64,000 nucleotides of DNA from NCBI RefSeq assembly GCF_000800015.1, contig NZ_JUGR01000001.1, positions 186,001 to 250,000 of the forward strand. The letters run 5' to 3'. The position numbers were made by a program, and so were the translations under genes. Shown here piece after piece: positions 1 to 64,000 of the stretch (position 1 is its first letter; every line of letters begins with the position of its first letter). The notes beneath the pieces were generated by a model, which worked only from the letters and a program-made list of their open reading frames with translations, was not told the DNA's origin and ran no database searches. The stretch comes from Terriglobus sp. TAA 43. GTDB lineage: Bacteria > Acidobacteriota > Terriglobia > Terriglobales > Acidobacteriaceae.

Positions 1-986
1 AACAGGATCAGGTCCTTCACGCGCGAGCTGTATCCCCACTCGTTGTCGTACCAGGAGATGACCTTGGCCGTCTTCTCGCCGATGACCTTGGTCAGCTTCG
101 AATCGAAGATGGACGAGCGGCTGTCGCCCTTGAAGTCGCTGCTGACCAGTTCCTCATCCGTGTAGCCAAGGATGCCCTTCAGGGCGCCTTCGCTGGCGGA
201 CTGGATCGCTTCGTTGATGCTGGCGATGGTCATGGGCTTTTCTGTGTTGAACGTCAGATCGATCACGGAGACGTTCGGCGTGGGCACACGCATGGAGAAG
301 CCGTCGAGCTTGCCGTCCATCTCAGGGATGACCAGCTTCAGGGCCTTGGCTGCGCCGGTGGTCGACGGAATCATGTTGATGGCCGCAGCGCGTGCACGAC
401 GCAGGTCCTTGTGCGGGAAGTCCAGGATGACCTGATCGTTGGTGTAGCTGTGGATCGTGGTCATAATGCCGCTGGTGATGCCGAACTTCTCGTGCAGCAC
501 CTTCACCACCGGCGCAAGGCCGTTGGTGGTGCAGCTGGCGTTGGAAATGACGTTGTGCTTCGCAGCGTCATACTTGTCGCTGTTTACGCCCAGCACCAGG
601 GTTACGTCCTCGTTCGTGGCAGGAGCGGAGATGATGACCTTCTTCACCGTCTCGCCGAGGTGAGCCTTGGCCTTGGTGGCGTCGGTGAAGTGGCCGGTGG
701 ATTCCACCACGATCTGCGCGCCAACCTCTGCCCAGGGCAGCTTGGCGGGGTCGCGCTCGGCGAAAACCTTGATCTTCTTGCCGTTGACGCTGATGTAGTC
801 GTCGCCAGCTTCGATCTCGTGCTTCAGATTGCCGAGAATCGAGTCGTACTTCAGCAGGTGAGCCAGCGTTGAAGGGCTGGTCAAATCGTTGACGGCCACA
901 AACTCGATTTCAGGATTATCGATTGCGGTGCGGAAGACGTTGCGGCCGATACGGCCAAATCCGTTAATGCCTACCTTTACTGCCAT
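1..986 (-). CDS. gap: Glyceraldehyde-3-phosphate dehydrogenase (3' end cut by window edge)
   Basis: Cytoplasmic glycolytic enzyme that oxidises glyceraldehyde 3-phosphate to 1,3-bisphosphoglycerate using NAD+ and phosphate. The gene runs leftward out of the window; 328 codons are visible, so only the last few residues of a roughly 335-residue enzyme are missing. Seen in the sequence: the N-terminal NAD-binding motif INGFGRIGR, the catalytic cysteine C152 in SNASCTTN, the active-site histidine in HSYTND, and WYDNEWGYS near the visible C-terminus. The ATG at 986 puts the Rossmann motif at the very N-terminus, as is normal for the family. It is divergent from the P-loop kinase gene, so the ~170 bases between them should hold both promoters. 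Identification is secure. Confidence 0.97.
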   Translation of the reverse strand, partial: MAVKVGINGFGRIGRNVFRTAIDNPEIEFVAVNDLTSPSTLAHLLKYDSILGNLKHEIEAGDDYISVNGKKIKVFAERDPAKLPWAEVGAQIVVESTGHFTDATKAKAHLGETVKKVIISAPATNEDVTLVLGVNSDKYDAAKHNVISNASCTTNGLAPVVKVLHEKFGITSGIMTTIHSYTNDQVILDFPHKDLRRARAAAINMIPSTTGAAKALKLVIPEMDGKLDGFSMRVPTPNVSVIDLTFNTEKPMTIASINEAIQSASEGALKGILGYTDEELVSSDFKGDSRSSIFDSKLTKVIGEKTAKVISWYDNEWGYSSRVKDLIL

Positions 987-1157
987 GACGTGTCTTTAGC
1001 TTCCTCTCAGGGTTACGGCGAACGCCGTTTCGTCCGTCGCAACCAGTGTAGCGGGTGCGCCGTGGGGTGGCGCAATTCGGCTGTGTGAAACCCTGGGGAG
1101 CCATCAAAGGTTCCCATCGGGTTTGGCCTGAGCCGCGTGGTGTGTTACAAACCGGCT

Positions 1158-2018
1158 ATGCGGGACTGGATCCGCAACAAGATGAAAAGACGTGGTAAGC
1201 GTGGCCCCAACAATAGCGAGGCCACTGGAAAGATTGGGCAGGAGATCCCACAGGATCAGCCTGCAGCACTGCAGCCGAGCTACCCCGAAGCTCCTGCAAA
1301 AGCAGAGATAACCACTGAAGCCGAACCGGAAGCGGTTGAGGCGGAGCCAGTTGCTCCCGGCAAGATCGAAGTCGAAACGCAGCCAGAATCGTTGGCCGCG
1401 CCGGTGGAACCGCCTTCGATCCCTGCGGGCGACAAGGCTGCTCCGCGTGGCTATGTTGTTCTCACCATTGGCCTTCCTGGCAGTGGCAAGACGACGTGGT
1501 TCAAGCGCCGTGGCGTGTCTCCCCTCAGCAGCGACATGCTGCGCAACATCCTGTTCGACGACATCACGGACCAGCGTTACAGCGGTTTGGTGTTCAGTAC
1601 GCTACGTTCGCTTCTGCGTGCGCGCCTGATTGCCAAGATGCCGTGGAACTACGTGGATGCCACCAACCTCAGCGCCCACGAGCGCCGCCAGTGGATCAAG
1701 ATGGCGCGTTCGTTCGGCTACGAGGTGCAGGCCGTGTACTTTGACGTGCCGCTGGCCGTTTGCGTAGACCGTAACAGCAAGCGCGAGCGCCGCGTGGCCG
1801 ATGACGTGATGCAGAAGATGGCAGAGCGTCTGCGTCCGCCGTCGTTCAAAGAAGGTTTTACCAAGATCACGGTGGTTCGCGTGAAGGGAGTGGGCAGCGC
1901 CGCTCCGGTATCTGCGGTCAACGACGATGCCTTCAACGCGCCCGTCCCTGCCGATCTTGATGCACCGGAGCTGGACGGCCCGGAAGGCATCGAGCCGGAC
2001 GATTCGCAGGACGAGTAA
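1158..2018 (+). CDS. P-loop nucleoside/polynucleotide kinase-like ATPase with acidic N-terminal extension
   Basis: A 286-residue protein with a P-loop kinase domain (AAA_33/zeta-toxin or polynucleotide-kinase type). The Walker A motif GLPGSGKTTW lies near residue 110, followed by SSDMLRNILFDD, where the family binds substrate, and an arginine-rich lid-like segment (RNSKRERR). The first ~95 residues are basic and then a low-complexity Ala/Glu/Pro stretch, probably disordered. A GTG at 1137 would add seven residues; the ATG at 1158 is preferred because it precedes a basic segment typical of a start. The ABC transporter gene begins 7 bases after its stop, so co-transcription is likely, but no functional tie is evident. 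The substrate cannot be told from sequence. Confidence 0.75.
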   Translation: MRDWIRNKMKRRGKRGPNNSEATGKIGQEIPQDQPAALQPSYPEAPAKAEITTEAEPEAVEAEPVAPGKIEVETQPESLAAPVEPPSIPAGDKAAPRGYVVLTIGLPGSGKTTWFKRRGVSPLSSDMLRNILFDDITDQRYSGLVFSTLRSLLRARLIAKMPWNYVDATNLSAHERRQWIKMARSFGYEVQAVYFDVPLAVCVDRNSKRERRVADDVMQKMAERLRPPSFKEGFTKITVVRVKGVGSAAPVSAVNDDAFNAPVPADLDAPELDGPEGIEPDDSQDE

Positions 2019-2024
2019 GAAAAT

Positions 2025-2801
2025 ATGAACGGCGCGGCCATCGAGTTCCGCGACGTGATAGTGGACGCAACGCCCTCCCGGAAAAATTCCGGCGAGGGCG
2101 TTGTCATTCTCAACGGTATTTCGTTGCGGCTGGAGGCGGGAACCACGACGGCTCTGCTGGGCCGTTCAGGCAGCGGGAAAACGACGTTGCTGCGCACCAT
2201 TAACGGACTTGTAGCGCCAACTTCCGGCGCGGTACTGGTCAATGGTGAAGTGGTGGGCAGCGCCGATCTCCTGGCGTTGCGGCGACGCATTGGCTACGTC
2301 ATTCAGGAGATTGGCCTCTATCCTCACCTGACCATCGAACGCAATGTGGCCATGCCCCTGGAACTTGCGGGAAAGCCGCTGACAGAGCGGCTTTCCCGCG
2401 CACACGAATTGCTTGCCATGACCGGGCTTGACCCCGCCAAGTTTGCCGAACGTATGCCGTGGCAGCTTTCCGGCGGACAGCGTCAACGTGCGGGTGTGGC
2501 GCGCGCGCTGGCTGCTGACCCTGCCATCCTGCTTCTGGACGAACCCTTTGGCGCGCTCGATCCGCTGACGCGCGTGGAAATACAAACCATGCTGCGCGAT
2601 CTGTTGAAGAAGTTGCAGAAGACCGCAGTCATCGTTACGCACGATCTTCAGGAAGCGGTCTTTCTCGCTGATCGAATCCTGTTGCTGGACAAGGGAAATA
2701 TCGTCGCAGACCTGCCTTCGGGCGATGTTCTGCACTCGCAGATTCCCGCCGTGAAGCAGTATGTCGCAGCCGTGCAGCGCTTTCCGGAGGCACAGTCATG
2801 A
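2025..2801 (+). CDS. Osmoprotectant (glycine betaine/choline type) ABC transporter, ATP-binding subunit
   Basis: ATPase subunit of an OpuC/ProV-type importer, 258 residues, working at the inner face of the cytoplasmic membrane. Walker A is GRSGSGKTT near residue 46, the ABC signature is LSGGQRQR, and Walker B with its catalytic glutamate is ILLLDEPFGALD. The chain lacks the C-terminal CBS domains that OpuCA uses for ionic-strength sensing; it ends soon after the H-loop segment (VTHDLQEA). Its stop overlaps the permease start by four bases (ATGA), so translation is coupled. Substrate class is inferred from the partner permease and binding protein. Confidence 0.88.
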   Translation: MNGAAIEFRDVIVDATPSRKNSGEGVVILNGISLRLEAGTTTALLGRSGSGKTTLLRTINGLVAPTSGAVLVNGEVVGSADLLALRRRIGYVIQEIGLYPHLTIERNVAMPLELAGKPLTERLSRAHELLAMTGLDPAKFAERMPWQLSGGQRQRAGVARALAADPAILLLDEPFGALDPLTRVEIQTMLRDLLKKLQKTAVIVTHDLQEAVFLADRILLLDKGNIVADLPSGDVLHSQIPAVKQYVAAVQRFPEAQS

Positions 2802-3430
2802 GCTTCCTTCGCCTGCATCTGCATGAGCTTCTGCAACTCGTGTTTGAGCATCTTTGGCTTACTGGATCGGCGATGTTATTTGCTGCGCTTATCGCGATTC
2901 CTGCGGGCATCTGGCTCACGCGGCATGAACGCTGGGCCAGGCCTGTGATCGGATTTGCGAACGTGGTGCAGACGGTGCCCAGTCTCGCGCTCTTTGGCTT
3001 GCTGTTGCCCGTGCCGTGGCTTGGAGAAAACGCTGCACGGCTGGCTATTCTTGCGCTTACCGGTTATGCGTTGTTGCCGATTTTGCGCAATACCTACGTG
3101 GGAATACAAGGCATCGATCCGGCTCTGATCGACGTGAGTCGAGCGCTCGGCATGACAGATTGGCAGCGGTTGATCAAGGTCGAACTGCCTCTTTCCGCGA
3201 GTGTTCTGTTGGCTGGGCTGCGCACGGCGACCGTAACGTGCGTTGGCGTGGCGACGATTGCAGCGGCAATTGGTGCAGGCGGCCTGGGCGAATTTATCTT
3301 CCGCGGCGTGGCGTCCGTGGACAATCGTTTCGTGCTGCTTGGGGCCGTTCCCGCTGCGTTACTCGCGCTCTTGGCGGATGCGTTTCTTGGATGGATCGAA
3401 CGTCGCGTGGAAGTGCGGAGGCTGCCGTGA
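2798..3430 (+). CDS. Osmoprotectant ABC transporter, permease subunit
   Basis: Polytopic inner-membrane permease of 210 residues in the BPD_transp_1/OpuCB-ProW class with five to six hydrophobic segments. The EAA-like loop that docks to the ATPase is visible around DVSRALGMTDWQRLIKVELP, and the following GLRTATVTCVGVATIAAAIGAGG region is typical of quaternary-amine importers. It overlaps both the ATPase gene (4 bases) and the binding-protein gene (GTGA). Only one permease gene is present, so the channel is probably a homodimer, unlike OpuC-type operons that carry two permeases. Confidence 0.88.
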   Translation: MSFLRLHLHELLQLVFEHLWLTGSAMLFAALIAIPAGIWLTRHERWARPVIGFANVVQTVPSLALFGLLLPVPWLGENAARLAILALTGYALLPILRNTYVGIQGIDPALIDVSRALGMTDWQRLIKVELPLSASVLLAGLRTATVTCVGVATIAAAIGAGGLGEFIFRGVASVDNRFVLLGAVPAALLALLADAFLGWIERRVEVRRLP

Positions 3431-4305
3431 ATCGCAGGGCGGCACTGGTGCTGCCGTTGTTTCTCCTGCTGCTGACTGCATGTGATCCGCCGCACGGTTC
3501 GCGCATTGTTATCGGCGCAAAGAACTTCACAGAGCAGGTTCTGCTAGGCGAACTGCTGGCACAGGAGATCGAAGCGCAAGGCGAGCCTGTTGACCGGCGG
3601 TTCTATCTTGCGGGGAGTTACATTGCGCATCAGGCGCTTGTTTCCGGCCGCATTGACGCCTATGTGGAGTACACCGGAACGGCGTTGACCTCCATCCTGA
3701 AACAGCCGCTTGATCACGATCCGCAACGCGTCTTTAATACGGTTGCCCGTATTTATCGTGAACGATACAACGTGCTGATGATGCCGTCGCTCGGCTTTGA
3801 AAACACCTTCGCCATGGTGATGCGCGGCGAAGATGCAGATCGCCTCCACGTCACCCGATTAAGCGAACTCGCGACTGCGGCTCCGTCGCTGAAGCTTGGT
3901 GTGGGATATGAGTTTGAGGAGCGCCCCGACGGCCTCCACGGGCTGGAAGCCGCCTATGGACTGCGCTTTGCGGATGAACCGCGTGTGATGGACCTCGGGC
4001 TGTTGTATCGCGCATTGCAGAACCGACAGGTCGATATCGTCAGCGGCAACTCCACGGATGGCGCGATTACCGCGCTGGGATTCCGTGTTCTCGCGGACGA
4101 TCGACATTATTTCCCGCCATATCAAGCTGTGCCGTTGGTGCGCGAGGACATGCTTCGAACGCATCCTGCGGCTTTGAAGGCCCTGCAAAAGCTGACAGGA
4201 AAGATTACCGAAGCCCAGATGCAGTCCATGAATCACGCCGTGGAAGGCGAACATAAGGACCCCGCAGAAGTGATCAAGGCGTTTCGACTAAAAAACGGCC
4301 TGTGA
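3427..4305 (+). CDS. Osmoprotectant ABC transporter, substrate-binding lipoprotein
   Basis: A 292-residue OpuCC/OsmX-type binding protein anchored by lipid. The GTG at 3427 is chosen over longer upstream readings because it overlaps the permease stop in a GTGA junction and yields a proper lipoprotein signal peptide: basic NRR, hydrophobic stretch, and lipobox LLTAC. The mature protein starts with the family hallmark IVIGAKNFTEQ. Later segments (YVEYTGTALTSIL and GNSTDGAITALG) match the quaternary-ammonium binding family. With the two preceding genes it forms a complete one-permease importer for compatible solutes such as glycine betaine or choline; the exact ligand is inferred. Confidence 0.9.
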   Translation: MNRRAALVLPLFLLLLTACDPPHGSRIVIGAKNFTEQVLLGELLAQEIEAQGEPVDRRFYLAGSYIAHQALVSGRIDAYVEYTGTALTSILKQPLDHDPQRVFNTVARIYRERYNVLMMPSLGFENTFAMVMRGEDADRLHVTRLSELATAAPSLKLGVGYEFEERPDGLHGLEAAYGLRFADEPRVMDLGLLYRALQNRQVDIVSGNSTDGAITALGFRVLADDRHYFPPYQAVPLVREDMLRTHPAALKALQKLTGKITEAQMQSMNHAVEGEHKDPAEVIKAFRLKNGL

Positions 4306-4733
4306 TATCAGTTTCGAAGCCTCGAAACACGACTTTCTTCGTGTTTAAGCATCCAACTGAGAAGATGCAGCAAGTAAATCTGAAGCGGCTGATTCTGGCT
4401 TGTATGGCCACTATCCTGTCTGTGCTTCTTTTTCTCAAAGCGAATTACGAAAACCTCGACGCAGCCCGTCCGGAGACGCTGCTGTCTTCGCTTTGGAATG
4501 TCTGCGGCATCCTGATGCTGGCGTGTATTGCGTGGCTGTGGGTCGAGGTGGTTTTGCTGTTGCTTTCGCCGTCGCAATCAGAGGTAGAGAGCGATGAGAA
4601 TGATTTGCTAAGCTGGGCGGATGAATCGCATCTCCCTGTATCGTATGGCGCTGTTCCTTACGCTGGTGCTCGCGAATTGCGCTTTTTCGCAGAACAGGAA
4701 AACCGTAAGCGGAGCAACGAAAACAGGCTCTGA
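4302..4733 (+). CDS. Small two-helix membrane protein of unknown function
   Basis: A 143-residue protein that I do not recognise. It has two hydrophobic segments (about residues 27-46 and 63-88) with a short loop between them, then an acidic, probably cytoplasmic or periplasmic tail. The GTG at 4302 overlaps the stop of the binding-protein gene (GTGA), which suggests translational coupling; an ATG at 4365 (MQQVNLKR) is an equally reasonable start just before the first helix. Its last ~113 bases overlap, in another frame, the signal-peptide region of the next gene. One of the two ends is therefore probably misplaced or the overlap is real. Confidence 0.5.
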   Translation: MISVSKPRNTTFFVFKHPTEKMQQVNLKRLILACMATILSVLLFLKANYENLDAARPETLLSSLWNVCGILMLACIAWLWVEVVLLLLSPSQSEVESDENDLLSWADESHLPVSYGAVPYAGARELRFFAEQENRKRSNENRL

Positions 4734-5145
4734 AAGGACCGCGCAGATGCACGCAACAGGAACATTCCAGGTGTCCGTAAAGCCGGCAGAATCCAGCGAA
4801 ATCGGCAAAGCTGCAGGACTTGGCCGTATGACCATCGACAAAGTGTGGAGCGGCGGCATCGAGGGCACCAGCAAGGGCGAAATGACCACCACCGCAGTTG
4901 GAACCACGATGGCCTATGTTGCGCTGGAAACCATGACTGTGAAAGTGGACGGCAAGTCCGGGACATTCGTGTTCTCGCACAAGGCGACGATGGATTCCAC
5001 CGATCCGAAGAGCGGTGTTATGGACATCACCGTGTTGCCGAATACCGGTACAGGCGAGTTAAAAGGGATCGAAGGCTCGCTGCAGATCACCATCGACAAA
5101 TCCGGCCACAGCTACGACTTCACGTACACATTGCCTGCGCAGTAG
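4621..5145 (+). CDS. DUF3224-family protein with predicted signal peptide
   Basis: A 174-residue protein whose body, from about residue 43 (MHATGTFQVSVKP), fits the DUF3224 beta-barrel family, whose members usually begin with such a motif; function is unknown. The upstream part MNRISLYRMALFLTLVLANCAFSQ looks like a Sec signal peptide, suggesting an exported version. If the true start is the ATG at 4747 the protein would be a standard-length cytosolic DUF3224 protein and the overlap with the preceding gene would disappear. The presence of a good signal sequence makes me favour the longer form. Confidence 0.65.
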   Translation: MNRISLYRMALFLTLVLANCAFSQNRKTVSGATKTGSERTAQMHATGTFQVSVKPAESSEIGKAAGLGRMTIDKVWSGGIEGTSKGEMTTTAVGTTMAYVALETMTVKVDGKSGTFVFSHKATMDSTDPKSGVMDITVLPNTGTGELKGIEGSLQITIDKSGHSYDFTYTLPAQ

Positions 5146-5152
5146 CTATCGC

Positions 5153-5186
5153 CTGCCTCTACACGGAGGCAGAGCAGGCTGCTTTT
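5153..5186 (+). terminator. Possible rho-independent terminator after the DUF3224 gene
   Basis: A seven-base-pair stem (CTGCCTC/GAGGCAG, loop TACACG) lies just after the stop codon at 5145 and is followed some bases later by a T5 run. It is moderately convincing and would separate the transporter operon from the prepilin gene. Confidence 0.4.
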
Positions 5187-5263
5187 TGCTACAGTTTGTG
5201 TTGTCGATTTGGTTCTCGCTCCGTCTCTCAGAGCAGGGCTGACGAACTTCGCTGAGGACACGC

Positions 5264-5776
5264 ATGACTTTCCCGAACCGCTACCGTGCATCGCGCCAGG
5301 ATGAGGGCTTTACGCTCATCGAACTGCTGATCGTGATGTCGATCATCATCATCATTGCCACCTTCGCGATCCCCAACATCACGCGCATCAAGCGGCAGGG
5401 CAACGAGACCTCGGCTATCCAGTCCATTCGTGCCATCGTGGCAGCGCAGTTGCAGTACCAGCAGACGTATCCGGCAAACGGCTATGCCTGCTCGCTGGCA
5501 GCCCTTGGCGGCGATAAGGGAGCAGCTCCTACTCCAGCGGCTGCAGGACTGTTACCTACGGATCTCGCGGGCGGCCAGAAGGCGGGTTATACCTTCGCGC
5601 TTGTGAACTGCAATAAGGTGACCATCAACAATCAGGATCAATACACGTCGTACGAGATCACCGCTGTTCCGCAGAAGGTAGGCAACACCGGCGACCGTGG
5701 CTTCTGCTCCGACGATTCGCAGCAGGTGAAGTACGACCCCAAGGGCGGTACCGCCTGCACCCAGCCCATTCAGTAA
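5264..5776 (+). CDS. Type IV pilin-like / pseudopilin protein with class III signal
   Basis: A 170-residue prepilin. A short basic leader ends in the prepilin peptidase site before FTLIELLIV, with the conserved glutamate at +5 and a ~20-residue hydrophobic helix (MSIIIIIATFAIPNI). The C-terminal globular part carries four cysteines (ACSL, NCNK, FCSDD, TACTQ) that could form two disulfides, as in major or minor pilins. It stands alone here; no assembly ATPase or prepilin peptidase gene is adjacent, so the machinery must lie elsewhere. It could serve a type IV pilus or type II secretion pseudopilus. Confidence 0.85.
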   Translation: MTFPNRYRASRQDEGFTLIELLIVMSIIIIIATFAIPNITRIKRQGNETSAIQSIRAIVAAQLQYQQTYPANGYACSLAALGGDKGAAPTPAAAGLLPTDLAGGQKAGYTFALVNCNKVTINNQDQYTSYEITAVPQKVGNTGDRGFCSDDSQQVKYDPKGGTACTQPIQ

Positions 5777-5794
5777 ATAGGTCTTATGTCGAAG

Positions 5795-5820
5795 AGGCGC
5801 AGCTTCGGCTGCGCCTTTCG
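5795..5820 (+). terminator. Hairpin with UUCG tetraloop after the prepilin gene
   Basis: A perfect nine-base-pair stem (AGGCGCAGC/GCTGCGCCT) closed by the very stable TTCG loop lies 19 bases after the prepilin stop and is followed by a short T-rich stretch. The U-tract is weak, so it may terminate only partly. Confidence 0.55.
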
Positions 5821-5848
5821 TCTGTACGAATGACTCCAGGGAGAGTTT

Positions 5849-6514
5849 GTGCGTCTTAGCAAAACGATGAAGTTTCTTACAGGATTTGCGGCGGTCGCTG
5901 TGTTGACGGTGTCCGCGCACGCGCAGGACGTCCACGCCATCGCATCGAAAGTCGACGACCATTACAACCACTTGACGACGCTGCACGCGACGTACACCGA
6001 GCATTACAGCGGCATGGGGCAGCAACGCACCGAAGGTGGCACGCTGTTGTTGAAGAAGCCGGGGCGCATGCGGTGGCAGTACAACAACGGCAAGCTCTTT
6101 GTTCTGGATGGCAAATACTCCATCAGCTACACGCCGGGTGATCCGCAGGCTCAGCGCGTCCCCGCAAAGCAACTGGACGACATGCGGTCGCCGCTGCGCT
6201 TTCTGCTGGGTCACACCAAGCTGGAAAAGGAACTGGACAACCTGAAGGTGACGCCCGCAGGCAGCGGGGAAGTCACGCTGAGCGGAACGCCGCACTATGC
6301 GATGTCGCCCGGTGATCAGCGCGTGCAACGCATCGCCGTCACCGTGGTTGCCGCCACGGGAGTCATCACCGGCCTGCGCATTGAAGAGATAGACGGCACC
6401 ATAACGGAGTTCGCATTCCGCGATATGAAAGAGAACGTCGCTGCCTCCGATGCAGACTTCCGTTTCACTCCTCCTGCAGGTGTGACGGTGGTGGACGGTC
6501 TGCCTCCGGCATAG
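5849..6514 (+). CDS. LolA-like periplasmic outer-membrane lipoprotein carrier
   Basis: A 221-residue exported protein of the LolA/LolB-like fold, which ferries lipoproteins across the periplasm. A signal peptide (MKFLTGFAAVAVLTVSAHA) is followed by a mature domain with the LolA-typical TEGGTLLLKKPGRMRWQY segment and the later RSPLRFLLG stretch. The GTG at 5849 has an excellent GGGAGAG ribosome site; an ATG at 5867 is an alternative with less spacing. No lolCDE or ftsK neighbour is present, so it may be a paralogue dedicated to another hydrophobic cargo. Confidence 0.8.
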   Translation: MRLSKTMKFLTGFAAVAVLTVSAHAQDVHAIASKVDDHYNHLTTLHATYTEHYSGMGQQRTEGGTLLLKKPGRMRWQYNNGKLFVLDGKYSISYTPGDPQAQRVPAKQLDDMRSPLRFLLGHTKLEKELDNLKVTPAGSGEVTLSGTPHYAMSPGDQRVQRIAVTVVAATGVITGLRIEEIDGTITEFAFRDMKENVAASDADFRFTPPAGVTVVDGLPPA

Positions 6515-6572
6515 CCATCTTTCTCTGAAACGGTCGTTTATCGCATGGTGCGTCTTTAGGAAGGGAAATTTC

Positions 6573-6628
6573 GTCCTTGATCTAGGACCAAATATGTCCT
6601 ACAACTGAATAAGGACATTTTCAGTCCT
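6573..6628. promoter_or_regulatory. Cluster of five AGGAC/GTCCT half-sites (probable operator)
   Basis: Five half-sites alternate in orientation in front of the EF-hand gene: GTCCT at 6573-6577, AGGAC at 6584-6588, GTCCT at 6596-6600, AGGAC at 6612-6616 and GTCCT at 6624-6628. The first pair forms a palindrome with a six-base spacer. A possible -35 (TTGATC, 6577-6582) and weak -10 (TACAAC, 6600-6605) lie inside the cluster, so a bound dimer would block RNA polymerase. The regulator is unknown. Confidence 0.5.
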
Positions 6629-6651
6629 CATTCTCCTCAGGATCGTTCCCG

Positions 6652-7527
6652 ATGAAGCCATCGCATTTGCTGTTTGCCCTGCCCATTCTTCTTTCTACGG
6701 CCGCTGTTGCACAGGGTCCTGGCGGCGGCGGACCGCCCAAGCGGATTGTTCTGGAAGCGCTGGATACGGATGGTGATGGCCAGCTTTCGGCAGCGGAGAT
6801 TGCGGCAGCATCGCAGTCGTTGCTGAAGCTGGACAAAAATGGCGATGGGCAGATCACTTCTGCGGAATACAGCCAGCGCCTGGAAGACAAGACCGCAAGC
6901 AGCGATCTGGAGCAGCGCCTGATGATGCTGGATAAGAATGGCGACGGCGTTCTGACGGCGGACGAAGTCCCTGAGCGCATGAAGCCGCTCTTTGAAAAGG
7001 GCGACGCGAATCATGATGGCAAGCTGACCAAGGAAGAGATTGCTGCCATGTACGGCAAGCAGGCCGATCCCCAGGGGCGTCCTATTGGTCGTGGCAACTT
7101 CAGCAGCATGGACCCCGTGATGATCGTTCTGGACGTGGACAAGGACGGCATTCTTTCTGCAACGGAAATCGCCAACGCTCCTGCTGCCCTCAAGACGCTG
7201 GACAAGGATGGCGATGGCACGTTGGCCGTGGCAGAGCTTCGCATGCGTCAGCAGACCCCCCGCCAACGCGCGGAACACCTCTTCGACGAGTGGGACACCA
7301 ACAAGGACGGCGCTCTGCTCAAGGAAGAGATGCCCGACCGCATGCAGGCACAGTTTGAAGCCATCGACACCAACAAGGACGGCAAGGTCGATATGGACGA
7401 AGCGACCGCTTACATGGAGAAGCAGCCGCAGGGGCGTGGCCCGGGCGGTCCTGGTGGCCCCGGCGGTCCCGGCGGTGGTCGTGGCCAGGGCGAGCGTGGT
7501 CAGGGCGGTCAGCAGCCTCAGCAGTAA
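6652..7527 (+). CDS. Exported EF-hand calcium-binding protein with eight loops
   Basis: A 291-residue protein with a Sec signal peptide (cleavage near residue 20) and eight EF-hand calcium loops of the form DxDxDG...E. The first three start at D38 (DTDGDGQLSAAE), D61 and D94; further ones are DANHDG, DVDKDG, DKDGDG and two DTNKDG loops. The C-terminal ~30 residues are Gly/Pro/Arg/Gln repeats, likely disordered. It is followed by the ApbE-DUF2271 and PepSY genes on the same strand and sits behind a probable operator, so it may be part of the same envelope system. Function beyond calcium binding is unknown. Confidence 0.88.
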   Translation: MKPSHLLFALPILLSTAAVAQGPGGGGPPKRIVLEALDTDGDGQLSAAEIAAASQSLLKLDKNGDGQITSAEYSQRLEDKTASSDLEQRLMMLDKNGDGVLTADEVPERMKPLFEKGDANHDGKLTKEEIAAMYGKQADPQGRPIGRGNFSSMDPVMIVLDVDKDGILSATEIANAPAALKTLDKDGDGTLAVAELRMRQQTPRQRAEHLFDEWDTNKDGALLKEEMPDRMQAQFEAIDTNKDGKVDMDEATAYMEKQPQGRGPGGPGGPGGPGGGRGQGERGQGGQQPQQ

Positions 7528-7611
7528 TCAACTTTGACTTTATTCCGGTCCAATACATTGGCCGGAGCATTTTCTCGACTCACACGGCAAAGATCCGGGA
7601 GAGATTTTCAG

Positions 7612-9180
7612 GTGAATAAGACAGTTTCGAAGATGAAAAATGGCGCAGTGTCACTTGCTGCGATTGCGTTTAGTGTTCTGCCGGGCTTTGTTGCGGCACA
7701 TGCTGCAGAACCCGCCATGGCACCGGCAAAGGATGCCGCGGGTACATGGGGCTTCTCGCATGAGAACGTGTTGGGAACATCGCTGGACGCGGCCATCAGC
7801 GCACCGTCGCAGCACGACGCCCGTGTGGCGGAGAAGGCTGCTCTTGCAGAGTTCGATCGTCTTTCCTCGAAGCTTAGCGCATGGAATGGGGACAGCGAAT
7901 TTTCGCGTTGGCAGAAGACGCGCGGAGTTGCGGTAAAAGTATCGCCGGAGCTGATGGAGGTGCTGGCGCATTTCGATGCATGGCAGGGTGAGACGGGTGG
8001 CGTTCTGAACGCTTCCAGCGAGACCGCAGCAAAGGTATGGCGTGGCCCTGCCGCAAAGGGTGCAGCACCTTCTACGGAACAGCTTGCTGCTGCGGTGCAG
8101 GCGATGAAGCAGCCCCACTGGTCGTTAGATCGCACCAACGGCACAGCAACGCGTCTCAGCGATGCTCCGCTGGTCCTTGCTACGTTTACCAAGAGCTGGA
8201 TCACGGAGAAGGCTGCGGAGGCCACTCTGCACGCCGGCGCAACCGGCGTGATGTTGAACGTGGGCGGTGACATCGTAACTCGTGGCGCGCTGACGCAGCG
8301 CGTTGACGTTGCCAATCCGCAGGCACACGCAGAGAACGATGCAGCTATCGACACAGTCGTGTTGCGCGATCGTGCCATTGCAACCAGCGGCAGCTATCGC
8401 CGCGGCTTTGATGTTGCAGGCGAGCGCATGTCCCACATCATCGACCCGCGCACGGCTACGCCTGCAGCGCAGGTGCTGTCCTCCAGCGTTATCGCACAGG
8501 ATGCAACCACCGCAGGCGCACTCGCCACAGCGTTGTCCATCCTGTCGCCGCGTGAATCGCAGGCGTTGATGGAGCGTCATCCTAATGCGCAATATCTCAT
8601 CGTGACTGCGTCTGGCGAAGAGATTCGCAGCAAGGGCTGGACGAACTACGCAGAGCCGAAGTTGGAGCGCGCTGCATACATCGTGAAGGCGGGCGCTGCT
8701 GCGCCGCAGGCTGGCACGAACTGGAACCAGTCCATGGAACTCCAGATCAAGCTGGAACTGCCGCGTATGGACAATCCGCGTTACCGCCGTCCGTACGTTG
8801 CGGTATGGATTGAAGACAAGGACAAGTATCCCGTTCGCACCATTGCGCTGTGGTTCAAGAATCCGCGCTGGCTGAATGAATTGAAGGGCTGGTATCGCGA
8901 TGACCAGCTTCGCAATCTGAGCGAGGGCACGGACATCTCCGCGACGGTCTCCAGCGCCACGCGCGTTCCCGGTGCGTATACGCTGAAGTGGGACGGTAAA
9001 GACAACAACGGCAAGCTGGTGAAGGCCGGAACGTACACCGTGGTGATTGAGGCCGCACGTGAACACGGCGGACACTCATTGTTGCGTCAGGAAATCAACT
9101 TCGATGGCACGCCTTCTGCAAAGACGTTGCCGGCGAGCGAAGAACTGGGAGCGGTGCAGCTTGACTACCGTAAACACTAG
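7612..9180 (+). CDS. ApbE-type FAD:protein FMN transferase fused to DUF2271 domain
   Basis: A 522-residue exported fusion. After a signal peptide (KNGAVSLAAIAFSVLPGFVAAHA) comes an ApbE domain (about residues 45-355), which in characterised members attaches FMN covalently to a threonine of target redox proteins; the metal/FAD signature HIIDPRTATP is present. The C-terminal ~150 residues, from MELQIKLELPRMDN, match the DUF2271 family and end in a FlgD-like beta-sandwich (KWDGKDNNGKLVKAGTYTV). DUF2271 proteins are normally separate and encoded next to ApbE and PepSY membrane proteins, so the fusion is unusual. The GTG at 7612 with GGGAGAG upstream is preferred to a TTG at 7534. Confidence 0.85.
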   Translation: MNKTVSKMKNGAVSLAAIAFSVLPGFVAAHAAEPAMAPAKDAAGTWGFSHENVLGTSLDAAISAPSQHDARVAEKAALAEFDRLSSKLSAWNGDSEFSRWQKTRGVAVKVSPELMEVLAHFDAWQGETGGVLNASSETAAKVWRGPAAKGAAPSTEQLAAAVQAMKQPHWSLDRTNGTATRLSDAPLVLATFTKSWITEKAAEATLHAGATGVMLNVGGDIVTRGALTQRVDVANPQAHAENDAAIDTVVLRDRAIATSGSYRRGFDVAGERMSHIIDPRTATPAAQVLSSSVIAQDATTAGALATALSILSPRESQALMERHPNAQYLIVTASGEEIRSKGWTNYAEPKLERAAYIVKAGAAAPQAGTNWNQSMELQIKLELPRMDNPRYRRPYVAVWIEDKDKYPVRTIALWFKNPRWLNELKGWYRDDQLRNLSEGTDISATVSSATRVPGAYTLKWDGKDNNGKLVKAGTYTVVIEAAREHGGHSLLRQEINFDGTPSAKTLPASEELGAVQLDYRKH

Positions 9181-9835
9181 TCCTTCCACCAAACCCGAAA
9201 GTCATCACAGCACACCCGGAAAGGCGAAACAGCCTTTCCGGGTGCGTCTGCGTAAGCAGACCGCGATTATCTCGCGCTGGCTGCATATCTACCTGTCCAT
9301 GGTGAGCTTCGCCGTGGTGCTGTTCTTCGCCGTAACAGGGCTCACACTTAACCACGCCGAGTATTTTTCGCATGGTGAGGTGGTTAAGAACCTTAACGGT
9401 TCACTCTCGGCGAAAGAGATGGGGCCGAAGGATCATCCGGACACGCTGGCCATTGTGGAACATATCCGCAACACGGACCACGTACACGGCGCGGTGAACA
9501 CCGAAGACCTGCGCGTGGATGATGACCAGATCACCTTTAGCTTTCGCGGCCCCGGCTATAGCGCAGACACAACGGTAGATCGCGCCACAGGGAAGTACCA
9601 GGTGGTGGAGACCAAAGCAGGATTCGTCGCCGTCATCAACGACCTTCACAAGGGGCGCGACAGCGGCAAGGTGTGGTCGTGGGTCATCGACGGCTCAGCC
9701 ATCCTGCTGACGCTTGTGTCGCTCTCAGGACTGGTGCTGATCTTCTTCATCTACAAGCGCCGTACCAGCGGTCTGCTCTTGGCCGCGATTGCAACAGCTT
9801 TGTGCTTACTGCTCTATCGCATCTGGGTACCGTAG
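9161..9835 (+). CDS. PepSY-associated transmembrane protein
   Basis: A 224-residue inner-membrane protein with one helix near residues 40-62 (SMVSFAVVLFFAVTGLTLNH), a periplasmic PepSY-like region, and two closely spaced C-terminal helices. It matches PepSY-TM-like proteins often linked to DUF2271 and ApbE genes and thought to act in envelope iron or flavin redox chemistry. The TTG at 9161 is chosen because it overlaps the end of the ApbE gene by 20 bases and has a GGAG upstream; upstream starts are only antisense-like coding. A conserved histidine (NHAEYFS) at the end of helix 1 could bind heme or metal; this is speculative. Confidence 0.75.
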   Translation: MTTVNTSPSTKPESHHSTPGKAKQPFRVRLRKQTAIISRWLHIYLSMVSFAVVLFFAVTGLTLNHAEYFSHGEVVKNLNGSLSAKEMGPKDHPDTLAIVEHIRNTDHVHGAVNTEDLRVDDDQITFSFRGPGYSADTTVDRATGKYQVVETKAGFVAVINDLHKGRDSGKVWSWVIDGSAILLTLVSLSGLVLIFFIYKRRTSGLLLAAIATALCLLLYRIWVP

Positions 9836-9841
9836 AAGAAC

Positions 9842-9886
9842 AAAAAAGCCTCGCTCGCGATGAATCCATCGCGAGCGAGGCTTTTT
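9842..9886. terminator. Strong bidirectional rho-independent terminator
   Basis: A perfect 15-base-pair stem (9848-9862 with 9867-9881) and a four-base loop AATC is flanked by A6 on the left and T5 on the right. It lies between the convergent PepSY and M16 peptidase genes and can end transcription from both sides. Confidence 0.92.
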
Positions 9887-9890
9887 GCAT

Positions 9891-11201
9891 TTAGCAAGTG
9901 AGATCGTCGCGAGTAATTTTCAGCTCGCCGAGATTTCCCAACAAGGTCAGTGAAATTCTCTCTGGCTTCAGCAGCTCCACAGCAAGGCGTTGCACATCGG
10001 CAGCGGTAACGCGATCCACGTCGGCAATGATGTCGTCGACGGTGTTGAATCGACCGTAGTACATCTGCTGACGCGCGAGATTGCTCATACGCGATGAGGA
10101 GCTTTCCAGCCCCAGCACGATGTTGCCTTTGCTCTGATTCTTGGCGCGGTCCAGTTCATCTTCGCTGACAGGCTCCGCCTTAATGCGGCGGAACTCTTCC
10201 AGGATCAGGTGCAGCATCTCCTGCGTCTTCTCAATCGACGTTCCGGCATAGATGCTCAGCGCGCCGGTGTCGCGGAAGGGCGACAGTTCTGAGTAGATTG
10301 AGTACGCCAGCCCAGCCTCTTCGCGCACCGACTGGAACAGCCGGGAACTCATGCCGCCGCCAAGGATGCTGCTGAGAAGGTACAGCGCATAGCGATCAGG
10401 ATGATCCACACGCGGCGCAGGAACGCCAAGACAGATCTGTACCTGCTCCAGCGACTTCTTGTTGCGCAGCGTGATGTGTGGCGTAGCTGAGGGTTCAGGG
10501 AAACGTGTCGTCGTGCCAGGGGTTGCTGCCAGCGCGCCGAAGTAGCGCGTCACCTCTGCAATCATCTCTTCGTGTTCGAGGTGTCCTGCGGCAGAGAAGA
10601 CCATATTGGAAGGCACGAAGCGCTCAGAATGAAAACGGCGTACCGCAGCTTCATCAAAGCTGGAGACGGTCTTTGCCGTGCCCAGAATCGAGCGTGCCAG
10701 CGGATCGTTCTTCCAGAAGTTTGCCGTGTGAATCTCGTGGATGAGGTAATCGGGATTGTCCTCGTCCATCTTAATTTCTTCTAGGACAACGGACTGTTCG
10801 CGCGCAATGTCGTCGGCGCTGAACGTCGGGTTCAGGACCAGATCAGAAAGGATGTTCATCGCGGCAGGCACATTCGTGTCCAGCACCTTGATGTTGAAGC
10901 AGACGGTCTCTTTGCCGGTGAATGCGTCCAGATTGCCACCGATGGCATCGGTCTCGCGCGCAATGTCGCGTGCAGAGCGGGTCGTGGTGCCCTTGAAGAC
11001 CATGTGTTCTACAAAATGAGACAGGCCGTTCTCTTCCGCCTGTTCGTCGCGCGATCCGGTGCCAATCCAGACGCCCAGGCTGATGGAACGGACATGCGGC
11101 ATGCGTTCGGTCAGCACCATCATGCCGTTCGGCAGAGTGGTGCGGCGGATGTTGCGTTCATTGGATGCGGCATTCTCCGCAAGGGGAGTGGTTTCGACCA
11201 T
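9891..11201 (-). CDS. M16-family zinc metallopeptidase
   Basis: A 436-residue insulinase-type peptidase with the inverted zinc motif HFVEH (H62, E65, H66), in which both histidines bind Zn and the glutamate activates water. The C-terminal half is the inactive-type M16 repeat that completes the clam-shell chamber (SSILGGGMSSRLFQSVREE). No signal peptide is seen, so it is probably cytosolic, like the bacterial processing-peptidase homologues. It is the last gene of a leftward run; the next gene upstream ends 26 bases before its start, so co-transcription is possible. Confidence 0.93.
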   Translation of the reverse strand: MVETTPLAENAASNERNIRRTTLPNGMMVLTERMPHVRSISLGVWIGTGSRDEQAEENGLSHFVEHMVFKGTTTRSARDIARETDAIGGNLDAFTGKETVCFNIKVLDTNVPAAMNILSDLVLNPTFSADDIAREQSVVLEEIKMDEDNPDYLIHEIHTANFWKNDPLARSILGTAKTVSSFDEAAVRRFHSERFVPSNMVFSAAGHLEHEEMIAEVTRYFGALAATPGTTTRFPEPSATPHITLRNKKSLEQVQICLGVPAPRVDHPDRYALYLLSSILGGGMSSRLFQSVREEAGLAYSIYSELSPFRDTGALSIYAGTSIEKTQEMLHLILEEFRRIKAEPVSEDELDRAKNQSKGNIVLGLESSSSRMSNLARQQMYYGRFNTVDDIIADVDRVTAADVQRLAVELLKPERISLTLLGNLGELKITRDDLTC

Positions 11202-11227
11202 CCTTCCATTGTAGCGGTCGACGGGCG

Positions 11228-11824
11228 TCAGGCTCTGCGCTGTATCGGTTCGCCCGAAATGCGTTTCAAAAGCCGTGCTTTCACGTCAGGCCAGTCCTCC
11301 GCTGTGATGCTGTACCACTTCGTATGCCGCGTCGATCCGTCGGGCATGATCATGTGGTTGCGGAAGGTCCCTTCATACTGCGCGCCCAGCTTCAGCATGG
11401 CGTTCTGCGAATGCACATTCTCATGGTGAGTTTTGAGCGCGATGCGCCGTAGTCCCAGCGTTTCAAAGCCGTAGGTCAACTGCAGCAGCTTCACGCGCGG
11501 ATTCACGCCGCTGGAACGCCACGCCTTCGCCAGCCATGTAAAACCGATCTCCGCGCCGCGATGCGCTCTTTGGATATCCAGAAACCGGGTGGCGCCAACT
11601 GCTTCGTCGCCGACGAAGGTCACCCATGCTTCTACCAGCCCCTGTTCAGCTTGCAGAAGAGAATCCTCAACATGCTTCATCACGTCGTCGGGCGAGGTCG
11701 GGCGAACATTCATGTAACGCCAGATGGATTCATCCAGAGCAATCTGCGTCAGTGCAGGAATGTGTGTCGAGGATAGCGGCTCAAGTCGAACGCCGTAGCC
11801 TTCCAGCATTGGCGTGTGGTTCAT
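11228..11824 (-). CDS. GNAT-family N-acetyltransferase (RimJ/RimL type)
   Basis: A 198-residue acetyl-CoA-dependent acetyltransferase. The fold begins with LEGYGVRLEPLSSTH, typical of the RimJ/RimL branch, and the late segment GLRRIALKTHHENVHSQNAMLKLG fits beta4-alpha4, where acetyl-CoA and the acceptor site meet. The canonical acetyl-CoA loop Q/RxxGxG/A is poorly kept (WRSSGVN), as in several members of this branch. The ATG overlaps the stop of the YvcK-like gene by four bases. Substrate unknown: ribosomal protein N-terminus or a small amine. Confidence 0.85.
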   Translation of the reverse strand: MNHTPMLEGYGVRLEPLSSTHIPALTQIALDESIWRYMNVRPTSPDDVMKHVEDSLLQAEQGLVEAWVTFVGDEAVGATRFLDIQRAHRGAEIGFTWLAKAWRSSGVNPRVKLLQLTYGFETLGLRRIALKTHHENVHSQNAMLKLGAQYEGTFRNHMIMPDGSTRHTKWYSITAEDWPDVKARLLKRISGEPIQRRA

Positions 11825-12870
11825 TGCGATGGCTCGCGTTCGGCAAGCTCCATCAGTGCATCTGCCACGCGGTCGTAGTCGTGACGCAGCACAACGCCTT
11901 CATACACAAAGCTGCCCGTAACCGGGGTTACACCCATAGCGCGAATGCGGTCCAAATCATTTTCAATGGGCTGCTGGCCACCGCTCGCATAGTGCTGCAA
12001 CAGCGCTGGCGAGATGGGGGCGGTGTTCAGCAACGCAAAGTCGAACAGCCGTTGTCCGCCGGTGTGCGACTGGATGCGTGTCATGTGTTCCGACGCGGTC
12101 AGGCCAATGGATTCGTTCGCCTGCGTCATCAGGTTGCCAATGAACACACGTTTCGCCTTCGAGGTGGCAATCGCCTCAGGAATGCCTTTCACCAACAGGT
12201 TGGTAATGAGGGAAGTGAAGAGTGATCCCGGGCCTACCGTGATGAGGTCCGCTTCGCGAATGGCCTCGAGGGCTTCCTGCATAGGAGGCGCGTCCGAAGG
12301 ATGCATGCGCAGCTCTGCTATGCGATGTCTCGACGCGGTAATGTTCGTTTCGCCGTGGACTACAGAACCATCGTCCATGACGGCCGATAGCGTTACATGC
12401 GAGTTGGTAGCAGGATAGATGTTGCCACGCGCCGCCAGAATGTGGGACGAGGCCTGCACCGCCTTGGCGAAATCGCCGCCGTGAATGGCCGTCAAAGCTG
12501 CAAGAAAAAGATTGCCAAACGAATGACCCGAGAGGGCATGCATCGTTCCGTCACTTGGGAAACGATATTGGAACAGCTTGGTCAGCAGTTGTTCATCTTC
12601 GCTGAGAGCTGCGACGCAGTTGCGCACATCGCCCGGCGGGTGAATCTGCAGATCCTCACGCAGTCGCCCGGATGAACCACCGTCGTCCGTCACCGTGACC
12701 AGCGCAGACAGTTTGCGAATGCGGCACGGTACGTTGAGACAGGCGTTGTTGCTTTGTTCGCTTGCATCTGCCGGGTCCACGTAGCGCTTCAAGCCACGCA
12801 GCAGCGTGGAGAGGCCCGTGCCTCCACCAATCGCCACTACACGAAGCTGTTTTGCTGAAGCGTCAGGCAT
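11821..12870 (-). CDS. YvcK/CofD-like gluconeogenesis factor family protein
   Basis: A 349-residue protein of the UPF0052/CofD-like family, related to B. subtilis YvcK, which supports growth on gluconeogenic carbon and cell-wall synthesis and binds UDP-sugars. The N-terminal nucleotide-loop GGGTGLSTLLRGLK is clear, as are TDDGGSSGRLR and the GPGSLFTSL segment. The usual Firmicute partners (rapZ-like and whiA) are not adjacent; instead it is coupled by an ATGA overlap to an acetyltransferase gene. Family assignment is firm; the physiological role in this organism is inferred. Confidence 0.9.
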   Translation of the reverse strand: MPDASAKQLRVVAIGGGTGLSTLLRGLKRYVDPADASEQSNNACLNVPCRIRKLSALVTVTDDGGSSGRLREDLQIHPPGDVRNCVAALSEDEQLLTKLFQYRFPSDGTMHALSGHSFGNLFLAALTAIHGGDFAKAVQASSHILAARGNIYPATNSHVTLSAVMDDGSVVHGETNITASRHRIAELRMHPSDAPPMQEALEAIREADLITVGPGSLFTSLITNLLVKGIPEAIATSKAKRVFIGNLMTQANESIGLTASEHMTRIQSHTGGQRLFDFALLNTAPISPALLQHYASGGQQPIENDLDRIRAMGVTPVTGSFVYEGVVLRHDYDRVADALMELAEREPSQ

Positions 12871-12917
12871 CTCTGGAGTGTACCCGTTCCGTTATGCGAA
12901 ATTGCGCAGGTTTCGGT

Positions 12918-13877
12918 TCAATTCCGGAGAAGAGTCGGGGCAGGACTTCCGTTCAGTACGGCCTCAATGTTGTCCAACGCAAGCATGCCCATTGCCGTGC
13001 GAGTCTCCACTGTGGCGCTGCCAATGTGGGGTAGTAGGAACGTGTTGGGTAAATCGAGATAACCGGGATTCAGTTTGGGTTCGCCTTCGAAAACGTCCAG
13101 TCCTGCCGCGGCAATCCGTCCTGACTTTAGCGCTGCAATCAGGTCGTCGTCCTTCACCAGCCCGCCGCGTGACGTGTTGATGACGATTGCGCCAGCGGGA
13201 AGCAGTTCGATGTTTTCTGTGCGAAGGAAGTGCCGCGTCTCCTCTGATGCAGGTGCATTCAGCGAAAGGAACTGGCTTACATGCAGCAGGGAAGCCACGT
13301 CCTCATGGAAGACAGCACCTTGTTCCTCTTCTGGTGGTAGCTGGCGGCGATTGTTGTAGTGCACCTGCATGCCGAAGGCACGCGCGCGATGCGCCAGCGC
13401 CTGACCGATGCGTCCCATGCCATAGATGCCCAGCACCTTGCCTTGTGGTGACACACCCAGCAGATCACCCTTGGAGGACGCCCACAGACCGCTGCGCAGC
13501 CGCTGCTGCGCCTCGTATGCGCGGCGCGAGGCCCCCAGGAGCAGCAGCATGGCTACGTCCGCGGTCGCATCGGTTAGCACGCCCGGTGTGTGTGCCACAG
13601 GGATGCCTCTGGCGCGCGCCGCTGCCAGGTCGATATGGTCGTACCCCACGGAAAACGTGGCGATCGCTTTGACGGACTGTGAGAGCAGGGAAAAGAAGCG
13701 CGCATCCAGCTTGTTCACCGGCGACACGAGGATGGCATCAGCGCCGTCGGCTGCCTGCAGTAACTCGTCCTGCGTCCACGGCTGTTCGTTGGGGTTCCAG
13801 CGGGGCTCAAAATCGCGGTTAATGCGTGCATCCACCTCGGGGGTGAAGTGGCGGGCCACGGCAAGGATAGGCTTCAT
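12918..13877 (-). CDS. D-isomer-specific 2-hydroxyacid dehydrogenase (glyoxylate/hydroxypyruvate reductase-like)
   Basis: A 319-residue NAD(P)-dependent dehydrogenase. The Rossmann motif GMGRIGQ and the catalytic triad are visible: Arg in INTSRGGLV, Glu in LDVFEGEP and His in LLPHIGSAT. This pattern fits glyoxylate/hydroxypyruvate or related 2-keto acid reductases; substrate is not determined by the motifs. The ATG at 13877 (MKPILAVARHF) gives the family's usual N-terminus; ATGs at 13886 and 13928 would add 3 or 17 residues without known homology. No clear ribosome site distinguishes them. Confidence 0.9.
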   Translation of the reverse strand: MKPILAVARHFTPEVDARINRDFEPRWNPNEQPWTQDELLQAADGADAILVSPVNKLDARFFSLLSQSVKAIATFSVGYDHIDLAAARARGIPVAHTPGVLTDATADVAMLLLLGASRRAYEAQQRLRSGLWASSKGDLLGVSPQGKVLGIYGMGRIGQALAHRARAFGMQVHYNNRRQLPPEEEQGAVFHEDVASLLHVSQFLSLNAPASEETRHFLRTENIELLPAGAIVINTSRGGLVKDDDLIAALKSGRIAAAGLDVFEGEPKLNPGYLDLPNTFLLPHIGSATVETRTAMGMLALDNIEAVLNGSPAPTLLRN

Positions 13878-13962
13878 GGAGTCCATGTTAGCGGCAGTCA
13901 GATCGGCACCAAGAACTTGGGCCGACAAGATGCCGGCCCAGGTTCGGATGTTTAGTTTTTTT

Positions 13963-14553
13963 CTACGCTTCCGGATACAGCAGTTCGGTGAACCGCGGAT
14001 CGTCTGTCATGTCCTGAAAGTCGGAGTCGGAGCGGGCCAGGATGCGGTTCTGGCCGTTCAGCCGGATTGCCTCCGTAAGCTTTTCCAGGCAGTTATGCGA
14101 GTCGCCGGTGACCGATGCAAGCACTGCCAGGCCGTAGAACGCATAGTCGGCTTCGGAGTTGCCATCCAGAATCTCGTTGAGGTGCTCACGCGCATCTTCA
14201 AATTGCCCGTCGTTCAGCAGTGAGATGGCGTAGTCATACCTCTCTTCCGCAGACGTAAAGGTCGCTGTCTTACGGTTCGCTTGTGCGACGCACGCGGCAA
14301 GATACATGCGGATGCGGTCGATGAATTCCGACGGAGCGATCTGCAGAAGCTTTTCCAGCGATGGATGTGCGGCAGCGTAGTTGCCCTGCTGCATCGCGCG
14401 AACGGCTTCTTCGTACTGCCGCAGAATCTCCTGCCGCAGTTCGTCCTGCGCAGGCGCCACGGTGCCTGCGATGGTGCGTGAGGGCTTTCCGGTCGTAGTG
14501 GTCTTGCCGGGCTTTGCAGAGGGCTTGGAGGTTGCAGATTTTGCGGCTGGCAT
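13963..14553 (-). CDS. TPR-repeat protein with basic N-terminal tail
   Basis: A 196-residue protein. The first ~35 residues are Lys/Thr/Ser/Pro-rich and likely disordered; the rest contains tetratricopeptide-like helical pairs (about 48-82, 105-135 and 140-170, for example AMQQGNYAAAHPSLEKLLQI). It probably acts as a protein-interaction scaffold in the cytosol. No signal peptide or enzymatic motif is seen, and no partner can be named from the neighbours. Confidence 0.75.
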   Translation of the reverse strand: MPAAKSATSKPSAKPGKTTTTGKPSRTIAGTVAPAQDELRQEILRQYEEAVRAMQQGNYAAAHPSLEKLLQIAPSEFIDRIRMYLAACVAQANRKTATFTSAEERYDYAISLLNDGQFEDAREHLNEILDGNSEADYAFYGLAVLASVTGDSHNCLEKLTEAIRLNGQNRILARSDSDFQDMTDDPRFTELLYPEA

Positions 14554-14653
14554 GAGTGTCCTGAAAGTTTTCCGTATGCCTGGTTGGCTTGGGGGACGGA
14601 TGAAGTTGGCAACGGGTGTTCGCTATGCGTTATACGGGAGTGTTGCGGCGCGG

Positions 14654-15304
14654 TCAAGGGCGTGGCATTCGGCTGCGCTCCGCCGCAGCGTACAGCACTG
14701 GATTGAGTGTGGGATCGTTATACATCTTCATCTGCCGATAAAGCTGAAAACGCCGCTCGCCATGAACCACCTGTTGCCACAACTCGGCCAGGCAGCCCGC
14801 TAGCGCAGAGCTTTGTTCCTGCAGGATGGCGAGTCGCTGACGGTTGCGTTCCCGATGCTCCTCTGTCGCATCCTGCCGGTGAGTTTCTTCTTCGGTATGA
14901 AAGATCTTCAAAGAGAGAATCGACAGTCGATCCAAAATCATGCCTGGTGTCTCGGAATGCAACGGAGACTCAGGATTGGGTAAACTCACAGTAGTCAGCG
15001 CGGACATCAATGCGTTGTCCACTTTCTCTACCAGGTCGTTGCGACGTTGATTGGTTTGGTCGATCTCGCGCTTCACCTGGGCGATCACTGCATCGGTTGC
15101 GCCTGTGTCGCGTGCTCGATCTTCCAGGTGCCATAAGTCAAAGTTACTGCGATGTAAACGCAGCAATAAATCAGCGTCAGAAGCCTCTGAGTTAACAACG
15201 TGCCAGCTTGCTGTGTGTTCCGCAAAACGCAGCGTTTCCGCATGCGCATCAAGCAGATGTGTCATTTCTGGCGTGGGGTCGAAAGTGGAGTTGGCGTGTA
15301 GCAT
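14654..15304 (-). CDS. DUF4254 family protein next to glycosyltransferase genes
   Basis: A 216-residue helical protein of the DUF4254 family, recognised by the pattern NFDLWHLEDRAR, then INQ/TNQRRNDLVEKVD, and ILDRLSILSLKIFH. DUF4254 genes are often found beside family 9 glycosyltransferases in LPS loci, as here, but their function is unknown. The ATG at 15304 is preferred over the longer reading from 15346 because it avoids overlap with the divergent glycosyltransferase start at 15315 and because homologues begin near the TFDPTPEM region. Confidence 0.8.
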   Translation of the reverse strand: MLHANSTFDPTPEMTHLLDAHAETLRFAEHTASWHVVNSEASDADLLLRLHRSNFDLWHLEDRARDTGATDAVIAQVKREIDQTNQRRNDLVEKVDNALMSALTTVSLPNPESPLHSETPGMILDRLSILSLKIFHTEEETHRQDATEEHRERNRQRLAILQEQSSALAGCLAELWQQVVHGERRFQLYRQMKMYNDPTLNPVLYAAAERSRMPRP

Positions 15305-15314
15305 GCAGGTCAGA

Positions 15315-16439
15315 ATGAGTGTAACGGGAACGGGCAGGAGTGCCACTATCAGCCGATCAGCGCGTAGGGTTCTGATTTATCGACTGGGAAGTTTAGGTGA
15401 CACACTGGTGGCACTTCCATCGCTTCATCTGGTGGAACGCGCGTTCCCCATGGCGGATCGCAGACTACTGACAAACTTCCCTGTTTCAGGGAAGGCGCCT
15501 GCTGCTGCCGCGGTTCTGGGCGACTCCGGGCTCATCCACGGCTATGAGCGCTACACGGTAGGTACACGTAGCCCGTGGGAACTGCTGAAGCTTGTCTTTC
15601 GCATCCGTCGTTTCCGTCCGAACGCGATGGTCTACCTCATGGCGGCGCGCGGCACTGTCACCGCCGAGCGTGATCTGCGCTTCTTCCGCACAATCTGCGG
15701 TATCCGCAACGTCATCGGCATTCCCGTTACAGAAGACATGCAGCGTTGCCGCGTGGATGCGGCAGGCTTGTTAGAGCCAGAAGCTTCAAGACTGGCGCGT
15801 AACATCGGCGCCCTGGGCGAGGCATACCTGAACGAGTCTGCGAGCTGGGATATGCGGCTCTCAGACGATGAAGTTGCCGCTGCCGATCTTCTTCTGCAAC
15901 CCGTAGCGCATATGCCGTGCATCGCCGTCAGTGTGGGAACTAAGGTGCAGGCAAAGGATTGGGGGCGCGATAACTGGCGCGCTCTACTGGCTCGAGTTGC
16001 AGACCTGTATCCGAACCACGGCCTCGTACTTGCCGGTGCTCCGGAGGAATCAGAGGCAAGCGAGTTTGCAGCCGATGGCTGGCGTTCTGTTGAGGGAGCC
16101 GGTCCTGTTGTGAATCTCTGCGGCAAGCTATCGCCGCGACAGAGTGCCGCTGCCTTCCGCAGATGCCGAGTCTTTCTCGGGCATGATAGCGGCCCGATGC
16201 ATCTTGCAGCATCGGTGCAAACACCTTGCGTGGCCATCTTCGCAGCACGTAACAAGCCACGCATGTGGTTCCCATTCGGAAAACATCATCGTGTGATTTA
16301 CCACCATGTGGACTGTTGGGGATGCGCTTTGGAGACCTGCATTGAACAAAAGCGCAAATGTCTGCTTTCTATCACCGTCGACGAAGTATTGGCTGCGCTT
16401 ACGGCTACCATGAAGGTGTCCGTCGCAAAGACGTCTTGA
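15315..16439 (+). CDS. Glycosyltransferase family 9 (LPS heptosyltransferase-like)
   Basis: A 374-residue GT-B enzyme of family 9, which transfers ADP-activated heptose to the LPS inner core at the cytoplasmic face of the inner membrane. Visible are the N-terminal VLIYRLGSLGDTLVALPSL, the nucleotide-sugar pocket LGHDSGPMHLAASV, and the C-terminal cysteine cluster (DCWGCALETC) common in this family. Upstream in-frame sequence to 15051 reads antisense to the DUF4254 gene and is rejected. The next gene, hldE, makes the ADP-heptose donor, which supports the substrate call. Confidence 0.88.
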   Translation: MSVTGTGRSATISRSARRVLIYRLGSLGDTLVALPSLHLVERAFPMADRRLLTNFPVSGKAPAAAAVLGDSGLIHGYERYTVGTRSPWELLKLVFRIRRFRPNAMVYLMAARGTVTAERDLRFFRTICGIRNVIGIPVTEDMQRCRVDAAGLLEPEASRLARNIGALGEAYLNESASWDMRLSDDEVAAADLLLQPVAHMPCIAVSVGTKVQAKDWGRDNWRALLARVADLYPNHGLVLAGAPEESEASEFAADGWRSVEGAGPVVNLCGKLSPRQSAAAFRRCRVFLGHDSGPMHLAASVQTPCVAIFAARNKPRMWFPFGKHHRVIYHHVDCWGCALETCIEQKRKCLLSITVDEVLAALTATMKVSVAKTS

Positions 16440-16448
16440 AGGAGAGGC

Positions 16449-17933
16449 ATGCTTCCCGAGTTGCACAAGGTACTTGACCTGCTGGAGGATGGCTTCGGCC
16501 GTCTCAGTGTGTTGGTAGTTGGCGATGTCATGATTGACCGCTACATTGTGGGCGATGTGGAACGCATCTCGCCGGAAGCGCCTGTTCCAGTTCTGCGGCA
16601 GGTTCGTGAGTATTCCCGACCTGGCGGTGCAGCGAACGTTGCCATGAATCTTGCCGGACTTGGTCTGAAGGCGACGCTCGCAGGATTTGTGGGAGATGAC
16701 AGCGCGGGAAGAGAATTGCGTTCACTCCTTGCAGGATCGGGCATTGACTCCTCAGGTCTCGTTGATTGCGGACTTCCAACCATCGCGAAGACTCGTGTCG
16801 TCAGTCGCACGCAGCAGCTGATGCGCATCGACGTCGAAAGCCGCGACGATCACAGCGATAAAGATTGCGATGCACTTCGTGATTTCGCTACGAAGGCCGT
16901 CGCCTCTGTCCAGGCGGTCATCCTGTCGGACTACGCAAAAGGCGCGTTGACCAACGGGTTATGCCATGCCGTGATCGAAGCTGCTCGTTCCGCAGGTGTT
17001 CCTGTTCTGGTGGACCCCAAGACACGCGATCTGACTAAGTACAGCGGCGCCACCACGATCAGTCCGAATCTGCATGAACTGAGCATGGCAACCGGGGTTT
17101 CTGTACACCAGACCGACGCTCTGTTGCAGGCAGGGCGAGATCTGCTGCGCACTCTGCATATGGATTACCTCACGGTCACCATGAGTGAGAAGGGCATTCG
17201 CGTAATTCACGCAGACGGCAAAATTGAAGAGATTCATTCGCCCTCACGCGCTCGCGAAGTCTTCGACGTATCGGGTGCTGGCGATACCGTCATCGCGACG
17301 CTGGCAGCCGGCCTAGCTGGTGGTCTGCAGGTAGGCACCGCTGTAGACCTCGCGAACATCGCGGCGGGCATCGTTGTTGCGAAGCTGGGAACAGTACCTG
17401 TGGCCGCGCATGAGATTGTTGCGGAACTCACTGTTTCTGGTGGCATCACTTCCGGTGAAAAGGTGCTGGATCTCGATCGTGCAGCGGCGCGCATCGCTGA
17501 ATGGAAGGAATCCGGTGAAACGGTGGTCTTCACCAACGGCTGTTTTGACCTTCTTCATATCGGCCATGTCACTCTGCTGGAAGATTGCCGCCGCTTTGGT
17601 TCGAAGTTGGTCGTGGCGATGAATACGGATCGGTCCGTGAGTGAACTGAAGGGACCGACGCGTCCCATCGTGGGCCAGAACGAACGCACACGTGTGATGG
17701 CGGCTCTGGGTTGCGTCGACATGGTCGTTCTCTTCGACGAGGAGACGCCCCTGGAAATGATCCGCGCTCTGAAGCCGAATGTTTTGGTGAAGGGTGGAGA
17801 TTATTCGGTGGAAACGGTCGTCGGCCATGAGGACGTCTTGGCATCGGGCGGACGCGTGGAGATTGTGCCCACGGTGGAAGGCTTCTCCACGACAAATATC
17901 GTGAAGAAGATGACAGCCGGCCTCACAAAGTAG
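16449..17933 (+). CDS. hldE: Bifunctional heptose-7-phosphate kinase / heptose-1-phosphate adenylyltransferase
   Basis: A 494-residue bifunctional enzyme of ADP-heptose synthesis. The N-terminal ribokinase/PfkB domain (about 1-330) has GDVMIDRYIVGDVERISPEAP, the glycine pair RPGGAANVA and the catalytic DVSGAGDTV. The C-terminal nucleotidyltransferase domain (about 350-494) has VFTNGCFDLLHIGH, the HxGH motif that binds ATP. It lies 9 bases after the glycosyltransferase gene behind AAGGAGAGG, so the two form a core-heptose operon. The middle enzyme GmhB is not seen in the window. Confidence 0.96.
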   Translation: MLPELHKVLDLLEDGFGRLSVLVVGDVMIDRYIVGDVERISPEAPVPVLRQVREYSRPGGAANVAMNLAGLGLKATLAGFVGDDSAGRELRSLLAGSGIDSSGLVDCGLPTIAKTRVVSRTQQLMRIDVESRDDHSDKDCDALRDFATKAVASVQAVILSDYAKGALTNGLCHAVIEAARSAGVPVLVDPKTRDLTKYSGATTISPNLHELSMATGVSVHQTDALLQAGRDLLRTLHMDYLTVTMSEKGIRVIHADGKIEEIHSPSRAREVFDVSGAGDTVIATLAAGLAGGLQVGTAVDLANIAAGIVVAKLGTVPVAAHEIVAELTVSGGITSGEKVLDLDRAAARIAEWKESGETVVFTNGCFDLLHIGHVTLLEDCRRFGSKLVVAMNTDRSVSELKGPTRPIVGQNERTRVMAALGCVDMVVLFDEETPLEMIRALKPNVLVKGGDYSVETVVGHEDVLASGGRVEIVPTVEGFSTTNIVKKMTAGLTK

Positions 17934-18067
17934 CGCTGGAAACTCACAATCAGCGACTGGAGACGTTCGAGGAGTATCGCGAATGGTGCGCTCAGGAAAT
18001 CTGAGCCACTCTTCCACCCTCATGCAGGCCGACATTCTGGCCGGAATCAGGTATTCTTAAATTGTTC

Positions 18068-18143
18068 GAGAGGTTAGCTCAGTTGGTAGAGCATCGCCCT
18101 TTTAAGGCGCTGGTCCTGGGTTCGAGCCCCAGACCTCTCACCA
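18068..18143 (+). tRNA. tRNA-Lys (anticodon TTT), CCA encoded
   Basis: A full cloverleaf can be folded: acceptor GAGAGGT/ACCTCTC, D arm with AGCTCAGTTGGTAGAGC, anticodon loop CTTTTAA giving TTT (lysine), and T arm with GGTTCGAGCC. The discriminator A at 18140 is followed by an encoded CCA. Confidence 0.97.
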
Positions 18144-18410
18144 CTCCCGCCTGTTTCTTCCCCGATGTCTTTTCCCAAAATAGTTCGGACGTTCCCGCTC
18201 GGGTTCTCTTGCAACTTTAGTGGCAGATACTCCGGTTGACTTGAAATGTTAAGGAACGTAGCCTCTCCTCAAGCAGGTGCATTTCGCACCAGCTGATGTG
18301 CAAATCTCGTCCGATTGCCGGGTCGAAATCGGCGACGGCCCGCTGTGGCCGCTTTTGTCATTGCGGCGGTTCTGAGAGTGGCATCGAAGCAGGCAGAGAG
18401 AAGCGGAAGC

Positions 18411-20705
18411 ATGGACGATAGCAGCATGAATCCGGCGGAAGACGAGAATCGCACGGAAGCCCCGGAAACTCCGGAAGACGTCGCTGTTCTGTATACGTGG
18501 GCAAATGTCCATGGTGGAAAGTATCGAGACTTTTCTGCAGAACGCCGGGAGCACCGGGCCCAGCAGCGCCACCGTATGGTGGAAGCCCAACGTCAGGCCG
18601 AGTTGGATGCCGCTCGCACCATGGAAGAGGCGGCCGCTCGGGAGTTGGAGGAGGCGCGCCTCAGAGAGCAGGGCGCAGCCGACGAAACCGACCGCAAGGA
18701 AGCGGAAGAGGCTCGCCAGCTTGCCGAGGAGCACGCCAACCGCGAACGCGCGGCCGCTCAGCGTCACGTGGAGACGGCCGAGAACCTGAAGCGAGCAATG
18801 GAAGATGCGCAGCGTCAGATGGAAGACGCGCGTCGCCGTGCCGAAGAGCAGGCTGCACGTTACGCAGAAGCCGACGCGCGCTATCGCGACTCCAGGCGCG
18901 AATACCTGCCAGGTGAAATCGACGATCCCTACTATTACGCGGGCCATCTTGAACCCACGGTATTTGCTCCGGGCAAGGGTGTCCGTAGCTCCGTTCCGCA
19001 GCGTCTTTCGTCGGAGCGCAGAATTGCGGAAAATTACCATCGGTCAAAAGGGAGCGCGGAAATCTCTGCGGCAACCGGACCAGAACATGCTCACTATTCG
19101 GAAGGCCGAGCTTACCAGGAACGCCGGTCTGACACACCCGAAGAGATGCGTGAGCGCAATCGGCCCGATGAGGCCGAGCGCCTGCATCGCCCCGTCGATA
19201 TGCGCGCAAACGACGTCGACGATAACGGCTACTACGACCACCAGATGGACCGCAAGGGTGGTTCGTCTTTTGTCCCGCCTGCGCCGCGTTCGCCTTCCGA
19301 TCTCAATTCCGCTCCGGGCGGTCTTTATATTCCACCGCGCGTCCCTCCCTCCCGGCCCTCGTCTGCATCGGTAGATTCGTCGGAGCGCCGTGCGATGCGT
19401 CCGCTCGACCCGGAGCCGGGTAACGCCCATGTACTCGACAACTCCCGCGCGCGCCGTCGCGAATCGGCAACGGACATTTCGGCTCGCACATCTCGTCGCT
19501 CGCGCGAGGAATCCGCCTCCCGGCCTGTGAGCGGAATGTCGGCAGCTTCGGAGGGCGGTGAAGCTCCGAATGTGATGCGTCGTCTTCCCACGGATGGCCG
19601 CTGGTCTGATGCCGGTATGCCTCCAGAGCAGCGAGAGGAATCCTCGCGTTCGCGAGAAGAGCGTCCGGAATGGCTGGGACGAGATACACGGGTACCTTCC
19701 GATGAATCGTCGCGCCCGGACCGCCTTGCAGCGGAATCTCTTGAGCGCCAGGAGCGTGTTTCCTCGCGCGAACATCGCGCTTATGGCGAAGAGAGCTCCC
19801 CTGAAGAGCAGGGCCCGCGTCCGTCCGGAGATACTCTCCAGCAATCGCGCGAACGAGTTGCCGCGCGCTGGTTCGCTTTGAAGGGACTGGTGGGGAACAC
19901 GGAAACTCCTTCTGATCCGGCTCTCCCCGCACGAGACAAGGCTGTACCGGTGCCAACACTTTGCGTCATGTCACTGTCTGGTGGTGTGGGGAAAACCAGC
20001 ATGGTGGCCACCGTCGGACGCAACCTGTCAGCCATGGGCGAACGAGTGTTGCTGGCCGACGTCACCTCCCAGGGACTACTCCCGTATTACTTCGGCGCAC
20101 GCGAACTGCGGCCCGATGTCGTGCGGACCTTCTCGCCTCCTCCACATAGCAAGGCCGCGCCGGTCTTCATGGTGAACTACGAGGCGGAGCGGCTGAATGG
20201 GAATGCTGAAGGGCAGGCAGCCCTGCTGGAAGAGATTGCACACCACACCCGCGGAACGCAGCGAGTCTTGCTGGATCTGAACACTTCCAGTGCATGGTTG
20301 GGCCGCAGTCTGGCAGAGAAGCAGGCCAAGATTCTCGTCCCCATCACGCCGGACATGAACTCCGTTCTTGGCATCAAGAACATGGAGCGCTTCTTTGCAG
20401 GAACGCAGGATGCGGAGGGCCGTCCAGTCCGTCCTTACTATGTTCTGAATCAGTTTGATGCCTCGCTGCCACTTCATCTGGACGTGCGCGAGGTACTGCG
20501 CCAACAACTGGGCGATCGCCTGTTGCCAGTAATGATCCGGCGTTCACCCGCTGTTGCAGAGGCGCTGGCTGAAGGTATGACCGTTATGGATTACGCACCG
20601 GAATCGCCGGTTGCGGAGGATTACATGCATCTGGCGGAGTGGGCTCGCAACCTTGCGGCACCAGCGCAGAACAGTATGCGAAACACCCGCTGGAGTGAAC
20701 GATGA
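18411..20705 (+). CDS. bcsQ: BcsQ-like ParA-family ATPase with long coiled-coil/disordered N-terminal extension
   Basis: A 764-residue protein. The C-terminal ~250 residues form a MinD/ParA-type P-loop domain: Walker A SGGVGKTS with K528, the switch-like LLADVTSQG, and LLDLNTSS. This corresponds to BcsQ (YhjQ), which places the cellulose machine at the cell pole. The signature lysine of the deviant Walker A is a serine (S523), as in divergent BcsQ. Residues ~40-185 are a Glu/Ala/Arg-rich coiled coil, and ~190-510 are Arg/Ser/Glu/Pro-rich low complexity, unlike the ~250-residue BcsQ of enterobacteria. The ATG at 18411 has a purine-rich ribosome site. The stop overlaps bcsAB by four bases. Confidence 0.85.
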   Translation: MDDSSMNPAEDENRTEAPETPEDVAVLYTWANVHGGKYRDFSAERREHRAQQRHRMVEAQRQAELDAARTMEEAAARELEEARLREQGAADETDRKEAEEARQLAEEHANRERAAAQRHVETAENLKRAMEDAQRQMEDARRRAEEQAARYAEADARYRDSRREYLPGEIDDPYYYAGHLEPTVFAPGKGVRSSVPQRLSSERRIAENYHRSKGSAEISAATGPEHAHYSEGRAYQERRSDTPEEMRERNRPDEAERLHRPVDMRANDVDDNGYYDHQMDRKGGSSFVPPAPRSPSDLNSAPGGLYIPPRVPPSRPSSASVDSSERRAMRPLDPEPGNAHVLDNSRARRRESATDISARTSRRSREESASRPVSGMSAASEGGEAPNVMRRLPTDGRWSDAGMPPEQREESSRSREERPEWLGRDTRVPSDESSRPDRLAAESLERQERVSSREHRAYGEESSPEEQGPRPSGDTLQQSRERVAARWFALKGLVGNTETPSDPALPARDKAVPVPTLCVMSLSGGVGKTSMVATVGRNLSAMGERVLLADVTSQGLLPYYFGARELRPDVVRTFSPPPHSKAAPVFMVNYEAERLNGNAEGQAALLEEIAHHTRGTQRVLLDLNTSSAWLGRSLAEKQAKILVPITPDMNSVLGIKNMERFFAGTQDAEGRPVRPYYVLNQFDASLPLHLDVREVLRQQLGDRLLPVMIRRSPAVAEALAEGMTVMDYAPESPVAEDYMHLAEWARNLAAPAQNSMRNTRWSER

Positions 20706-23700
20706 CCGAAACGCGACTCTGGCAAGAGTTCGAAACGCGCGATAACTATCCCATGCTTGTACTGCGCACCGTGGTGGTTTTCTGCTGCGTTTGCTTGTTG
20801 TTGTACGCCGGCATATTGGAGCTCACGTGGCCGCAGCAGGCCATTCTGGGCGTGGTTACGGTTCTTATCGCAATATGGATGGATCGTTCGTCCTCGTCGT
20901 ACCTCATCACGCTCACGCTGATGATGGCGTCCTGCTACTCCACATACCGTTACGCCTATTGGCGTATCTCCACGGTGATCAAGTTCTTTCTGGATCCAGC
21001 ATCGCAATGGGGCGGCCTGGATGCGTTCTTCATCTTTCTGCTGGTGTTGGCGGAGGCGTATTCGTTCTCCATTCTTTATCTGGGCTACATGCAGACGCTC
21101 TGGCCATTGCGTCGCACCCCCGTGCCGCTGCCAGATGACCCTAACGACTGGCCCGCAATCGACCTACTGATTCCCACCTACAACGAACCGCTCAACGTGG
21201 TTCGATACACGGCTCTCGCGGCCACGCTCATTGACTGGCCCGCGGACAAGCTCAACGTCTACGTCCTGGATGACGGCAAGCGTGAAGAGTTCCGTATCTT
21301 CTGCGAAGAAGCGGGCATCGGTTACATGACACGCGACGACAATGCGCACGCCAAGGCCGGCAATATCAACCGTGCTCTGAAGCGCCTAAGCTCGCCGCTC
21401 GTGGCCATCTTCGATTCAGACCACGTTCCCACCCGCTCCTTCCTGCAGGTCACGGTGGGCTGGTTCATGCGCGACCGCAAGCTTGGCATGTTGCAGACGC
21501 CGCACCATTTCTATTCGCCCGATCCATTCGAACGTAATCTCGGACAGTTCCGCGCCATCCCGAATGAAGGCGAACTGTTTTACGGCATCGTGCAGGACGG
21601 CAACGATCTTTGGAACGCCACCTTCTTCTGCGGTTCCTGCGCGGTTCTGCGCCGTGAAGCGCTGGATGAAATCGGTGGCATCGCCGTGGAAACCGTCACG
21701 GAGGACGCTCACACCAGTCTGCGTATGCAGATCAACGGATGGAACACCGCGTACATCAACATTCCGCAGGCGGCAGGTCTGGCAACGGAACGTCTCAGCG
21801 GTCACGTTAAGCAGCGTATTCGCTGGGCTCGCGGCATGATCCAGATCATGCGTACTGACAACCCGTTGTTTGCGCCGGGCCTCAAGCCCATGCAGCGGCT
21901 CTGCTACTTCAACGCGATGACGCACTTCCTTTACGGCTTGCCGCGTCTCATCTTCCTCTTTGCGCCGCTGATCTACCTCGTCCTTGGCCACACCAACGTG
22001 CCGGGTTACTGGGCCGCCATCCTGGCCTACGCATTCCCGCACCTTGTGTTGTCGTCCATGACGAACTCGCGCATCCAGGGGCAACACCGGCATTCGTTCT
22101 GGAACGAAATCTACGAAACCGTGCTGGCGCCATACATCTTTCTGCCGACGTTCATGGCCATCCTCAACCCCAAACTTGGTTCGTTCAACGTAACGGCAAA
22201 GGGTGGTGTGGTCAGTCGCAGGTTCTTCGATTCGCGCATTGCACTGCCGTTCCTTACGATGCTGGCGTTTAGCTTCCTCGGCATCCTGTGCGCGATTCCC
22301 AGGTACTTCCACTTTCCGGGAAGCGGTCTCATCTGGCCGTTGAACATCCTTGCGAACATGTATGACGGCACCCATCCCGGAACGATTCTGATGAACGTCA
22401 TGTGGACGTGCTTCAACGTCCTGATTCTTGGTGTGGCCTGCGGCGTGGCTTGGGAAAGCCAGCAGCGCCGTCAAACGGTGCGCGTCACCATGCAGGTGCC
22501 GGTGACGGTTGAGTTGCCTGATGGAACCATGCTCACCGGTGTGACAGCCGATGTTTCCAGCGGCGGCGTCATGATGGAAACGGATGAAGCCGCGATGGTG
22601 GAAGGCGGGGAACCGGTACGCCTACACTTCCCGGTGCTGGACGGAGAAGAGTCGCTTCCTGCCACAATCGTTCGCGTCAACGGAACAGAGCTTCGTGCCC
22701 AGTTTGATCCGCTCTCCATCACGGAAGAAGAGACGTTGACGCAGGTGCTCTATTCGCGCGCTGATACGTGGCTGGGATGGGGTGAGGCACGTGAAGCAGA
22801 CCGTCCGCTGAAGAGTCTGGCGCGCATTTTGCATCTTGCAGTAATTGGGTTGAGAGAAACCTTCCGAGGTCTGATGAAGAAGAACGCAGGTAGTGGTAAA
22901 GGTGCGCTGAGTTCGGGAGCTGCTCCGCTGGCGCTGTTGCTCACTCTGGGAATGTTATTGGGTCTCGGCGTGTCATCGCATGCGCAGGCCCCCGGCATAG
23001 TAGTGCCGCCCGCGCCGCAAAGCGGTGCCGCAAACGTTGGCGCCCTGGGCGTGACACCTGGTTCCGCCTTGCAGCAACGAGTCATGCCGCCGGGACAGTT
23101 TGACAACGTCTTCACACTGCAGGATGTGGGCGTTGCCGACACCGTCGTTCTGCGCGGTGTCGATGCATACCACTCCGTCTACTTCGCTGTGCCGCAGACG
23201 CAGGTTGTGAAAACCGCAACGCTGCATCTGCGTTATCACTTTTCTCCTGGCTTGCTGCCCGCGCTGAGCCATCTGAAGGTTTCCGTCAACGGTACGCTGT
23301 TCGCCACGCTGCCAGTGACGCAGCAACCGATGCAGGCGGCCCCGGACCTGACGCCGGACGAGAAAGTTGCAGAGAGCCAGAAGCTTTCGATCACACGAGT
23401 CGGCGAGAACAACGCGCTGCTGGAAGCCACGCTGGAAATGCCGGCGGACATGCTCGTCCGCGACAACCAGATCACCTTTGAGTTCATCGGCCATTACACG
23501 CTGCAGTGTGAAGATCCTTCGCACTCCACGCTGTGGTCCCACGTGGATAACAACAGCTCCATTGAACTCACTGGCAATCTATTGCCCTTGCAGGATGATC
23601 TGAAGCTGCTGCCGCTGCCGTTCTATGACGCTGCGGTCAATCTGCATCCCGTTGTACCCATCGTCTTCCTGAACCAGCCGTCCACCAAGGCGATGCAGGC

Positions 23701-25264
23701 CGCGGGTATCGTCGCCTCTTACTTTGGCGTACTCACTGATTACCGCAAGGTGCGCTTCCCGGTATCGTTCGGACAAATCCCGCAGGGCAACGTCATCCTG
23801 ATTAGTGAGAATGCGGGTGAGCTTCCGGCGTCATTGAACGTACAGTCCACGGGCGGTCCCACCATCGCCATGCGGACCAATCCGTCTGACCCCTATTCCA
23901 AGGTGTTGGTGCTCACAGGAAATTCCGCTGCGGATGCTGTTCTGGCAGCGCAGGCGCTCTCGCTTCAGAAGGACATGTGGCAGGGCAATCAGGTATCCGT
24001 ATCCGTCAAACATCCTGCTCCCAGCGAGCCCGATGATGCACCGCGATGGATGCCCACGGATCGCATCACAACCGTTGGCGAACTGATGCAGACCGGCGAT
24101 CTGCAGGGCGATGGCTCTGTCCCCGTAGGCGTCTTTATGCGCTTGCCGCCGGATCTGTATTACGGCTCCCGCGCCAACATCATCTTCCACATGGACTACC
24201 GGTATAACCCGGTGCCATTGGCGAACGAAAGCACGCTGCAGGTCTACATGAACACGGCGTACGTTTCGTCCACGCCCATGCCGCATGCCGACCGAGCCTC
24301 CGCGCGTCTTGAGACAGAAATTCCCGTTCCACGTGGCAACATGCGTCCGTTCTCGCAGACGATGAGCTTGAAGTTCGTCTTCCAGATCGCGAAGAAGAAC
24401 AAGTGCCAGGACACGGCCCCGCTCAACCTGCAGGGAGCCATCGTCAAAGATTCCTATCTGGACATCCGTGGCATTCCGCATCTGGCTGTTTTGCCGGATC
24501 TGGAGCTGTTCTCAAATGCAGGCTTCCCATTCACGCGGTACAAGGACCTGTCGCAGACTGCCTTCATCCTGCCGGATAACCCCGGAGCTGACGAGATTGA
24601 AGCCTACCTGACCCTGATGGGCCACTTCGGCGCTGCCACCGGCTATCCCGCAATTGACGTAACGGTGGACGGCCCCGACGGCTTGAAGTCCGACGGTAAG
24701 AAGGACTACATCGTCATGGGCACCGTGGAAGATCAGACCGCTTTCGCGAAACTGAACAACCATCTGCCCGTACAGCCTTCGACCAGCGGCCTGAAGATTT
24801 CCGATACCCAGGGCTTCTTCGCTCCTCTGGAACACGCATGGTGGAAGGTTCGCTCCTCCGATCACGTGAAGACAGGAGAGTTGGAAGTCTCGGGTGGCCT
24901 TCCGGACGGTCTGATCGAGGGTGTGGAGTGGCCTGCACATTCCAACCGTTCCGTGGTTGTGATTGCCCTGCGAGACCACTCCGTCATTCCGGCGTTCCTT
25001 TCTACCTTCCTCCGTGTCAGTTCGTCATCGGACATTTCGCAGTCCGTTGCCGTGCTTCACGGAACACAGTTCGTCTCGTATCGAATCGGAAACGACGTCT
25101 ACAAGATCGGTTCGTTGTCGATTTGGACACGTCTCCAGTTGTTCTTTTCTGAATTCCCCGCATCCGTTGTAGTGCTGGTGATCTTGGCCTCCATCCTGTT
25201 GGCGACGATCATCCGTGTATCGCTCCGCCGTCGTGCACGACTGAGGTTGCAGGGAGAGGACTAA
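20702..25264 (+). CDS. bcsA: Cellulose synthase, fused catalytic (BcsA) and periplasmic (BcsB) subunits
   Basis: A 1520-residue single-chain synthase that polymerises UDP-glucose and moves the glucan across the inner membrane. The BcsA half (about 1-720) has N-terminal membrane helices and a GT2 domain with D190, the D238-x-D240 pair, T333-E334-D335 and Q371-RIR-W375 (QxxRW). A PilZ domain follows, with the c-di-GMP motifs R590-x3-R594 and D617-V-S-S-G-G622. A hydrophobic segment near 740-762 resembling a signal peptide joins the BcsB half (about 760-1520), a carbohydrate-binding periplasmic region ending in one C-terminal helix and a basic tail. The PilZ motif implies c-di-GMP activation. 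Such AB fusions are known in some acetic-acid bacteria. Confidence 0.95.
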   Translation: MTETRLWQEFETRDNYPMLVLRTVVVFCCVCLLLYAGILELTWPQQAILGVVTVLIAIWMDRSSSSYLITLTLMMASCYSTYRYAYWRISTVIKFFLDPASQWGGLDAFFIFLLVLAEAYSFSILYLGYMQTLWPLRRTPVPLPDDPNDWPAIDLLIPTYNEPLNVVRYTALAATLIDWPADKLNVYVLDDGKREEFRIFCEEAGIGYMTRDDNAHAKAGNINRALKRLSSPLVAIFDSDHVPTRSFLQVTVGWFMRDRKLGMLQTPHHFYSPDPFERNLGQFRAIPNEGELFYGIVQDGNDLWNATFFCGSCAVLRREALDEIGGIAVETVTEDAHTSLRMQINGWNTAYINIPQAAGLATERLSGHVKQRIRWARGMIQIMRTDNPLFAPGLKPMQRLCYFNAMTHFLYGLPRLIFLFAPLIYLVLGHTNVPGYWAAILAYAFPHLVLSSMTNSRIQGQHRHSFWNEIYETVLAPYIFLPTFMAILNPKLGSFNVTAKGGVVSRRFFDSRIALPFLTMLAFSFLGILCAIPRYFHFPGSGLIWPLNILANMYDGTHPGTILMNVMWTCFNVLILGVACGVAWESQQRRQTVRVTMQVPVTVELPDGTMLTGVTADVSSGGVMMETDEAAMVEGGEPVRLHFPVLDGEESLPATIVRVNGTELRAQFDPLSITEEETLTQVLYSRADTWLGWGEAREADRPLKSLARILHLAVIGLRETFRGLMKKNAGSGKGALSSGAAPLALLLTLGMLLGLGVSSHAQAPGIVVPPAPQSGAANVGALGVTPGSALQQRVMPPGQFDNVFTLQDVGVADTVVLRGVDAYHSVYFAVPQTQVVKTATLHLRYHFSPGLLPALSHLKVSVNGTLFATLPVTQQPMQAAPDLTPDEKVAESQKLSITRVGENNALLEATLEMPADMLVRDNQITFEFIGHYTLQCEDPSHSTLWSHVDNNSSIELTGNLLPLQDDLKLLPLPFYDAAVNLHPVVPIVFLNQPSTKAMQAAGIVASYFGVLTDYRKVRFPVSFGQIPQGNVILISENAGELPASLNVQSTGGPTIAMRTNPSDPYSKVLVLTGNSAADAVLAAQALSLQKDMWQGNQVSVSVKHPAPSEPDDAPRWMPTDRITTVGELMQTGDLQGDGSVPVGVFMRLPPDLYYGSRANIIFHMDYRYNPVPLANESTLQVYMNTAYVSSTPMPHADRASARLETEIPVPRGNMRPFSQTMSLKFVFQIAKKNKCQDTAPLNLQGAIVKDSYLDIRGIPHLAVLPDLELFSNAGFPFTRYKDLSQTAFILPDNPGADEIEAYLTLMGHFGAATGYPAIDVTVDGPDGLKSDGKKDYIVMGTVEDQTAFAKLNNHLPVQPSTSGLKISDTQGFFAPLEHAWWKVRSSDHVKTGELEVSGGLPDGLIEGVEWPAHSNRSVVVIALRDHSVIPAFLSTFLRVSSSSDISQSVAVLHGTQFVSYRIGNDVYKIGSLSIWTRLQLFFSEFPASVVVLVILASILLATIIRVSLRRRARLRLQGED

Positions 25265-26445
25265 TGCTGGGAGTACGAAAAGGATGGCGCAATTGCTTCC
25301 GTCGCACTGCGGCGGTTGCCATTGCGTGTGTGACGTTGCTGTCGCAGACGGGCTGCCGGGCAGAGGTTCCCTGGCCGCTGTGGCAGTCCTATCGTGCGAA
25401 GTTTGTCGATGCGTCGGGCCGGGTCATTGACCATGACGCCAACGAGCGCACCACCAGCGAAGGCATGGCTTACGGCATGTTCTTCGCGCTCGTCACAAAC
25501 GACCGCCCCACCTTTGACAAGATGCTTCGCTGGACAGAAGACAATCTGGCTGGCGGCGACCTGACCGCGCGACTTCCCGCATGGAATTGGGGCAAGTCAC
25601 CGGAAGGTCAATGGAAGACGCTGGACGCCAACTCTGCAGCCGATGCTGATCTCTGGATGGCCTACGATCTCGTCGAAGCCGGACGCATGTGGAAGGATGA
25701 TCGTCTCGCGAAACTCGGCACTGTACTGGCAAATCACATCGCTCAGAGTGAAGTCGCGCTGATACCCGGGTTGGGCGCCGTGTTGCTTCCAGGCCCACAG
25801 GGTTTTCATCCCGATCAAAACATCTTCATTCTGAATCCCTCATACACGCCGCCGCAGGTGGTTGCACGGCTGCGGTTTGATTCTCCTACGGGGCCCTGGG
25901 CCTCGTTACTGGAGAGCTATCCCATGCTCGTCCAGGGAAGCTCTCCTGCCGGATACGCCATGGACTGGGTCACCGCAGGAACAGGCGTACGTCCCAGCGG
26001 AACGCCGGCACAGCTGGCCACCGGCAAGACAGACTTCACCCCGATCGGCGCTTACGAAGCCATCCGTGTGTATCTCTGGCTCGGCATGGCCGACAAAGGC
26101 ACGGTTGGAATCTCCGAGTCGCTGGGTTATCTGCAAGGCATGGGCCGCTACATGCAAACGGCTCCAACGCCGCCCCTTCAGGTAGATTCCACCGGAAAAA
26201 TCCTTAATCCGGAGGGCACTGTCGGATTTTCAGCGGCCATGATTCCTTACCTCGTCGCTACCGGCCGCATGAGCCAGGCCAAGTCGCAGAACGACCGCCT
26301 GACGGCGAGCAAGGACTCAGCCACCGGCCTCTATGGTCACTCTTCTCTGTACTATGACCAAAATCTTGCGATGTTTGCGACAGGTTGGCAGGAGGGACGT
26401 TTTCACTTCGACCGTGATGGAAAACTCAGGCTGAAATGGAAATAG
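25264..26445 (+). CDS. bcsZ: Cellulose-locus GH8 endoglucanase, probable lipoprotein
   Basis: A 393-residue GH8 endo-beta-1,4-glucanase that trims nascent cellulose. The probable catalytic acid is E66 in TTSEGMAYGMFFALV, the family's N-terminal signature; DADLWMAYDLVEAGR is a second conserved block. The hydrophobic N-terminus ends in a lipobox-like SQTGC, suggesting outer- or inner-membrane anchoring in place of free periplasmic location. The ATG shares one base with the bcsAB stop (TAATG), so translation is coupled. Confidence 0.93.
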   Translation: MLGVRKGWRNCFRRTAAVAIACVTLLSQTGCRAEVPWPLWQSYRAKFVDASGRVIDHDANERTTSEGMAYGMFFALVTNDRPTFDKMLRWTEDNLAGGDLTARLPAWNWGKSPEGQWKTLDANSAADADLWMAYDLVEAGRMWKDDRLAKLGTVLANHIAQSEVALIPGLGAVLLPGPQGFHPDQNIFILNPSYTPPQVVARLRFDSPTGPWASLLESYPMLVQGSSPAGYAMDWVTAGTGVRPSGTPAQLATGKTDFTPIGAYEAIRVYLWLGMADKGTVGISESLGYLQGMGRYMQTAPTPPLQVDSTGKILNPEGTVGFSAAMIPYLVATGRMSQAKSQNDRLTASKDSATGLYGHSSLYYDQNLAMFATGWQEGRFHFDRDGKLRLKWK

Positions 26446-26602
26446 GGTAGCCAAGTAGTTGTTACCACAAGAGTAAACCCTAAAAAAACCGGCTGTTCCA
26501 CCCAAGAAACGAGTAAGATTCTGTGGGGAACACGGCAAACCTGACCCCCAGGTCGCGGGGCTTAGCATGCGCAGGCAGCGTACCAGCGCAGAGGCAAATT
26601 GA

Positions 26603-29600
26603 ATGGCATACAAGGCTCCATCCCGGCGGACGCTTCTGTTCCTGAGTGCCGTTCTTCTGAGCACTCCAGGAGAACTGTGCTTGCACGCACAGACACAGCC
26701 CGCCGCCACCAGCGCAGCCACACAGGCTTTGTTGGATAAGGCTCGTTCGCTGGAGTCGCGCGGACGCATGGATATGGCTGCGCAGACCTGGCAACAGGTT
26801 TTGCTCGCCGATCCGAACAATACGGACGCACTCGCTGGTCTGGCGCGCGCCGCCAAAATGTCCGGTAACAATGCGCTGGCCAACACCTATCTGCAACGCC
26901 TGCGTTCCATCAATCCGAACGATCCCGGCATCGCTCGCGCGGAAAGCGTGATGCAGCAGGGTGCGCAACTCGCCGAATTGCAAAAGGCAGGCAAGCTTGC
27001 CGCCGCTGGAAATTACGCAGAAGCCGTGCGCATTTATCGCTCCGTCTTCGGAAACAACCCGCCGCAGGGCGAGTGGGCACTGGCGTACTACGAGACAGAA
27101 GCTGCCACGGAAGACGGTCGTCCGCACGCCATTGCAGCGCTGCGGTCATTGATGGATCGTTACCCGGCGGACTCGCGTTATCAGGTGGCTCTCGGTCGCA
27201 TCCTTACGTACAACCCCAAGACGCGCGCGGAAGGCCGCAGACTGTTGGAGCGCCATCCCAATGATCCGCAGGCAGCCGAGGCGCTGAAGCAGTCGCTCGT
27301 GTGGGATGCGCAGAACCCAGCTTCGGCAGGTGACATCCGCAACTACCTCGCAAAGCACAAGGACGCGCAGTTGCAGGACGCGCTCCGCACCACAGAAGCG
27401 AATCAGCGCGCCGCAGCAAAAGGCCGCAAGCCCAGCGCCGGTACACCAGCCGCACCGTATGTAGAACCGGCCGAAAACGCTCAGCTCCGCCAATACAACG
27501 CAGAACAGAGTGCCGCCTACGCCGCGCTGAATGCGAAGCGGTTCACCGAAGCGGAAGAGCGGTTCAAGACATTGCTGGCCAAGAATCCCAACGATGCGCG
27601 CGCACTTGCGGGCATGGGATACGTCCGCATGAATCAGCAGAACTTCGGCGGCTCCATCTCCTTTCTGGAGCAGGCCAAGCAGGAAGGCGCGACGGACAAG
27701 GGGCTTGACGCCAACCTCACCACCGCGCGTTACTTCTACACAATTCAGGAGGGCGGCATCGCCCTCAACGAAAACGACCTGACCACCGCCGAACAGCAGT
27801 ACCGACAGGCGCTTGCTATCCGTCCTGCTGGCCCGGAAGCGTTGCTTGGACTCGCGGGAACACTCGCCAAGGCGCAGCAGCCGGAACCTGCCAGCGCCGC
27901 GTATCAGGAATACATCCGTCTGAAGCCGCAGGCCATCGAAGGTTGGCGTGGTCTGTTCATGTCGCAGTATCAGGCTGGCCATGCTGCCGCTGCGCTCGAC
28001 ACAGAACGTCGCACGCCGCAGACCATCCGCACGCAACTCATGCGTGATCCGGACTATCTCCGTTCGCTGGCATCGGCGTATTCCGCAGTTGGCCGCGATG
28101 CGGATGCACAACGCGTTTTGCGTTCGGCGCTCGATATGCCTTTTCCTGCGGGAGCGCAGGGTCTGAAGGCAGACACACAGCTTCAGTACGCCAGCCTGCT
28201 GTTGCAGGCAAACCATCTTGATCAGGCCGCTGGCCTGTACCGGCAGGTACTTTCAGCGGACCCTACGAACGCGCTCGCATGGCAGGGATTAGTTAACACT
28301 CTGCACACCATGCATGACGATGCGGGCGCGATTCAGACATTGGAGAGCATGCCGCCTGTTGTTTACGATCAGGCGCTCCGTGACCCCGGCTTCCTCGGCA
28401 CCGCCGCAGCCATCTATCAATCGCAAAACAAGTACGACATCGCGCAAAGCCTGTTGGAGCGCGCCATCGCGCAGCAGAACACTGCAGGCCAGCGCATCCC
28501 TGCGCCCCTCCAGCTGCAGTTGGCGGGCCTGTATCTTCAGCGCAACGACGCAGCACACGCCTTTCCCATCTACCAGCGCATCCTTAGCGAAAACCCGGAT
28601 CGAGTAGATGCATGGAAGGGGCTGCTGACCGCGCTGCATACCGCAGGCCGTGACCGCGACGCTCTCGCGCAGGTGCAGCAGATTCCAGTGGCCACGCGCA
28701 AGACGCTCGAAGGTGACGTGGAATATCTCCAGACCATTGGCAATATCTATAACAGCCTCGGTCAGCCTTCGCAGGCCATGCTCTTCCTGAACCGCGTGCA
28801 GCAGCGTTACGCAAGCCAGCACACGGTACCACCGGCAGACATCGACATTCAGAATGCCTGGCTGCTCTTTAACGGGCAGAACGACGTTGGTCTCTATCGC
28901 CAGTTGTTGGTGCTTGGCAGCCGCCAGGATCTTTCCGATGAACAGCGCCGTACGGTACAGGTGATCTGGGCCAATTGGGCCGTTCGCAAAGCAAATCAAT
29001 CCGCTGCTGCGAACAACGAGAAGCGCTCACTCGCAATCCTGAACGCCACAGCGAAAGCCTTCCCGGATAACCCCGGAGTCATCAAGGCGCTGGCAGGCGG
29101 ATACCTCCGCGCCGGATTGCCCAAGCAGGCAGTTTCCATTTTCAAAGCGCAGGACATGAGCACCGGCTCCGCAGCGGATTACAAGGCCGCGGTCGGTTCC
29201 GCGCTCGCTGCGAATGATCTCAAGGACGCCGAAAACTGGCTGCGTTACGCGCTGGATCAGTATCCCCGCGATGGCCAGATCCTGAACCTTGCTGCCCGTT
29301 TCGAGCAGGCCCGTGGCGACAGCACGCGTGCGGCCGATTACTACCGCGCATCGCTCGCGGCACAGCCGCAGCCCGACCCCGGTTCGGAGCTGGCAAGCAT
29401 CCTCAACCAGCCATCGCCGCAGCTGAACCCGCGCCAGCTGCCCAGCCCCACGCAGGCCGAGGGCCTTGCGCAGCTTCTGGCTCCTGGACAGGAAGATCGC
29501 AATCCGGACGGCACCCCCATGACGCAGCCTCCGGCACATCCGTATCTTCCGAATGCGTCGAACTCGTATGGCCAGGCTCCAGTGCAGATTGGTACCCAGG

Positions 29601-32023
29601 CACCGCTGCCGGGTTCCGGATACGCTCAGCCTTACAACGGCAACACCGCTCAGCCGACGGTGCCGTCGTACATGGCGAACCCCAATTCGACGGTGCGTCA
29701 GCAACCTTCCACGCAGCGTCTGCGTGACTACGTCCCGAATTCCGGCACTCTGCCTGCCCCAGGCTCCATCGTGTATCCCGGTGTCTCGGAAAATTACGCA
29801 ATGCCGGATGTAACAGGGCATGCACAGGAAGCTCCGCTAACCGCAAGCGCACAGCCGCTCTCCTCCGAGACGGACCTACCAGGAACAGCACCAGACGCCT
29901 CGCTCGCGTACCAGCACGAACAGATTCGACGTTCGACCGAGCAGGCTCAGTCCGGGAATACCTCGGAACCGCTTTATCTTGCGGGATCGCACAGGGAAGG
30001 GGCGCAGACTGGCCAGTTCAACGGCGAAGTCTATGGTCCGTACGTCCCCTACGTTGCGCCCTCGCAGCAGAACGCGACACCGATGGTCACGTACTCGCCC
30101 AGCGACGTGCACGTTCCTACTCGCGCGGTCAGCAACACCAAGCGCGGCGGGAAGACGGTACATCCTGAGATCGCCGCTGCGGAAGCCGCCGCACAGCGCC
30201 GTCGCCAGTCTGACCCACGTGGCATGATGGGGCAGAGTACTCCGCCCGACGAGATCGCCGACGGTACGCCTCGCAGTGCGCAGTACACGCAAACCCCTGC
30301 GCCCGGACAGATGGGCCAGCCATCGTCCTTGCCTGCGACGGCACCCACGAATACGCAGCCGTACGACACGTCGTCCACCAATGACGGCAACACCTACCGT
30401 CAGGGCCTGGGCAGTACGCGTACCACCACGACTCAGCCTGGCCGTTCGTACAACAACTACGGTATCCAGAGCAGCGAGAACACCTACGGCCAGCAGTATC
30501 CGCAACCCACGCGCCCTGTGATCAAGGGCACCACCACCGCTCACCGCACCACTCGCTCGCGTTCGGCCACCTCGATTTCTGGCGTGGGTCAGGCGTCAGC
30601 TCCGATCTTCTATCCGGCAGCGCCCAGCGAGCTTTCGACGCAGCCATACCCGGATCTACCGCCATACAACAACGGCAACAATCGCATCCCCACGGATGGC
30701 GACCTGGTCGCGCGTAGCGTGCCGCCTCTCCGTGGGTATTACGATCCGAACGAGAAGGTAGCGCCACCGCTCAACGAGCGTCAGCAGACAGAACTCGACC
30801 TTGCCACACTGGAATCCAGCTACTCCGGTTGGGTGGGTGGCAGTGGTTGGGTACGCTTCCGTAGCGGCACACCGGGCGTCAACCGCCTCTTCGATTACGA
30901 AGCTCCCATCGAAGCCACCTTCGTTGCGGGCAACCGTGTGCGCTTCTCCGTTGTCCCGAAGGCAGTTTTCCTGAACAGCGGAACGCTCGATCTCGGCACC
31001 CTGGGCGCAACGACTGCGACACCGCTACTGGGTACATTGCCTGCCACGGCCATCACCTCTCCCGCGCCGCAGTATTCTTCCGGCGTTGGCGGCGAACTGC
31101 AGATGACGAGCACGAACTTTGGCCTGGCCGTTGGTTATACGCCGTACTCGTTCCTGGTAAACAACATTACCGGCCGCGCGCGTGCGCGCTTCTTCAATCA
31201 CCTGACGATCTTCGGTGAGCGCGACTCGGTGAAGGATACGCAGCTTTCGTACGCCGGTCTCCGTGACCCGGGTTCCGTAACCCCCGTCTTCTCAGGCAAC
31301 ATCTGGGGCGGCGTGGTCTCCACCACAGTGGGTGCCCGATTCGATTTCGGTGATGAGAAGTCAGGCTTCTACATCAGCGGCGACGGTGGCACGGTCAACG
31401 GTTACAAGGTGCTTGACAACCAGAAGCTGGAAGGCACCATGGGCGCATACTTCCGCGTCTGGCAGGTGCCACAGTATGGTTCGCTCAACGTGGGTGGCAG
31501 CTTCTTCGGCATGCACTACGCTCACAACGAAATCCCACTGACGTACGGAAACGGCGGCTACTTCAGCCCCGAGGTCTACTTCCTGGGTTCGGTTCCCGTC
31601 ACGTGGAACGGTCATTACCGTGAAAAATGGCATTACACGGTTGCCGGTGCCATCGGCGTGCAGACCTTCGTTCAGGACACGGCGAAGTACTATCCCATGT
31701 CCGACTCCGCCAGCGTGGCGCTGTTTAACGGCTCACTCTCTGGCTGCTCTCTGACTGAGATTGCTCAGAAGACCTGCGCCACGGCCTACAACGCACGGAG
31801 CACCTCCACAGGAGCCAACTTCAACATCGGTGGTCAGTTCAGCTATCAAGTGGCCGAACACTGGTACGTGGGTGGAGCGCTGGCTGCGAACAACACTAAC
31901 AACTACACGATGGTGCAGCCCACCTTCTTCGCGCGTTACCTTTTCAAGGCACAGTACCCCACGGACGACTATCCGACGGGCCTGTTCCCAATGGAAGGAC
32001 TCCGTCCGCTACGCGTTCCATAA
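26603..32023 (+). CDS. bcsC: Cellulose export protein BcsC: TPR domain, long linker, outer-membrane barrel
   Basis: An 1806-residue outer-membrane exporter. A signal peptide is followed by an all-helical TPR superhelix (about residues 30-920) in the periplasm, then a ~460-residue Pro/Gln/Thr/Ser-rich stretch (about 927-1390), and a C-terminal beta-barrel region (from about ERQQTELDLATLESSYSGW) matching the BcsC C-terminal family. E. coli BcsC is about 1150 residues and has no such long linker. It is 157 bases downstream of bcsZ; the gap holds no clear terminator, so it is likely in the same transcript. No bcsD, bcsE or bcsG gene is present nearby. Confidence 0.93.
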   Translation: MAYKAPSRRTLLFLSAVLLSTPGELCLHAQTQPAATSAATQALLDKARSLESRGRMDMAAQTWQQVLLADPNNTDALAGLARAAKMSGNNALANTYLQRLRSINPNDPGIARAESVMQQGAQLAELQKAGKLAAAGNYAEAVRIYRSVFGNNPPQGEWALAYYETEAATEDGRPHAIAALRSLMDRYPADSRYQVALGRILTYNPKTRAEGRRLLERHPNDPQAAEALKQSLVWDAQNPASAGDIRNYLAKHKDAQLQDALRTTEANQRAAAKGRKPSAGTPAAPYVEPAENAQLRQYNAEQSAAYAALNAKRFTEAEERFKTLLAKNPNDARALAGMGYVRMNQQNFGGSISFLEQAKQEGATDKGLDANLTTARYFYTIQEGGIALNENDLTTAEQQYRQALAIRPAGPEALLGLAGTLAKAQQPEPASAAYQEYIRLKPQAIEGWRGLFMSQYQAGHAAAALDTERRTPQTIRTQLMRDPDYLRSLASAYSAVGRDADAQRVLRSALDMPFPAGAQGLKADTQLQYASLLLQANHLDQAAGLYRQVLSADPTNALAWQGLVNTLHTMHDDAGAIQTLESMPPVVYDQALRDPGFLGTAAAIYQSQNKYDIAQSLLERAIAQQNTAGQRIPAPLQLQLAGLYLQRNDAAHAFPIYQRILSENPDRVDAWKGLLTALHTAGRDRDALAQVQQIPVATRKTLEGDVEYLQTIGNIYNSLGQPSQAMLFLNRVQQRYASQHTVPPADIDIQNAWLLFNGQNDVGLYRQLLVLGSRQDLSDEQRRTVQVIWANWAVRKANQSAAANNEKRSLAILNATAKAFPDNPGVIKALAGGYLRAGLPKQAVSIFKAQDMSTGSAADYKAAVGSALAANDLKDAENWLRYALDQYPRDGQILNLAARFEQARGDSTRAADYYRASLAAQPQPDPGSELASILNQPSPQLNPRQLPSPTQAEGLAQLLAPGQEDRNPDGTPMTQPPAHPYLPNASNSYGQAPVQIGTQAPLPGSGYAQPYNGNTAQPTVPSYMANPNSTVRQQPSTQRLRDYVPNSGTLPAPGSIVYPGVSENYAMPDVTGHAQEAPLTASAQPLSSETDLPGTAPDASLAYQHEQIRRSTEQAQSGNTSEPLYLAGSHREGAQTGQFNGEVYGPYVPYVAPSQQNATPMVTYSPSDVHVPTRAVSNTKRGGKTVHPEIAAAEAAAQRRRQSDPRGMMGQSTPPDEIADGTPRSAQYTQTPAPGQMGQPSSLPATAPTNTQPYDTSSTNDGNTYRQGLGSTRTTTTQPGRSYNNYGIQSSENTYGQQYPQPTRPVIKGTTTAHRTTRSRSATSISGVGQASAPIFYPAAPSELSTQPYPDLPPYNNGNNRIPTDGDLVARSVPPLRGYYDPNEKVAPPLNERQQTELDLATLESSYSGWVGGSGWVRFRSGTPGVNRLFDYEAPIEATFVAGNRVRFSVVPKAVFLNSGTLDLGTLGATTATPLLGTLPATAITSPAPQYSSGVGGELQMTSTNFGLAVGYTPYSFLVNNITGRARARFFNHLTIFGERDSVKDTQLSYAGLRDPGSVTPVFSGNIWGGVVSTTVGARFDFGDEKSGFYISGDGGTVNGYKVLDNQKLEGTMGAYFRVWQVPQYGSLNVGGSFFGMHYAHNEIPLTYGNGGYFSPEVYFLGSVPVTWNGHYREKWHYTVAGAIGVQTFVQDTAKYYPMSDSASVALFNGSLSGCSLTEIAQKTCATAYNARSTSTGANFNIGGQFSYQVAEHWYVGGALAANNTNNYTMVQPTFFARYLFKAQYPTDDYPTGLFPMEGLRPLRVP

Positions 32024-32045
32024 CCGCTTGATGCATTCGTTGAAT

Positions 32046-32076
32046 AAAAAGCACAGCTTCGGCTGTGCTTTTTTGC
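32046..32076 (+). terminator. Rho-independent terminator of the cellulose operon
   Basis: An eight-base-pair stem (AGCACAGC/GCTGTGCT) with the stable TTCG loop, preceded by A5 and followed by T6, starts 28 bases after the bcsC stop. It probably also works for the convergent membrane-protein gene. Confidence 0.92.
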
Positions 32077-32085
32077 TGCATCGCA

Positions 32086-33579
32086 TCAGGGAAGGCGGCA
32101 GACCTTCGCATCTGTGTTGCGATACGGGCAGAGAAACGTCGTTTCAGCATCTGCTGGCAACAAGATCCACGACGCTCCAAACGAGCGTAATCGCTGGATA
32201 CGCTGTAAGTCGGACACGCCAGCCAGCCCCTCCTGTGCCTGGCTTCCTACCCACCACGTGTCCGCCAGCTCCGGCACAACGGAGGCAATGCCGCCATCCT
32301 TTGCCGCATCGGGAATCGTGCTTCGTTGCGCAATGGCCCGCACCATCTGGGCATCCTCGCCGCGCATCGTCGTGTAGTGCGCGTCCACTGCAATCAGCGC
32401 ATCCGCTGATGTGTTTTGCCGAAGCCAAAGCGCAGCTTCCTTATATCCATTGCCACTTGTACCCCGGGGATTTTCCCAATGGGCAGAGTGCGGATAGATT
32501 TCCCGTTGCATAAACAACATTCCACCGATAGCGCCAAGCGCGAATAGATACATTCCATAGCGCCTCAGCATTCCTGCTGCAGGAGCTGCCAGCCATCCGC
32601 CCAGCATTAATACAAAAACAATCGAGACAGGATGCAACAACCGCAACGGTTGCAAGCGCGCCAGCAGAAAAGCTGTATCACCCGTATGGATGAGCAGCAA
32701 CGCGCCAGCAGTCACAGTCATCAACGAAGCTGCCATCGCTGCAGCAAGCGCCTGAGCCGTAGAAGACATCATCTTGCTTTTGCCTGTAGCGATGACCAGA
32801 AGCATCAGCATGGGCGCGATCAGACCAATCCACTCGTACCACTGCCACTGAGAAGGGAACCAGTAACCCCGCGACAGCGAAGCGGCACGCACAGCAGCGG
32901 AATCAACAGGTGCCACCATCTGGATCGCCGCCATAAAGCTAACGACAGCCAGCGCAAGCAACACAAAGTCACGTGTCCGCTTCGCCGATCTCTGCCAAAT
33001 CAGCAGAAAAACAGCAGGCAACAGGGCCCACAGCGTCATCAGCGGATGAACGGCAAACGAAACGACCGCGCATACAGCGGCGGCGCCATATCGTTTGCGC
33101 AGAATGGCGGTAAGCCCCAGCAGGATCAGCGGTGTGGAGAACGAACGAGACGTCAGATACGGGTCCGCAAGGTAGAGCGATGTCCCGCCCACAGGCATGC
33201 CCATAGCCAGGGCAAACAGCAGCGTTGAGCAGACTTGCTGCCGTCGCTCACGAAACAGTACGCAGGCGATTCCATGCGCTGCCGCCACGGTAGCTGCAAT
33301 CGACAGTAGAAACAGCCCCGTCACCAAGACTTCCTGCGGCATGTGGCTCTGCTGAACCATTTCCGCCACAACCGGAATGAACAGGCTCTTGCCGGTATGC
33401 GCCACCGCAAAGGCTCGAAACGCAGGAAATAACGACGGATTTAGCTGCAGCGCCAACGCCGACGCATAAATACCGCCATCCTCCGCATATGGGTGGTATC
33501 CCAACAGTGCCGCGGCCACCAGTGATAACGCCGCCAGGAACAGCAGCGTCGTCCGCGTGTTGCCTTCTGTTGCATTCAT
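32086..33579 (-). CDS. Polytopic membrane protein of unknown function
   Basis: A 497-residue protein with about ten hydrophobic segments in its first ~380 residues and a soluble C-terminal tail of ~110 residues. The layout (early loop with YHPYAEDGGIYASAL, then many helices and a small C-terminal domain containing GNGYKEAALWLRQNT) recalls membrane glycosyltransferase-like or O-antigen-type proteins, but no catalytic motif can be assigned. The ATG at 33579 is preferred to 33621, which adds 14 residues. It converges with the cellulose operon; whether it acts on an exopolysaccharide is a guess. Confidence 0.6.
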   Translation of the reverse strand: MNATEGNTRTTLLFLAALSLVAAALLGYHPYAEDGGIYASALALQLNPSLFPAFRAFAVAHTGKSLFIPVVAEMVQQSHMPQEVLVTGLFLLSIAATVAAAHGIACVLFRERRQQVCSTLLFALAMGMPVGGTSLYLADPYLTSRSFSTPLILLGLTAILRKRYGAAAVCAVVSFAVHPLMTLWALLPAVFLLIWQRSAKRTRDFVLLALAVVSFMAAIQMVAPVDSAAVRAASLSRGYWFPSQWQWYEWIGLIAPMLMLLVIATGKSKMMSSTAQALAAAMAASLMTVTAGALLLIHTGDTAFLLARLQPLRLLHPVSIVFVLMLGGWLAAPAAGMLRRYGMYLFALGAIGGMLFMQREIYPHSAHWENPRGTSGNGYKEAALWLRQNTSADALIAVDAHYTTMRGEDAQMVRAIAQRSTIPDAAKDGGIASVVPELADTWWVGSQAQEGLAGVSDLQRIQRLRSFGASWILLPADAETTFLCPYRNTDAKVCRLP

Positions 33580-33693
33580 CGAGCGCAAATGCGCTTCTGT
33601 AAGAATCGAAACCGTTGCCATGTATCGGGTGCGAGTACTTAAGACTAACGTGCAGAGTTAACCGTACGCAGCGGCTTCTTCTGCCAATCTTCG

Positions 33694-33699
33694 TATAAT
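33694..33699 (+). promoter_or_regulatory. Possible -10 element (TATAAT) before the UPF0104 gene
   Basis: A perfect TATAAT lies 60 bases before the TTG start at 33759. No good -35 is seen at 16-18 bases upstream, so confidence is low. Confidence 0.3.
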
Positions 33700-33758
33700 C
33701 GGTGAGGCATGTCCCAATTTCATTCCCGCCCGTATCCCCGCAGAGCAGGAGCTATTGT

Positions 33759-34799
33759 TTGAGCGAAAAGCCGTCCAGCAACGCAAGCCGCTACTGGAAA
33801 CTCATTCCTGGGCTTCTCATCTCTGCCTTTTTCCTGTGGCGGACACTTCGCGGATTCCACCTGGATGAACTGCGCGATGTGCACTTCGGCCATCCCGTAT
33901 GGATTCTGGGTGTACTGGGCTTCATCTCAGTCGACTACGGCCTCCGCAGCTACCGCTGGTGGCTCATGTTGCGCCGGTATAACGCGCGCCTCACCGCATG
34001 CTTCCGCGTTCTGTTAACCAGTCTGGCCGCAAACAATATCCTGCCGTTCCGCATTGGCGATTTCCTGCGTATCTTTGCTTACGCCCCGGATGTAAACGCA
34101 TCCTCGTCCGCTGTACTCAGCACCGTCGTACTGGAACGGCTGCTGGATACGGTGATGCTTCTTGGCTTCTTTGCCGTGGCTGCCCCTGGCTTGGAAAGCA
34201 GTTTCAGTGCATTCTCATTCCATGGCTATGGCGTCGCTCAGACGGTTCGCCTGGTGCTCGTCATTCTGGTGTTCTGCCTGTGCCTGCTTCTCTTCGGCAC
34301 GCACCTTCTGCACATCCTTGTGCAGAAACTTGTCGCGCGTTACGGCAATCACCCACGCACGCGCAAGTTCGGAGAGTGGGCTGAGCAGTTGTTTGATGCT
34401 ATCGTGCACATCCCTTTCTCGGTGCGTTTTCTGCTCGTGCTGCTCACAGCCGTCGTCTGGCTCTGTGAAGGCATGGTCTTTTATTCCACCGCACAGCTCC
34501 TAGGCCTCAACACCTTCCGTGGCTCCATGCTGGCGTCCATTCTCAGCAATCTGAGTTTTATGCTGCCCAGTGCTCCGGGTGGCATCGGCCCCTTTGAAGC
34601 ATTCGGCAAGCTCGCCATGGAGTCTCAGGGAGTGCCCACTTCGTTGGCCATCCTGTACGCACTCTTTGTGCACTTCGTCATCTTTATGATCGTCAACATC
34701 GTCGGCGGCATCGGCTTCCTGATCAACCGCAAAGAGCATGGCGGTAAAACGCTCTCGGATGAAATTCATTCACTCCCGCCAGAAGCCGATCTCCTGTAA
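33759..34799 (+). CDS. UPF0104/lysylphosphatidylglycerol-synthase TM-domain protein (flippase-like)
   Basis: A 346-residue inner-membrane protein with about eight helices, of the YbhN/UPF0104 family (the flippase domain of MprF without the synthase part). Typical blocks are SVDYGLRSYRWWLML, ILPFRIGDFLRI near the first third, and MLPSAPGGIGPFEAF near the end. Family members are thought to move or position lipids. The TTG at 33759 is chosen because AGCAGGAG lies just upstream; a GTG at 33702 would add an unlikely polar 19-residue leader. argS follows after 48 bases. Confidence 0.82.
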   Translation: MSEKPSSNASRYWKLIPGLLISAFFLWRTLRGFHLDELRDVHFGHPVWILGVLGFISVDYGLRSYRWWLMLRRYNARLTACFRVLLTSLAANNILPFRIGDFLRIFAYAPDVNASSSAVLSTVVLERLLDTVMLLGFFAVAAPGLESSFSAFSFHGYGVAQTVRLVLVILVFCLCLLLFGTHLLHILVQKLVARYGNHPRTRKFGEWAEQLFDAIVHIPFSVRFLLVLLTAVVWLCEGMVFYSTAQLLGLNTFRGSMLASILSNLSFMLPSAPGGIGPFEAFGKLAMESQGVPTSLAILYALFVHFVIFMIVNIVGGIGFLINRKEHGGKTLSDEIHSLPPEADLL

Positions 34800-34847
34800 G
34801 CGAAGAACCACTGCGTACAAACGCAGCCCATGTAGAAAGAACGAACT

Positions 34848-36833
34848 ATGTATCGCAAGCTCAAACAGGCACTGCTGGAAACCACAGCAAACGTGCTGCA
34901 AACAAAGTACGAAGTAACCGGCGCAAACATCGCCACGGAACTACCGCCGAATATCGCGTTGGGTGAAATCGCCACGCCTGTGGCTTTTGAACTCGCAAAG
35001 CGCCTGCGCAAAGCGCCGAAGATGATAGCCGCAGAACTTGCCGCTGAACTCAATGGCATCGACGGCGTAGCTACGGTTGAAGTCGCCGGTGCTGGCTACC
35101 TCAACGTAAAGCTTGATCGCGCCGCGATCACGAAACGCATCGCAAAAGGTGAACACTCCGACATTGGTGGTGAAGGTCTTCGCCTCGTCGAACACACCAG
35201 CATCAATCCCAACAAGGCTGCGCATGTAGGCCATCTGCGCAACGCCATTCTTGGCGACAGCTTCGCGCGTCTTCTGCGCAAGGACGCGTACAAGTCCGGC
35301 TATCCCACCGTGGTGCAGAACTACATCGACAACACCGGCGTGCAGGTTGCAGATGTCGTCGTGGGCCTGCTGCATCTGGAAGGGAAGTCGCCTGCAGACG
35401 TGGATGCACTCATCGGCGATCTGATCGCGCGCGGCGAACGTGTCGACTACTACCTGTGGGATCTCTACGCCCGCGTCTCGCAGTGGTATGACAGCGATGC
35501 CGATCAGAAAGAAGCACGCAAGAAACTACGCCTGGACACGCTGCACCACATCGAAGAGGGCGACAACGAAATCGCAAAGGTAGCCGACCTTGTCGCCACC
35601 GCGGTTCTGGAACGCCATCTCGAAACCATGGAGCGCCTCTCCATCGAGTACGACTTCCTTCCGCGCGAAAGCGAAATCCTGCACCTGCATTTCTGGGAAG
35701 CCGCACGCCAGTTGATGGTGGAGCGCGGCGTTCTTTATCTGGAAACAGAAGGTAAGAACAAGGGCTGCTGGGTTATGCGCCGCCCCGGCGCTGAAGTGGT
35801 TGAAGGCCCCGATGAAGATGCAAAGGTCATCATCCGTTCTAACGGCACCGTGACCTACGTAGGCAAAGACATTGCGTATCACCTATGGAAGTTCGGCTTG
35901 CTCCCCGGCCGCGATTTCGGCTACAAGATCTTCCGCGAATACGAGTCGCATCCCTGCTGGATCAGCACCATGCACGGCGAAACTCCGCATCCGCACTACG
36001 GTCAGGCCGCTGCCATCTACAACGTGATTGACTCACGTCAGAACGATCCGCAGGCGAACGTGGTGGAGAGCCTTCGCGCTCTCGGTTACACCGAAGCCGC
36101 CGCGAACTACACCCACATCAACTACGCGATGGTCGCGCTCACACCGCGTTGCGCAATCGATCTCGGATACACACTGAGCGATGCCGACAAAGAGAAGCAG
36201 CATCTCGAAGTCAGCGGTCGCAAGGGTTTCGGTGTAAAGGCAGACGATCTTCTCGATCGCCTGATTGCAGCAGCCAAGTCTGAAGTCGACGCACGTCATC
36301 CTGAAGATCCCGAATCGCAGCGTCAGCGTTCGGCGGAACAGATCGCAGTTGGTGCTCTGCGTTACTTCATGCTGAAGTACACACGCAACACCATCATCGC
36401 GTTTGATTTCCGCGATGCGCTTTCCTTCGAAGGTGAAACCGGCCCATATGCGCAGTACTCTGCAGTGCGCGCCGCAAACATCCTGAAGAAGGCAGGCGTT
36501 ACGGAACAGCACGCGATCAACGACATTGCCGACGTCGATCTGGCTCCCTACTTCGAAGATGAGGCAGGCGACAGTCTGTGGGCCATGTGGCTCATCCTGT
36601 CGCGTGTGACAACGATTGTGGAGCAGTCCATCGCTGCAGCAGAACCCGCAATCGTTGCGCGTTTTGCCTTCCAACTCGCGCAGGAGTTCAACAACTTCTA
36701 CCACCGCAATCACGTGTTGAACGAAACTGATGCCGCAAGAAAGAAGCTGTTGCTGGCAACCGCCGCAGTAGCTTCGCGAGAACTAGCACGCGTTCTCGGA
36801 TGGCTCGGTATCGAAGTGCCGTTGTCAATGTAA
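34848..36833 (+). CDS. argS: Arginyl-tRNA synthetase
   Basis: A 661-residue class I synthetase charging tRNA-Arg. The N-terminal additional domain is followed by the HIGH-type motif HVGH in NPNKAAHVGHLRNAILGD. The later SGRKGFGVKADDL block stands where the KMSK loop is expected. The C-terminal anticodon-binding helical domain ends in EVPLSM. The chain is longer than the E. coli enzyme (577 residues), through insertions in the catalytic domain. Starts at an ATG with a purine-rich region upstream. Confidence 0.96.
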   Translation: MYRKLKQALLETTANVLQTKYEVTGANIATELPPNIALGEIATPVAFELAKRLRKAPKMIAAELAAELNGIDGVATVEVAGAGYLNVKLDRAAITKRIAKGEHSDIGGEGLRLVEHTSINPNKAAHVGHLRNAILGDSFARLLRKDAYKSGYPTVVQNYIDNTGVQVADVVVGLLHLEGKSPADVDALIGDLIARGERVDYYLWDLYARVSQWYDSDADQKEARKKLRLDTLHHIEEGDNEIAKVADLVATAVLERHLETMERLSIEYDFLPRESEILHLHFWEAARQLMVERGVLYLETEGKNKGCWVMRRPGAEVVEGPDEDAKVIIRSNGTVTYVGKDIAYHLWKFGLLPGRDFGYKIFREYESHPCWISTMHGETPHPHYGQAAAIYNVIDSRQNDPQANVVESLRALGYTEAAANYTHINYAMVALTPRCAIDLGYTLSDADKEKQHLEVSGRKGFGVKADDLLDRLIAAAKSEVDARHPEDPESQRQRSAEQIAVGALRYFMLKYTRNTIIAFDFRDALSFEGETGPYAQYSAVRAANILKKAGVTEQHAINDIADVDLAPYFEDEAGDSLWAMWLILSRVTTIVEQSIAAAEPAIVARFAFQLAQEFNNFYHRNHVLNETDAARKKLLLATAAVASRELARVLGWLGIEVPLSM

Positions 36834-36837
36834 AGGA

Positions 36838-36870
36838 ATGAGGTCAACGCAATCCTCGCGTTGACCTCAT
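36838..36870. terminator. Inverted repeat between convergent argS and receiver genes
   Basis: A perfect 13-base-pair stem (36838-36850 with 36858-36870), loop AATCCTC, lies at the convergent gene ends and touches the receiver stop codon. There is no T-run, so it may be a factor-dependent or processing hairpin and not an intrinsic terminator. Confidence 0.45.
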
Positions 36871-37244
36871 CACCTGTCTACAAGCGCATCTTCTAAGATT
36901 CCCACCAGCTCCAGCGGATGAATTGGCTTGGAGATCGTCCGCGTCACACCAAGTCGTTCCATCTCCGTTGCATCTTCTGGCAAGACTCCATTCACAAACA
37001 AAATGGCAGGCGTCATCACGCCGCGTTCGCGCAGTTGATATAGCAACGCCAACCCATCCACGTTTGGCATCTTCTTGTCGGTAAGAATCACATCGACATG
37101 ATTTGCTGCCACGATCTCCAGTGCCTCTGCACCATCCTCCGCGGTGAGAACCTGTGCCCCCATCCGCCTTAATAGCACAGAGAAGGTCAGTCGCAACACA
37201 GGTTCGTCGTCGACAACAAGGACGGTGCTCTCAGCCAACGTCAT
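36870..37244 (-). CDS. Stand-alone response-regulator receiver domain
   Basis: A 124-residue CheY-like receiver with no output domain. The acidic pair VVDDEP, the phosphoacceptor aspartate in DVILTDKKMP and the conserved lysine in SKPIHP are all present, so it can probably be phosphorylated. The ATG at 37244 overlaps the pepA stop by four bases; the longer reading to 37265 runs into pepA. The partner kinase is not in the window. Confidence 0.88.
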   Translation of the reverse strand: MTLAESTVLVVDDEPVLRLTFSVLLRRMGAQVLTAEDGAEALEIVAANHVDVILTDKKMPNVDGLALLYQLRERGVMTPAILFVNGVLPEDATEMERLGVTRTISKPIHPLELVGILEDALVDR

Positions 37245-38746
37245 TGCGCCAACGCCCGCACCCATTCCACAATCGAGCGCACTGCAACGCCGCTCGGCCC
37301 CTTGGCGATGTACGAACGCGCATCGTCAATCCAGGCCTGTCCTGCAATGTCCAGATGAACCCAGGGCGTGTCGCCCACAAACTCCTTCAGGAACATCGCA
37401 GCGGTACTCGCACCACCCCACCGGTCCATACCCGTATTGCGGATGTCAGCAATGTCGCTCTTGATCAGGTCGCGATAGTCATCCGTGCAGGGAAGCTGCC
37501 AGAAGGTTTCGTTCGTCTGATTCGCAGCCTCGCGGAACATCGCAACCGTCGCATCATCGTTTGAGAACAAACCGCTGTTCAACTTGCCCAGTGCAACAAC
37601 GCACGCGCCCGTCAGCGTTGCCGCATTGATGAGATGAGTCGCACCCAGCGTCTTCGCATAGTGCAGTCCATCCGCCAGCACCAGCCGCCCTTCAGCATCT
37701 GTGTTCATCACTTCAATGGTCTTGCCGCTCATTGCGGTCAATACATCGCCCGGCTTATAAGCAGAGCCACTCGGCATGTTCTCCGCAGAACACACAATAC
37801 TGATCACTTCGACCGAGGGCTTCAACGCAGCAATCGCCTGCATTGCACCAATCATGGCGGCGGCACCGGCCATGTCGTACTTCATCTTGTCCATGCCATC
37901 CGCAGGCTTGATGGAGATGCCGCCGGTGTCGAACGTAATGCCCTTACCCACAAGGCCCACCACGTTGCTATTCGTGGCTTTCGCAGGCTTATAGCGCATC
38001 ACGATGAGCGCAGGCGGCTCCACAGAACCTTGTGCCACGCCAAGGAACGCACCCATGCCTAGTTCTTTCAGCTTCTCCGTGCTGTGGACTTCGCAGGACA
38101 GCCCATTGGTCTCGCACATCGCAGCAGCGCGCTTACCAAGCTCTGTAGGAGTCAGCACGTTACCGGGCTCGTTCACCAGCGTTCGCGCAAAGTTCTGCGC
38201 AGCCGCAAAAACTTCACCTTCGCGGAATCCATTCTCGAGTTCCACCTGCGTCGATGAGTCGCCAAGCACAACAACGTTCTGCATGCTGCGATCTTCGCGC
38301 TGGCTGCGATACGTATCCGCATCGTAGTCAGCAAGAAGAACGCCTTCCGTCAACGCACGGGACACAGCGGCCGCATCCAGGTTGTCATCCAGCTTGGGAA
38401 ACACAACCGCAGCATCGCGAATGTTCTTCGCTTTCGCGGTACGGATCGCAGCGCCTGCAGCCTTGCGCAATTCCGCGGTCGAAAACTTTGCAACCTTACC
38501 TGCACCAACAATCAACAACCGCTCCGCCTTCAGGCCCGCAGGCGCGTGCAACAGCAGAGTCCCTCCCGTCTCCGCTTTGAACTCACCAGAGTTCAGGAAA
38601 ACAGCGGCGGCAGCAAGAATCGGCTGTTCTGTTGTCAGCAAAGAAATGGAAGGAGCATCGGGTGCGCTGCCGGTATCAACGGCAAACACGGTCAGCAGGG
38701 GAGTAACAAATTCGGCGGCGTTTGAGAACTGAAGCGAGGCATTCAT
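37241..38746 (-). CDS. pepA: Leucyl aminopeptidase, M17 family
   Basis: A 501-residue cytosolic aminopeptidase with two zinc/manganese ions. The family signature NTDAEGRLVLADGL is present, along with GKGITFDTGGISIKP, which carries metal ligands and the catalytic lysine of the family. The ATG at 38746 (MNASLQFS) is preferred to 38770. It is translationally coupled to the receiver gene downstream. Hexameric enzymes of this family also bind DNA in E. coli; nothing in the sequence tells whether that applies here. Confidence 0.95.
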   Translation of the reverse strand: MNASLQFSNAAEFVTPLLTVFAVDTGSAPDAPSISLLTTEQPILAAAAVFLNSGEFKAETGGTLLLHAPAGLKAERLLIVGAGKVAKFSTAELRKAAGAAIRTAKAKNIRDAAVVFPKLDDNLDAAAVSRALTEGVLLADYDADTYRSQREDRSMQNVVVLGDSSTQVELENGFREGEVFAAAQNFARTLVNEPGNVLTPTELGKRAAAMCETNGLSCEVHSTEKLKELGMGAFLGVAQGSVEPPALIVMRYKPAKATNSNVVGLVGKGITFDTGGISIKPADGMDKMKYDMAGAAAMIGAMQAIAALKPSVEVISIVCSAENMPSGSAYKPGDVLTAMSGKTIEVMNTDAEGRLVLADGLHYAKTLGATHLINAATLTGACVVALGKLNSGLFSNDDATVAMFREAANQTNETFWQLPCTDDYRDLIKSDIADIRNTGMDRWGGASTAAMFLKEFVGDTPWVHLDIAGQAWIDDARSYIAKGPSGVAVRSIVEWVRALAQ

Positions 38747-38791
38747 GCCCCAACAGTGTAGCTCTGCCAACGGAAGAAAATCGCAGCGCGA

Positions 38792-39319
38792 CTATCGACG
38801 TTGGCTACGCGCAACTGCAGCTCGTGCTTCGCGATCCGCCTCGCGGTTGCGTTCCGTTTCGCGCTTATCCCAGTCCTGCTTACCGCGGGCGAGCGCCAAT
38901 TCGCACTTTACGCGGCCATTCTTGAAGTAGAAACGCGTAGGGATCAGCGTGAATCCCTTTTCCTTGGTACGTGCCGTCAACTTGCGCAACTCTTCTTTGT
39001 GCAGCAGCAATTTGCGGGTGCGCGTCTCTTCGTGGTTCATCACATTGCCGTGCGAAAACGCGCCAATGTGCGCATTCAGCAAAAATGCCTCGCCATTGTT
39101 GATCAGCCCATAGGCGTCTTTGAGCTGCGCCTTACCTTCGCGGATGCTTTTCACTTCGGTACCGCGCAGGGCAATGCCGCATTCAAAGCGGTCTGTCAAA
39201 AAGTAGTTATGGCTGGCAGAACGATTTACGGCAGCATCCCGCTGGCCCACCGCGACAGGGTCGCGTTGCGCTGGTTTTTTCGAGGGGTTTTGCTGAAATA
39301 CGGCGGGAGAATGCGGCAT
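38792..39319 (-). CDS. smpB: SsrA-binding protein SmpB
   Basis: A 175-residue protein that binds tmRNA and rescues stalled ribosomes. Visible are ASHNYFLTDRFECGIALRG, the block TEVKSIREGKAQLKDAY, and a long basic C-terminal tail (RGKQDWDKRETERNREADR) that enters the empty mRNA channel. The first ~25 residues before SASHNYF are extra compared with most SmpB proteins. The ATG at 39319 is chosen; the reading to 39394 has no family support. No tmRNA gene was found nearby. Confidence 0.95.
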   Translation of the reverse strand: MPHSPAVFQQNPSKKPAQRDPVAVGQRDAAVNRSASHNYFLTDRFECGIALRGTEVKSIREGKAQLKDAYGLINNGEAFLLNAHIGAFSHGNVMNHEETRTRKLLLHKEELRKLTARTKEKGFTLIPTRFYFKNGRVKCELALARGKQDWDKRETERNREADREARAAVARSQRR

Positions 39320-39497
39320 GGCTCTATCTGATGCGTGGACCTCCCATGTGGAAGCATCCAGCGCTCTTCTCACGATGTTACACTTCTCACACAAAACAGG
39401 CAGATTTGATGTCCCCGTCGTTGGCTTTCTGTGAGCGGTTCCCGCTTACATTCGTCCAACAGAGAGGCAGGAATCCCCTGAGAGGCGGAAGCGGAAG

Positions 39498-41942
39498 TTG
39501 ACGATTCAGAAACCGGGCAGAGGCGCATGTACGACGTTGGGCCGTAGCCTATTCCACGCGGGCGCTGCCGCCGCATTCCTTATTGGTACCGCTGCCGTCA
39601 CTGTGCCGCCGGCACACGCTCAGTCAGCTTCGTCATGGTCCAAGCGCGGCGTAGATGCCGAGTCCCGTGAGGACTGGGACGCTGCGTTTGAGGCATACCG
39701 CCAGGCGCATCTGCTCAAGCCAAACGACCTTCGCTATAAGACGCACTTTGAGCGCGCACGCTTTTCCGCTGCCGCCGCCCACGTCGACCGTGGTCGCGTC
39801 CTTCGTCAGAGTGGCGACATCCACGGTGCGCTGACCGAGTTTGAGCGTGCCCTCTCCATTGACGGCGGCAACCAGTCCGCGCAGCAGGAGATCACGGTCA
39901 CCGAGCGGATACTCGCCAACACACCGACCAGCAATCTGGACCTGCCCGCTCCCACGGGGCCCGCGCCGGAACTCGCCACCCTGGGCGAGCCGCTAAAGCT
40001 GAAGCCTGTTTCATCGGACCCCTTGACGCTGAGCATGGTGGAAGACACCAAGGTGCTCTATCAGGCCATCGGTAAAGCCGCCGGCCTCAACGTTATCTTC
40101 GATCCCGATTACACTTCGCGCCGCATCCAGCTCGATTTGAAGAGCGTTTCTCTGGCAGACGGTCTGCGCATTCTCGGCACGCAGTCCGGCACATTTTACA
40201 AGCCGGTCACGTCGAACACGATCTTCGTTGCGCAGAACACGCAGCAGAAGCGCCAGGATCTACAGACGCGCGCCGTACAAACCTTCTATCTCTCCAACGC
40301 CGCCACGCAGGCTGACCAGAACGAACTGCTGACCGCGTTGCGCAATGTGCTGGAGCAGGACGTCAAAATCTTCCTCGTTCCCAGCCAGAACGCCATCGTG
40401 GAACGCGGCACGCCTGACCAGCTCATGCTCACGCAGGAGCTGCTGAACAACCTCGATCGTCCGCATAGCGAAGTCGTGGTGGACGTGGCTGTACTTGAAG
40501 TCAATCGCGATCATTCGCGTAATCTCGGCCTCACGCTGCCGCAGAGCGTTACCATCACGCCGCAGGTTGCGAACAGCACCAACTCGTCATCTTCAAGCTC
40601 CACCAGCGGCACCACGACAACCACGACCTCACCCACGCTGAACACCTTCGCGAACCTGACTGCCAGCAACTTTGCCGTCAGCGTAGGCAATGCAACGGTG
40701 GCAGCGCTGCTTTCTGACAGCGACACACGCATCCTGCAGAACCCGCGCATCCGCGCAACGGACGGGCAGCGCGCTCAGTTGAAAATAGGTCAGAAGATTC
40801 CGGTGGCTACCGGTTCGTACTCCTCCGGTGCATCTACGGCCATCGTGTCCTCACTGGTGAACACGCAGTTCACCTACATGGATATCGGTGTGAACATCGA
40901 CCTCACGCCGACCGTTCACCAGGATCGCGAAATTTCACTCAAGATGAAGCTGGAAATCTCCACCCACGCCAGCGACGTCACCATCTCCGGCGTCACGGAG
41001 CCAGTCATCGGCCAGCGTACGGTCGATCAGGTCATCCAGCTCAAAGAGGGCGAACCCAGCATCCTCGCCGGTATCCTCACGCGGCAGGAAACAGACTCGC
41101 TCTCTGGCACACCCGGTCTGTCTGAAATTCCGATCCTCAAGAACATATTCAGCACGCACAATCGCGACCGTTCGCAGGACGAAGTTGTCTTCCTGCTGAT
41201 CCCGCACATCGTGCGCGAACCGCTGATCACGCGGCTGAACACGCGCGCTATCGACACGGGCTCTGGGCAGTCGATTGAACTCCGTCGCGAAGTTGTTGCT
41301 GAGGCGCTTGCAGGTGATAACTCTGCCAGCATGACCACCGGCGCCTTCCAGCAGCAGCGTGCGCAGAACCTGCCGCCCTCGGCTCCCATCACGGCAGCGC
41401 AGGCCGCATCCGCCATGATTGGCCAGATCGGCAATGAGAACACGCCCGCCGCACAGGCCGCTGCGGCTGCGCTGAAGCAGAATTCACAGCCCGTCGGACA
41501 ACCCGCAGCCCAGCCCGCGGCTGGTGCACAACCGGTAAGTTTCGCCGTCGCTCCGGGCCAGGCAAATCAGGCTGTCGGCAGCACCTTCCAGATGGCGGTG
41601 ATCGCCTCCGGCGCGAAGGATCTGTACTCCGTGCCGCTGCAGGTGCAGTTCAACCCCGCCGTCCTGTCGCTGGTCAACGTCGATTCGGGCGAGTTCCTCT
41701 CCCGTGATGGCCAGTCCGTCGCAGTGGTGCATCGCGATGAAGGCAACGGCACCACCACCATCTCCATCTCGCGTCCGCCTGCTGTGCGCGGCGTAGATGG
41801 CCAGGGATCGGTGTGCGTGCTCACCTTCAAGGCGAACGCCGCGGGCGACTCCACCGTCTCGCTCAGCAAGGTCGGCGCGAAGAACAGTAGCCAGGTCAAC
41901 CTGCCCGCGGTCGGTTCGCAGGCCACGGTCCACGTGAAGTAA
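39498..41942 (+). CDS. Secretin (GspD/PilQ-like) with N-terminal TPR and C-terminal cohesin domain
   Basis: An 814-residue outer-membrane secretin for a type II secretion or type IV pilus system. Order of parts: signal peptide to about residue 34; TPR-like pair (~35-125); N0/STN and N1 domains (~175-340); a Ser/Thr-rich loop (~360-385); secretin core with RIRATDGQRAQLKIGQKIP and the closing PGLSEIPILKNIFS (~390-575); Ala/Gln linker; and a C-terminal ~130-residue beta-sandwich that fits the cohesin family (VSFAVAPGQANQAVGSTFQM onward). Cohesins bind dockerins in cellulosomes; their role on a secretin is unknown. The TTG start has GGAAG close upstream. Two pseudopilins follow. Confidence 0.88.
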   Translation: MTIQKPGRGACTTLGRSLFHAGAAAAFLIGTAAVTVPPAHAQSASSWSKRGVDAESREDWDAAFEAYRQAHLLKPNDLRYKTHFERARFSAAAAHVDRGRVLRQSGDIHGALTEFERALSIDGGNQSAQQEITVTERILANTPTSNLDLPAPTGPAPELATLGEPLKLKPVSSDPLTLSMVEDTKVLYQAIGKAAGLNVIFDPDYTSRRIQLDLKSVSLADGLRILGTQSGTFYKPVTSNTIFVAQNTQQKRQDLQTRAVQTFYLSNAATQADQNELLTALRNVLEQDVKIFLVPSQNAIVERGTPDQLMLTQELLNNLDRPHSEVVVDVAVLEVNRDHSRNLGLTLPQSVTITPQVANSTNSSSSSSTSGTTTTTTSPTLNTFANLTASNFAVSVGNATVAALLSDSDTRILQNPRIRATDGQRAQLKIGQKIPVATGSYSSGASTAIVSSLVNTQFTYMDIGVNIDLTPTVHQDREISLKMKLEISTHASDVTISGVTEPVIGQRTVDQVIQLKEGEPSILAGILTRQETDSLSGTPGLSEIPILKNIFSTHNRDRSQDEVVFLLIPHIVREPLITRLNTRAIDTGSGQSIELRREVVAEALAGDNSASMTTGAFQQQRAQNLPPSAPITAAQAASAMIGQIGNENTPAAQAAAAALKQNSQPVGQPAAQPAAGAQPVSFAVAPGQANQAVGSTFQMAVIASGAKDLYSVPLQVQFNPAVLSLVNVDSGEFLSRDGQSVAVVHRDEGNGTTTISISRPPAVRGVDGQGSVCVLTFKANAAGDSTVSLSKVGAKNSSQVNLPAVGSQATVHVK

Positions 41943-41956
41943 CAGGGAGAATCGCC

Positions 41957-42433
41957 ATGCGCATGCGAACGGCGAAATCCGAGCTGGACTCTGGTCAGGG
42001 CGGTTTCACCCTTGTCGAACTCATCGTGGTAGTCGGCATTCTCGCGATCCTTGCGAGTGCCGCCATCCCGGTTACGCGTTGGCAGGTGAAGCGGACCAAG
42101 GAAAGGGAACTGCGCACGGCACTTTGGCAGATGCGCTCGGCCATCGATCGGTACAAGGACGCCGCAGACCGCGGCGCCTTCCAGACCAAGCTCGATAGCT
42201 TCAACTACCCGCCGGACATGGAAACACTGGTCGACGGCGTGGACGTCCAAACCAAGAAGGTGAAGTTTCTCCGGAGCATTCCGAAGGACCCCATGACCGG
42301 CGACACCGACTGGCAGCTTCGCTCCATGCAGGACGAACCGGACACCACCGGCTGGGGCGGCCAGAACGTCTTCGACGTACATTCCAAGAGCCAGGGCACT
42401 GCTCTGGATGGGACAAAATATTCAGAATGGTAG
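41957..42433 (+). CDS. GspG-like pseudopilin (first of two)
   Basis: A 158-residue prepilin with the peptidase site before FTLVELIVVVGILAIL (glutamate at +5) and a type II secretion pseudopilin body. It has the WQVKRTKERELRTAL helix and the DPMTGDTDWQLR motif typical of the GspG C-terminal region. A GGGAGA ribosome site precedes the ATG. It overlaps the next pseudopilin by seven bases, and both follow the secretin, which supports a type II secretion operon. Confidence 0.9.
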   Translation: MRMRTAKSELDSGQGGFTLVELIVVVGILAILASAAIPVTRWQVKRTKERELRTALWQMRSAIDRYKDAADRGAFQTKLDSFNYPPDMETLVDGVDVQTKKVKFLRSIPKDPMTGDTDWQLRSMQDEPDTTGWGGQNVFDVHSKSQGTALDGTKYSEW

Positions 42434-42837
42434 CCATGATGCAAAGAAGGAAGAACGACGAAGGCTTCACCCTCCTGGAGCTTCTCTTCGTCATGGTCAT
42501 CATCGGCGTACTCGCTGCGATGGCAGTACCGGCGTACACGCGGCACCTTCGTGCTGCGAAAGAAGCAGTCCTCAAACAGGATCTGCACGTCATGCGTGAA
42601 GCCATCGACAGCTACACCGTCGACAAGCAGAAAGCCCCGCAGACACTGGATGATCTCGTCACCGCTGGTTATCTGAAAGCTCTGCCCATGGATCCCATCA
42701 CCAACCGCAAGGATTCCTGGATGGGCGACCGCACCGACAGCTACAACTCTGTCGATGAGACCCAGACTGGCATCAATGACGTCCATAGCGGAGCCCAGGC
42801 CGCCTCACTCGACGGCTCACTTTATTCCACCTGGTAA
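42427..42837 (+). CDS. GspG-like pseudopilin (second of two)
   Basis: A 136-residue prepilin with the signal FTLLELLFVMVIIGVLAAMAVPAY and the GspG-type ending DPITNRKDSW. It resembles the preceding gene in plan (long helix, short beta region, C-terminal SLYSTW against TKYSEW), so the pair probably arose by duplication. It may be a major and minor pseudopilin pair. Translation is coupled by a seven-base overlap. Confidence 0.9.
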   Translation: MVAMMQRRKNDEGFTLLELLFVMVIIGVLAAMAVPAYTRHLRAAKEAVLKQDLHVMREAIDSYTVDKQKAPQTLDDLVTAGYLKALPMDPITNRKDSWMGDRTDSYNSVDETQTGINDVHSGAQAASLDGSLYSTW

Positions 42838-42867
42838 AAGTAAAATCCTCACTCCAGAGAGAATGCG

Positions 42868-43341
42868 ATGAGTGATTTATCGGCCGTTGATGTTGCAATC
42901 CGACAAGCTGAACTGATCCTGAAGCTCTATGACCTGCGACGCGAAGCCACTATGCGCGAAGCTCGTTCCTACATCGGCGGCGAGTTCCTTCCAGCCTCGG
43001 CGGAAGAACTCGTAGCCATCGTCAGCAGCGGCACAAAGCAAGGCGCTTTCGTACTCCAGGTATACGGCTACTGGGACATGGTCGCTTCGTTCGTCGACAG
43101 TGGCGCGCTCACTCCCCAACTCGTTTACAACACCTGCCAGGAAATGTACTTCCAGTACGCGAAAATTCAGCCGTTCCTCGCTGGCTTCCGGCAACAGATG
43201 AATCTGCCAGAGTGGATGAGCGGAATCGAACGGCAGGTGGAAGGCACCGAGGCAGGCCGAGCCCGACTTGCCACCATGAGAAAGAATCTCGAAGCCATCG
43301 CCGCCACGCGTGTGGACTCGTTGAATCCGTCGAGGGCATAG
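42868..43341 (+). CDS. Conserved-looking helical protein of unknown function
   Basis: A 157-residue soluble protein that I do not recognise. It is mostly helical, with two regions of amphipathic character and no signal peptide or membrane helix; short motifs such as SYIGGEFLP and VLQVYGYWDMVAS are not tied to a known family. GAGAGAATG precedes the ATG. It lies 30 bases after the second pseudopilin and 4 bases before the next gene, so it is probably in the same transcript. Confidence 0.6.
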   Translation: MSDLSAVDVAIRQAELILKLYDLRREATMREARSYIGGEFLPASAEELVAIVSSGTKQGAFVLQVYGYWDMVASFVDSGALTPQLVYNTCQEMYFQYAKIQPFLAGFRQQMNLPEWMSGIERQVEGTEAGRARLATMRKNLEAIAATRVDSLNPSRA

Positions 43342-43345
43342 CCGC

Positions 43346-44014
43346 ATGCCCTCGCAGTCCCAAACCCTGCGCCTCTACACCGCACTTTTACTCCATCGTG
43401 AAGACTGGGCAGGACAACTCCTCCTCCACATCGGCCTCAACGAATCCGGCAGGGAACTCGCCCTGGCATCCCTCGCCGCAGGCGCCGCCGCGCTCTTTCT
43501 GGAAGAAGACACCCGACAACTGCGCGAGGCCAACCGCGAAGGCTGCCTCACCTTCAGCGTCACCACGCTGGACGAAGCCCTGCGCGCCCTCAAAAACGAA
43601 ATCCGCCAGAAGCGAGCCATCACCATCGGCCTGGCAGGTAGTTCGGCGCAATGGCTGGCAGAAATGGTCGAACGAGGCGTCCTTCCGACTGCAATCACAG
43701 CCTCACGCCCACTCACTGGGGCCGAGGAAACCTCCCTGCAAACACTTCAGCAATGGGGAACACACCCACTTCACGCAAGCAGTCTGATCGCAATCAACAA
43801 GGCAAGCCACAACATCGAAGCCCCGTTAGCAACCTTGCAAGCCCGCATCGCAGAAGACACAGCCGCCACGCTGCAAGAGCGCCGCAGCAAAGACGATACC
43901 CTCCGCGCACAGCTATCAAAGGCTCTGCCGCAATCACTCCAGGAACGCTGGTTCGAAACCGCTCCAACGCTCTTCCCGCGCTCCCTGAACCGGGCTTATT
44001 GGACAGAGCTTTAA
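43346..44014 (+). CDS. Small protein resembling part of the urocanase NAD-binding domain
   Basis: A 222-residue cytosolic protein. The middle (about residues 68-118: SVTTLDEALRALKNE, then ITIGLAGSSAQWLAEMVERG, then LPTAITAS) resembles the urocanate hydratase block in which a helix is followed by SIGLxGNAAE and a downstream VTDQTS. The urocanase-specific catalytic cysteine region is absent and the chain is well below the ~550 residues of HutU, so it is not urocanase. It may bind a dinucleotide or be a remnant domain. The similarity is read by eye and is suggestive only. Confidence 0.5.
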   Translation: MPSQSQTLRLYTALLLHREDWAGQLLLHIGLNESGRELALASLAAGAAALFLEEDTRQLREANREGCLTFSVTTLDEALRALKNEIRQKRAITIGLAGSSAQWLAEMVERGVLPTAITASRPLTGAEETSLQTLQQWGTHPLHASSLIAINKASHNIEAPLATLQARIAEDTAATLQERRSKDDTLRAQLSKALPQSLQERWFETAPTLFPRSLNRAYWTEL

Positions 44015-44637
44015 GCCGGAATCACCGACTCCAACCGCTCCCACAGGGCACGCAGCCCCTTATCGCTTTTCCCGCGCTCCACGGAAACCGCAATCACTTC
44101 ATCAATCCCATGCTCCCGCTTCAGCGCGGCAATGGACTTTGAAAGAGTGTTATTGCTCAGCCGATCGCTCTTGGTTCCAATCACCACAAATGGGCGCTGT
44201 TCATGCCGCAGAAAATCCATCAGCTGAGTATCACTGGGCTGCGGAGGAATATTCGTGTCCACCAGGCAGCAGCACAGCGCCAGTTGTTCACGCTCCGTCA
44301 GGTACGGATCAATGAAACCGGACCACTCTGCCGAGATCGACTTTGAAATTTTCGCGTACCCATATCCCGGCAGATCAGCAAATACCAGCGCGGGCAGCGG
44401 CTTCTGTTGCCCACCGGACGTTACCGGATACAACCCAAAGAAATTGATCGATCGTGTCCGCCCTGGCGTGGACGAGACCTTCGCCATCCCTGCGCCCAGC
44501 AAAGCATTGATCAGGCTTGACTTGCCCACGTTCGAGCGGCCCAGAAACGCGACCTCGGGTGCGCCGCCTGTGCGTGCCTGATTGGGGAAATGTTCCGGCG
44601 CAAACGCCGACAACAGGAACTGTGCATTCAGCTTCAT
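44011..44637 (-). CDS. engB: Ribosome-biogenesis GTPase EngB/YihA
   Basis: A 208-residue TRAFAC GTPase needed for 50S assembly. All G motifs are visible: G1 GRSNVGKSS, G2 STPGRTRS, G3 DLPGYG, G4 GTKSD and G5-like VSVERG. The ATG at 44637 starts at MKLNAQFLL, the normal family N-terminus. It is convergent with the preceding gene, overlapping it by four bases. Confidence 0.96.
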   Translation of the reverse strand: MKLNAQFLLSAFAPEHFPNQARTGGAPEVAFLGRSNVGKSSLINALLGAGMAKVSSTPGRTRSINFFGLYPVTSGGQQKPLPALVFADLPGYGYAKISKSISAEWSGFIDPYLTEREQLALCCCLVDTNIPPQPSDTQLMDFLRHEQRPFVVIGTKSDRLSNNTLSKSIAALKREHGIDEVIAVSVERGKSDKGLRALWERLESVIPA

Positions 44638-44784
44638 CGTTCCTGAGTGTAAAGCCATAGCCCCTTCGCTCAGCGCGATTGTCCAGCACCAGCTCCTGTT
44701 TCGGAACTCAAAATGGGATGTCGTCGCAAATGGTAACCTCGCTGCGCCATTGAGCGTCAGAAAGGGTTTACACTACAGTAACTG

Positions 44785-45153
44785 GTGACGACAGTAACTT
44801 ACATGGATTCGGAAATACAGAAAGAACAATCTGGAAGCTCTGCTGATCCCATGCGGAACGGTGTACGTTTTCCCCTCAGGTTGAAGGTGCACGTGGAAAC
44901 CGAGCAGGGTGCGTTTGACGCAGAAACAGAAGACGTTTCAGCCAGCGGCGTGCTCTTCCGCACGCAGGCGGAGGCGCCCCCCGTCAATGCCGAACTGTCA
45001 TGGACGATGGTCCTGCCACGTGAAATCATGGGCGGACCTGCCGATACCGAGGTCCACTGTGTGGGCCGTGTTATCTGGAGAAATTCGGGGCAGGGTGGTC
45101 AACAGATTGGCGCAGTCATCGACAATTACCGCATCGCCGGGGGGAGTAAGTGA
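44785..45153 (+). CDS. PilZ-domain c-di-GMP receptor (single domain)
   Basis: A 122-residue protein that is almost entirely a PilZ domain. The two c-di-GMP contacts are present: the RxxxR motif in MRNGVRFPL and the DxSxxG motif in EDVSASGV. It begins at GTG 44785; an ATG at 44803 (MDSEIQKE) is an alternative. Its stop overlaps the start of the regulator gene (GTGA), so the two proteins are made together and may act as one signalling unit. Confidence 0.88.
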   Translation: MTTVTYMDSEIQKEQSGSSADPMRNGVRFPLRLKVHVETEQGAFDAETEDVSASGVLFRTQAEAPPVNAELSWTMVLPREIMGGPADTEVHCVGRVIWRNSGQGGQQIGAVIDNYRIAGGSK

Positions 45154-45872
45154 AGGATCGTTCCCTGCAGGATGGCTTTGAAGAAGATCACATTCCCAAT
45201 GAAGGAATCCGTGTCATCCTCGCCGATTCACAGGCGATTTACCGCGTCGGCATTCGTAAAGTCTTCGCACTTGAGGACGATATCCGGGTCGTAGCGCAGG
45301 CGGAGACATTGTCCAACCTCTACTCCGCCCTCCAGCGATTTCCAGCCGATGTCGTCATCCTGGAAGGTAACCTCATTGCTGGCGTAGTCGACGCCATTCC
45401 AGAACTCATTCGTCGTGCCCCGCAGGCAAAAATCATCGTTCAGGTAACCGAGTCGAACGAGTCCACAACGGTGGAACTCTATCGTCGCGGTGTTCGCGGA
45501 GTGGTTCCACGCGCCATCTCGCCTGACCTGCTGGTCAAATGCGTCCGCAAAATCTCCGCGGGTGAAACATGGATCGACAATCAGTCTGTCTCCTGGGTCA
45601 TTGAAGCCTACCGTGCCCAGGCGACGGCGATCATGAGCCCGCGGAGCAAACCGCATCTTTCGCCGAAGGAAGTGCAGATCATCTCCTGCATCACCCGCGG
45701 TATGCGCAACAAGGAAATCGCGTATCACGTCGGCACCACGGAGCAGGTCATCAAGAATTACCTGCGCAAAATCTACGACAAACTCGGTGTCAGCGATCGC
45801 CTGGAACTTGCGCTCTACTGCATGCACCATCAGTTGTTGAAGGATTATCCGCAGGATCAGCAACTTCCCTAG
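45150..45872 (+). CDS. NarL/LuxR-type regulator with degenerate receiver domain
   Basis: A 240-residue protein with a receiver-like domain (~20-140) and a C-terminal LuxR helix-turn-helix (~170-235: LSPKEVQIISCITRGMRNKEIA, then TEQVIKNYLRKIYDKLGV). At the phosphorylation site the aspartate is replaced by glutamate (E72 in VVILEGNL), only one of the acidic pair is kept (ADSQ), and the switch lysine is missing (VVPRAISP). It therefore probably works without phosphorylation. Its coupling to a PilZ gene suggests control by c-di-GMP through a partner protein. Confidence 0.88.
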   Translation: MKDRSLQDGFEEDHIPNEGIRVILADSQAIYRVGIRKVFALEDDIRVVAQAETLSNLYSALQRFPADVVILEGNLIAGVVDAIPELIRRAPQAKIIVQVTESNESTTVELYRRGVRGVVPRAISPDLLVKCVRKISAGETWIDNQSVSWVIEAYRAQATAIMSPRSKPHLSPKEVQIISCITRGMRNKEIAYHVGTTEQVIKNYLRKIYDKLGVSDRLELALYCMHHQLLKDYPQDQQLP

Positions 45873-45884
45873 CTTTGGAAAGAA

Positions 45885-45916
45885 AATCGCCACTCCGCAC
45901 AGACAGAGTGGCGATT
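45885..45916 (-). terminator. Terminator-like hairpin between convergent genes
   Basis: An 11-base-pair stem (45885-45895 with 45906-45916) and 10-base loop lies between two converging genes. Read on the minus strand it is followed by TTTCTTTCC, so it best serves the hydrolase gene. Confidence 0.55.
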
Positions 45917-45940
45917 GCGACTGAGCGTGCAGCAAGCTGC

Positions 45941-47176
45941 TCACACGTCCGCAAACGTTTCATCCAGCCAATCGTAAATACGTGCAAACGCCATGCGATG
46001 CGCGCCCACCTGGCAATGCGCTCCAGCGCCTTCTTCTGCGGTAAAGCGCACAAACGTCTTCGGGCAGGTCAGGTGGTTGTAAAGGGCCTGCGGTTGACCT
46101 TTGAAGAAAAGATCGTCTTCTGCCTCCAAAACCAACGTGGGACAGGCGATCTGCTCGGCGATTCCGTTTCGAAGGTGGTACTCCAGACTGGCCGCAATGT
46201 ACGCACGCGGTGACTTTGTGCCGGTCACGAACATGCCGTGCTCCAGCGCCCACGCCGCCACGGGAGACGACTTCTTTTCTTCTTCCAGCTTTGCATCCAA
46301 CTCCGGAGCTTCCGGTGCGCGGACCATGGACTCGATCACGGGAAGTTGTTCTGGCGATACATTGCTGCCAAGATTTGCAATCCCATAGTCATAGACGCCG
46401 TCATTGGCCACCAGGGCCGCAATCCGCTTCTCAAAAGCCGCCGCCCGCGGTGCCAGATAGCCTCCCAGGCTGATGCCCATCAAAGCAATCTTGTCTGGAT
46501 CAACTCCGGGCAGCGTCAATGCAAAATCCACCACCGGCGTTACCACCTTTTCCCAGTCCGGTCGGAACGGAAGCCGTTCGCGATGAATGGGGCCATACTG
46601 TCCCGGACCATCAAACGTCAGAACGTTATAGCCGCGCTCCAGGCCCGCGATTGCGCCTTCGCCATGCAACTCCTCGGCAGAGCCATCGAAACCGGAATGA
46701 ATGATGAACAGCGGACGTTTCGTGTCGGACTCATCCACGCGGTGGTAATAGCCCGGCAACGTCGTGCCCTCATACGGAATCTCCACCGGAAGCACAGGCG
46801 GATCACACAGCGCGCAACACACCTTATACGCCGCAATGGATTTTTGATAGGAGCTGTAAATGCGCGGATCGTCCGGGTTGCCATGCAGGAAAAACTCCGC
46901 GGTGCGGAAGTAAGTTGTGGCTCGCAGATAACTATCGCGCGCGCTCACACGATGTCCTCGCTCTCTCTGCGACTCCGCTTCTGCCAGCACACGTTCTGCT
47001 GTCGCGGTCCACTCTGTATACCAGCCATCCGGATCGCCAGAAGTAATGCGATTGACCGTAGCCATCACTTCGCCAAACTCTGAAGCGCCATAACTCGCTG
47101 CACCAAAGGCGCGCTTTGTTTCAAACCAGTACTGCACATTGTCAGGGAAGAAGGGAAAGCGTCCCGCTTTCAACAT
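45941..47176 (-). CDS. Alpha/beta hydrolase (FrsA/DUF1100-like esterase family)
   Basis: A 411-residue cytosolic hydrolase. An N-terminal helical part (~1-130) precedes an alpha/beta-hydrolase core with nucleophile elbow GISLGG and a late histidine in GAGAHCQ; the acid is likely in LVLEAEDDLFF. This plan matches the family with 2,6-dihydroxypseudooxynicotine hydrolase and related C-C or ester hydrolases. The ATG at 47176 has AAAGGAAA upstream; the longer reading to 47272 overlaps the membrane-protein gene. The true substrate is unknown. Confidence 0.8.
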   Translation of the reverse strand: MLKAGRFPFFPDNVQYWFETKRAFGAASYGASEFGEVMATVNRITSGDPDGWYTEWTATAERVLAEAESQRERGHRVSARDSYLRATTYFRTAEFFLHGNPDDPRIYSSYQKSIAAYKVCCALCDPPVLPVEIPYEGTTLPGYYHRVDESDTKRPLFIIHSGFDGSAEELHGEGAIAGLERGYNVLTFDGPGQYGPIHRERLPFRPDWEKVVTPVVDFALTLPGVDPDKIALMGISLGGYLAPRAAAFEKRIAALVANDGVYDYGIANLGSNVSPEQLPVIESMVRAPEAPELDAKLEEEKKSSPVAAWALEHGMFVTGTKSPRAYIAASLEYHLRNGIAEQIACPTLVLEAEDDLFFKGQPQALYNHLTCPKTFVRFTAEEGAGAHCQVGAHRMAFARIYDWLDETFADV

Positions 47177-47201
47177 AAGTAATTTCCTTTTCGTGTCTTT
47201 G

Positions 47202-47744
47202 TTAAGCGTGTGCCTTGCTGACGTGATCTGGATACCACTTCGTGAAACTGAATGCCGCAACCAGCGAAACAATAATCATTCTGCGCGACAACGTTGAATA
47301 ATCCGGATTGGAGTGCGCCAACATATCGAATGCCGCAATGGTCGCCATAGCCACAGTCCATACGGCGGTCAGGATGTAATTCGTGCGAATAAATACGGGT
47401 GATGTATGCAGCGACTCCGGAACCTCTTCACGCGCATACTGCAACGTGAATGGCAGCTTGATGAGCAGGGAAATCAGCATGATCAAAAACAATCCCGTAT
47501 CCACTACGGCTCTGACTCCCATAATGTCCCAGGTCCGATGCACCAGTGTTGTGTAGCATGCCAACCCCGCAAACAAAATTAAGGTGCCACAATCCAGCAC
47601 CTTCAATGAACGCCCCAGTTTCAATTCGCGCAGTATCAACACAACGGACACCGCTGCAGCGGCCCATAGTGCCACCGCGGCACTCGTAAAGCGACTCAAC
47701 ACTGCAAATGCAATAAACGGCGATAAGCCAAGCAAAATTCCCAT
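47202..47744 (-). CDS. Small integral membrane protein
   Basis: A 180-residue protein with five to six hydrophobic helices (from GILLGLSPFIAFAVLSRF to the last segment at IIVSLVAAFSF) and short loops; no catalytic motif. It lies in a leftward set with the DUF4410 gene upstream (15 bases) and the hydrolase gene downstream (25 bases), so it is probably co-transcribed with both. Function unknown. Confidence 0.7.
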   Translation of the reverse strand: MGILLGLSPFIAFAVLSRFTSAAVALWAAAAVSVVLILRELKLGRSLKVLDCGTLILFAGLACYTTLVHRTWDIMGVRAVVDTGLFLIMLISLLIKLPFTLQYAREEVPESLHTSPVFIRTNYILTAVWTVAMATIAAFDMLAHSNPDYSTLSRRMIIVSLVAAFSFTKWYPDHVSKAHA

Positions 47745-47759
47745 CGTGCTTTACCTTTC

Positions 47760-48569
47760 TTACTTCGTCGGTTGCGTTGGAGTTTGCGGCTTATCACTAC
47801 TCGGTTGAGAAGCAATCCATCCCTGCGCCGTCATGATCGTGTTCATCTCTTTCGCAACAGCATTGGCAATGCGTGCGGTATCGCCTTCCACGCTTGATTT
47901 GCCATCCGTTGCGGCGCCGGCCGCAGCACTTGTTGCCACGGAGCCAACGCCCATCGTCTCCACGGCCCCGGGCTTCTTTCCGCTTGCCGCATCCACTTTG
48001 AATTCGCTCAGCAGAATCGGTCCGTTATCTGTCAGCAGAGAGATCACCACATGCGCCTGCACATCACTCGCGCCGCGTCCCAGCCCAATCATCATGCGCG
48101 TCGTCTTGTTGCCCTGCTTGATGGTGGTGAAATTCCCCCGCACAATCAGTGTGCCTGCGGGCTCCTCTGGGTTCGCTCCAAGTGCCGATGCCGTCGATGG
48201 AATCGAAGTCTTCTTCAGATCGTTGAGCAGTGTTTTAGAAAAGGCAGCCTGAACCTTTCTCGCAATCGCAGGAGGATCTTCCTCCTGTCCTGCATCCCCT
48301 TTCATACGCGCAATCGGACTGTTGGAAAGAATGTGTGACGCGGGCGAATGATCCACGGTGATGATCTCGCTCGGCACATCGAAATCATGGACAACAATTT
48401 TCGCTGGCACGGTGAGTTTGGCTTCGCCTTTGTATCCAGCGATCACGGTAACTTTCGTATCGCCCACAAGCAGCTTTTCAGCCTTATTCTGCGCAATCGC
48501 AACACCGCAAAAGAGCATCGCGAACACAAATGCCGAAGCCGCATACCTGCGTGCAACATGTTCCGCCAT
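47760..48569 (-). CDS. DUF4410-family exported protein
   Basis: A 269-residue exported protein of the DUF4410 type. After a signal peptide (FVFAMLFCGVAIAQ) the mature part has VVHDFDVPS and the family's GTLIVRGNFTTI and LGRGASDVQAHV segments. The ATG at 48569 has GGAG seven bases upstream and starts close to the signal peptide; the longer reading to 48599 adds ten polar residues. It is the first gene of a leftward set. Function is unknown; a periplasmic or outer-membrane role is inferred. Confidence 0.75.
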   Translation of the reverse strand: MAEHVARRYAASAFVFAMLFCGVAIAQNKAEKLLVGDTKVTVIAGYKGEAKLTVPAKIVVHDFDVPSEIITVDHSPASHILSNSPIARMKGDAGQEEDPPAIARKVQAAFSKTLLNDLKKTSIPSTASALGANPEEPAGTLIVRGNFTTIKQGNKTTRMMIGLGRGASDVQAHVVISLLTDNGPILLSEFKVDAASGKKPGAVETMGVGSVATSAAAGAATDGKSSVEGDTARIANAVAKEMNTIMTAQGWIASQPSSDKPQTPTQPTK

Positions 48570-48828
48570 ACTTCGGTCTCCTTGTCCAACTGGACTCAAA
48601 GTTCAAAAGACAGCCGAATACTGAATCACGAATGGCGTCATCATAACCTCTCTGCCACGCGCCATTTGATTTACTTTTCGCAAAGGTCACACGACCCTTA
48701 CAGGTGTTTTTTGCGGGCATTCACTTTGCAGTTCATCGGTCCCCGATCGAACAACAAATCACGAATGTTTCGTCGTGAAAGATTTTTATGGCCTGTGTTG
48801 CCGCGGAGCCGGTAACATTCCTTCAAAC

Positions 48829-50097
48829 ATGGCCTCCGGAATTGTGCATCAGTGGCGTGCGCTCACGTCGCCGCAGAAGAATGCTTTCATCGCTTGCTTC
48901 CTTGGTTGGGCGCTGGACGCTTTTGATTTCTTCATCCTCACTTACTGCATCACCGCCATCGCGGGTGACTTCCACACCACTGTCGAGACCGTGACGGAAG
49001 CCCTCTTCTGGACGTTGGTCATGCGCCCGGTCGGCGCATTGATCTTCGGCGCCATGGCAGAAAAGTTTGGTCGACGTCCCACGCTGATGATCAACATCAT
49101 CAGCTTCTGCGTCTTTGAAGTAGCCTCTGGCCTCGCACCGACACTGGGCTGGCTGCTCGTCTTCCGCGCTCTCTTCGGTATCGCGATGGGTGGCGAATGG
49201 GGCGTAGGTGCGGCACTCGCCTTTGAAACGCTGCCAGAAAAAGGCCGCGGCTTCTTCTCGGGGCTGTTGCAGGAAGGCTACGTCGTCGGCAACCTTCTCG
49301 CGGCAACCGTGTACGGTCTCGTCTTCCCGCATCTCCACGGCACCGGCATGCTGGTCAACTGGCGCGTCATGTTCTTCATCGGCGCTCTGCCGTCGATCCT
49401 CGTCTTCTACATCCGCAGCAAGGTCGAAGAGTCACCTGCCTATCGCAGTGGCCAGGCAAAAGCCGTCAAGCCCACCATCCACCTCGGCGACATCGCACAC
49501 TACCTGCCCACGTTCCTTTTCCTCGTCCTTCTCATGACGGCCTTCACCTCCTTCAGCCACGGCACGCAGGATCTGTATCCCACCTTCCTGCAGAAGGCAA
49601 AGGGCTTCGCCCCGGCACGCGTCGGATGGGTCAGTGATGTGGGCCACATCGGCGCGCTGCTCGGCGGCATCACCTTCGGTACCTTGTCCGAGCGTTGGGG
49701 CCGACGCCGTTCCATCGTCATCGCATCGCTCCTCGCCATCCCCATGATTTACATCTGGGCATTCACCCGCGAAGCCATGATCGTAGCCGTCGGTGGCTTC
49801 CTGATGCAGTTCATGGTGCAGGGTGCCTGGGGCATCGTCCCGGCGCACCTCAACGAACTGTCGCCCGCGGCCGTTCGTGCCACTTTCCCCGGCCTCGCCT
49901 ACCAGCTCGGCAACCTGCTCTCGTCGCGTAACGCCAAGTTCCAAACCGCCCTGGCGCGCAAGTACTTCCACGGCGACCTGACACCTGTCCTCGCCTGGAC
50001 GGTAGCCATCGTCGCAGTGGCCGTCGCGCTCCTAGCGGGTCTGGGCAGGGAAGCCAAGGGCCAGAGCATGTCTTCCGTGGAGGACATACCCGCCTAA
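48829..50097 (+). CDS. MFS transporter (sialate/carboxylate, SHS-family like)
   Basis: A 422-residue major facilitator with 12 predicted helices. The first helix has WALDAFDFFILTYC, the characteristic SHS/NanT family start with two acidic residues, and the loop between helices 2 and 3 reads GAMAEKFGRRPTLM (motif A type). Family members import sialate, lactate or other carboxylates by proton symport. The ATG at 48829 is preferred to a GTG at 48775, which would add 18 residues before the helix. No catabolic partner lies next to it. Confidence 0.85.
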   Translation: MASGIVHQWRALTSPQKNAFIACFLGWALDAFDFFILTYCITAIAGDFHTTVETVTEALFWTLVMRPVGALIFGAMAEKFGRRPTLMINIISFCVFEVASGLAPTLGWLLVFRALFGIAMGGEWGVGAALAFETLPEKGRGFFSGLLQEGYVVGNLLAATVYGLVFPHLHGTGMLVNWRVMFFIGALPSILVFYIRSKVEESPAYRSGQAKAVKPTIHLGDIAHYLPTFLFLVLLMTAFTSFSHGTQDLYPTFLQKAKGFAPARVGWVSDVGHIGALLGGITFGTLSERWGRRRSIVIASLLAIPMIYIWAFTREAMIVAVGGFLMQFMVQGAWGIVPAHLNELSPAAVRATFPGLAYQLGNLLSSRNAKFQTALARKYFHGDLTPVLAWTVAIVAVAVALLAGLGREAKGQSMSSVEDIPA

Positions 50098-50282
50098 GCG
50101 CGCCCGGAAGTCGTCATTCTGTGTCAAAACAAGAATCCGGTTGCCCCCGTATGTCATCAACCAAACAACGCGACTGGTCTGACCACTCAAAACCGTAATC
50201 TCAACTTTTAGCCCATTTTCTGAAAACAGTTGGCGGAAAAATCAATTTTCCGCGACAATAGAGCATAGGGAACCCCTAGCCA

Positions 50283-50972
50283 ATGCCACGCATCCATTTC
50301 CAGCAACAACTCGCCATGCTCAAAGACAAGCTGCTTGCAATGGCAGCGCTGTCGCAGCAGGCGCTGGAACTGTCCGTGGAGGCCTATCTCCAACGCGATG
50401 CGGGCCTTTGCATCCACGTTTCTGACATCGAGCAGGCCATCAATGCCGCCGAGCGTGGCGTCGACGAAATGGCCTACGAACTCCTCGCCAAGGAACAGCC
50501 CATGGCAATGGACCTCCGTTTCCTCATGGCCGTCATCAAAATTAATGGCGACTTGGAACGAGTAGGCGATCAGGCCGCCGCAATCGTCAAACGTTGTGCA
50601 GAGCTGCAGAAGACGAACCCTGACGCGGGCCCCGAAAACCTTCCCGGCCACCTTGCAGCAATGGGCGCGCTCTCTGTCAAAATGATTCGCCGCGCCATCC
50701 GTTCCTTGCTCGAAGGCGATCCCGTCCTCGCAGAGAGAGTCCTCGCCATGGACGACGAGATGGATCGCCTCAATCACGAAACGCAAGCCGCCCTACGCGA
50801 TGAGATGGCCCGCCGCCCCGAGATAACGGAAAACGCGCTCAACTCCATCATCGTGGCGCGCAATCTCGAACGCAGCGCCGACCACGCCACCAACATCGCA
50901 GAAGACGTCATTTTTTGGGTGCGCGGTTCTGACGTGCGCCACAACGATCTTGCCGCAGCCGCGGCGCAGTAG
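50283..50972 (+). CDS. phoU: Phosphate-uptake regulator PhoU
   Basis: A 229-residue cytosolic protein made of two three-helix bundles, each with a conserved metal-binding helix: LRFLMAVIKINGDLERVGDQ and its repeat IIVARNLERSADHATNIAED. It negatively regulates the Pst transporter and PhoR in other bacteria. No pst, phoB or phoR gene is in the window, and the next gene is a siroheme reductase 9 bases away, an unusual neighbour that may reflect shared transcription only. Confidence 0.95.
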   Translation: MPRIHFQQQLAMLKDKLLAMAALSQQALELSVEAYLQRDAGLCIHVSDIEQAINAAERGVDEMAYELLAKEQPMAMDLRFLMAVIKINGDLERVGDQAAAIVKRCAELQKTNPDAGPENLPGHLAAMGALSVKMIRRAIRSLLEGDPVLAERVLAMDDEMDRLNHETQAALRDEMARRPEITENALNSIIVARNLERSADHATNIAEDVIFWVRGSDVRHNDLAAAAAQ

Positions 50973-50981
50973 AAGGGAATC

Positions 50982-52733
50982 ATGGTAGACGAAGTCCAGA
51001 GCAACGCCACGCAGACCGTAACCCCAGCAAAGCCCGCCGTCGAAAAGAAAGAGACGAAGGCGCAAAAGATGGAGCGCCTCAAGGTCGAAAAGAACCCCTG
51101 GGAGCACTGGGATGAAGTCGTCGCCTTCGCCAAAGAAGGTCGTGAATCCGTTGTGCCCGACTGGGCTGGCGCTTACTTCAAGTGGTGGGGCATTTACACG
51201 CAGGGCGACGGCATCGGTGCCGTAGGCGGCGTCGGTGGCGAAGGCAAGGCCACGGAATACTTCATGATGCGCGTCGGCATCCCCAACGGCATCCTCACCA
51301 GCGAACAAACCCGCGTCCTCGCTGACCTCGCGCGTGACCACGGCCGCGACCTGGCCGACATCACCACCCGCCAGAACATCCAGTACCACTGGCTCACCAT
51401 CGAGTCGCTGCCCCTCGTCGTCGACGCTCTCTCGAAGGTCGGCCTCTCGCCCAAAGGCGCATGCGGCGACGTCGTCCGAAACGTCACCGGCTGCCCGCTC
51501 ACCGGCCTGCACAAGCACGAACTCCTTGACGCCGCACCGCTCGCGAAGAAGGTAGCTGCCTTCCTCACCGGCCACCCCGACTTTGTTAACCTGCCGCGCA
51601 AGTTCAAAATCACCGTCAGCGGTTGCCCCGAATGGTGCAACTACCCGGAGATCAACGACATCGGACTCACCGCCATCGAGCGCACCGTCAACGGTCAGCG
51701 TGAAGTCGGCTACTCCGTCCGCGTCGGCGGCGGTCTCTCCAAGGAGCCGCATCTCGCCATCCGCCTGAACGCCTTCGTCAAGCAGGATCAGGCAGAAGAC
51801 GTCTGCTACAAGATCACGGAAATCTTCCGCGACCAGCAGGGCAGCCTGCGCGAAAGCCGTACCACCGCCCGTCTGAAGTACATGTTCATGAAGGACGGCT
51901 GGACTGCCGAAACCTTCCTCGCGGAAATCGAGCGCAAGCTCGGCTACAAGCTGGACCCCGCACCCGCAGAAATCCAGCCCGACGACATCTACCGCGACCA
52001 CACGGGCGTTCTTCCGCAGAAGCAGGCAGGCCTCTCCTCGGTTGGCATCACGGTTCTCCGTGGCCGTATGGACGCCGCGCAGCTCCACGCTCTGGCCGAC
52101 CTCGCCGACGAATACGGCAACGGCGATGTGCGCCTCACGATTCAGCAGAACGCCATTATCACCAACGTGCCAAACGAAAAAGTTCAAGCACTGGTTGAGA
52201 AGATCAATGCGCTCGGACTGCACGTAGAAGCCACCAATTTCTGGCGTGGCACCGTCGCATGCACCGGCACGGAGTTCTGCAAACTCGCCATCGCAGAAAC
52301 CAAGGGCTTCTCCCGCTGGCTCGTCGACGAGATGGAGGAGCGCGTCCCCAACTTTGACCAGCAGCTCCGCATCAACGTCACCGGCTGCCCCAACAACTGC
52401 GGCCAGGCATGGATCGCTGACATCGGCCTCGAAGGCAAGAAGGTCAAGCACGAAGGCCAGATGGTCGACGCCTTCTACTTCTGCCTGGGAGGTGCCCTCG
52501 GTGAACATGCAGGCTTCGCTCGCGCCATCGGCTACCGCGCACCCGCAACGGAAGTTCCGGTCGCCATGGAGCGTCTGCTAAAGACCTACCTGAAGGACCG
52601 CACCGAAAACGAAAACCTCCGCCAGTACTTCGCCCGCTTCTCCGACGAAGAGCTTCGCGGCCAGCTCGCAGGAGCAGTCGTAGCAGCCGCTGAACGCGAC
52701 AAGCCCAGCGGCCGTCCGCCCGCAGAGATGTAA
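50982..52733 (+). CDS. Siroheme [4Fe-4S] sulfite/nitrite reductase (ferredoxin type)
   Basis: A 583-residue enzyme that reduces sulfite to sulfide or nitrite to ammonia with six electrons from ferredoxin. The cluster/siroheme ligands are two cysteine pairs: CTGTEFC and, ~39 residues on, CPNNC. The active-site segment reads NLPRKFKI with K207 and K209; sulfite reductases keep Lys at the second place, whereas plant nitrite reductases have Asn there, so sulfite is favoured. The two next genes make siroheme, its cofactor. Starts 9 bases after phoU with GAAGGGAA upstream. Confidence 0.9.
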   Translation: MVDEVQSNATQTVTPAKPAVEKKETKAQKMERLKVEKNPWEHWDEVVAFAKEGRESVVPDWAGAYFKWWGIYTQGDGIGAVGGVGGEGKATEYFMMRVGIPNGILTSEQTRVLADLARDHGRDLADITTRQNIQYHWLTIESLPLVVDALSKVGLSPKGACGDVVRNVTGCPLTGLHKHELLDAAPLAKKVAAFLTGHPDFVNLPRKFKITVSGCPEWCNYPEINDIGLTAIERTVNGQREVGYSVRVGGGLSKEPHLAIRLNAFVKQDQAEDVCYKITEIFRDQQGSLRESRTTARLKYMFMKDGWTAETFLAEIERKLGYKLDPAPAEIQPDDIYRDHTGVLPQKQAGLSSVGITVLRGRMDAAQLHALADLADEYGNGDVRLTIQQNAIITNVPNEKVQALVEKINALGLHVEATNFWRGTVACTGTEFCKLAIAETKGFSRWLVDEMEERVPNFDQQLRINVTGCPNNCGQAWIADIGLEGKKVKHEGQMVDAFYFCLGGALGEHAGFARAIGYRAPATEVPVAMERLLKTYLKDRTENENLRQYFARFSDEELRGQLAGAVVAAAERDKPSGRPPAEM

Positions 52734-52803
52734 TCAACCCTGCCGCTCCGCTCGGATGTCCATCATCCTGAGCGGAGCGCAGTAAGTCGTAAGGACCAGC
52801 CTC

Positions 52804-53457
52804 ATGTCACTCTTCCCAATCTTCCTGAAACTCACCAATCGCCCATGCCTCGTCGTCGGCGCAGGATCCATTGCGGAAGGCAAAATCCAATCCCTGCTCG
52901 ACGCCGAAGCGCAGGTCACCGTAATCGCCACGCGCGCGTCAGCCAAGGTCCAGCAACAAGCCGAAGCAGGAGAAATCACCCTCCACCTTCGCGAGTTTCA
53001 GGACAGCGATCTGGAAGACATGTACCTCGCCGTAGCCGGAACCGACGTTCCTGAAGTGAACCGCGCCGTCTTCGCCGAAGCACAGTCCCGTGGCATCCTC
53101 GTCAACGCAGTCGACGACCCACCCTACTGCGACTTCTTCTTCCCATCCGTCGTGCGCCGAGGCGACCTTCAGATCGCCATCTCCACCGCAGGCGAAAGCC
53201 CCGCGTACGCCATGCAGCTTCGCAAAGCAGTGAATGAAGCGCTGCCGCATGACATTGGCCCGTGGCTGGAAGAACTCGGTCGCCTCCGCCGCGAAGTCCT
53301 GCAGATGGAACCCCTCGGCGAACCGCGCAAACAACTCCTGCATCAGCTCGCCCAGCGCGAAGTCTGCGGAGCAGAAGCCTGCCCATCACGTCAGATTGCA
53401 AGACGGCATGCCCGCGAACACTACCCCGAGCGGAATCCTGCGGAGGTATCTCGGTGA
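52804..53457 (+). CDS. Precorrin-2 dehydrogenase / sirohydrochlorin ferrochelatase (SirC/Met8-like)
   Basis: A 217-residue protein equal to the N-terminal part of CysG. The NAD-binding motif CLVVGAGSIAEGKIQSLL is at the N-terminus; NAVDDPPYCDFFFPSVVRRGDLQIAISTAGESPA is the typical core, split here into shorter readable blocks NAVDDPPYC and ISTAGESPA. It oxidises precorrin-2 to sirohydrochlorin and may insert iron. It overlaps the SUMT gene by four bases (GTGA), so the steps of siroheme synthesis are made together for the reductase upstream. Confidence 0.93.
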   Translation: MSLFPIFLKLTNRPCLVVGAGSIAEGKIQSLLDAEAQVTVIATRASAKVQQQAEAGEITLHLREFQDSDLEDMYLAVAGTDVPEVNRAVFAEAQSRGILVNAVDDPPYCDFFFPSVVRRGDLQIAISTAGESPAYAMQLRKAVNEALPHDIGPWLEELGRLRREVLQMEPLGEPRKQLLHQLAQREVCGAEACPSRQIARRHAREHYPERNPAEVSR

Positions 53458-54263
53458 GCGCGCAAAAGGGAACGGTCTATCTCGTAGGAGCAGGCCCAGG
53501 CGACCCCGACCTGCTCACGCTCAAAGCCGCGCGCCTTCTCGCTACGGCAGACGTCGTGCTCCACGACGACCTCGTTCCCGACGCCATCGTGCAACTCGCC
53601 AACCCGCACGCGCTCATCACCAGCGTCGGCAAGCGCTGCGGACGCCCTCGCATAACGCAGTCAGGCATCCACGAACTCATGATCGATTCCGCACGCCGCA
53701 ACCTCAGTGTCGTGCGTCTCAAGAGCGGCGACCCACTCGTTTTCGGCCGTGCTGCGGAAGAACTCAACGCGCTCCGCCAAGCCAACATCCCAGCGGAAGT
53801 CATCCCCGGAGTCTCAGCAGTCTTCGCTGCAGGAGCCACGCTCCAACTTCCGCTCACAGACCGCCGCACCGCCTCCAAGCTCATCCTCATCAGCGGCTCG
53901 CACGCGGCAGACAAGACCAATCCGCTACCCATGTGGCAGGGCCCACTGCCGGAAGATGCAACGCTCGCCATCTACATGCCGGGCCGCAACCTGAAGACGC
54001 TCGCAGAAGACCTCAGCAACCACGGCGTCCCCGCAGACATGCCCTGCGTAGCCATCTCCTCCGCAGCCACACCGCAGCAATCCGCCATTGCTGCCACACT
54101 CGAAGACTTCGGCAACCTGCAACCAGGCCACGCGCCCCTGCTCATCCTCATCGGCCGAGCCATGGCGTCCATGCTCGCAGGCAAGCAAGATGAAGCAGCA
54201 AAACATCTCCTCCAAACCGCAGCGACAGGCCTTACATCGCCTTCCGAACGAAACGAGTTCTAA
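53454..54263 (+). CDS. cobA: Uroporphyrinogen-III C-methyltransferase (SUMT)
   Basis: A 269-residue SAM-dependent methyltransferase making precorrin-2. The signature VYLVGAGPGDPDLLTLKAARLL is broken into VYLVGAGPGDPD and TLKAARLL here; the later RLKSGDPLVFGR and VIPGVSAV are also diagnostic. The GTG at 53454 lies behind GGAGG and overlaps the SirC-type gene. Readings starting at 53262 run through the preceding gene and are rejected. With the two upstream genes it completes siroheme synthesis from uroporphyrinogen III. Confidence 0.94.
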   Translation: MSAQKGTVYLVGAGPGDPDLLTLKAARLLATADVVLHDDLVPDAIVQLANPHALITSVGKRCGRPRITQSGIHELMIDSARRNLSVVRLKSGDPLVFGRAAEELNALRQANIPAEVIPGVSAVFAAGATLQLPLTDRRTASKLILISGSHAADKTNPLPMWQGPLPEDATLAIYMPGRNLKTLAEDLSNHGVPADMPCVAISSAATPQQSAIAATLEDFGNLQPGHAPLLILIGRAMASMLAGKQDEAAKHLLQTAATGLTSPSERNEF

Positions 54264-54500
54264 GCGCCAAGGGCGCGACCAGATATTAGCCTAGGCCGAA
54301 GGCCTAGGTAGGGGAGCGAAGGGAAGAATGAGGGCCAACGGCCCGATCTATCTTTGTCTGTTAATCCCTGAGCTTGTGCGGAGATGCGATAACGCAATCA
54401 TTCCAAGCGATTTACCCAACAAAATTTGTTGGCACGATCCCATACGTGCAGGACTACAATAAAAACAGGGAAGATAAAGGGCCGCGCACAGCGCGGCCCT
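54264..54500. repeat. Cluster of four small hairpins in intergenic DNA
   Basis: No gene is seen here. Four compact inverted repeats with three-base loops occur: 54264-54276 (GCGCC/GGCGC), 54290-54308 (CCTAGGCC/GGCCTAGG, loop GAA), 54332-54344 (GGGCC/GGCCC) and 54478-54500 (AGGGCCGCGC/GCGCGGCCCT, loop ACA). They lie between converging gene ends and resemble a REP/BIME-type or RNA-structured element. No T-run follows any of them. Confidence 0.6.
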
Positions 54501-54513
54501 AACTCGTTTAGAA

Positions 54514-54594
54514 AGACGATTTTGCCCCTAACCCCAATGGGCAGACGATTTTAGCGCCACCCGTGCCGTAACCCCAATAGAAAGACGATTTTAG
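54514..54594. repeat. Short direct repeats (40-base period) before the fusion gene end
   Basis: TAACCCCAAT occurs at 54529-54538 and 54569-54578, exactly 40 bases apart, and each is followed by an AGACGATTTT (54543-54552 and 54583-54592); a third AGACGATTTT is at 54514-54523. A G-rich run and the palindrome GGGGTACCCC (54611-54620) follow just before the fusion-gene stop. The repeat probably belongs to a family of interspersed intergenic elements; copies elsewhere cannot be checked here. Confidence 0.6.
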
Positions 54595-54621
54595 AGAAAC
54601 AGGGGGGGAGGGGGTACCCCT

Positions 54622-57600
54622 TTACTCCGGTAGGTAGCTGTAGAGCAGATACTTCTGTCGCGCCTCGCGGAATTTCCAAAGCTCCGGTTCCCACGCTGCC
54701 ACAATGTCATGCGGATCTTTCCCCGCAGTAAGCGCCTGCATCGTCGCACTGTTCAGCACCAGGCCTTGTGCCTTCGCCAACAGCAGTTGCGTCGGATATT
54801 GCGCATGAACTGCGGCCAGCAACTCCGCGCCCATCGCAGGTGCATCAAGCCGAGTCCGATCGGTAGCGGTTGCACGGATACCATGAATCGCCTGTCCGGC
54901 AAACGGATAAGGCTTCGCCGGAGTAAACGTCACCGGTGCAAACGTCACACCCGTCATCGCACGAGCGTTCAGCGTGTCAGCTAGCTTCTTGGCATCAGCA
55001 TCGGAAGCAATCCACGCAGCGCCAACCTGCTCAAACGCCGCATCCGTTCCGCGGCCAACGGAAAGGTTCGTGTACTCGGCAAACGCGATGCCAGTGTAAA
55101 GCGTAGCCGCACTCATACTCTGCAGATTGGGTGATGGATTCACCCACGGCAAACCGGTCTGGTCATACCAAACACCGCGTTGCCAGTTCTGCATCTTCAC
55201 CACACTCAGCTTCACGCCAAGCTGCTTCTCCCCATTGAAGAACCCTGCGAGCTCACCCATCGTCAGGCCCAGCGATATGGGTTCCTGCATGTAGTCGACA
55301 TAGCTCTGCACGCCCGCATCGGCAACCGGCCCAACAACCTGCACACCGCTCGTGATCGCCGGCCGATCCAGTACAACAACCTGCGTGCCAGCCTTGGCCG
55401 CCGACTCCATCACGTAACCCATCTCGGTCTCGTAGGTGTAGAAGCGTGCTGGAACATCCTGCAGGTCAATCAGCACCGCATCCAGCTTCTGCAGGTCTTC
55501 CACCTTCGGATAACGGTCGGCCAGCTTCGCTCCATACAGCGAGATCACGGGTAGATGCGTCGCTGCATCCACCGCATTGCCCAGACCCTCATGATCCTCA
55601 GCGCCCAGAATCCCATGCTCTGGCGCGAACAGCGTAGTCAGCTGAATACCATTCGCGCGCTGTGCATACAGCACGTCGATGGTGCGTTTGCCGGTGCGGT
55701 TTAGGCCGGTGTTATTGGTCAGCAGTCCGATACGGAGATGTCCCGGTGTCTTGGTAGCTAGTGCATGCAATGCCTGGAAGTTGGTCTGCTCAAGCACATC
55801 AATGCCCGTAAGCGTGGCTTTACCCGACAGTGGCTTATCCAGTCCTAGCGCCTTCGCCGCAGCCGTAGCAATGGTGCCACGCAAGGGTGTAATCGGCTTA
55901 CGTCCGCGTGGATGCACGGCATTCGCCAGCAGGATCACATAGCTGTCGCTGCGAGGATCCATCCACACGGAAGTACCCGTGAAGCCGGTATGCCCGAAGC
56001 TGCCCACCGGATAGATCGTCCCTCGCGGACGCGAGTAGGGCGAGTCAATATCCCATCCAAACCCACGCAGCCCCTTCGCTCCCGTAGGCTGCTCGGGCTG
56101 ACACATCAGCCGCAGCGTCTCCTGCTTCAGGGGGAAGTTGCTCGGGCGTCCCGCCAGCCGATCCAGCAGTGCCTGCGCGAACAGGCTGGTGTCATGCACC
56201 GTGGAGAACACCCCCGCATGCCCGGCAACACCACCCATGCGCCGAGTCGTAGGGTCATGCACCTCACCCCGCAACATACGGTCGTCATCCATGGGCTTGT
56301 CGTCGTTATGGGCAGTGGGCGCAATACGCGCACGCATAGCGGCACTTGACACGGCAGGGCACGTAGCAGGGGCAGGTTCCCAGTACAGGTGAGAGCAGTG
56401 GGGGGTGAAGTATCCCGTCTCCGTCATCTTCAACGGCGAAAAAATATGCTTCGCCGCGTAGACATCGAGCGGTTCACCGCTGATCTTCTCCACAATCGCG
56501 CCAAGAGTGATGAAGTTGATGTCGGAATACTTGAAGGTCTTTCCCGGAGGTCCGTAAAGGTCCGATTCCATCGCGCGCTTCACGCCTTCAGCCTTGCCGC
56601 TCCACGCATCCTTCAGCGACACATCCTCGCGCAATCCGCTGTAGTGCGTCAGCAACTCACGGATCGTCACACTGCTCTTGCCGTTGGCTGCAAACTCCGG
56701 CAGATACTTCACCACCGGATCATCGAACCGCAGCTTGCCCTGCTCATACAACTGCATGATCGCAACCGAAGTCGACATGCACTTGGACAACGACGCCATA
56801 TCGAAGATGGTGTCCTCCGTCATCGCCTCAACGGCCGGATCTTCCGCACGATTGCCGTAAACCTTCTCGTAGACGACGCGTCCAGTGCTACCAATGGCGA
56901 CAACGCCGCCAGGCAACAGCTTGTCCTTCAGCGCCTGCGCCATCAGCGTATCGATCTCGGAGTAGTTGGCACTCTGCGCACGCATGGATGCGGTGCCAAA
57001 GGCGACCATCACCAATAGAGCCGAAACAGCCTTCGTACGCGGCTTGCCCATAAGACTGAACAGCGAGCCAACCACAAACGTCACAACGGAGCCAAGCAAC
57101 ACATACCAGGTGAACGCAATGTCAGACAGAGAGAAGCCTCCGATATGAATAGGGGAAACAGGAAGGATCTTCGGCAGATACAGGGCCAGGTTGAAGGCGA
57201 ATCCCGCGATCATACCGACCGTTGCACCGAACTGTGTCGCATAGCGAGTCAGTGTTCCCAGGAGGAACACGCCCAACAACGCACCATACGCGACGGACGC
57301 AATGGATAACCCCATCTCCACAACGTGCCCCTTACCACCCACCTTCACCGAATAGATCGCAATCGCAACCAGTACAACTGCCCATAGCAGCGTTGCTGTG
57401 CGTGACAGCAGATTACGCTTCGTGTCAGACGCATTCGGATTCAGCTTCATGTAGAAGTCCACGATGGTCGTGGACGAAAGGGAATTCAACGCAGCGGAGA
57501 GGTTTGACATCGCTGCCGCAAGAATCGCCGCAATGAGCAATCCCGCAACACCTGTGGGCATCTGCTGCACGATAAAGGCAGGAAAGAGACGATCAGAACC

Positions 57601-58527
57601 ATGCACGGTCAGCAGCGCGGGATGCTGTCCATAGAACACGTACAGTCCCGCGCCAATCACAAGGAACAGCGTGAACTGCAGGAAGACAACACCGCCGCTG
57701 GCCAACAGCGAAACACGCGCTTCACGCAGATTCTTTGCAGCCAACAGTCGCTGCACCATCAACTGATCGGTGCCATGCGAAGCCATCGTGAGGAATGCGC
57801 CGCCAATCACACCGGCCCAGAATGTGTAGTTGGACGTCAGGTTCACGGTGAAGTCAAAGAGTTGCAACTTATGCGCTGCGCTTGTAACGGCATGGACAGT
57901 TGCCCATCCACCATCGACCTTTGCACCCAGCGTGAACAGAGCAATGATGGTCCCTGCGATGTAGAGGAACATCTGCACCACATCGGTCCAAATCACCGCC
58001 GCCATGCCGCCTTCAAACGTGTAAGCCAGCGTCAACATGCTGATGATGACAATGCTCGCGATGTCATTCGTGCCAATCGCAATGCCAACTACAATGCTCA
58101 CGGCGTAGACACGCACGCCTTCCGCTGCCGCACGCGTCAACAGGAACAAGCCAGCAGTGACCTTATGCAGTATTGGTCCGAAGCGGCGGTCGATCAGTTG
58201 ATATGCGGTGAACAACTCGCCATCAAAGTAACGCGGCAGGAACAGGATGCAGATCAGCAGTCGCCCAATCATGTAGCCGAACACAAGCTGCAGAAAGGTG
58301 AAGTTGCCACCAAAGGCGATACCCGGCACGCTGATGATGGTCAGCGTACTGGTTTCCGCGGACACGATGGAGAGCGCAATGGCCCACCACGGTACGCTAC
58401 GAGCCGCAAGAAAGTACGACGACAGAGATGTGTCTGCGGGCTTGCGGAAGCGCAAGCCAAACAGGGTAATTGCAATCAGGTAAAGGACAATCAGTCCAAG
58501 GTCGAAGGCATGAAGCCGCGTCGGCAT
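54622..58527 (-). CDS. Three-part fusion: sodium/solute symporter, SxxK serine hydrolase, and NamZ-type (DUF1343) exo-N-acetylmuramidase
   Basis: A 1301-residue protein. Residues ~1-500 are a sodium:solute symporter (SSS/LeuT-type fold, about 13 helices, beginning FDLGLIVLYLIAITLFGLRF). Near 500-517 a hydrophobic stretch ending SMRAQS looks like a captured signal peptide and would place the rest outside the membrane. Residues ~520-890 are a class C beta-lactamase-like serine hydrolase with S579-L-S-K582, Y667-S-D and H846-T-G. Residues ~905-1301 match DUF1343 (GH171, NamZ), with APEHG at E970, LIDLQDVPARFYTY and GLPWVNPSPN. NamZ releases terminal N-acetylmuramic acid from peptidoglycan fragments. 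It is last in a leftward operon with nagA, so MurNAc/GlcNAc uptake is likely. Reading frame is unbroken. Confidence 0.88.
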   Translation of the reverse strand: MPTRLHAFDLGLIVLYLIAITLFGLRFRKPADTSLSSYFLAARSVPWWAIALSIVSAETSTLTIISVPGIAFGGNFTFLQLVFGYMIGRLLICILFLPRYFDGELFTAYQLIDRRFGPILHKVTAGLFLLTRAAAEGVRVYAVSIVVGIAIGTNDIASIVIISMLTLAYTFEGGMAAVIWTDVVQMFLYIAGTIIALFTLGAKVDGGWATVHAVTSAAHKLQLFDFTVNLTSNYTFWAGVIGGAFLTMASHGTDQLMVQRLLAAKNLREARVSLLASGGVVFLQFTLFLVIGAGLYVFYGQHPALLTVHGSDRLFPAFIVQQMPTGVAGLLIAAILAAAMSNLSAALNSLSSTTIVDFYMKLNPNASDTKRNLLSRTATLLWAVVLVAIAIYSVKVGGKGHVVEMGLSIASVAYGALLGVFLLGTLTRYATQFGATVGMIAGFAFNLALYLPKILPVSPIHIGGFSLSDIAFTWYVLLGSVVTFVVGSLFSLMGKPRTKAVSALLVMVAFGTASMRAQSANYSEIDTLMAQALKDKLLPGGVVAIGSTGRVVYEKVYGNRAEDPAVEAMTEDTIFDMASLSKCMSTSVAIMQLYEQGKLRFDDPVVKYLPEFAANGKSSVTIRELLTHYSGLREDVSLKDAWSGKAEGVKRAMESDLYGPPGKTFKYSDINFITLGAIVEKISGEPLDVYAAKHIFSPLKMTETGYFTPHCSHLYWEPAPATCPAVSSAAMRARIAPTAHNDDKPMDDDRMLRGEVHDPTTRRMGGVAGHAGVFSTVHDTSLFAQALLDRLAGRPSNFPLKQETLRLMCQPEQPTGAKGLRGFGWDIDSPYSRPRGTIYPVGSFGHTGFTGTSVWMDPRSDSYVILLANAVHPRGRKPITPLRGTIATAAAKALGLDKPLSGKATLTGIDVLEQTNFQALHALATKTPGHLRIGLLTNNTGLNRTGKRTIDVLYAQRANGIQLTTLFAPEHGILGAEDHEGLGNAVDAATHLPVISLYGAKLADRYPKVEDLQKLDAVLIDLQDVPARFYTYETEMGYVMESAAKAGTQVVVLDRPAITSGVQVVGPVADAGVQSYVDYMQEPISLGLTMGELAGFFNGEKQLGVKLSVVKMQNWQRGVWYDQTGLPWVNPSPNLQSMSAATLYTGIAFAEYTNLSVGRGTDAAFEQVGAAWIASDADAKKLADTLNARAMTGVTFAPVTFTPAKPYPFAGQAIHGIRATATDRTRLDAPAMGAELLAAVHAQYPTQLLLAKAQGLVLNSATMQALTAGKDPHDIVAAWEPELWKFREARQKYLLYSYLPE

Positions 58528-58554
58528 GCAACGAGTCTACAGGTGACAGCAGTG

Positions 58555-59718
58555 TTACAGAACCTCTCCTCTCAAGATGGTTCCTACGCGGTTTCCTGCT
58601 TCGTTGAAGACATTGAAACTCGCCTCAGCTTCGTCAAAAGGCAAGTGCAGCATGTTCTTGGGATTGCGTGACGCTAGGCGGACGGCTGTATCCAGCCCGC
58701 AGCCGGTGAAGGTCTGCACATTGGCAACAGCGCGGTCCATCGTCAGCACCGATCCCGCGAGCACACCCGCGTACATCGCTACGCCATCCTTTACCTGAAC
58801 ATTCATGTCGCCCAGAAGGTATTCGCCGTCGGGCATTCCGGTAGCAGCCATGCCGTCGGTGATCAGCATGGCGTGCTCCTCACCCTTCATGCGGAACCAT
58901 AGGCGAACAGCCTCCGGCGTAGTGTGAATGCCGTCGCAGATCAACTCGGCATACAACTCCTTCGTGTCGAGTACAACGCCCAACATGCCCGGCTCGCGTT
59001 GCGTCAGGCCGCGCATGGCGTTGAAGGTGTGTGTGGCGCTTACAGCACCTGCGGCGATGCCGGCTCGCGCTTGTCTGGCAACAGCGTCGCTATGACCCAT
59101 GCTGATGCGGACACCCTTTGCACTCGCATGCGCGATCATCTCCAGCGCATCCTGCAGTTCGGGAGCAACGGTCATCAGTTTGATGTGACCTCGTGCCGCC
59201 TCCTGAAAGCGATCGAACAGTGCAACGGAAGGCCTCTCCAGCAACTCTGGATTGTGTACGCCGCGCTTCTCGTGCGAAAGGAACGGACCTTCCAGGTGAA
59301 TGCCCAAAATCTGCGCGCCATGCTCCGGCGCAGCTGATTCAATTGCATTCGCGATGCTTTCCAGTGCGTGCAGTGTGTGATCGATGCCTGCGGTAACCGT
59401 TGTTGCAAGGAACTGCGTCGTGCCATACCGTGCCAGAGTGCGTGCCACGGTATCAATGGCTTCGGGGGTGCCTTCCATCACGTCGCGTCCACCCGCACCA
59501 TGTACGTGGACATCAAAGAATCCAGCACTGAGCGTTGTTTCGGGAAGATACAACACGCCTTCCGGCAACACATCGCGTTCCAACGAAGTTACCTGTTGCA
59601 CCCTGCCGTCTTCCAGAATCAGCAACGGATCATGTACTACCGAGTGCGGCGTGATCAGCGTTTTCGCTGCGATGGCTTTCGGCCGTGTGCCGGATGCGAG
59701 TTTCGTTTCGTCAGTCAT
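58555..59718 (-). CDS. nagA: N-acetylglucosamine-6-phosphate deacetylase
   Basis: A 387-residue amidohydrolase converting GlcNAc-6-P to glucosamine-6-P. Metal and active-site blocks are visible: HVHGAGGRDVMEGT, the metal-binding glutamate in EGPFLSHEKRGVHN, histidines in GHSDA and THTFNAM, and the catalytic aspartate in LITDGMAATG. The ATG at 59718 overlaps the GH20 stop by four bases; a longer reading to 59793 lies inside GH20. It stands between the hexosaminidase and the NamZ fusion gene, linking both to amino-sugar catabolism. Confidence 0.95.
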   Translation of the reverse strand: MTDETKLASGTRPKAIAAKTLITPHSVVHDPLLILEDGRVQQVTSLERDVLPEGVLYLPETTLSAGFFDVHVHGAGGRDVMEGTPEAIDTVARTLARYGTTQFLATTVTAGIDHTLHALESIANAIESAAPEHGAQILGIHLEGPFLSHEKRGVHNPELLERPSVALFDRFQEAARGHIKLMTVAPELQDALEMIAHASAKGVRISMGHSDAVARQARAGIAAGAVSATHTFNAMRGLTQREPGMLGVVLDTKELYAELICDGIHTTPEAVRLWFRMKGEEHAMLITDGMAATGMPDGEYLLGDMNVQVKDGVAMYAGVLAGSVLTMDRAVANVQTFTGCGLDTAVRLASRNPKNMLHLPFDEAEASFNVFNEAGNRVGTILRGEVL

Positions 59719-61829
59719 TGAGGAGCTCCAGGCGCCGGCGGCGCCGGCAATCCAATCTCGGATGCCGGAGGAATCGTTTGCGTGCGGTCCCACTGTCGTT
59801 GCGCGGAACGCACCTTGTCTATGCGGCTAAGCCACGTATTCAGCGTGTGGTCATAGCGCGCGAGATTGTTCCGCAGGAAGTACGGGCGATTGCTTTTCGA
59901 CCATGCTGCCTCGTAGAGGTCGCGCATCAGCGAGTACTGATTGCGAAGATCCTGCAGCTTACCGTTTACGGCGTTGATGTCGTTCAAGTCGCGCGATACT
60001 TCGGTGCGACTGTCTTTGTCCTTGGCTGTCTGCAAACGATAGGCATTGGCATACGTCGTAGCCATCTCATCGGTCAGTTGAAACTTCAGGCCAATTAGAT
60101 CCATGCGACGCGCGCCCAACTCCATCGCATCCAGCGCATCTTGTTCGCGCAATGTTGCAGAGTTGCGAGCCTGTGCGATCAGCACAATCGCCTGTTCCGC
60201 ATGCATACGGAGTTCATGCAGATAGGGCCGGATCTTCGGTGCATAAATCTGCCCATCCGCGCTCCACGGATCAATCCAGAACAGCAGGTCAGAAGCGTCA
60301 CTTGTCTTGAATCCGTTCTTTAGAACAGCATGCGCAGCCATCAACTCTTTCTGCGCTTCGTTGACCCTACCGCTGGCATCACCATGGAACACCTGCGCGA
60401 AGCTGTCCTGAAATTGTGGGATGGAGCTTTCGCCCTTGTGCCATGCGGTCTGCGCACCAAAGAGCAGCGCATACCAGTTGTTGTTGAACAACGCCTCGCC
60501 GTCGTCTTCCCATAGTGTGTTCAACTGCCCGGTGCATCCCGCGGCCTGTCCCTGCGCAGTGAACTGCTGAATGTTCGGCAGAGCATTGTTGAAGTTGGGC
60601 CACACACGGCTCCAGTTATTCACGCCCGGCGCTACCCAGCATTCCATACCCGCATCGGTGTAGGGCTTAATCCACGGAGCAAAGCTAGTGTGCGGGTTAT
60701 ATTCCCAGCCCACGGCAATCGTTTGTTGTTTGAAGTCCTGCGGCAACGTCTTCAGCAGCGCAGGTTCCTTCATGGCAATGTCGCCCCAGAAAAGAAAGCG
60801 ACGATTCAATGGCTTCAACGCGGCAACGGTTTTCTGTAGGTAGTCCAGATACACGGGGCCAAGACCTTGCGCATCCACTGCGGCTTTTGTCTGCCCCTTG
60901 CCAAGCTCTACGGTTTCATCGGCGCCAATGTGCAACAGCGGCGAAGGGTAATCCGCTGCCAATTCCGTGTACATCCGCTTCGTCAGCTCAACAGAACCCG
61001 GCTGTCCCGGCGCCAGTACGTGGCCATGCGGAGTCTCCGCGAGCGGCGCATACATCTCCTGGTTCAGCATGTAATGCAGATGGCCAAATGCTTCCTGTTC
61101 GGGGATCACAGTGATGTGATACTGCGCGGCGTAGGCAACTAACTCGCGTGCCTGGTCCGGTGTGATCGAACCTCCCGGCGGCGCGGCCAGCGGCTCGCTA
61201 CGGTACTGCATCGTGTTCTCAAAGTACGGCGAATAGACATTCACCTTGTACGACGCAAGCTTGCGAATCAACTCCTTCTGAAACGCAAGCGTCGGCACTG
61301 GCCCGCGCGAAAGATCATCGTGCAGACCGCGATACTTCATTGCAGGCCAATCGCGAATGCTGGCAGTTTGCAATGTCGCTGTGTTGCCATTGCCGCTTAT
61401 CAGTTGCTTCGCCGTCATCGCGCCATAAAACACGCCTGCAGCTGTCGCACCCACAACGCTGATGCCCGATGCGTCAGGAACAATGGCGTAGCCCTCATCC
61501 TGCATCTCGGGCGACCACGCCACATGGGCGACACTCAACGCCTGTTTGCCTGCATCGCTGCCATAACGCAACAAGGTGATGTGTGCCGACCCAGATGTCG
61601 TAACGACAATGTTGCTGTCACGAAGTTGACGCGTGAGTTCATTCACTGCAAACGTGTCGTCTGCATTGCATGCAGAGCAGACAATGCTCACACCCTGCGA
61701 AAGTGGAATCGAGCGAACAGCATTCGCCTCGCGTGGCGTAGGGATCAGCGCCAATTGCGAGAAAGCCGAGACACTGAACATCAACGTGCAGGGGAGAGAC
61801 AGTCGGCGCAACTTTGGGGCAAGGGCCAT
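59715..61829 (-). CDS. GH20 beta-N-acetylhexosaminidase, exported
   Basis: A 704-residue glycoside hydrolase with a signal peptide (cleavage near residue 25). The N-terminal ~130 residues are the GH20b domain (PTPREANAVRSIPLSQGVS), followed by the catalytic barrel with the D-E pair in HIGADETVELG, which works by substrate-assisted catalysis. The C-terminal ~150 residues are helical (KFQLTDEMATTYANAYRLQ). It removes terminal GlcNAc from oligosaccharides such as chitin fragments or peptidoglycan pieces. It starts 28 bases after the lyase-like gene and is coupled to nagA, so these form one transcription unit. Confidence 0.92.
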   Translation of the reverse strand: MALAPKLRRLSLPCTLMFSVSAFSQLALIPTPREANAVRSIPLSQGVSIVCSACNADDTFAVNELTRQLRDSNIVVTTSGSAHITLLRYGSDAGKQALSVAHVAWSPEMQDEGYAIVPDASGISVVGATAAGVFYGAMTAKQLISGNGNTATLQTASIRDWPAMKYRGLHDDLSRGPVPTLAFQKELIRKLASYKVNVYSPYFENTMQYRSEPLAAPPGGSITPDQARELVAYAAQYHITVIPEQEAFGHLHYMLNQEMYAPLAETPHGHVLAPGQPGSVELTKRMYTELAADYPSPLLHIGADETVELGKGQTKAAVDAQGLGPVYLDYLQKTVAALKPLNRRFLFWGDIAMKEPALLKTLPQDFKQQTIAVGWEYNPHTSFAPWIKPYTDAGMECWVAPGVNNWSRVWPNFNNALPNIQQFTAQGQAAGCTGQLNTLWEDDGEALFNNNWYALLFGAQTAWHKGESSIPQFQDSFAQVFHGDASGRVNEAQKELMAAHAVLKNGFKTSDASDLLFWIDPWSADGQIYAPKIRPYLHELRMHAEQAIVLIAQARNSATLREQDALDAMELGARRMDLIGLKFQLTDEMATTYANAYRLQTAKDKDSRTEVSRDLNDINAVNGKLQDLRNQYSLMRDLYEAAWSKSNRPYFLRNNLARYDHTLNTWLSRIDKVRSAQRQWDRTQTIPPASEIGLPAPPAPGAPQ

Positions 61830-61857
61830 GCAAACAAACTAAATGATTTGGCAGTCT

Positions 61858-63066
61858 TTAGGCAGGAGGGCGTACCGTCCAGAGTGCTGGCTGACGCATC
61901 GGAAACGTTCGCAGCAGCTCCGGCTTCTTCGGTTCTGGTGGCAGGCGCTTCCACAACGCAATGTACTCAGAACGGCTGTACGCACGCCCTGCGAGCAGAA
62001 GGCTTGGCTGGCGCACGGGCCAGTCCGTGAAATGTTCCGCGTCCGATGGAAATTTCCAAGCGCCACGGTTAAGTAGCACCGGAAACAGGTATGCCGCGGC
62101 CGACCGCATGCCACGGCCATCCTGCAGGTTGTAGTCCCACAGGCGATCTAATGGAGACGAAACAGCCTCGCACGTCATCGAAAGGCAATCCAGCGTGAAG
62201 ATGGATGCGGCGTACGCGTCGGGCCGGTGCAGTTCGATAGGGAACTGACCGTCGAAATTCATCTCGCGCAACAGCTTGTCGCGGAAGCGATGCAGGCAAT
62301 CCAGTTGCAGCGCGCCGTTGCGTGTGAATCGAGCCATCTCCGCCGCTTGCAGCGTCCAGCAGATGGCGGTGCGGTCCTTCATCTCACGCGCAATAAATCC
62401 CGGCTTGCTTTCGTTCATCCAGGTAGTGAAGTCGGTGAACCATTTGCGCAGCGCGGCGGCATCTTCCTCAGTTGCCGCACCGTTGTAAGCGCATAGAAAC
62501 GACGCGCAACGCGCAGTTTCCGCAAGCATCACGGTATCTTCGATCCCGCGAAAACTGCCATCCATGGAAGGCGGAATGCAGGCTGCGTGGTCCAGATTTG
62601 GCTCCATGCGAGTATCGGTGTCGATGAACCATGCTCGCAAATGATTTAAGGCGTGCTGCGCATACTTCGTTTCTGAAGTGAGCCGCCACGCCGCCACGCA
62701 CGCGGCAACCGCCCCATTCATCCGCACAAGAGCATCGCGATGTTGCGAAAACGCCGCAGGATTGGAGTACCCCGGGCGATGTTCAAAGTGACCGCCCTCT
62801 GTCGCGAACCACTCCGTGTCCTCTGAAAAATACAAGCCCGGACTCGCCAGCTTTTTCGGAGCAGGTACTTCGGTAATCGTCTGCGGTGTCAACTTAAGGG
62901 CTTCCGCTGCGGCGGCAAGAATGTTGTCGCGATCGTATTCCGCGACATTGAAATGAAGATTCTCCGCCACCTGGCCCCGTCCTTCCATGGAAAACATGCA
63001 GCCAACAGCAGCCATTCCGGAAAGGAACGTACGGCGTGAAAGCGCCATGCGGGAGCGGGGAAGCAT
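61858..63066 (-). CDS. Alginate-lyase-family (PL5-like) protein with Tat signal
   Basis: A 402-residue exported protein. A twin-arginine motif LSRRTFLSG opens the signal peptide. The body fits the alginate-lyase alpha/alpha-toroid family: NGAVAACVAAWRLTSETKYAQHALNHLRAWF is the first helix pair, here split as NGAVAACVAAWRLT and YAQHALNHLRAWF; NLDHAACIPPSMDGS carries the likely substrate-cleft residues. Whether it cleaves alginate or another polyuronate/amino-sugar chain cannot be told. The ATG at 63066 is chosen; 63048 is also possible. It is the first gene of the amino-sugar operon. Confidence 0.75.
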   Translation of the reverse strand: MLPRSRMALSRRTFLSGMAAVGCMFSMEGRGQVAENLHFNVAEYDRDNILAAAAEALKLTPQTITEVPAPKKLASPGLYFSEDTEWFATEGGHFEHRPGYSNPAAFSQHRDALVRMNGAVAACVAAWRLTSETKYAQHALNHLRAWFIDTDTRMEPNLDHAACIPPSMDGSFRGIEDTVMLAETARCASFLCAYNGAATEEDAAALRKWFTDFTTWMNESKPGFIAREMKDRTAICWTLQAAEMARFTRNGALQLDCLHRFRDKLLREMNFDGQFPIELHRPDAYAASIFTLDCLSMTCEAVSSPLDRLWDYNLQDGRGMRSAAAYLFPVLLNRGAWKFPSDAEHFTDWPVRQPSLLLAGRAYSRSEYIALWKRLPPEPKKPELLRTFPMRQPALWTVRPPA

Positions 63067-63242
63067 CGTGCCGAAGAGCCTATCACCTTCGTGCGACTGA
63101 AGGGCGGTAACGCGTCTTTCCAAGTCGCTTACACGTCTCAATTTCAAAGCCTTGCGGTCAAATGAGGGTGTGCAAGCATCCCCTATGCCGCCTCTGCTAG
63201 CATCGTTCCAACCGTCTTTGCAGGAGTGGGCAGACCAGCCCT

Positions 63243-64000
63243 ATGCCGTTCATCACGCCGCAGGAAAACGCAAGCGAACCCGTGCCGGCGGAGGCAGCGG
63301 AAAAGCTCGAAAAAGTCAGTGAAGCACCTGGCGAACGCGAGCTTTGGCCCGATCCGGTGGAGGGCGGCTCTGCGGCACAATTTATGGAGCTGCTGCGTTA
63401 CCTGACGCAGACAGACGTCCATACCTACGCCTTCTCTGTCGCTGCCAACGTGATCCTGTCGCTGTTCCCATTTATCGTTCTGCTGCTCACCCTATCGCGC
63501 AATGTTTTTCATTCGCAGCAGATGGCGAACGTCGTCAGCGAGCTGATGCACAGCTACCTGCCGACCGGGCAGGACTTCGTAATGCGCAACATGAATCTGC
63601 TGGCCCACCCCCACAAGGGCGTGCAGGTCTTTTCAGTGATCATGCTGTTCATCAGCAGCACCGGCGTATTTCTGCCACTGGAAGTGGCGTTGAACAACGT
63701 ATGGCGCGCCCCCAAAAACCGCAGTTATCTTCACAACCAGCTTGTTTCGCTGGGACTGGCGATCTCTGTTGGTCTTCTCGCCATGTTTTCCGTGGCTATG
63801 TCTACGGCGCAGAAGTCGGTGCTGGGTTTCATCTTCTTTGGCCACACCGACAACGTGTTTTACACTGCGCTATCCAATGGATTTCTCAGCGTTGTGGCCA
63901 CCATCAGTTCCATTGGTATCTTTTCCCTGATTTACTGGATTCTGCCCAACCGCAAGATTCCAGCAATGGCGGTATTGCCCACGGCCGTAGTGACGGGTCT
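63243..64000 (+). CDS. YihY/BrkB-family membrane protein (3' end cut by window edge)
   Basis: The first 252 residues of an inner-membrane protein of the YihY/virulence factor BrkB family (once misnamed RNase BN). After a ~60-residue polar N-terminus come helices beginning HTYAFSVAANVILSLFPFIV and others; the conserved segment EVALNNVWRAPKNRSY lies in the loop after helix 2. Function is unsettled. The ATG at 63243 is the only in-frame start close to the family N-terminus. It is divergent from the amino-sugar operon. Confidence 0.85.
   Translation, partial: MPFITPQENASEPVPAEAAEKLEKVSEAPGERELWPDPVEGGSAAQFMELLRYLTQTDVHTYAFSVAANVILSLFPFIVLLLTLSRNVFHSQQMANVVSELMHSYLPTGQDFVMRNMNLLAHPHKGVQVFSVIMLFISSTGVFLPLEVALNNVWRAPKNRSYLHNQLVSLGLAISVGLLAMFSVAMSTAQKSVLGFIFFGHTDNVFYTALSNGFLSVVATISSIGIFSLIYWILPNRKIPAMAVLPTAVVTG

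Follow-up and report, generated by a model that had tools for sequence, protein, structure and literature searches.

In Terriglobus sp. TAA 43, a single gene encodes, in one open reading frame, an SSS sodium/solute symporter followed by an SxxK serine hydrolase and by a NamZ/GH171 muramidase of two domains. We propose, with a probability of about 0.6, that its product is a polyprotein for periplasmic muramic acid salvage, which would be cut into a MurNAc symporter and an amidase-muramidase. The frame (54622..58527, minus strand) lies in a 64,000-nucleotide stretch of DNA that was analysed as a whole and is called here the window. It starts with ATG, codes for 1301 amino acids and contains zero internal stops.

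Three parts in one frame

The uninterrupted three-part chain and the domain identities read from the letters by the first-pass annotation were both confirmed by domain search, with all Pfam calls above their curated cut-offs. The symporter part (residues 1-493; 57049..58527, minus strand) matches Pfam SSF at residues 38-442 (E=1.7e-42; 146.2 bits against a cut-off of 22.8) and TIGR00813 (221.8 bits against 184). It is followed by an internal signal-peptide-like segment with an n/h/c pattern (residues 494-517; 56977..57048, minus strand) and by a serine hydrolase of the beta-lactamase/S12 fold, AmiE/PBP4B-like (residues 526-876; 55900..56952, minus strand; Pfam Beta-lactamase E=1.2e-61). The muramidase comprises, in order, NamZ_N (residues 933-1138; 55114..55731, minus strand; E=1.3e-68, 230.8 bits) and NamZ_C (residues 1143-1296; 54640..55101, minus strand; E=2e-36, 126.5 bits; fold match 4k05), both over cut-off. 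The best NCBIfam model for the hydrolase part is PBP4B (NF002968), at 127.8 bits and thus below its cut-off of 385, so that the hydrolase is related to PBP4B but is no member of that equivalog.

The catalytic residues predicted at the outset, S579/K582, Y667, H846 and E970, proved invariant in an alignment of 49 sequences (the window protein and 48 relatives), in which position p corresponds to residue p+517 of the window protein. We take the first four to be the SxxK, Tyr and His-Thr-Gly motifs of AmiE/PBP4B-type S12 hydrolases, and E970, the Glu of the PEHG motif in NamZ_N, presumably has a catalytic role in NamZ. The first paper on NamZ reportedly appeared in JBC in 2021.

Occurrence and origin of the fusion

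Full-length matches to all three parts were found in other genomes at 58-98% identity, and the single frame is present in named isolates including T. roseus, Granulicella mallensis, Granulicella rosea, Edaphobacter modestus and Bryocella elongata. The view that separate genes were merged by faulty assembly or annotation could appeal to tandem relatives (L031, L035, L037 and the identical pair L030 and L057) in which the parts are same-frame neighbours one stop codon apart. Against it, the junction is spanned without a stop in at least 54 of 398 family genomes and the same single open frame occurs in the complete chromosome of Terriglobus roseus DSM 18391, leaving this explanation a negligible probability; the recurrence of the frame in independent genomes rules out the assembly error considered in the first-pass annotation. 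A four-part fusion suggested by the long open frame of G148 was also discarded, as in the DNA the parts are kept apart by stops and by a distinct DUF3738 gene.

Close relatives do not always carry three separate genes, as had been allowed for at first. The hydrolase and NamZ form one frame wherever the examined loci hold both (broken or cut frames aside), and the symporter is fused to them in one clade, in tandem with them in neighbouring relatives and on the opposite strand further out. In other relatives the parts stand in tandem or lie on opposite strands, which makes the three-part fusion, on these gene layouts, the derived state.

Trees of the hydrolase-NamZ and SSS parts were obtained by a short search without bootstrap. 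The hydrolase-NamZ tree holds 100 rows, 99 of them different (L030 equals L057, and both were kept), including a tandem group of 12 rows, 11 different. It was built without L001 (the window itself, entered as the query), without L033, L059, L061, L063, L065 and L069 (broken or cut frames) and without the presumed duplicates L038, L039, L049, L056 and L116; L111 was never included. The SSS tree additionally leaves out L089 and L106, and L064 and L070 are absent from it. In the hydrolase-NamZ tree the fused group without L032 has a support of 100, and L032 is joined to the other fused rows at 68. The fused L064 is placed among the tandem relatives (SH-aLRT 98 with L037), as if the fusion had arisen twice independently, but the AU test does not reject a single origin for the fused rows as a whole (p-AU 0.064). 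In L120 and L121, which both trees place within the fused clade, the parts are separated by a DUF3738 gene and the hydrolase begins with its own N-terminal signal-peptide-like segment, a natural experiment that speaks for the polyprotein reading.

Literature searches covering titles and abstract openings did not return the three-part architecture, and to that extent the earlier claim that it was previously undescribed stands. The hydrolase-NamZ pair, on the other hand, was on record by 2008: the available portion of a survey of that year lists once, in a table, a two-domain DDPept-DUF1343 protein (PMC2605481), with an S12/beta-lactamase domain followed by DUF1343 as in the hydrolase-NamZ order here and, in that entry, without a transporter part. 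SSS-sensor kinases such as CbrA, as described in the accessible part of PMC7918813, likewise carry a C-terminal extension of the SSS domain in one chain, but theirs is a sensor kinase, whereas here two predicted periplasmic enzymes follow an internal signal-peptide-like segment.

The junction and the fate of the chain

The hydrophobic, signal-peptide-like stretch that had been noticed at about residues 500-517 is present at the first junction of the window protein, as a charged KPRTK followed by the hydrophobic AVSALLVMVAFGTASMRA and then Q. We propose a putative signal peptidase I site between A517 and Q518, with a candidate alternative between A513 and S514; the best site has an unusual Met at -3, where L009 also has Met and L010 Leu. 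Three sets were compared: 52 fused junctions (excluding L034, whose similar segment was missed by the search motif), 42 unfused N-termini (excluding L071 and L080, with the anchor motif missing, L089, with an uncertain start, and L070, which is fused; the identical L030 and L057 were both counted) and 773 symporter helices. Net positive charge precedes the crossing segment at all 52 fused junctions. The lenient -3/-1 rule for signal peptidase I holds at 51/52 fused junctions and 40/42 unfused N-termini, against 378/773 symporter helix ends, and the xxA/Q pattern (the slash marking the cut) at 37/52, 26/42 and 7/773, respectively. The junction of L050 fails the lenient rule and that of L109 is poor, and the strict A-x-A form, found at 23/52 junctions, shows no excess over shuffles (mean 16.3, maximum 26). 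As a test of anchor versus signal peptide, uncharged-stretch length was rejected because its medians are nearly equal (16 in fused junctions, 15 in unfused N-termini, 17 in symporter helices), and a lipoprotein signal was discarded, as no consistent lipobox was seen by eye in the junction segments.

Thirteen helices were counted in the AlphaFold2 model of the symporter (pLDDT 82). SSS proteins generally have their N-terminus outside. With thirteen helices and that orientation the joint would be cytosolic and the next segment would cross outward, and the placement of both enzymes on the periplasmic face of the inner membrane, suggested in the first-pass annotation, is borne out as a prediction. 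The further idea of that annotation, a lasting attachment of both enzymes to the transporter, lacks support, as the crossing segment has the look of a cleavable signal peptide, and a direct hand-over of MurNAc to the symporter is unsupported. Given this cleavable appearance and the resemblance of the segment to the N-terminal segments of unfused orthologues, separation into two mature proteins appears more likely than a tethered device.

If the chain stayed whole, residues 500-517 would be an uncleaved signal anchor forming a 14th helix, and both enzymes, still joined and periplasmic, would feed MurNAc to the symporter at short range. The retention of one frame over a large clade speaks for this arrangement, as do the weak -3 residue of the window protein, the lack of excess of strict A-x-A sites and the mean hydrophobicity of the fused segments (2.90, compared with 2.69 in the tandem group and 2.58 in the unfused one), which slightly exceeds that of unfused orthologues, so that some segments may stay as anchors. 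We nevertheless regard it as unlikely in view of the frequency of A/Q at the junctions relative to symporter helices, of the variable stretch from the last symporter helix to the hydrolase (48 to 157 residues across fused junctions) and of the pLDDT below 50 of the segment in the symporter model, a weak point since the alignment rows stop near residue 500. A second start codon within the junction, yielding a secreted enzyme beside the full-length chain, is suggested by the window protein and its four close relatives L009-L012, where an in-frame ATG before the charged stretch would create an ordinary N-terminal signal peptide. That stretch, however, contains an ATG in only 16/52 junctions and any start codon in 23/52, with a Shine-Dalgarno-like match in 8/52 and none in the window; the start-codon counts do not support an internal start as a general explanation, and it is very improbable overall. 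We also consider, as a speculative variant, that the chain stays joined or is cut conditionally, its cleavage acting as a switch between tethered and diffusible forms, and that it may replace AmpG in the wall recycling of the family; if true, a symporter with two covalently attached periplasmic enzymes would strip, cut and import muramic acid at one spot.

Cleavage by signal peptidase I, the reading that we prefer, is predicted, as is the membrane topology. Bradyrhizobium FbcH, the cytochrome b/c1 precursor, combines a polytopic membrane protein, an internal signal sequence and a periplasmic protein and is cut by signal peptidase; it belongs to a respiratory complex, whereas here a transporter is combined with hydrolases.

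Cargo, gene context and proposed pathway

Upstream of the fusion by 27 bp, on the same strand, lies nagA, encoding an N-acetylglucosamine-6-phosphate deacetylase (58555..59793, minus strand; TIGR00221 299.9 bits, over cut-off), with its true start probably at about 59718 as judged by eye. Upstream of nagA is a gene for a GH20 beta-N-acetylhexosaminidase (59715..61829, minus strand; Pfam Glyco_hydro_20b and Glyco_hydro_20). A consensus scan found a terminator-like stem-loop with a 10-pair stem about 120 nt downstream of the fusion (54478..54500, minus strand). It gave no promoter-like match, and the intervals separating the GH20, nagA and fusion genes held no terminator-like one; the number of terminator-like matches was not above shuffles, so these operon signals were not used as evidence.

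Among the 30 fused loci examined, window included, nagA was present in 19, GH20 in 23 and a kinase gene in 11, with murQ in the flanks of none (0/30). The window genome encodes two MurQ proteins over cut-off, a BadF-type kinase and AnmK, with murQ located 27.5 kb from the fusion. Among the matches listed, the hydrolase-NamZ gene lies 1.3-5.3 kb from murQ in 13 of 22 placeable unfused family genomes, and at L131 MurA was confirmed adjoining MurQ. The link to MurNAc salvage made from the letters found backing in the GH20, NagA and kinase genes adjoining the fusion, or in MurQ (with MurA) in other genera, and in the lack of an AmpG-model match over cut-off, and gene context points to muramic acid salvage. 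The same context is also compatible with import of GlcNAc or anhydro-MurNAc. Further points that weigh against the proposed reading are the distance to murQ in the window genome, the 0/30 count of flanking murQ at fused loci, the PBP4B score below cut-off and the replacement of SiaT pocket and sodium-site residues.

The best fold matches of the AlphaFold2 symporter model are SiaT (5nva/5nv9) and NIS (TMt 0.82-0.88), SiaT, an acidic-sugar symporter, being the nearest solved transporter. The fold and SiaT residues Ser60, Thr63, Phe78 and Asp182 are kept here (compared with the available text of PMC5931594, according to which Ser60 and Thr63 bind the sialic acid carboxylate). SiaT differs in having no attached enzyme and in residues that are replaced here, Thr58 by Glu and Arg135 by Ala in the pocket, Ser343 by Asn in the Na2 site and Ser346 by Ala in the Na3 site; in the Na2 site (SiaT Ser342, Ser343) S341 is kept and Ser343 gives way to an invariant N342. 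Within the sodium symporter superfamily, MurT of Tannerella forsythia imports MurNAc (PMC5790795), and the MurT-MurK-MurQ set likewise joins such an importer to a kinase and an etherase (PMC5790795, PMC7670621). In the accessible portions of these sources, on whose description the likeness rests, MurT is a separate gene and AmpG is also present.

A cargo other than free MurNAc is possible but doubtful; it could be GlcNAc, anhydro-MurNAc or a disaccharide, or else an amino acid or peptide that the hydrolase sets free. The adjoining GH20 and NagA would suit GlcNAc, AnmK in the genome would suit anhydro-MurNAc, and the SiaT contacts to sialic acid at Arg135 and Thr58 are lost. Yet the same SSS group accompanies hydrolase-NamZ in all three layouts, including opposite-strand loci with no GH20 or NagA match in their flanks, and 14 of the 15 opposite-strand loci carry an amino-acid permease instead. 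The carboxylate binders Ser60 and Thr63 are invariant, as are Arg132 and Arg139 on the helix of position 135, and MurT, as presented in the available part of PMC5790795, provides a precedent. At the fifteenth opposite-strand locus, L106, the sole symporter is a distant one (28% identity).

With MurNAc as the preferred cargo, the N-terminal part would be a sodium-driven SSS importer, after which the chain would re-enter the membrane at the internal signal peptide and be cut by signal peptidase I to give a soluble periplasmic enzyme with two catalytic parts. Its AmiE-like amidase would strip the peptide from MurNAc and NamZ would then take MurNAc off the sugar chain, the upstream GH20 providing the matching GlcNAc-releasing step. 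The symporter, translated in equal amount from the same mRNA, would import the freed MurNAc for phosphorylation by the BadF-type kinase, and MurQ would yield GlcNAc-6-phosphate and NagA glucosamine-6-phosphate. The enzyme specificities, the symporter substrate and the order of steps are those we infer from domains and context.

We take ybbC of the Bacillus subtilis MurNAc cluster to be namZ. That cluster, murQ-murR-murP-amiE-nagZ-ybbC in the available portion of PMC5061867, resembles the present system in its AmiE-like amidase, GlcNAc-releasing enzyme, NamZ, transporter and MurQ and in salvage outside the cytoplasm. It differs, as far as that portion describes it, in having a gene of its own for each protein and a PTS (MurP) for transport, whereas here a single frame covers an SSS symporter, the amidase and NamZ, and NagZ may be replaced by GH20.

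The AmpG model TIGR00901 has no match in the window genome and none over cut-off in 60 family genomes (0/60), with weak partial matches in 32/60; since only 2 of 14 control genomes give a match over the cut-off of this model, a divergent AmpG may have escaped it. With a cut junction, the gene would represent a bacterial transporter-enzyme polyprotein by which importer and periplasmic enzyme are supplied 1:1. With an uncut one, it would be an SSS transporter with its own substrate-releasing enzymes attached, and we know of no other. The titles and abstract openings listed by the literature searches yielded no MurNAc transporter for Acidobacteria, for which the fusion supplies a candidate. The locus is a concrete candidate for cell-wall sugar recovery or scavenging in these soil bacteria, where no AmpG match over cut-off was found in 60 genomes.

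A three-part frame in the Acidobacteriaceae

The minus-strand frame at 54622-58527 of the window (G000:C1:186001-250000), carried by a host genome of 4.95 Mb in 7 contigs, runs through 1301 residues without a stop, and Pfam profiles placed four domains on it above their curated cut-offs: SSF (residues 38-442), Beta-lactamase (526-876), NamZ_N (933-1138) and NamZ_C (1143-1296). This bears out the first-pass annotation, which had read a sodium symporter, a serine hydrolase and a NamZ muramidase in one chain; the catalytic residues that it named were right as well, being invariant in 49 aligned sequences (the window protein and 48 relatives).

The closest named relatives of the protein are from Terriglobus, and a homology search returned matches at E<=1e-60 in 269 of 300 Acidobacteriaceae genomes. 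When 221 residues across the joint between symporter and hydrolase were compared with 398 genomes of the family, with rows counted by eye, the joint was spanned by at least 58 rows among the matches listed, 54 of them stop-free (the window's own included); four genomes (G017, G070, G119, G160) showed one in-frame stop across it. The joint is thus stop-free in at least 54 genomes, and further genomes show both halves within one long frame. Single frames among 80 named loci came from Terriglobus, Granulicella, Edaphobacter, Bryocella and other Acidobacteriaceae. Together with the single-frame fusion in the complete genome of T. roseus DSM 18391, the open joint in so many genomes rules out an assembly error. 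Four loci (L033, L063, L069, L111) have interrupted frames, with breaks inside a part or where two parts meet, which may reflect assembly errors or decay.

Frames read in 117 loci also showed other layouts. In 12 rows (11 different) the parts stand in tandem on one strand; in 15 the symporter gene lies a few kb off and is read from the opposite strand, L089 and L106 having only a partial or distant one; and in 18 the fetched flanks, often short, contained no symporter. A single in-frame stop alone separates the tandem parts in L030/L057, L031, L035 and L037. In the hydrolase-NamZ tree (100 rows), fused rows formed one main group beside the tandem rows, with support of 100 without L032 and 68 with it; L064 is a possible second fusion event, and a single origin of all fused rows was not rejected (p-AU 0.064). 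The symporter tree (78 rows) agreed on the order opposite strand, tandem, fused, so the fusion joined two genes already travelling together. Close relatives therefore do not always carry three separate genes. The joint can apparently be undone, as in L120 and L121, two loci of the window's genus nested within the fused group, where a DUF3738 gene (10401-11309 and 9700-10872, respectively) appears to split the fusion and the hydrolase begins with its own signal-peptide-like segment.

The hydrolase-NamZ pair was already listed in 2008 (PMC2605481) and is widespread: loci labelled Nitrospirae, Thermodesulfovibrionales, Gammaproteobacteria and Verrucomicrobia have it as a single frame. Sensor-kinase fusions figure in a 2021 review of SSS proteins in prokaryotes, and neither "muramic" nor "MurT" was found in the text available from it (PMC7918813). 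No report of the three-part chain was found in titles and abstract starts of open-licence papers; within that literature the architecture is, as first proposed, undescribed. What is new is the arrangement with its apparently cleavable joint, the parts and the pathway being known.

Predicted topology and probable fate of the joint

AlphaFold2 modelled residues 1-525 (38-row alignment) with a mean pLDDT of 82 and a pTM of 0.82, and we counted 13 membrane helices in the model, whose best fold matches were SiaT structures (5nva, 5nv9); residues 498-525 fell below pLDDT 50, and the other alignment rows end near 500. As SSS proteins have their N-terminus outside, 13 helices would leave the joint on the cytosolic side, from where the following segment would cross outward. 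The predicted topology thus supports the earlier placement of both enzymes outside the inner membrane. Residues 518-1301 (49 rows) reached pLDDT 92.2 and pTM 0.88, with best fold matches to the DUF1343 protein 4k05 and to beta-lactamase-fold esterases such as EH7 and EstG.

The first-pass annotation had both enzymes tied to the transporter. In fused proteins, however, the last symporter helix is followed by positively charged residues, then by a brief hydrophobic run that ends in a cleavage-site pattern, with a positive net charge ahead of the hydrophobic run in all 52 junctions; these rows are kin, so the tallies do not represent separate events. Signal peptidase I sites by a lenient rule were present in 51/52 junctions and 40/42 N-termini of unfused orthologues, compared to 378/773 symporter transmembrane helices, and xxA|Q occurred in 37/52, 26/42 and 7/773, respectively. 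Shuffled junction windows gave a mean of 39.5 (maximum 48) for the lenient rule and 8.9 (maximum 17) for xxA|Q. Because strict A-x-A, present in 23/52 junctions, was not in excess over shuffles (mean 16.3, maximum 26), the cleavage argument rests on A|Q and on how closely the junctions resemble unfused N-termini; how long the uncharged stretch is did not discriminate (medians of 16 in fused proteins, 15 in unfused and 17 in symporter helices). Three points speak against cutting: Met stands at -3 in the window protein, one relative (L050) fails even the lenient rule, and the joint segments of fused proteins are slightly more hydrophobic than unfused N-termini. On balance the junction pattern favours cutting, and enzymes that stay tied to the transporter are the less likely outcome.

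A preference for A|Q is in keeping with the family, whose secreted-like proteins often have Gln directly behind the predicted site: 23/61 in Acidobacteriaceae loci, 7/40 in other loci and 2/9 in stretches of the window genome, in a set picked by a crude rule that let in some symporter N-termini. The text available from PMC5837995 gives this "Q-rule" as typical of Bacteroidetes, and no mention of Acidobacteria was found there.

Linkers behind the cleavage site share recurring phrases (such as VPHLRDG..VAKVG, ASRYPKASALGL, CDAQSKDPE) in several fused relatives (L074, L085, L087, L054, L067, L026, L045, L060, L061), as if interspersed DNA repeats had been inserted in frame; L074 has three 45-nt tandem copies, 62-100% alike, at 8575-8709. 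After the window fusion, three near-copies of AGACGATTTT(A/G) cluster at 54514-54594; the count of such near-copies across the window is not above chance.

Gene context and a proposed route for muramic acid

Directly upstream of the fusion and on its strand lie nagA (58555-59793, profile match) and a GH20 gene (59715-61829, Pfam). For the adjoining Alginate-lyase-family gene (61858-63147), the flanking DNA of the 72 further loci examined yielded no homologue. Among all 73 loci, 30 are fused, the window's own included, and these have GH20 in 23, NagA in 19 and a BadF-type kinase in 11; MurQ appeared in the flanks of only 2/73, neither of them fused. The host genome encodes two MurQ above cut-off, one of them 27.5 kb from the fusion, one BadF-type kinase, AnmK (G000:C1:8139-9293; L130) and a second, stand-alone NamZ (G000:C3:8062-9246; L128:7003-8247), which stands behind an outer-membrane beta-barrel gene (OMP_b-brl_4, CarboxypepD_reg). 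The AmpG model had no match there; across 60 genomes of the family, this one included, MurQ was above cut-off in 54 and AmpG in none, with weak partial AmpG matches in 32. As the model reached its cut-off in only 2/14 control genomes, a divergent AmpG could be missed; given AnmK without an AmpG match, anhydro-MurNAc may enter by another route.

In opposite-strand loci an amino-acid permease gene lies between the parts in 14/15 (L084, L086, L088, L089, L091, L097, L098, L100-L102, L108, L113-L115), overlapping the symporter gene in several; it possibly imports a freed amino acid.

Compared to SiaT, with residue roles taken from PMC5931594, the symporter keeps the carboxylate-binding Ser60 and Thr63, Phe78 and the Na3 residue Asp182, all invariant, and replaces Thr58 by Glu, Arg135 by Ala, Ser343 by Asn and Ser346 by Ala; Arg132, Glu136 and Arg139, on the helix of position 135, are invariant. 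The pocket is therefore a type apart, which would allow an acidic sugar without proving one. Import of MurNAc by a sodium symporter superfamily protein has a precedent in MurT of T. forsythia (PMC5790795, PMC7670621), and in B. subtilis AmiE and NagZ act successively on extracellular muropeptides (PMC5061867).

The gene context points strongly to muramic acid and offers nothing for channelling, the direct hand-over to the symporter first envisaged. Under the preferred reading, translation would yield one long chain whose symporter part inserts into the membrane, the internal signal peptide would take the rest across, and signal peptidase I would release the enzyme. Its amidase part would strip peptides from MurNAc, after which the NamZ part would free MurNAc, GH20 would take off GlcNAc, the symporter would bring MurNAc in, and kinase, MurQ and NagA would complete the route. 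The parts, their conservation, the junction pattern and the presence of the genes are read directly from sequence; the activities, the cutting and the cargo of the fusion are deduced from them.

Among the matches listed for genomes G001-G059, 22 genomes show an unfused hydrolase-NamZ row, with murQ 1.3-5.3 kb off in 13 and not so in 9. Eleven of those 13 loci (L131-L141) were examined: murQ was near hydrolase-NamZ in all, 10 had another hydrolase gene nearby, 33-38% identical to the hydrolase part (PBP4B-like by profile in L131, below cut-off), and a gene with a MurA N-terminus was visible by eye in 7, of which a profile confirmed just the one in L131 as MurA. In these other genera, murQ and murA-like genes beside hydrolase-NamZ would link salvage to the first committed step of wall synthesis.
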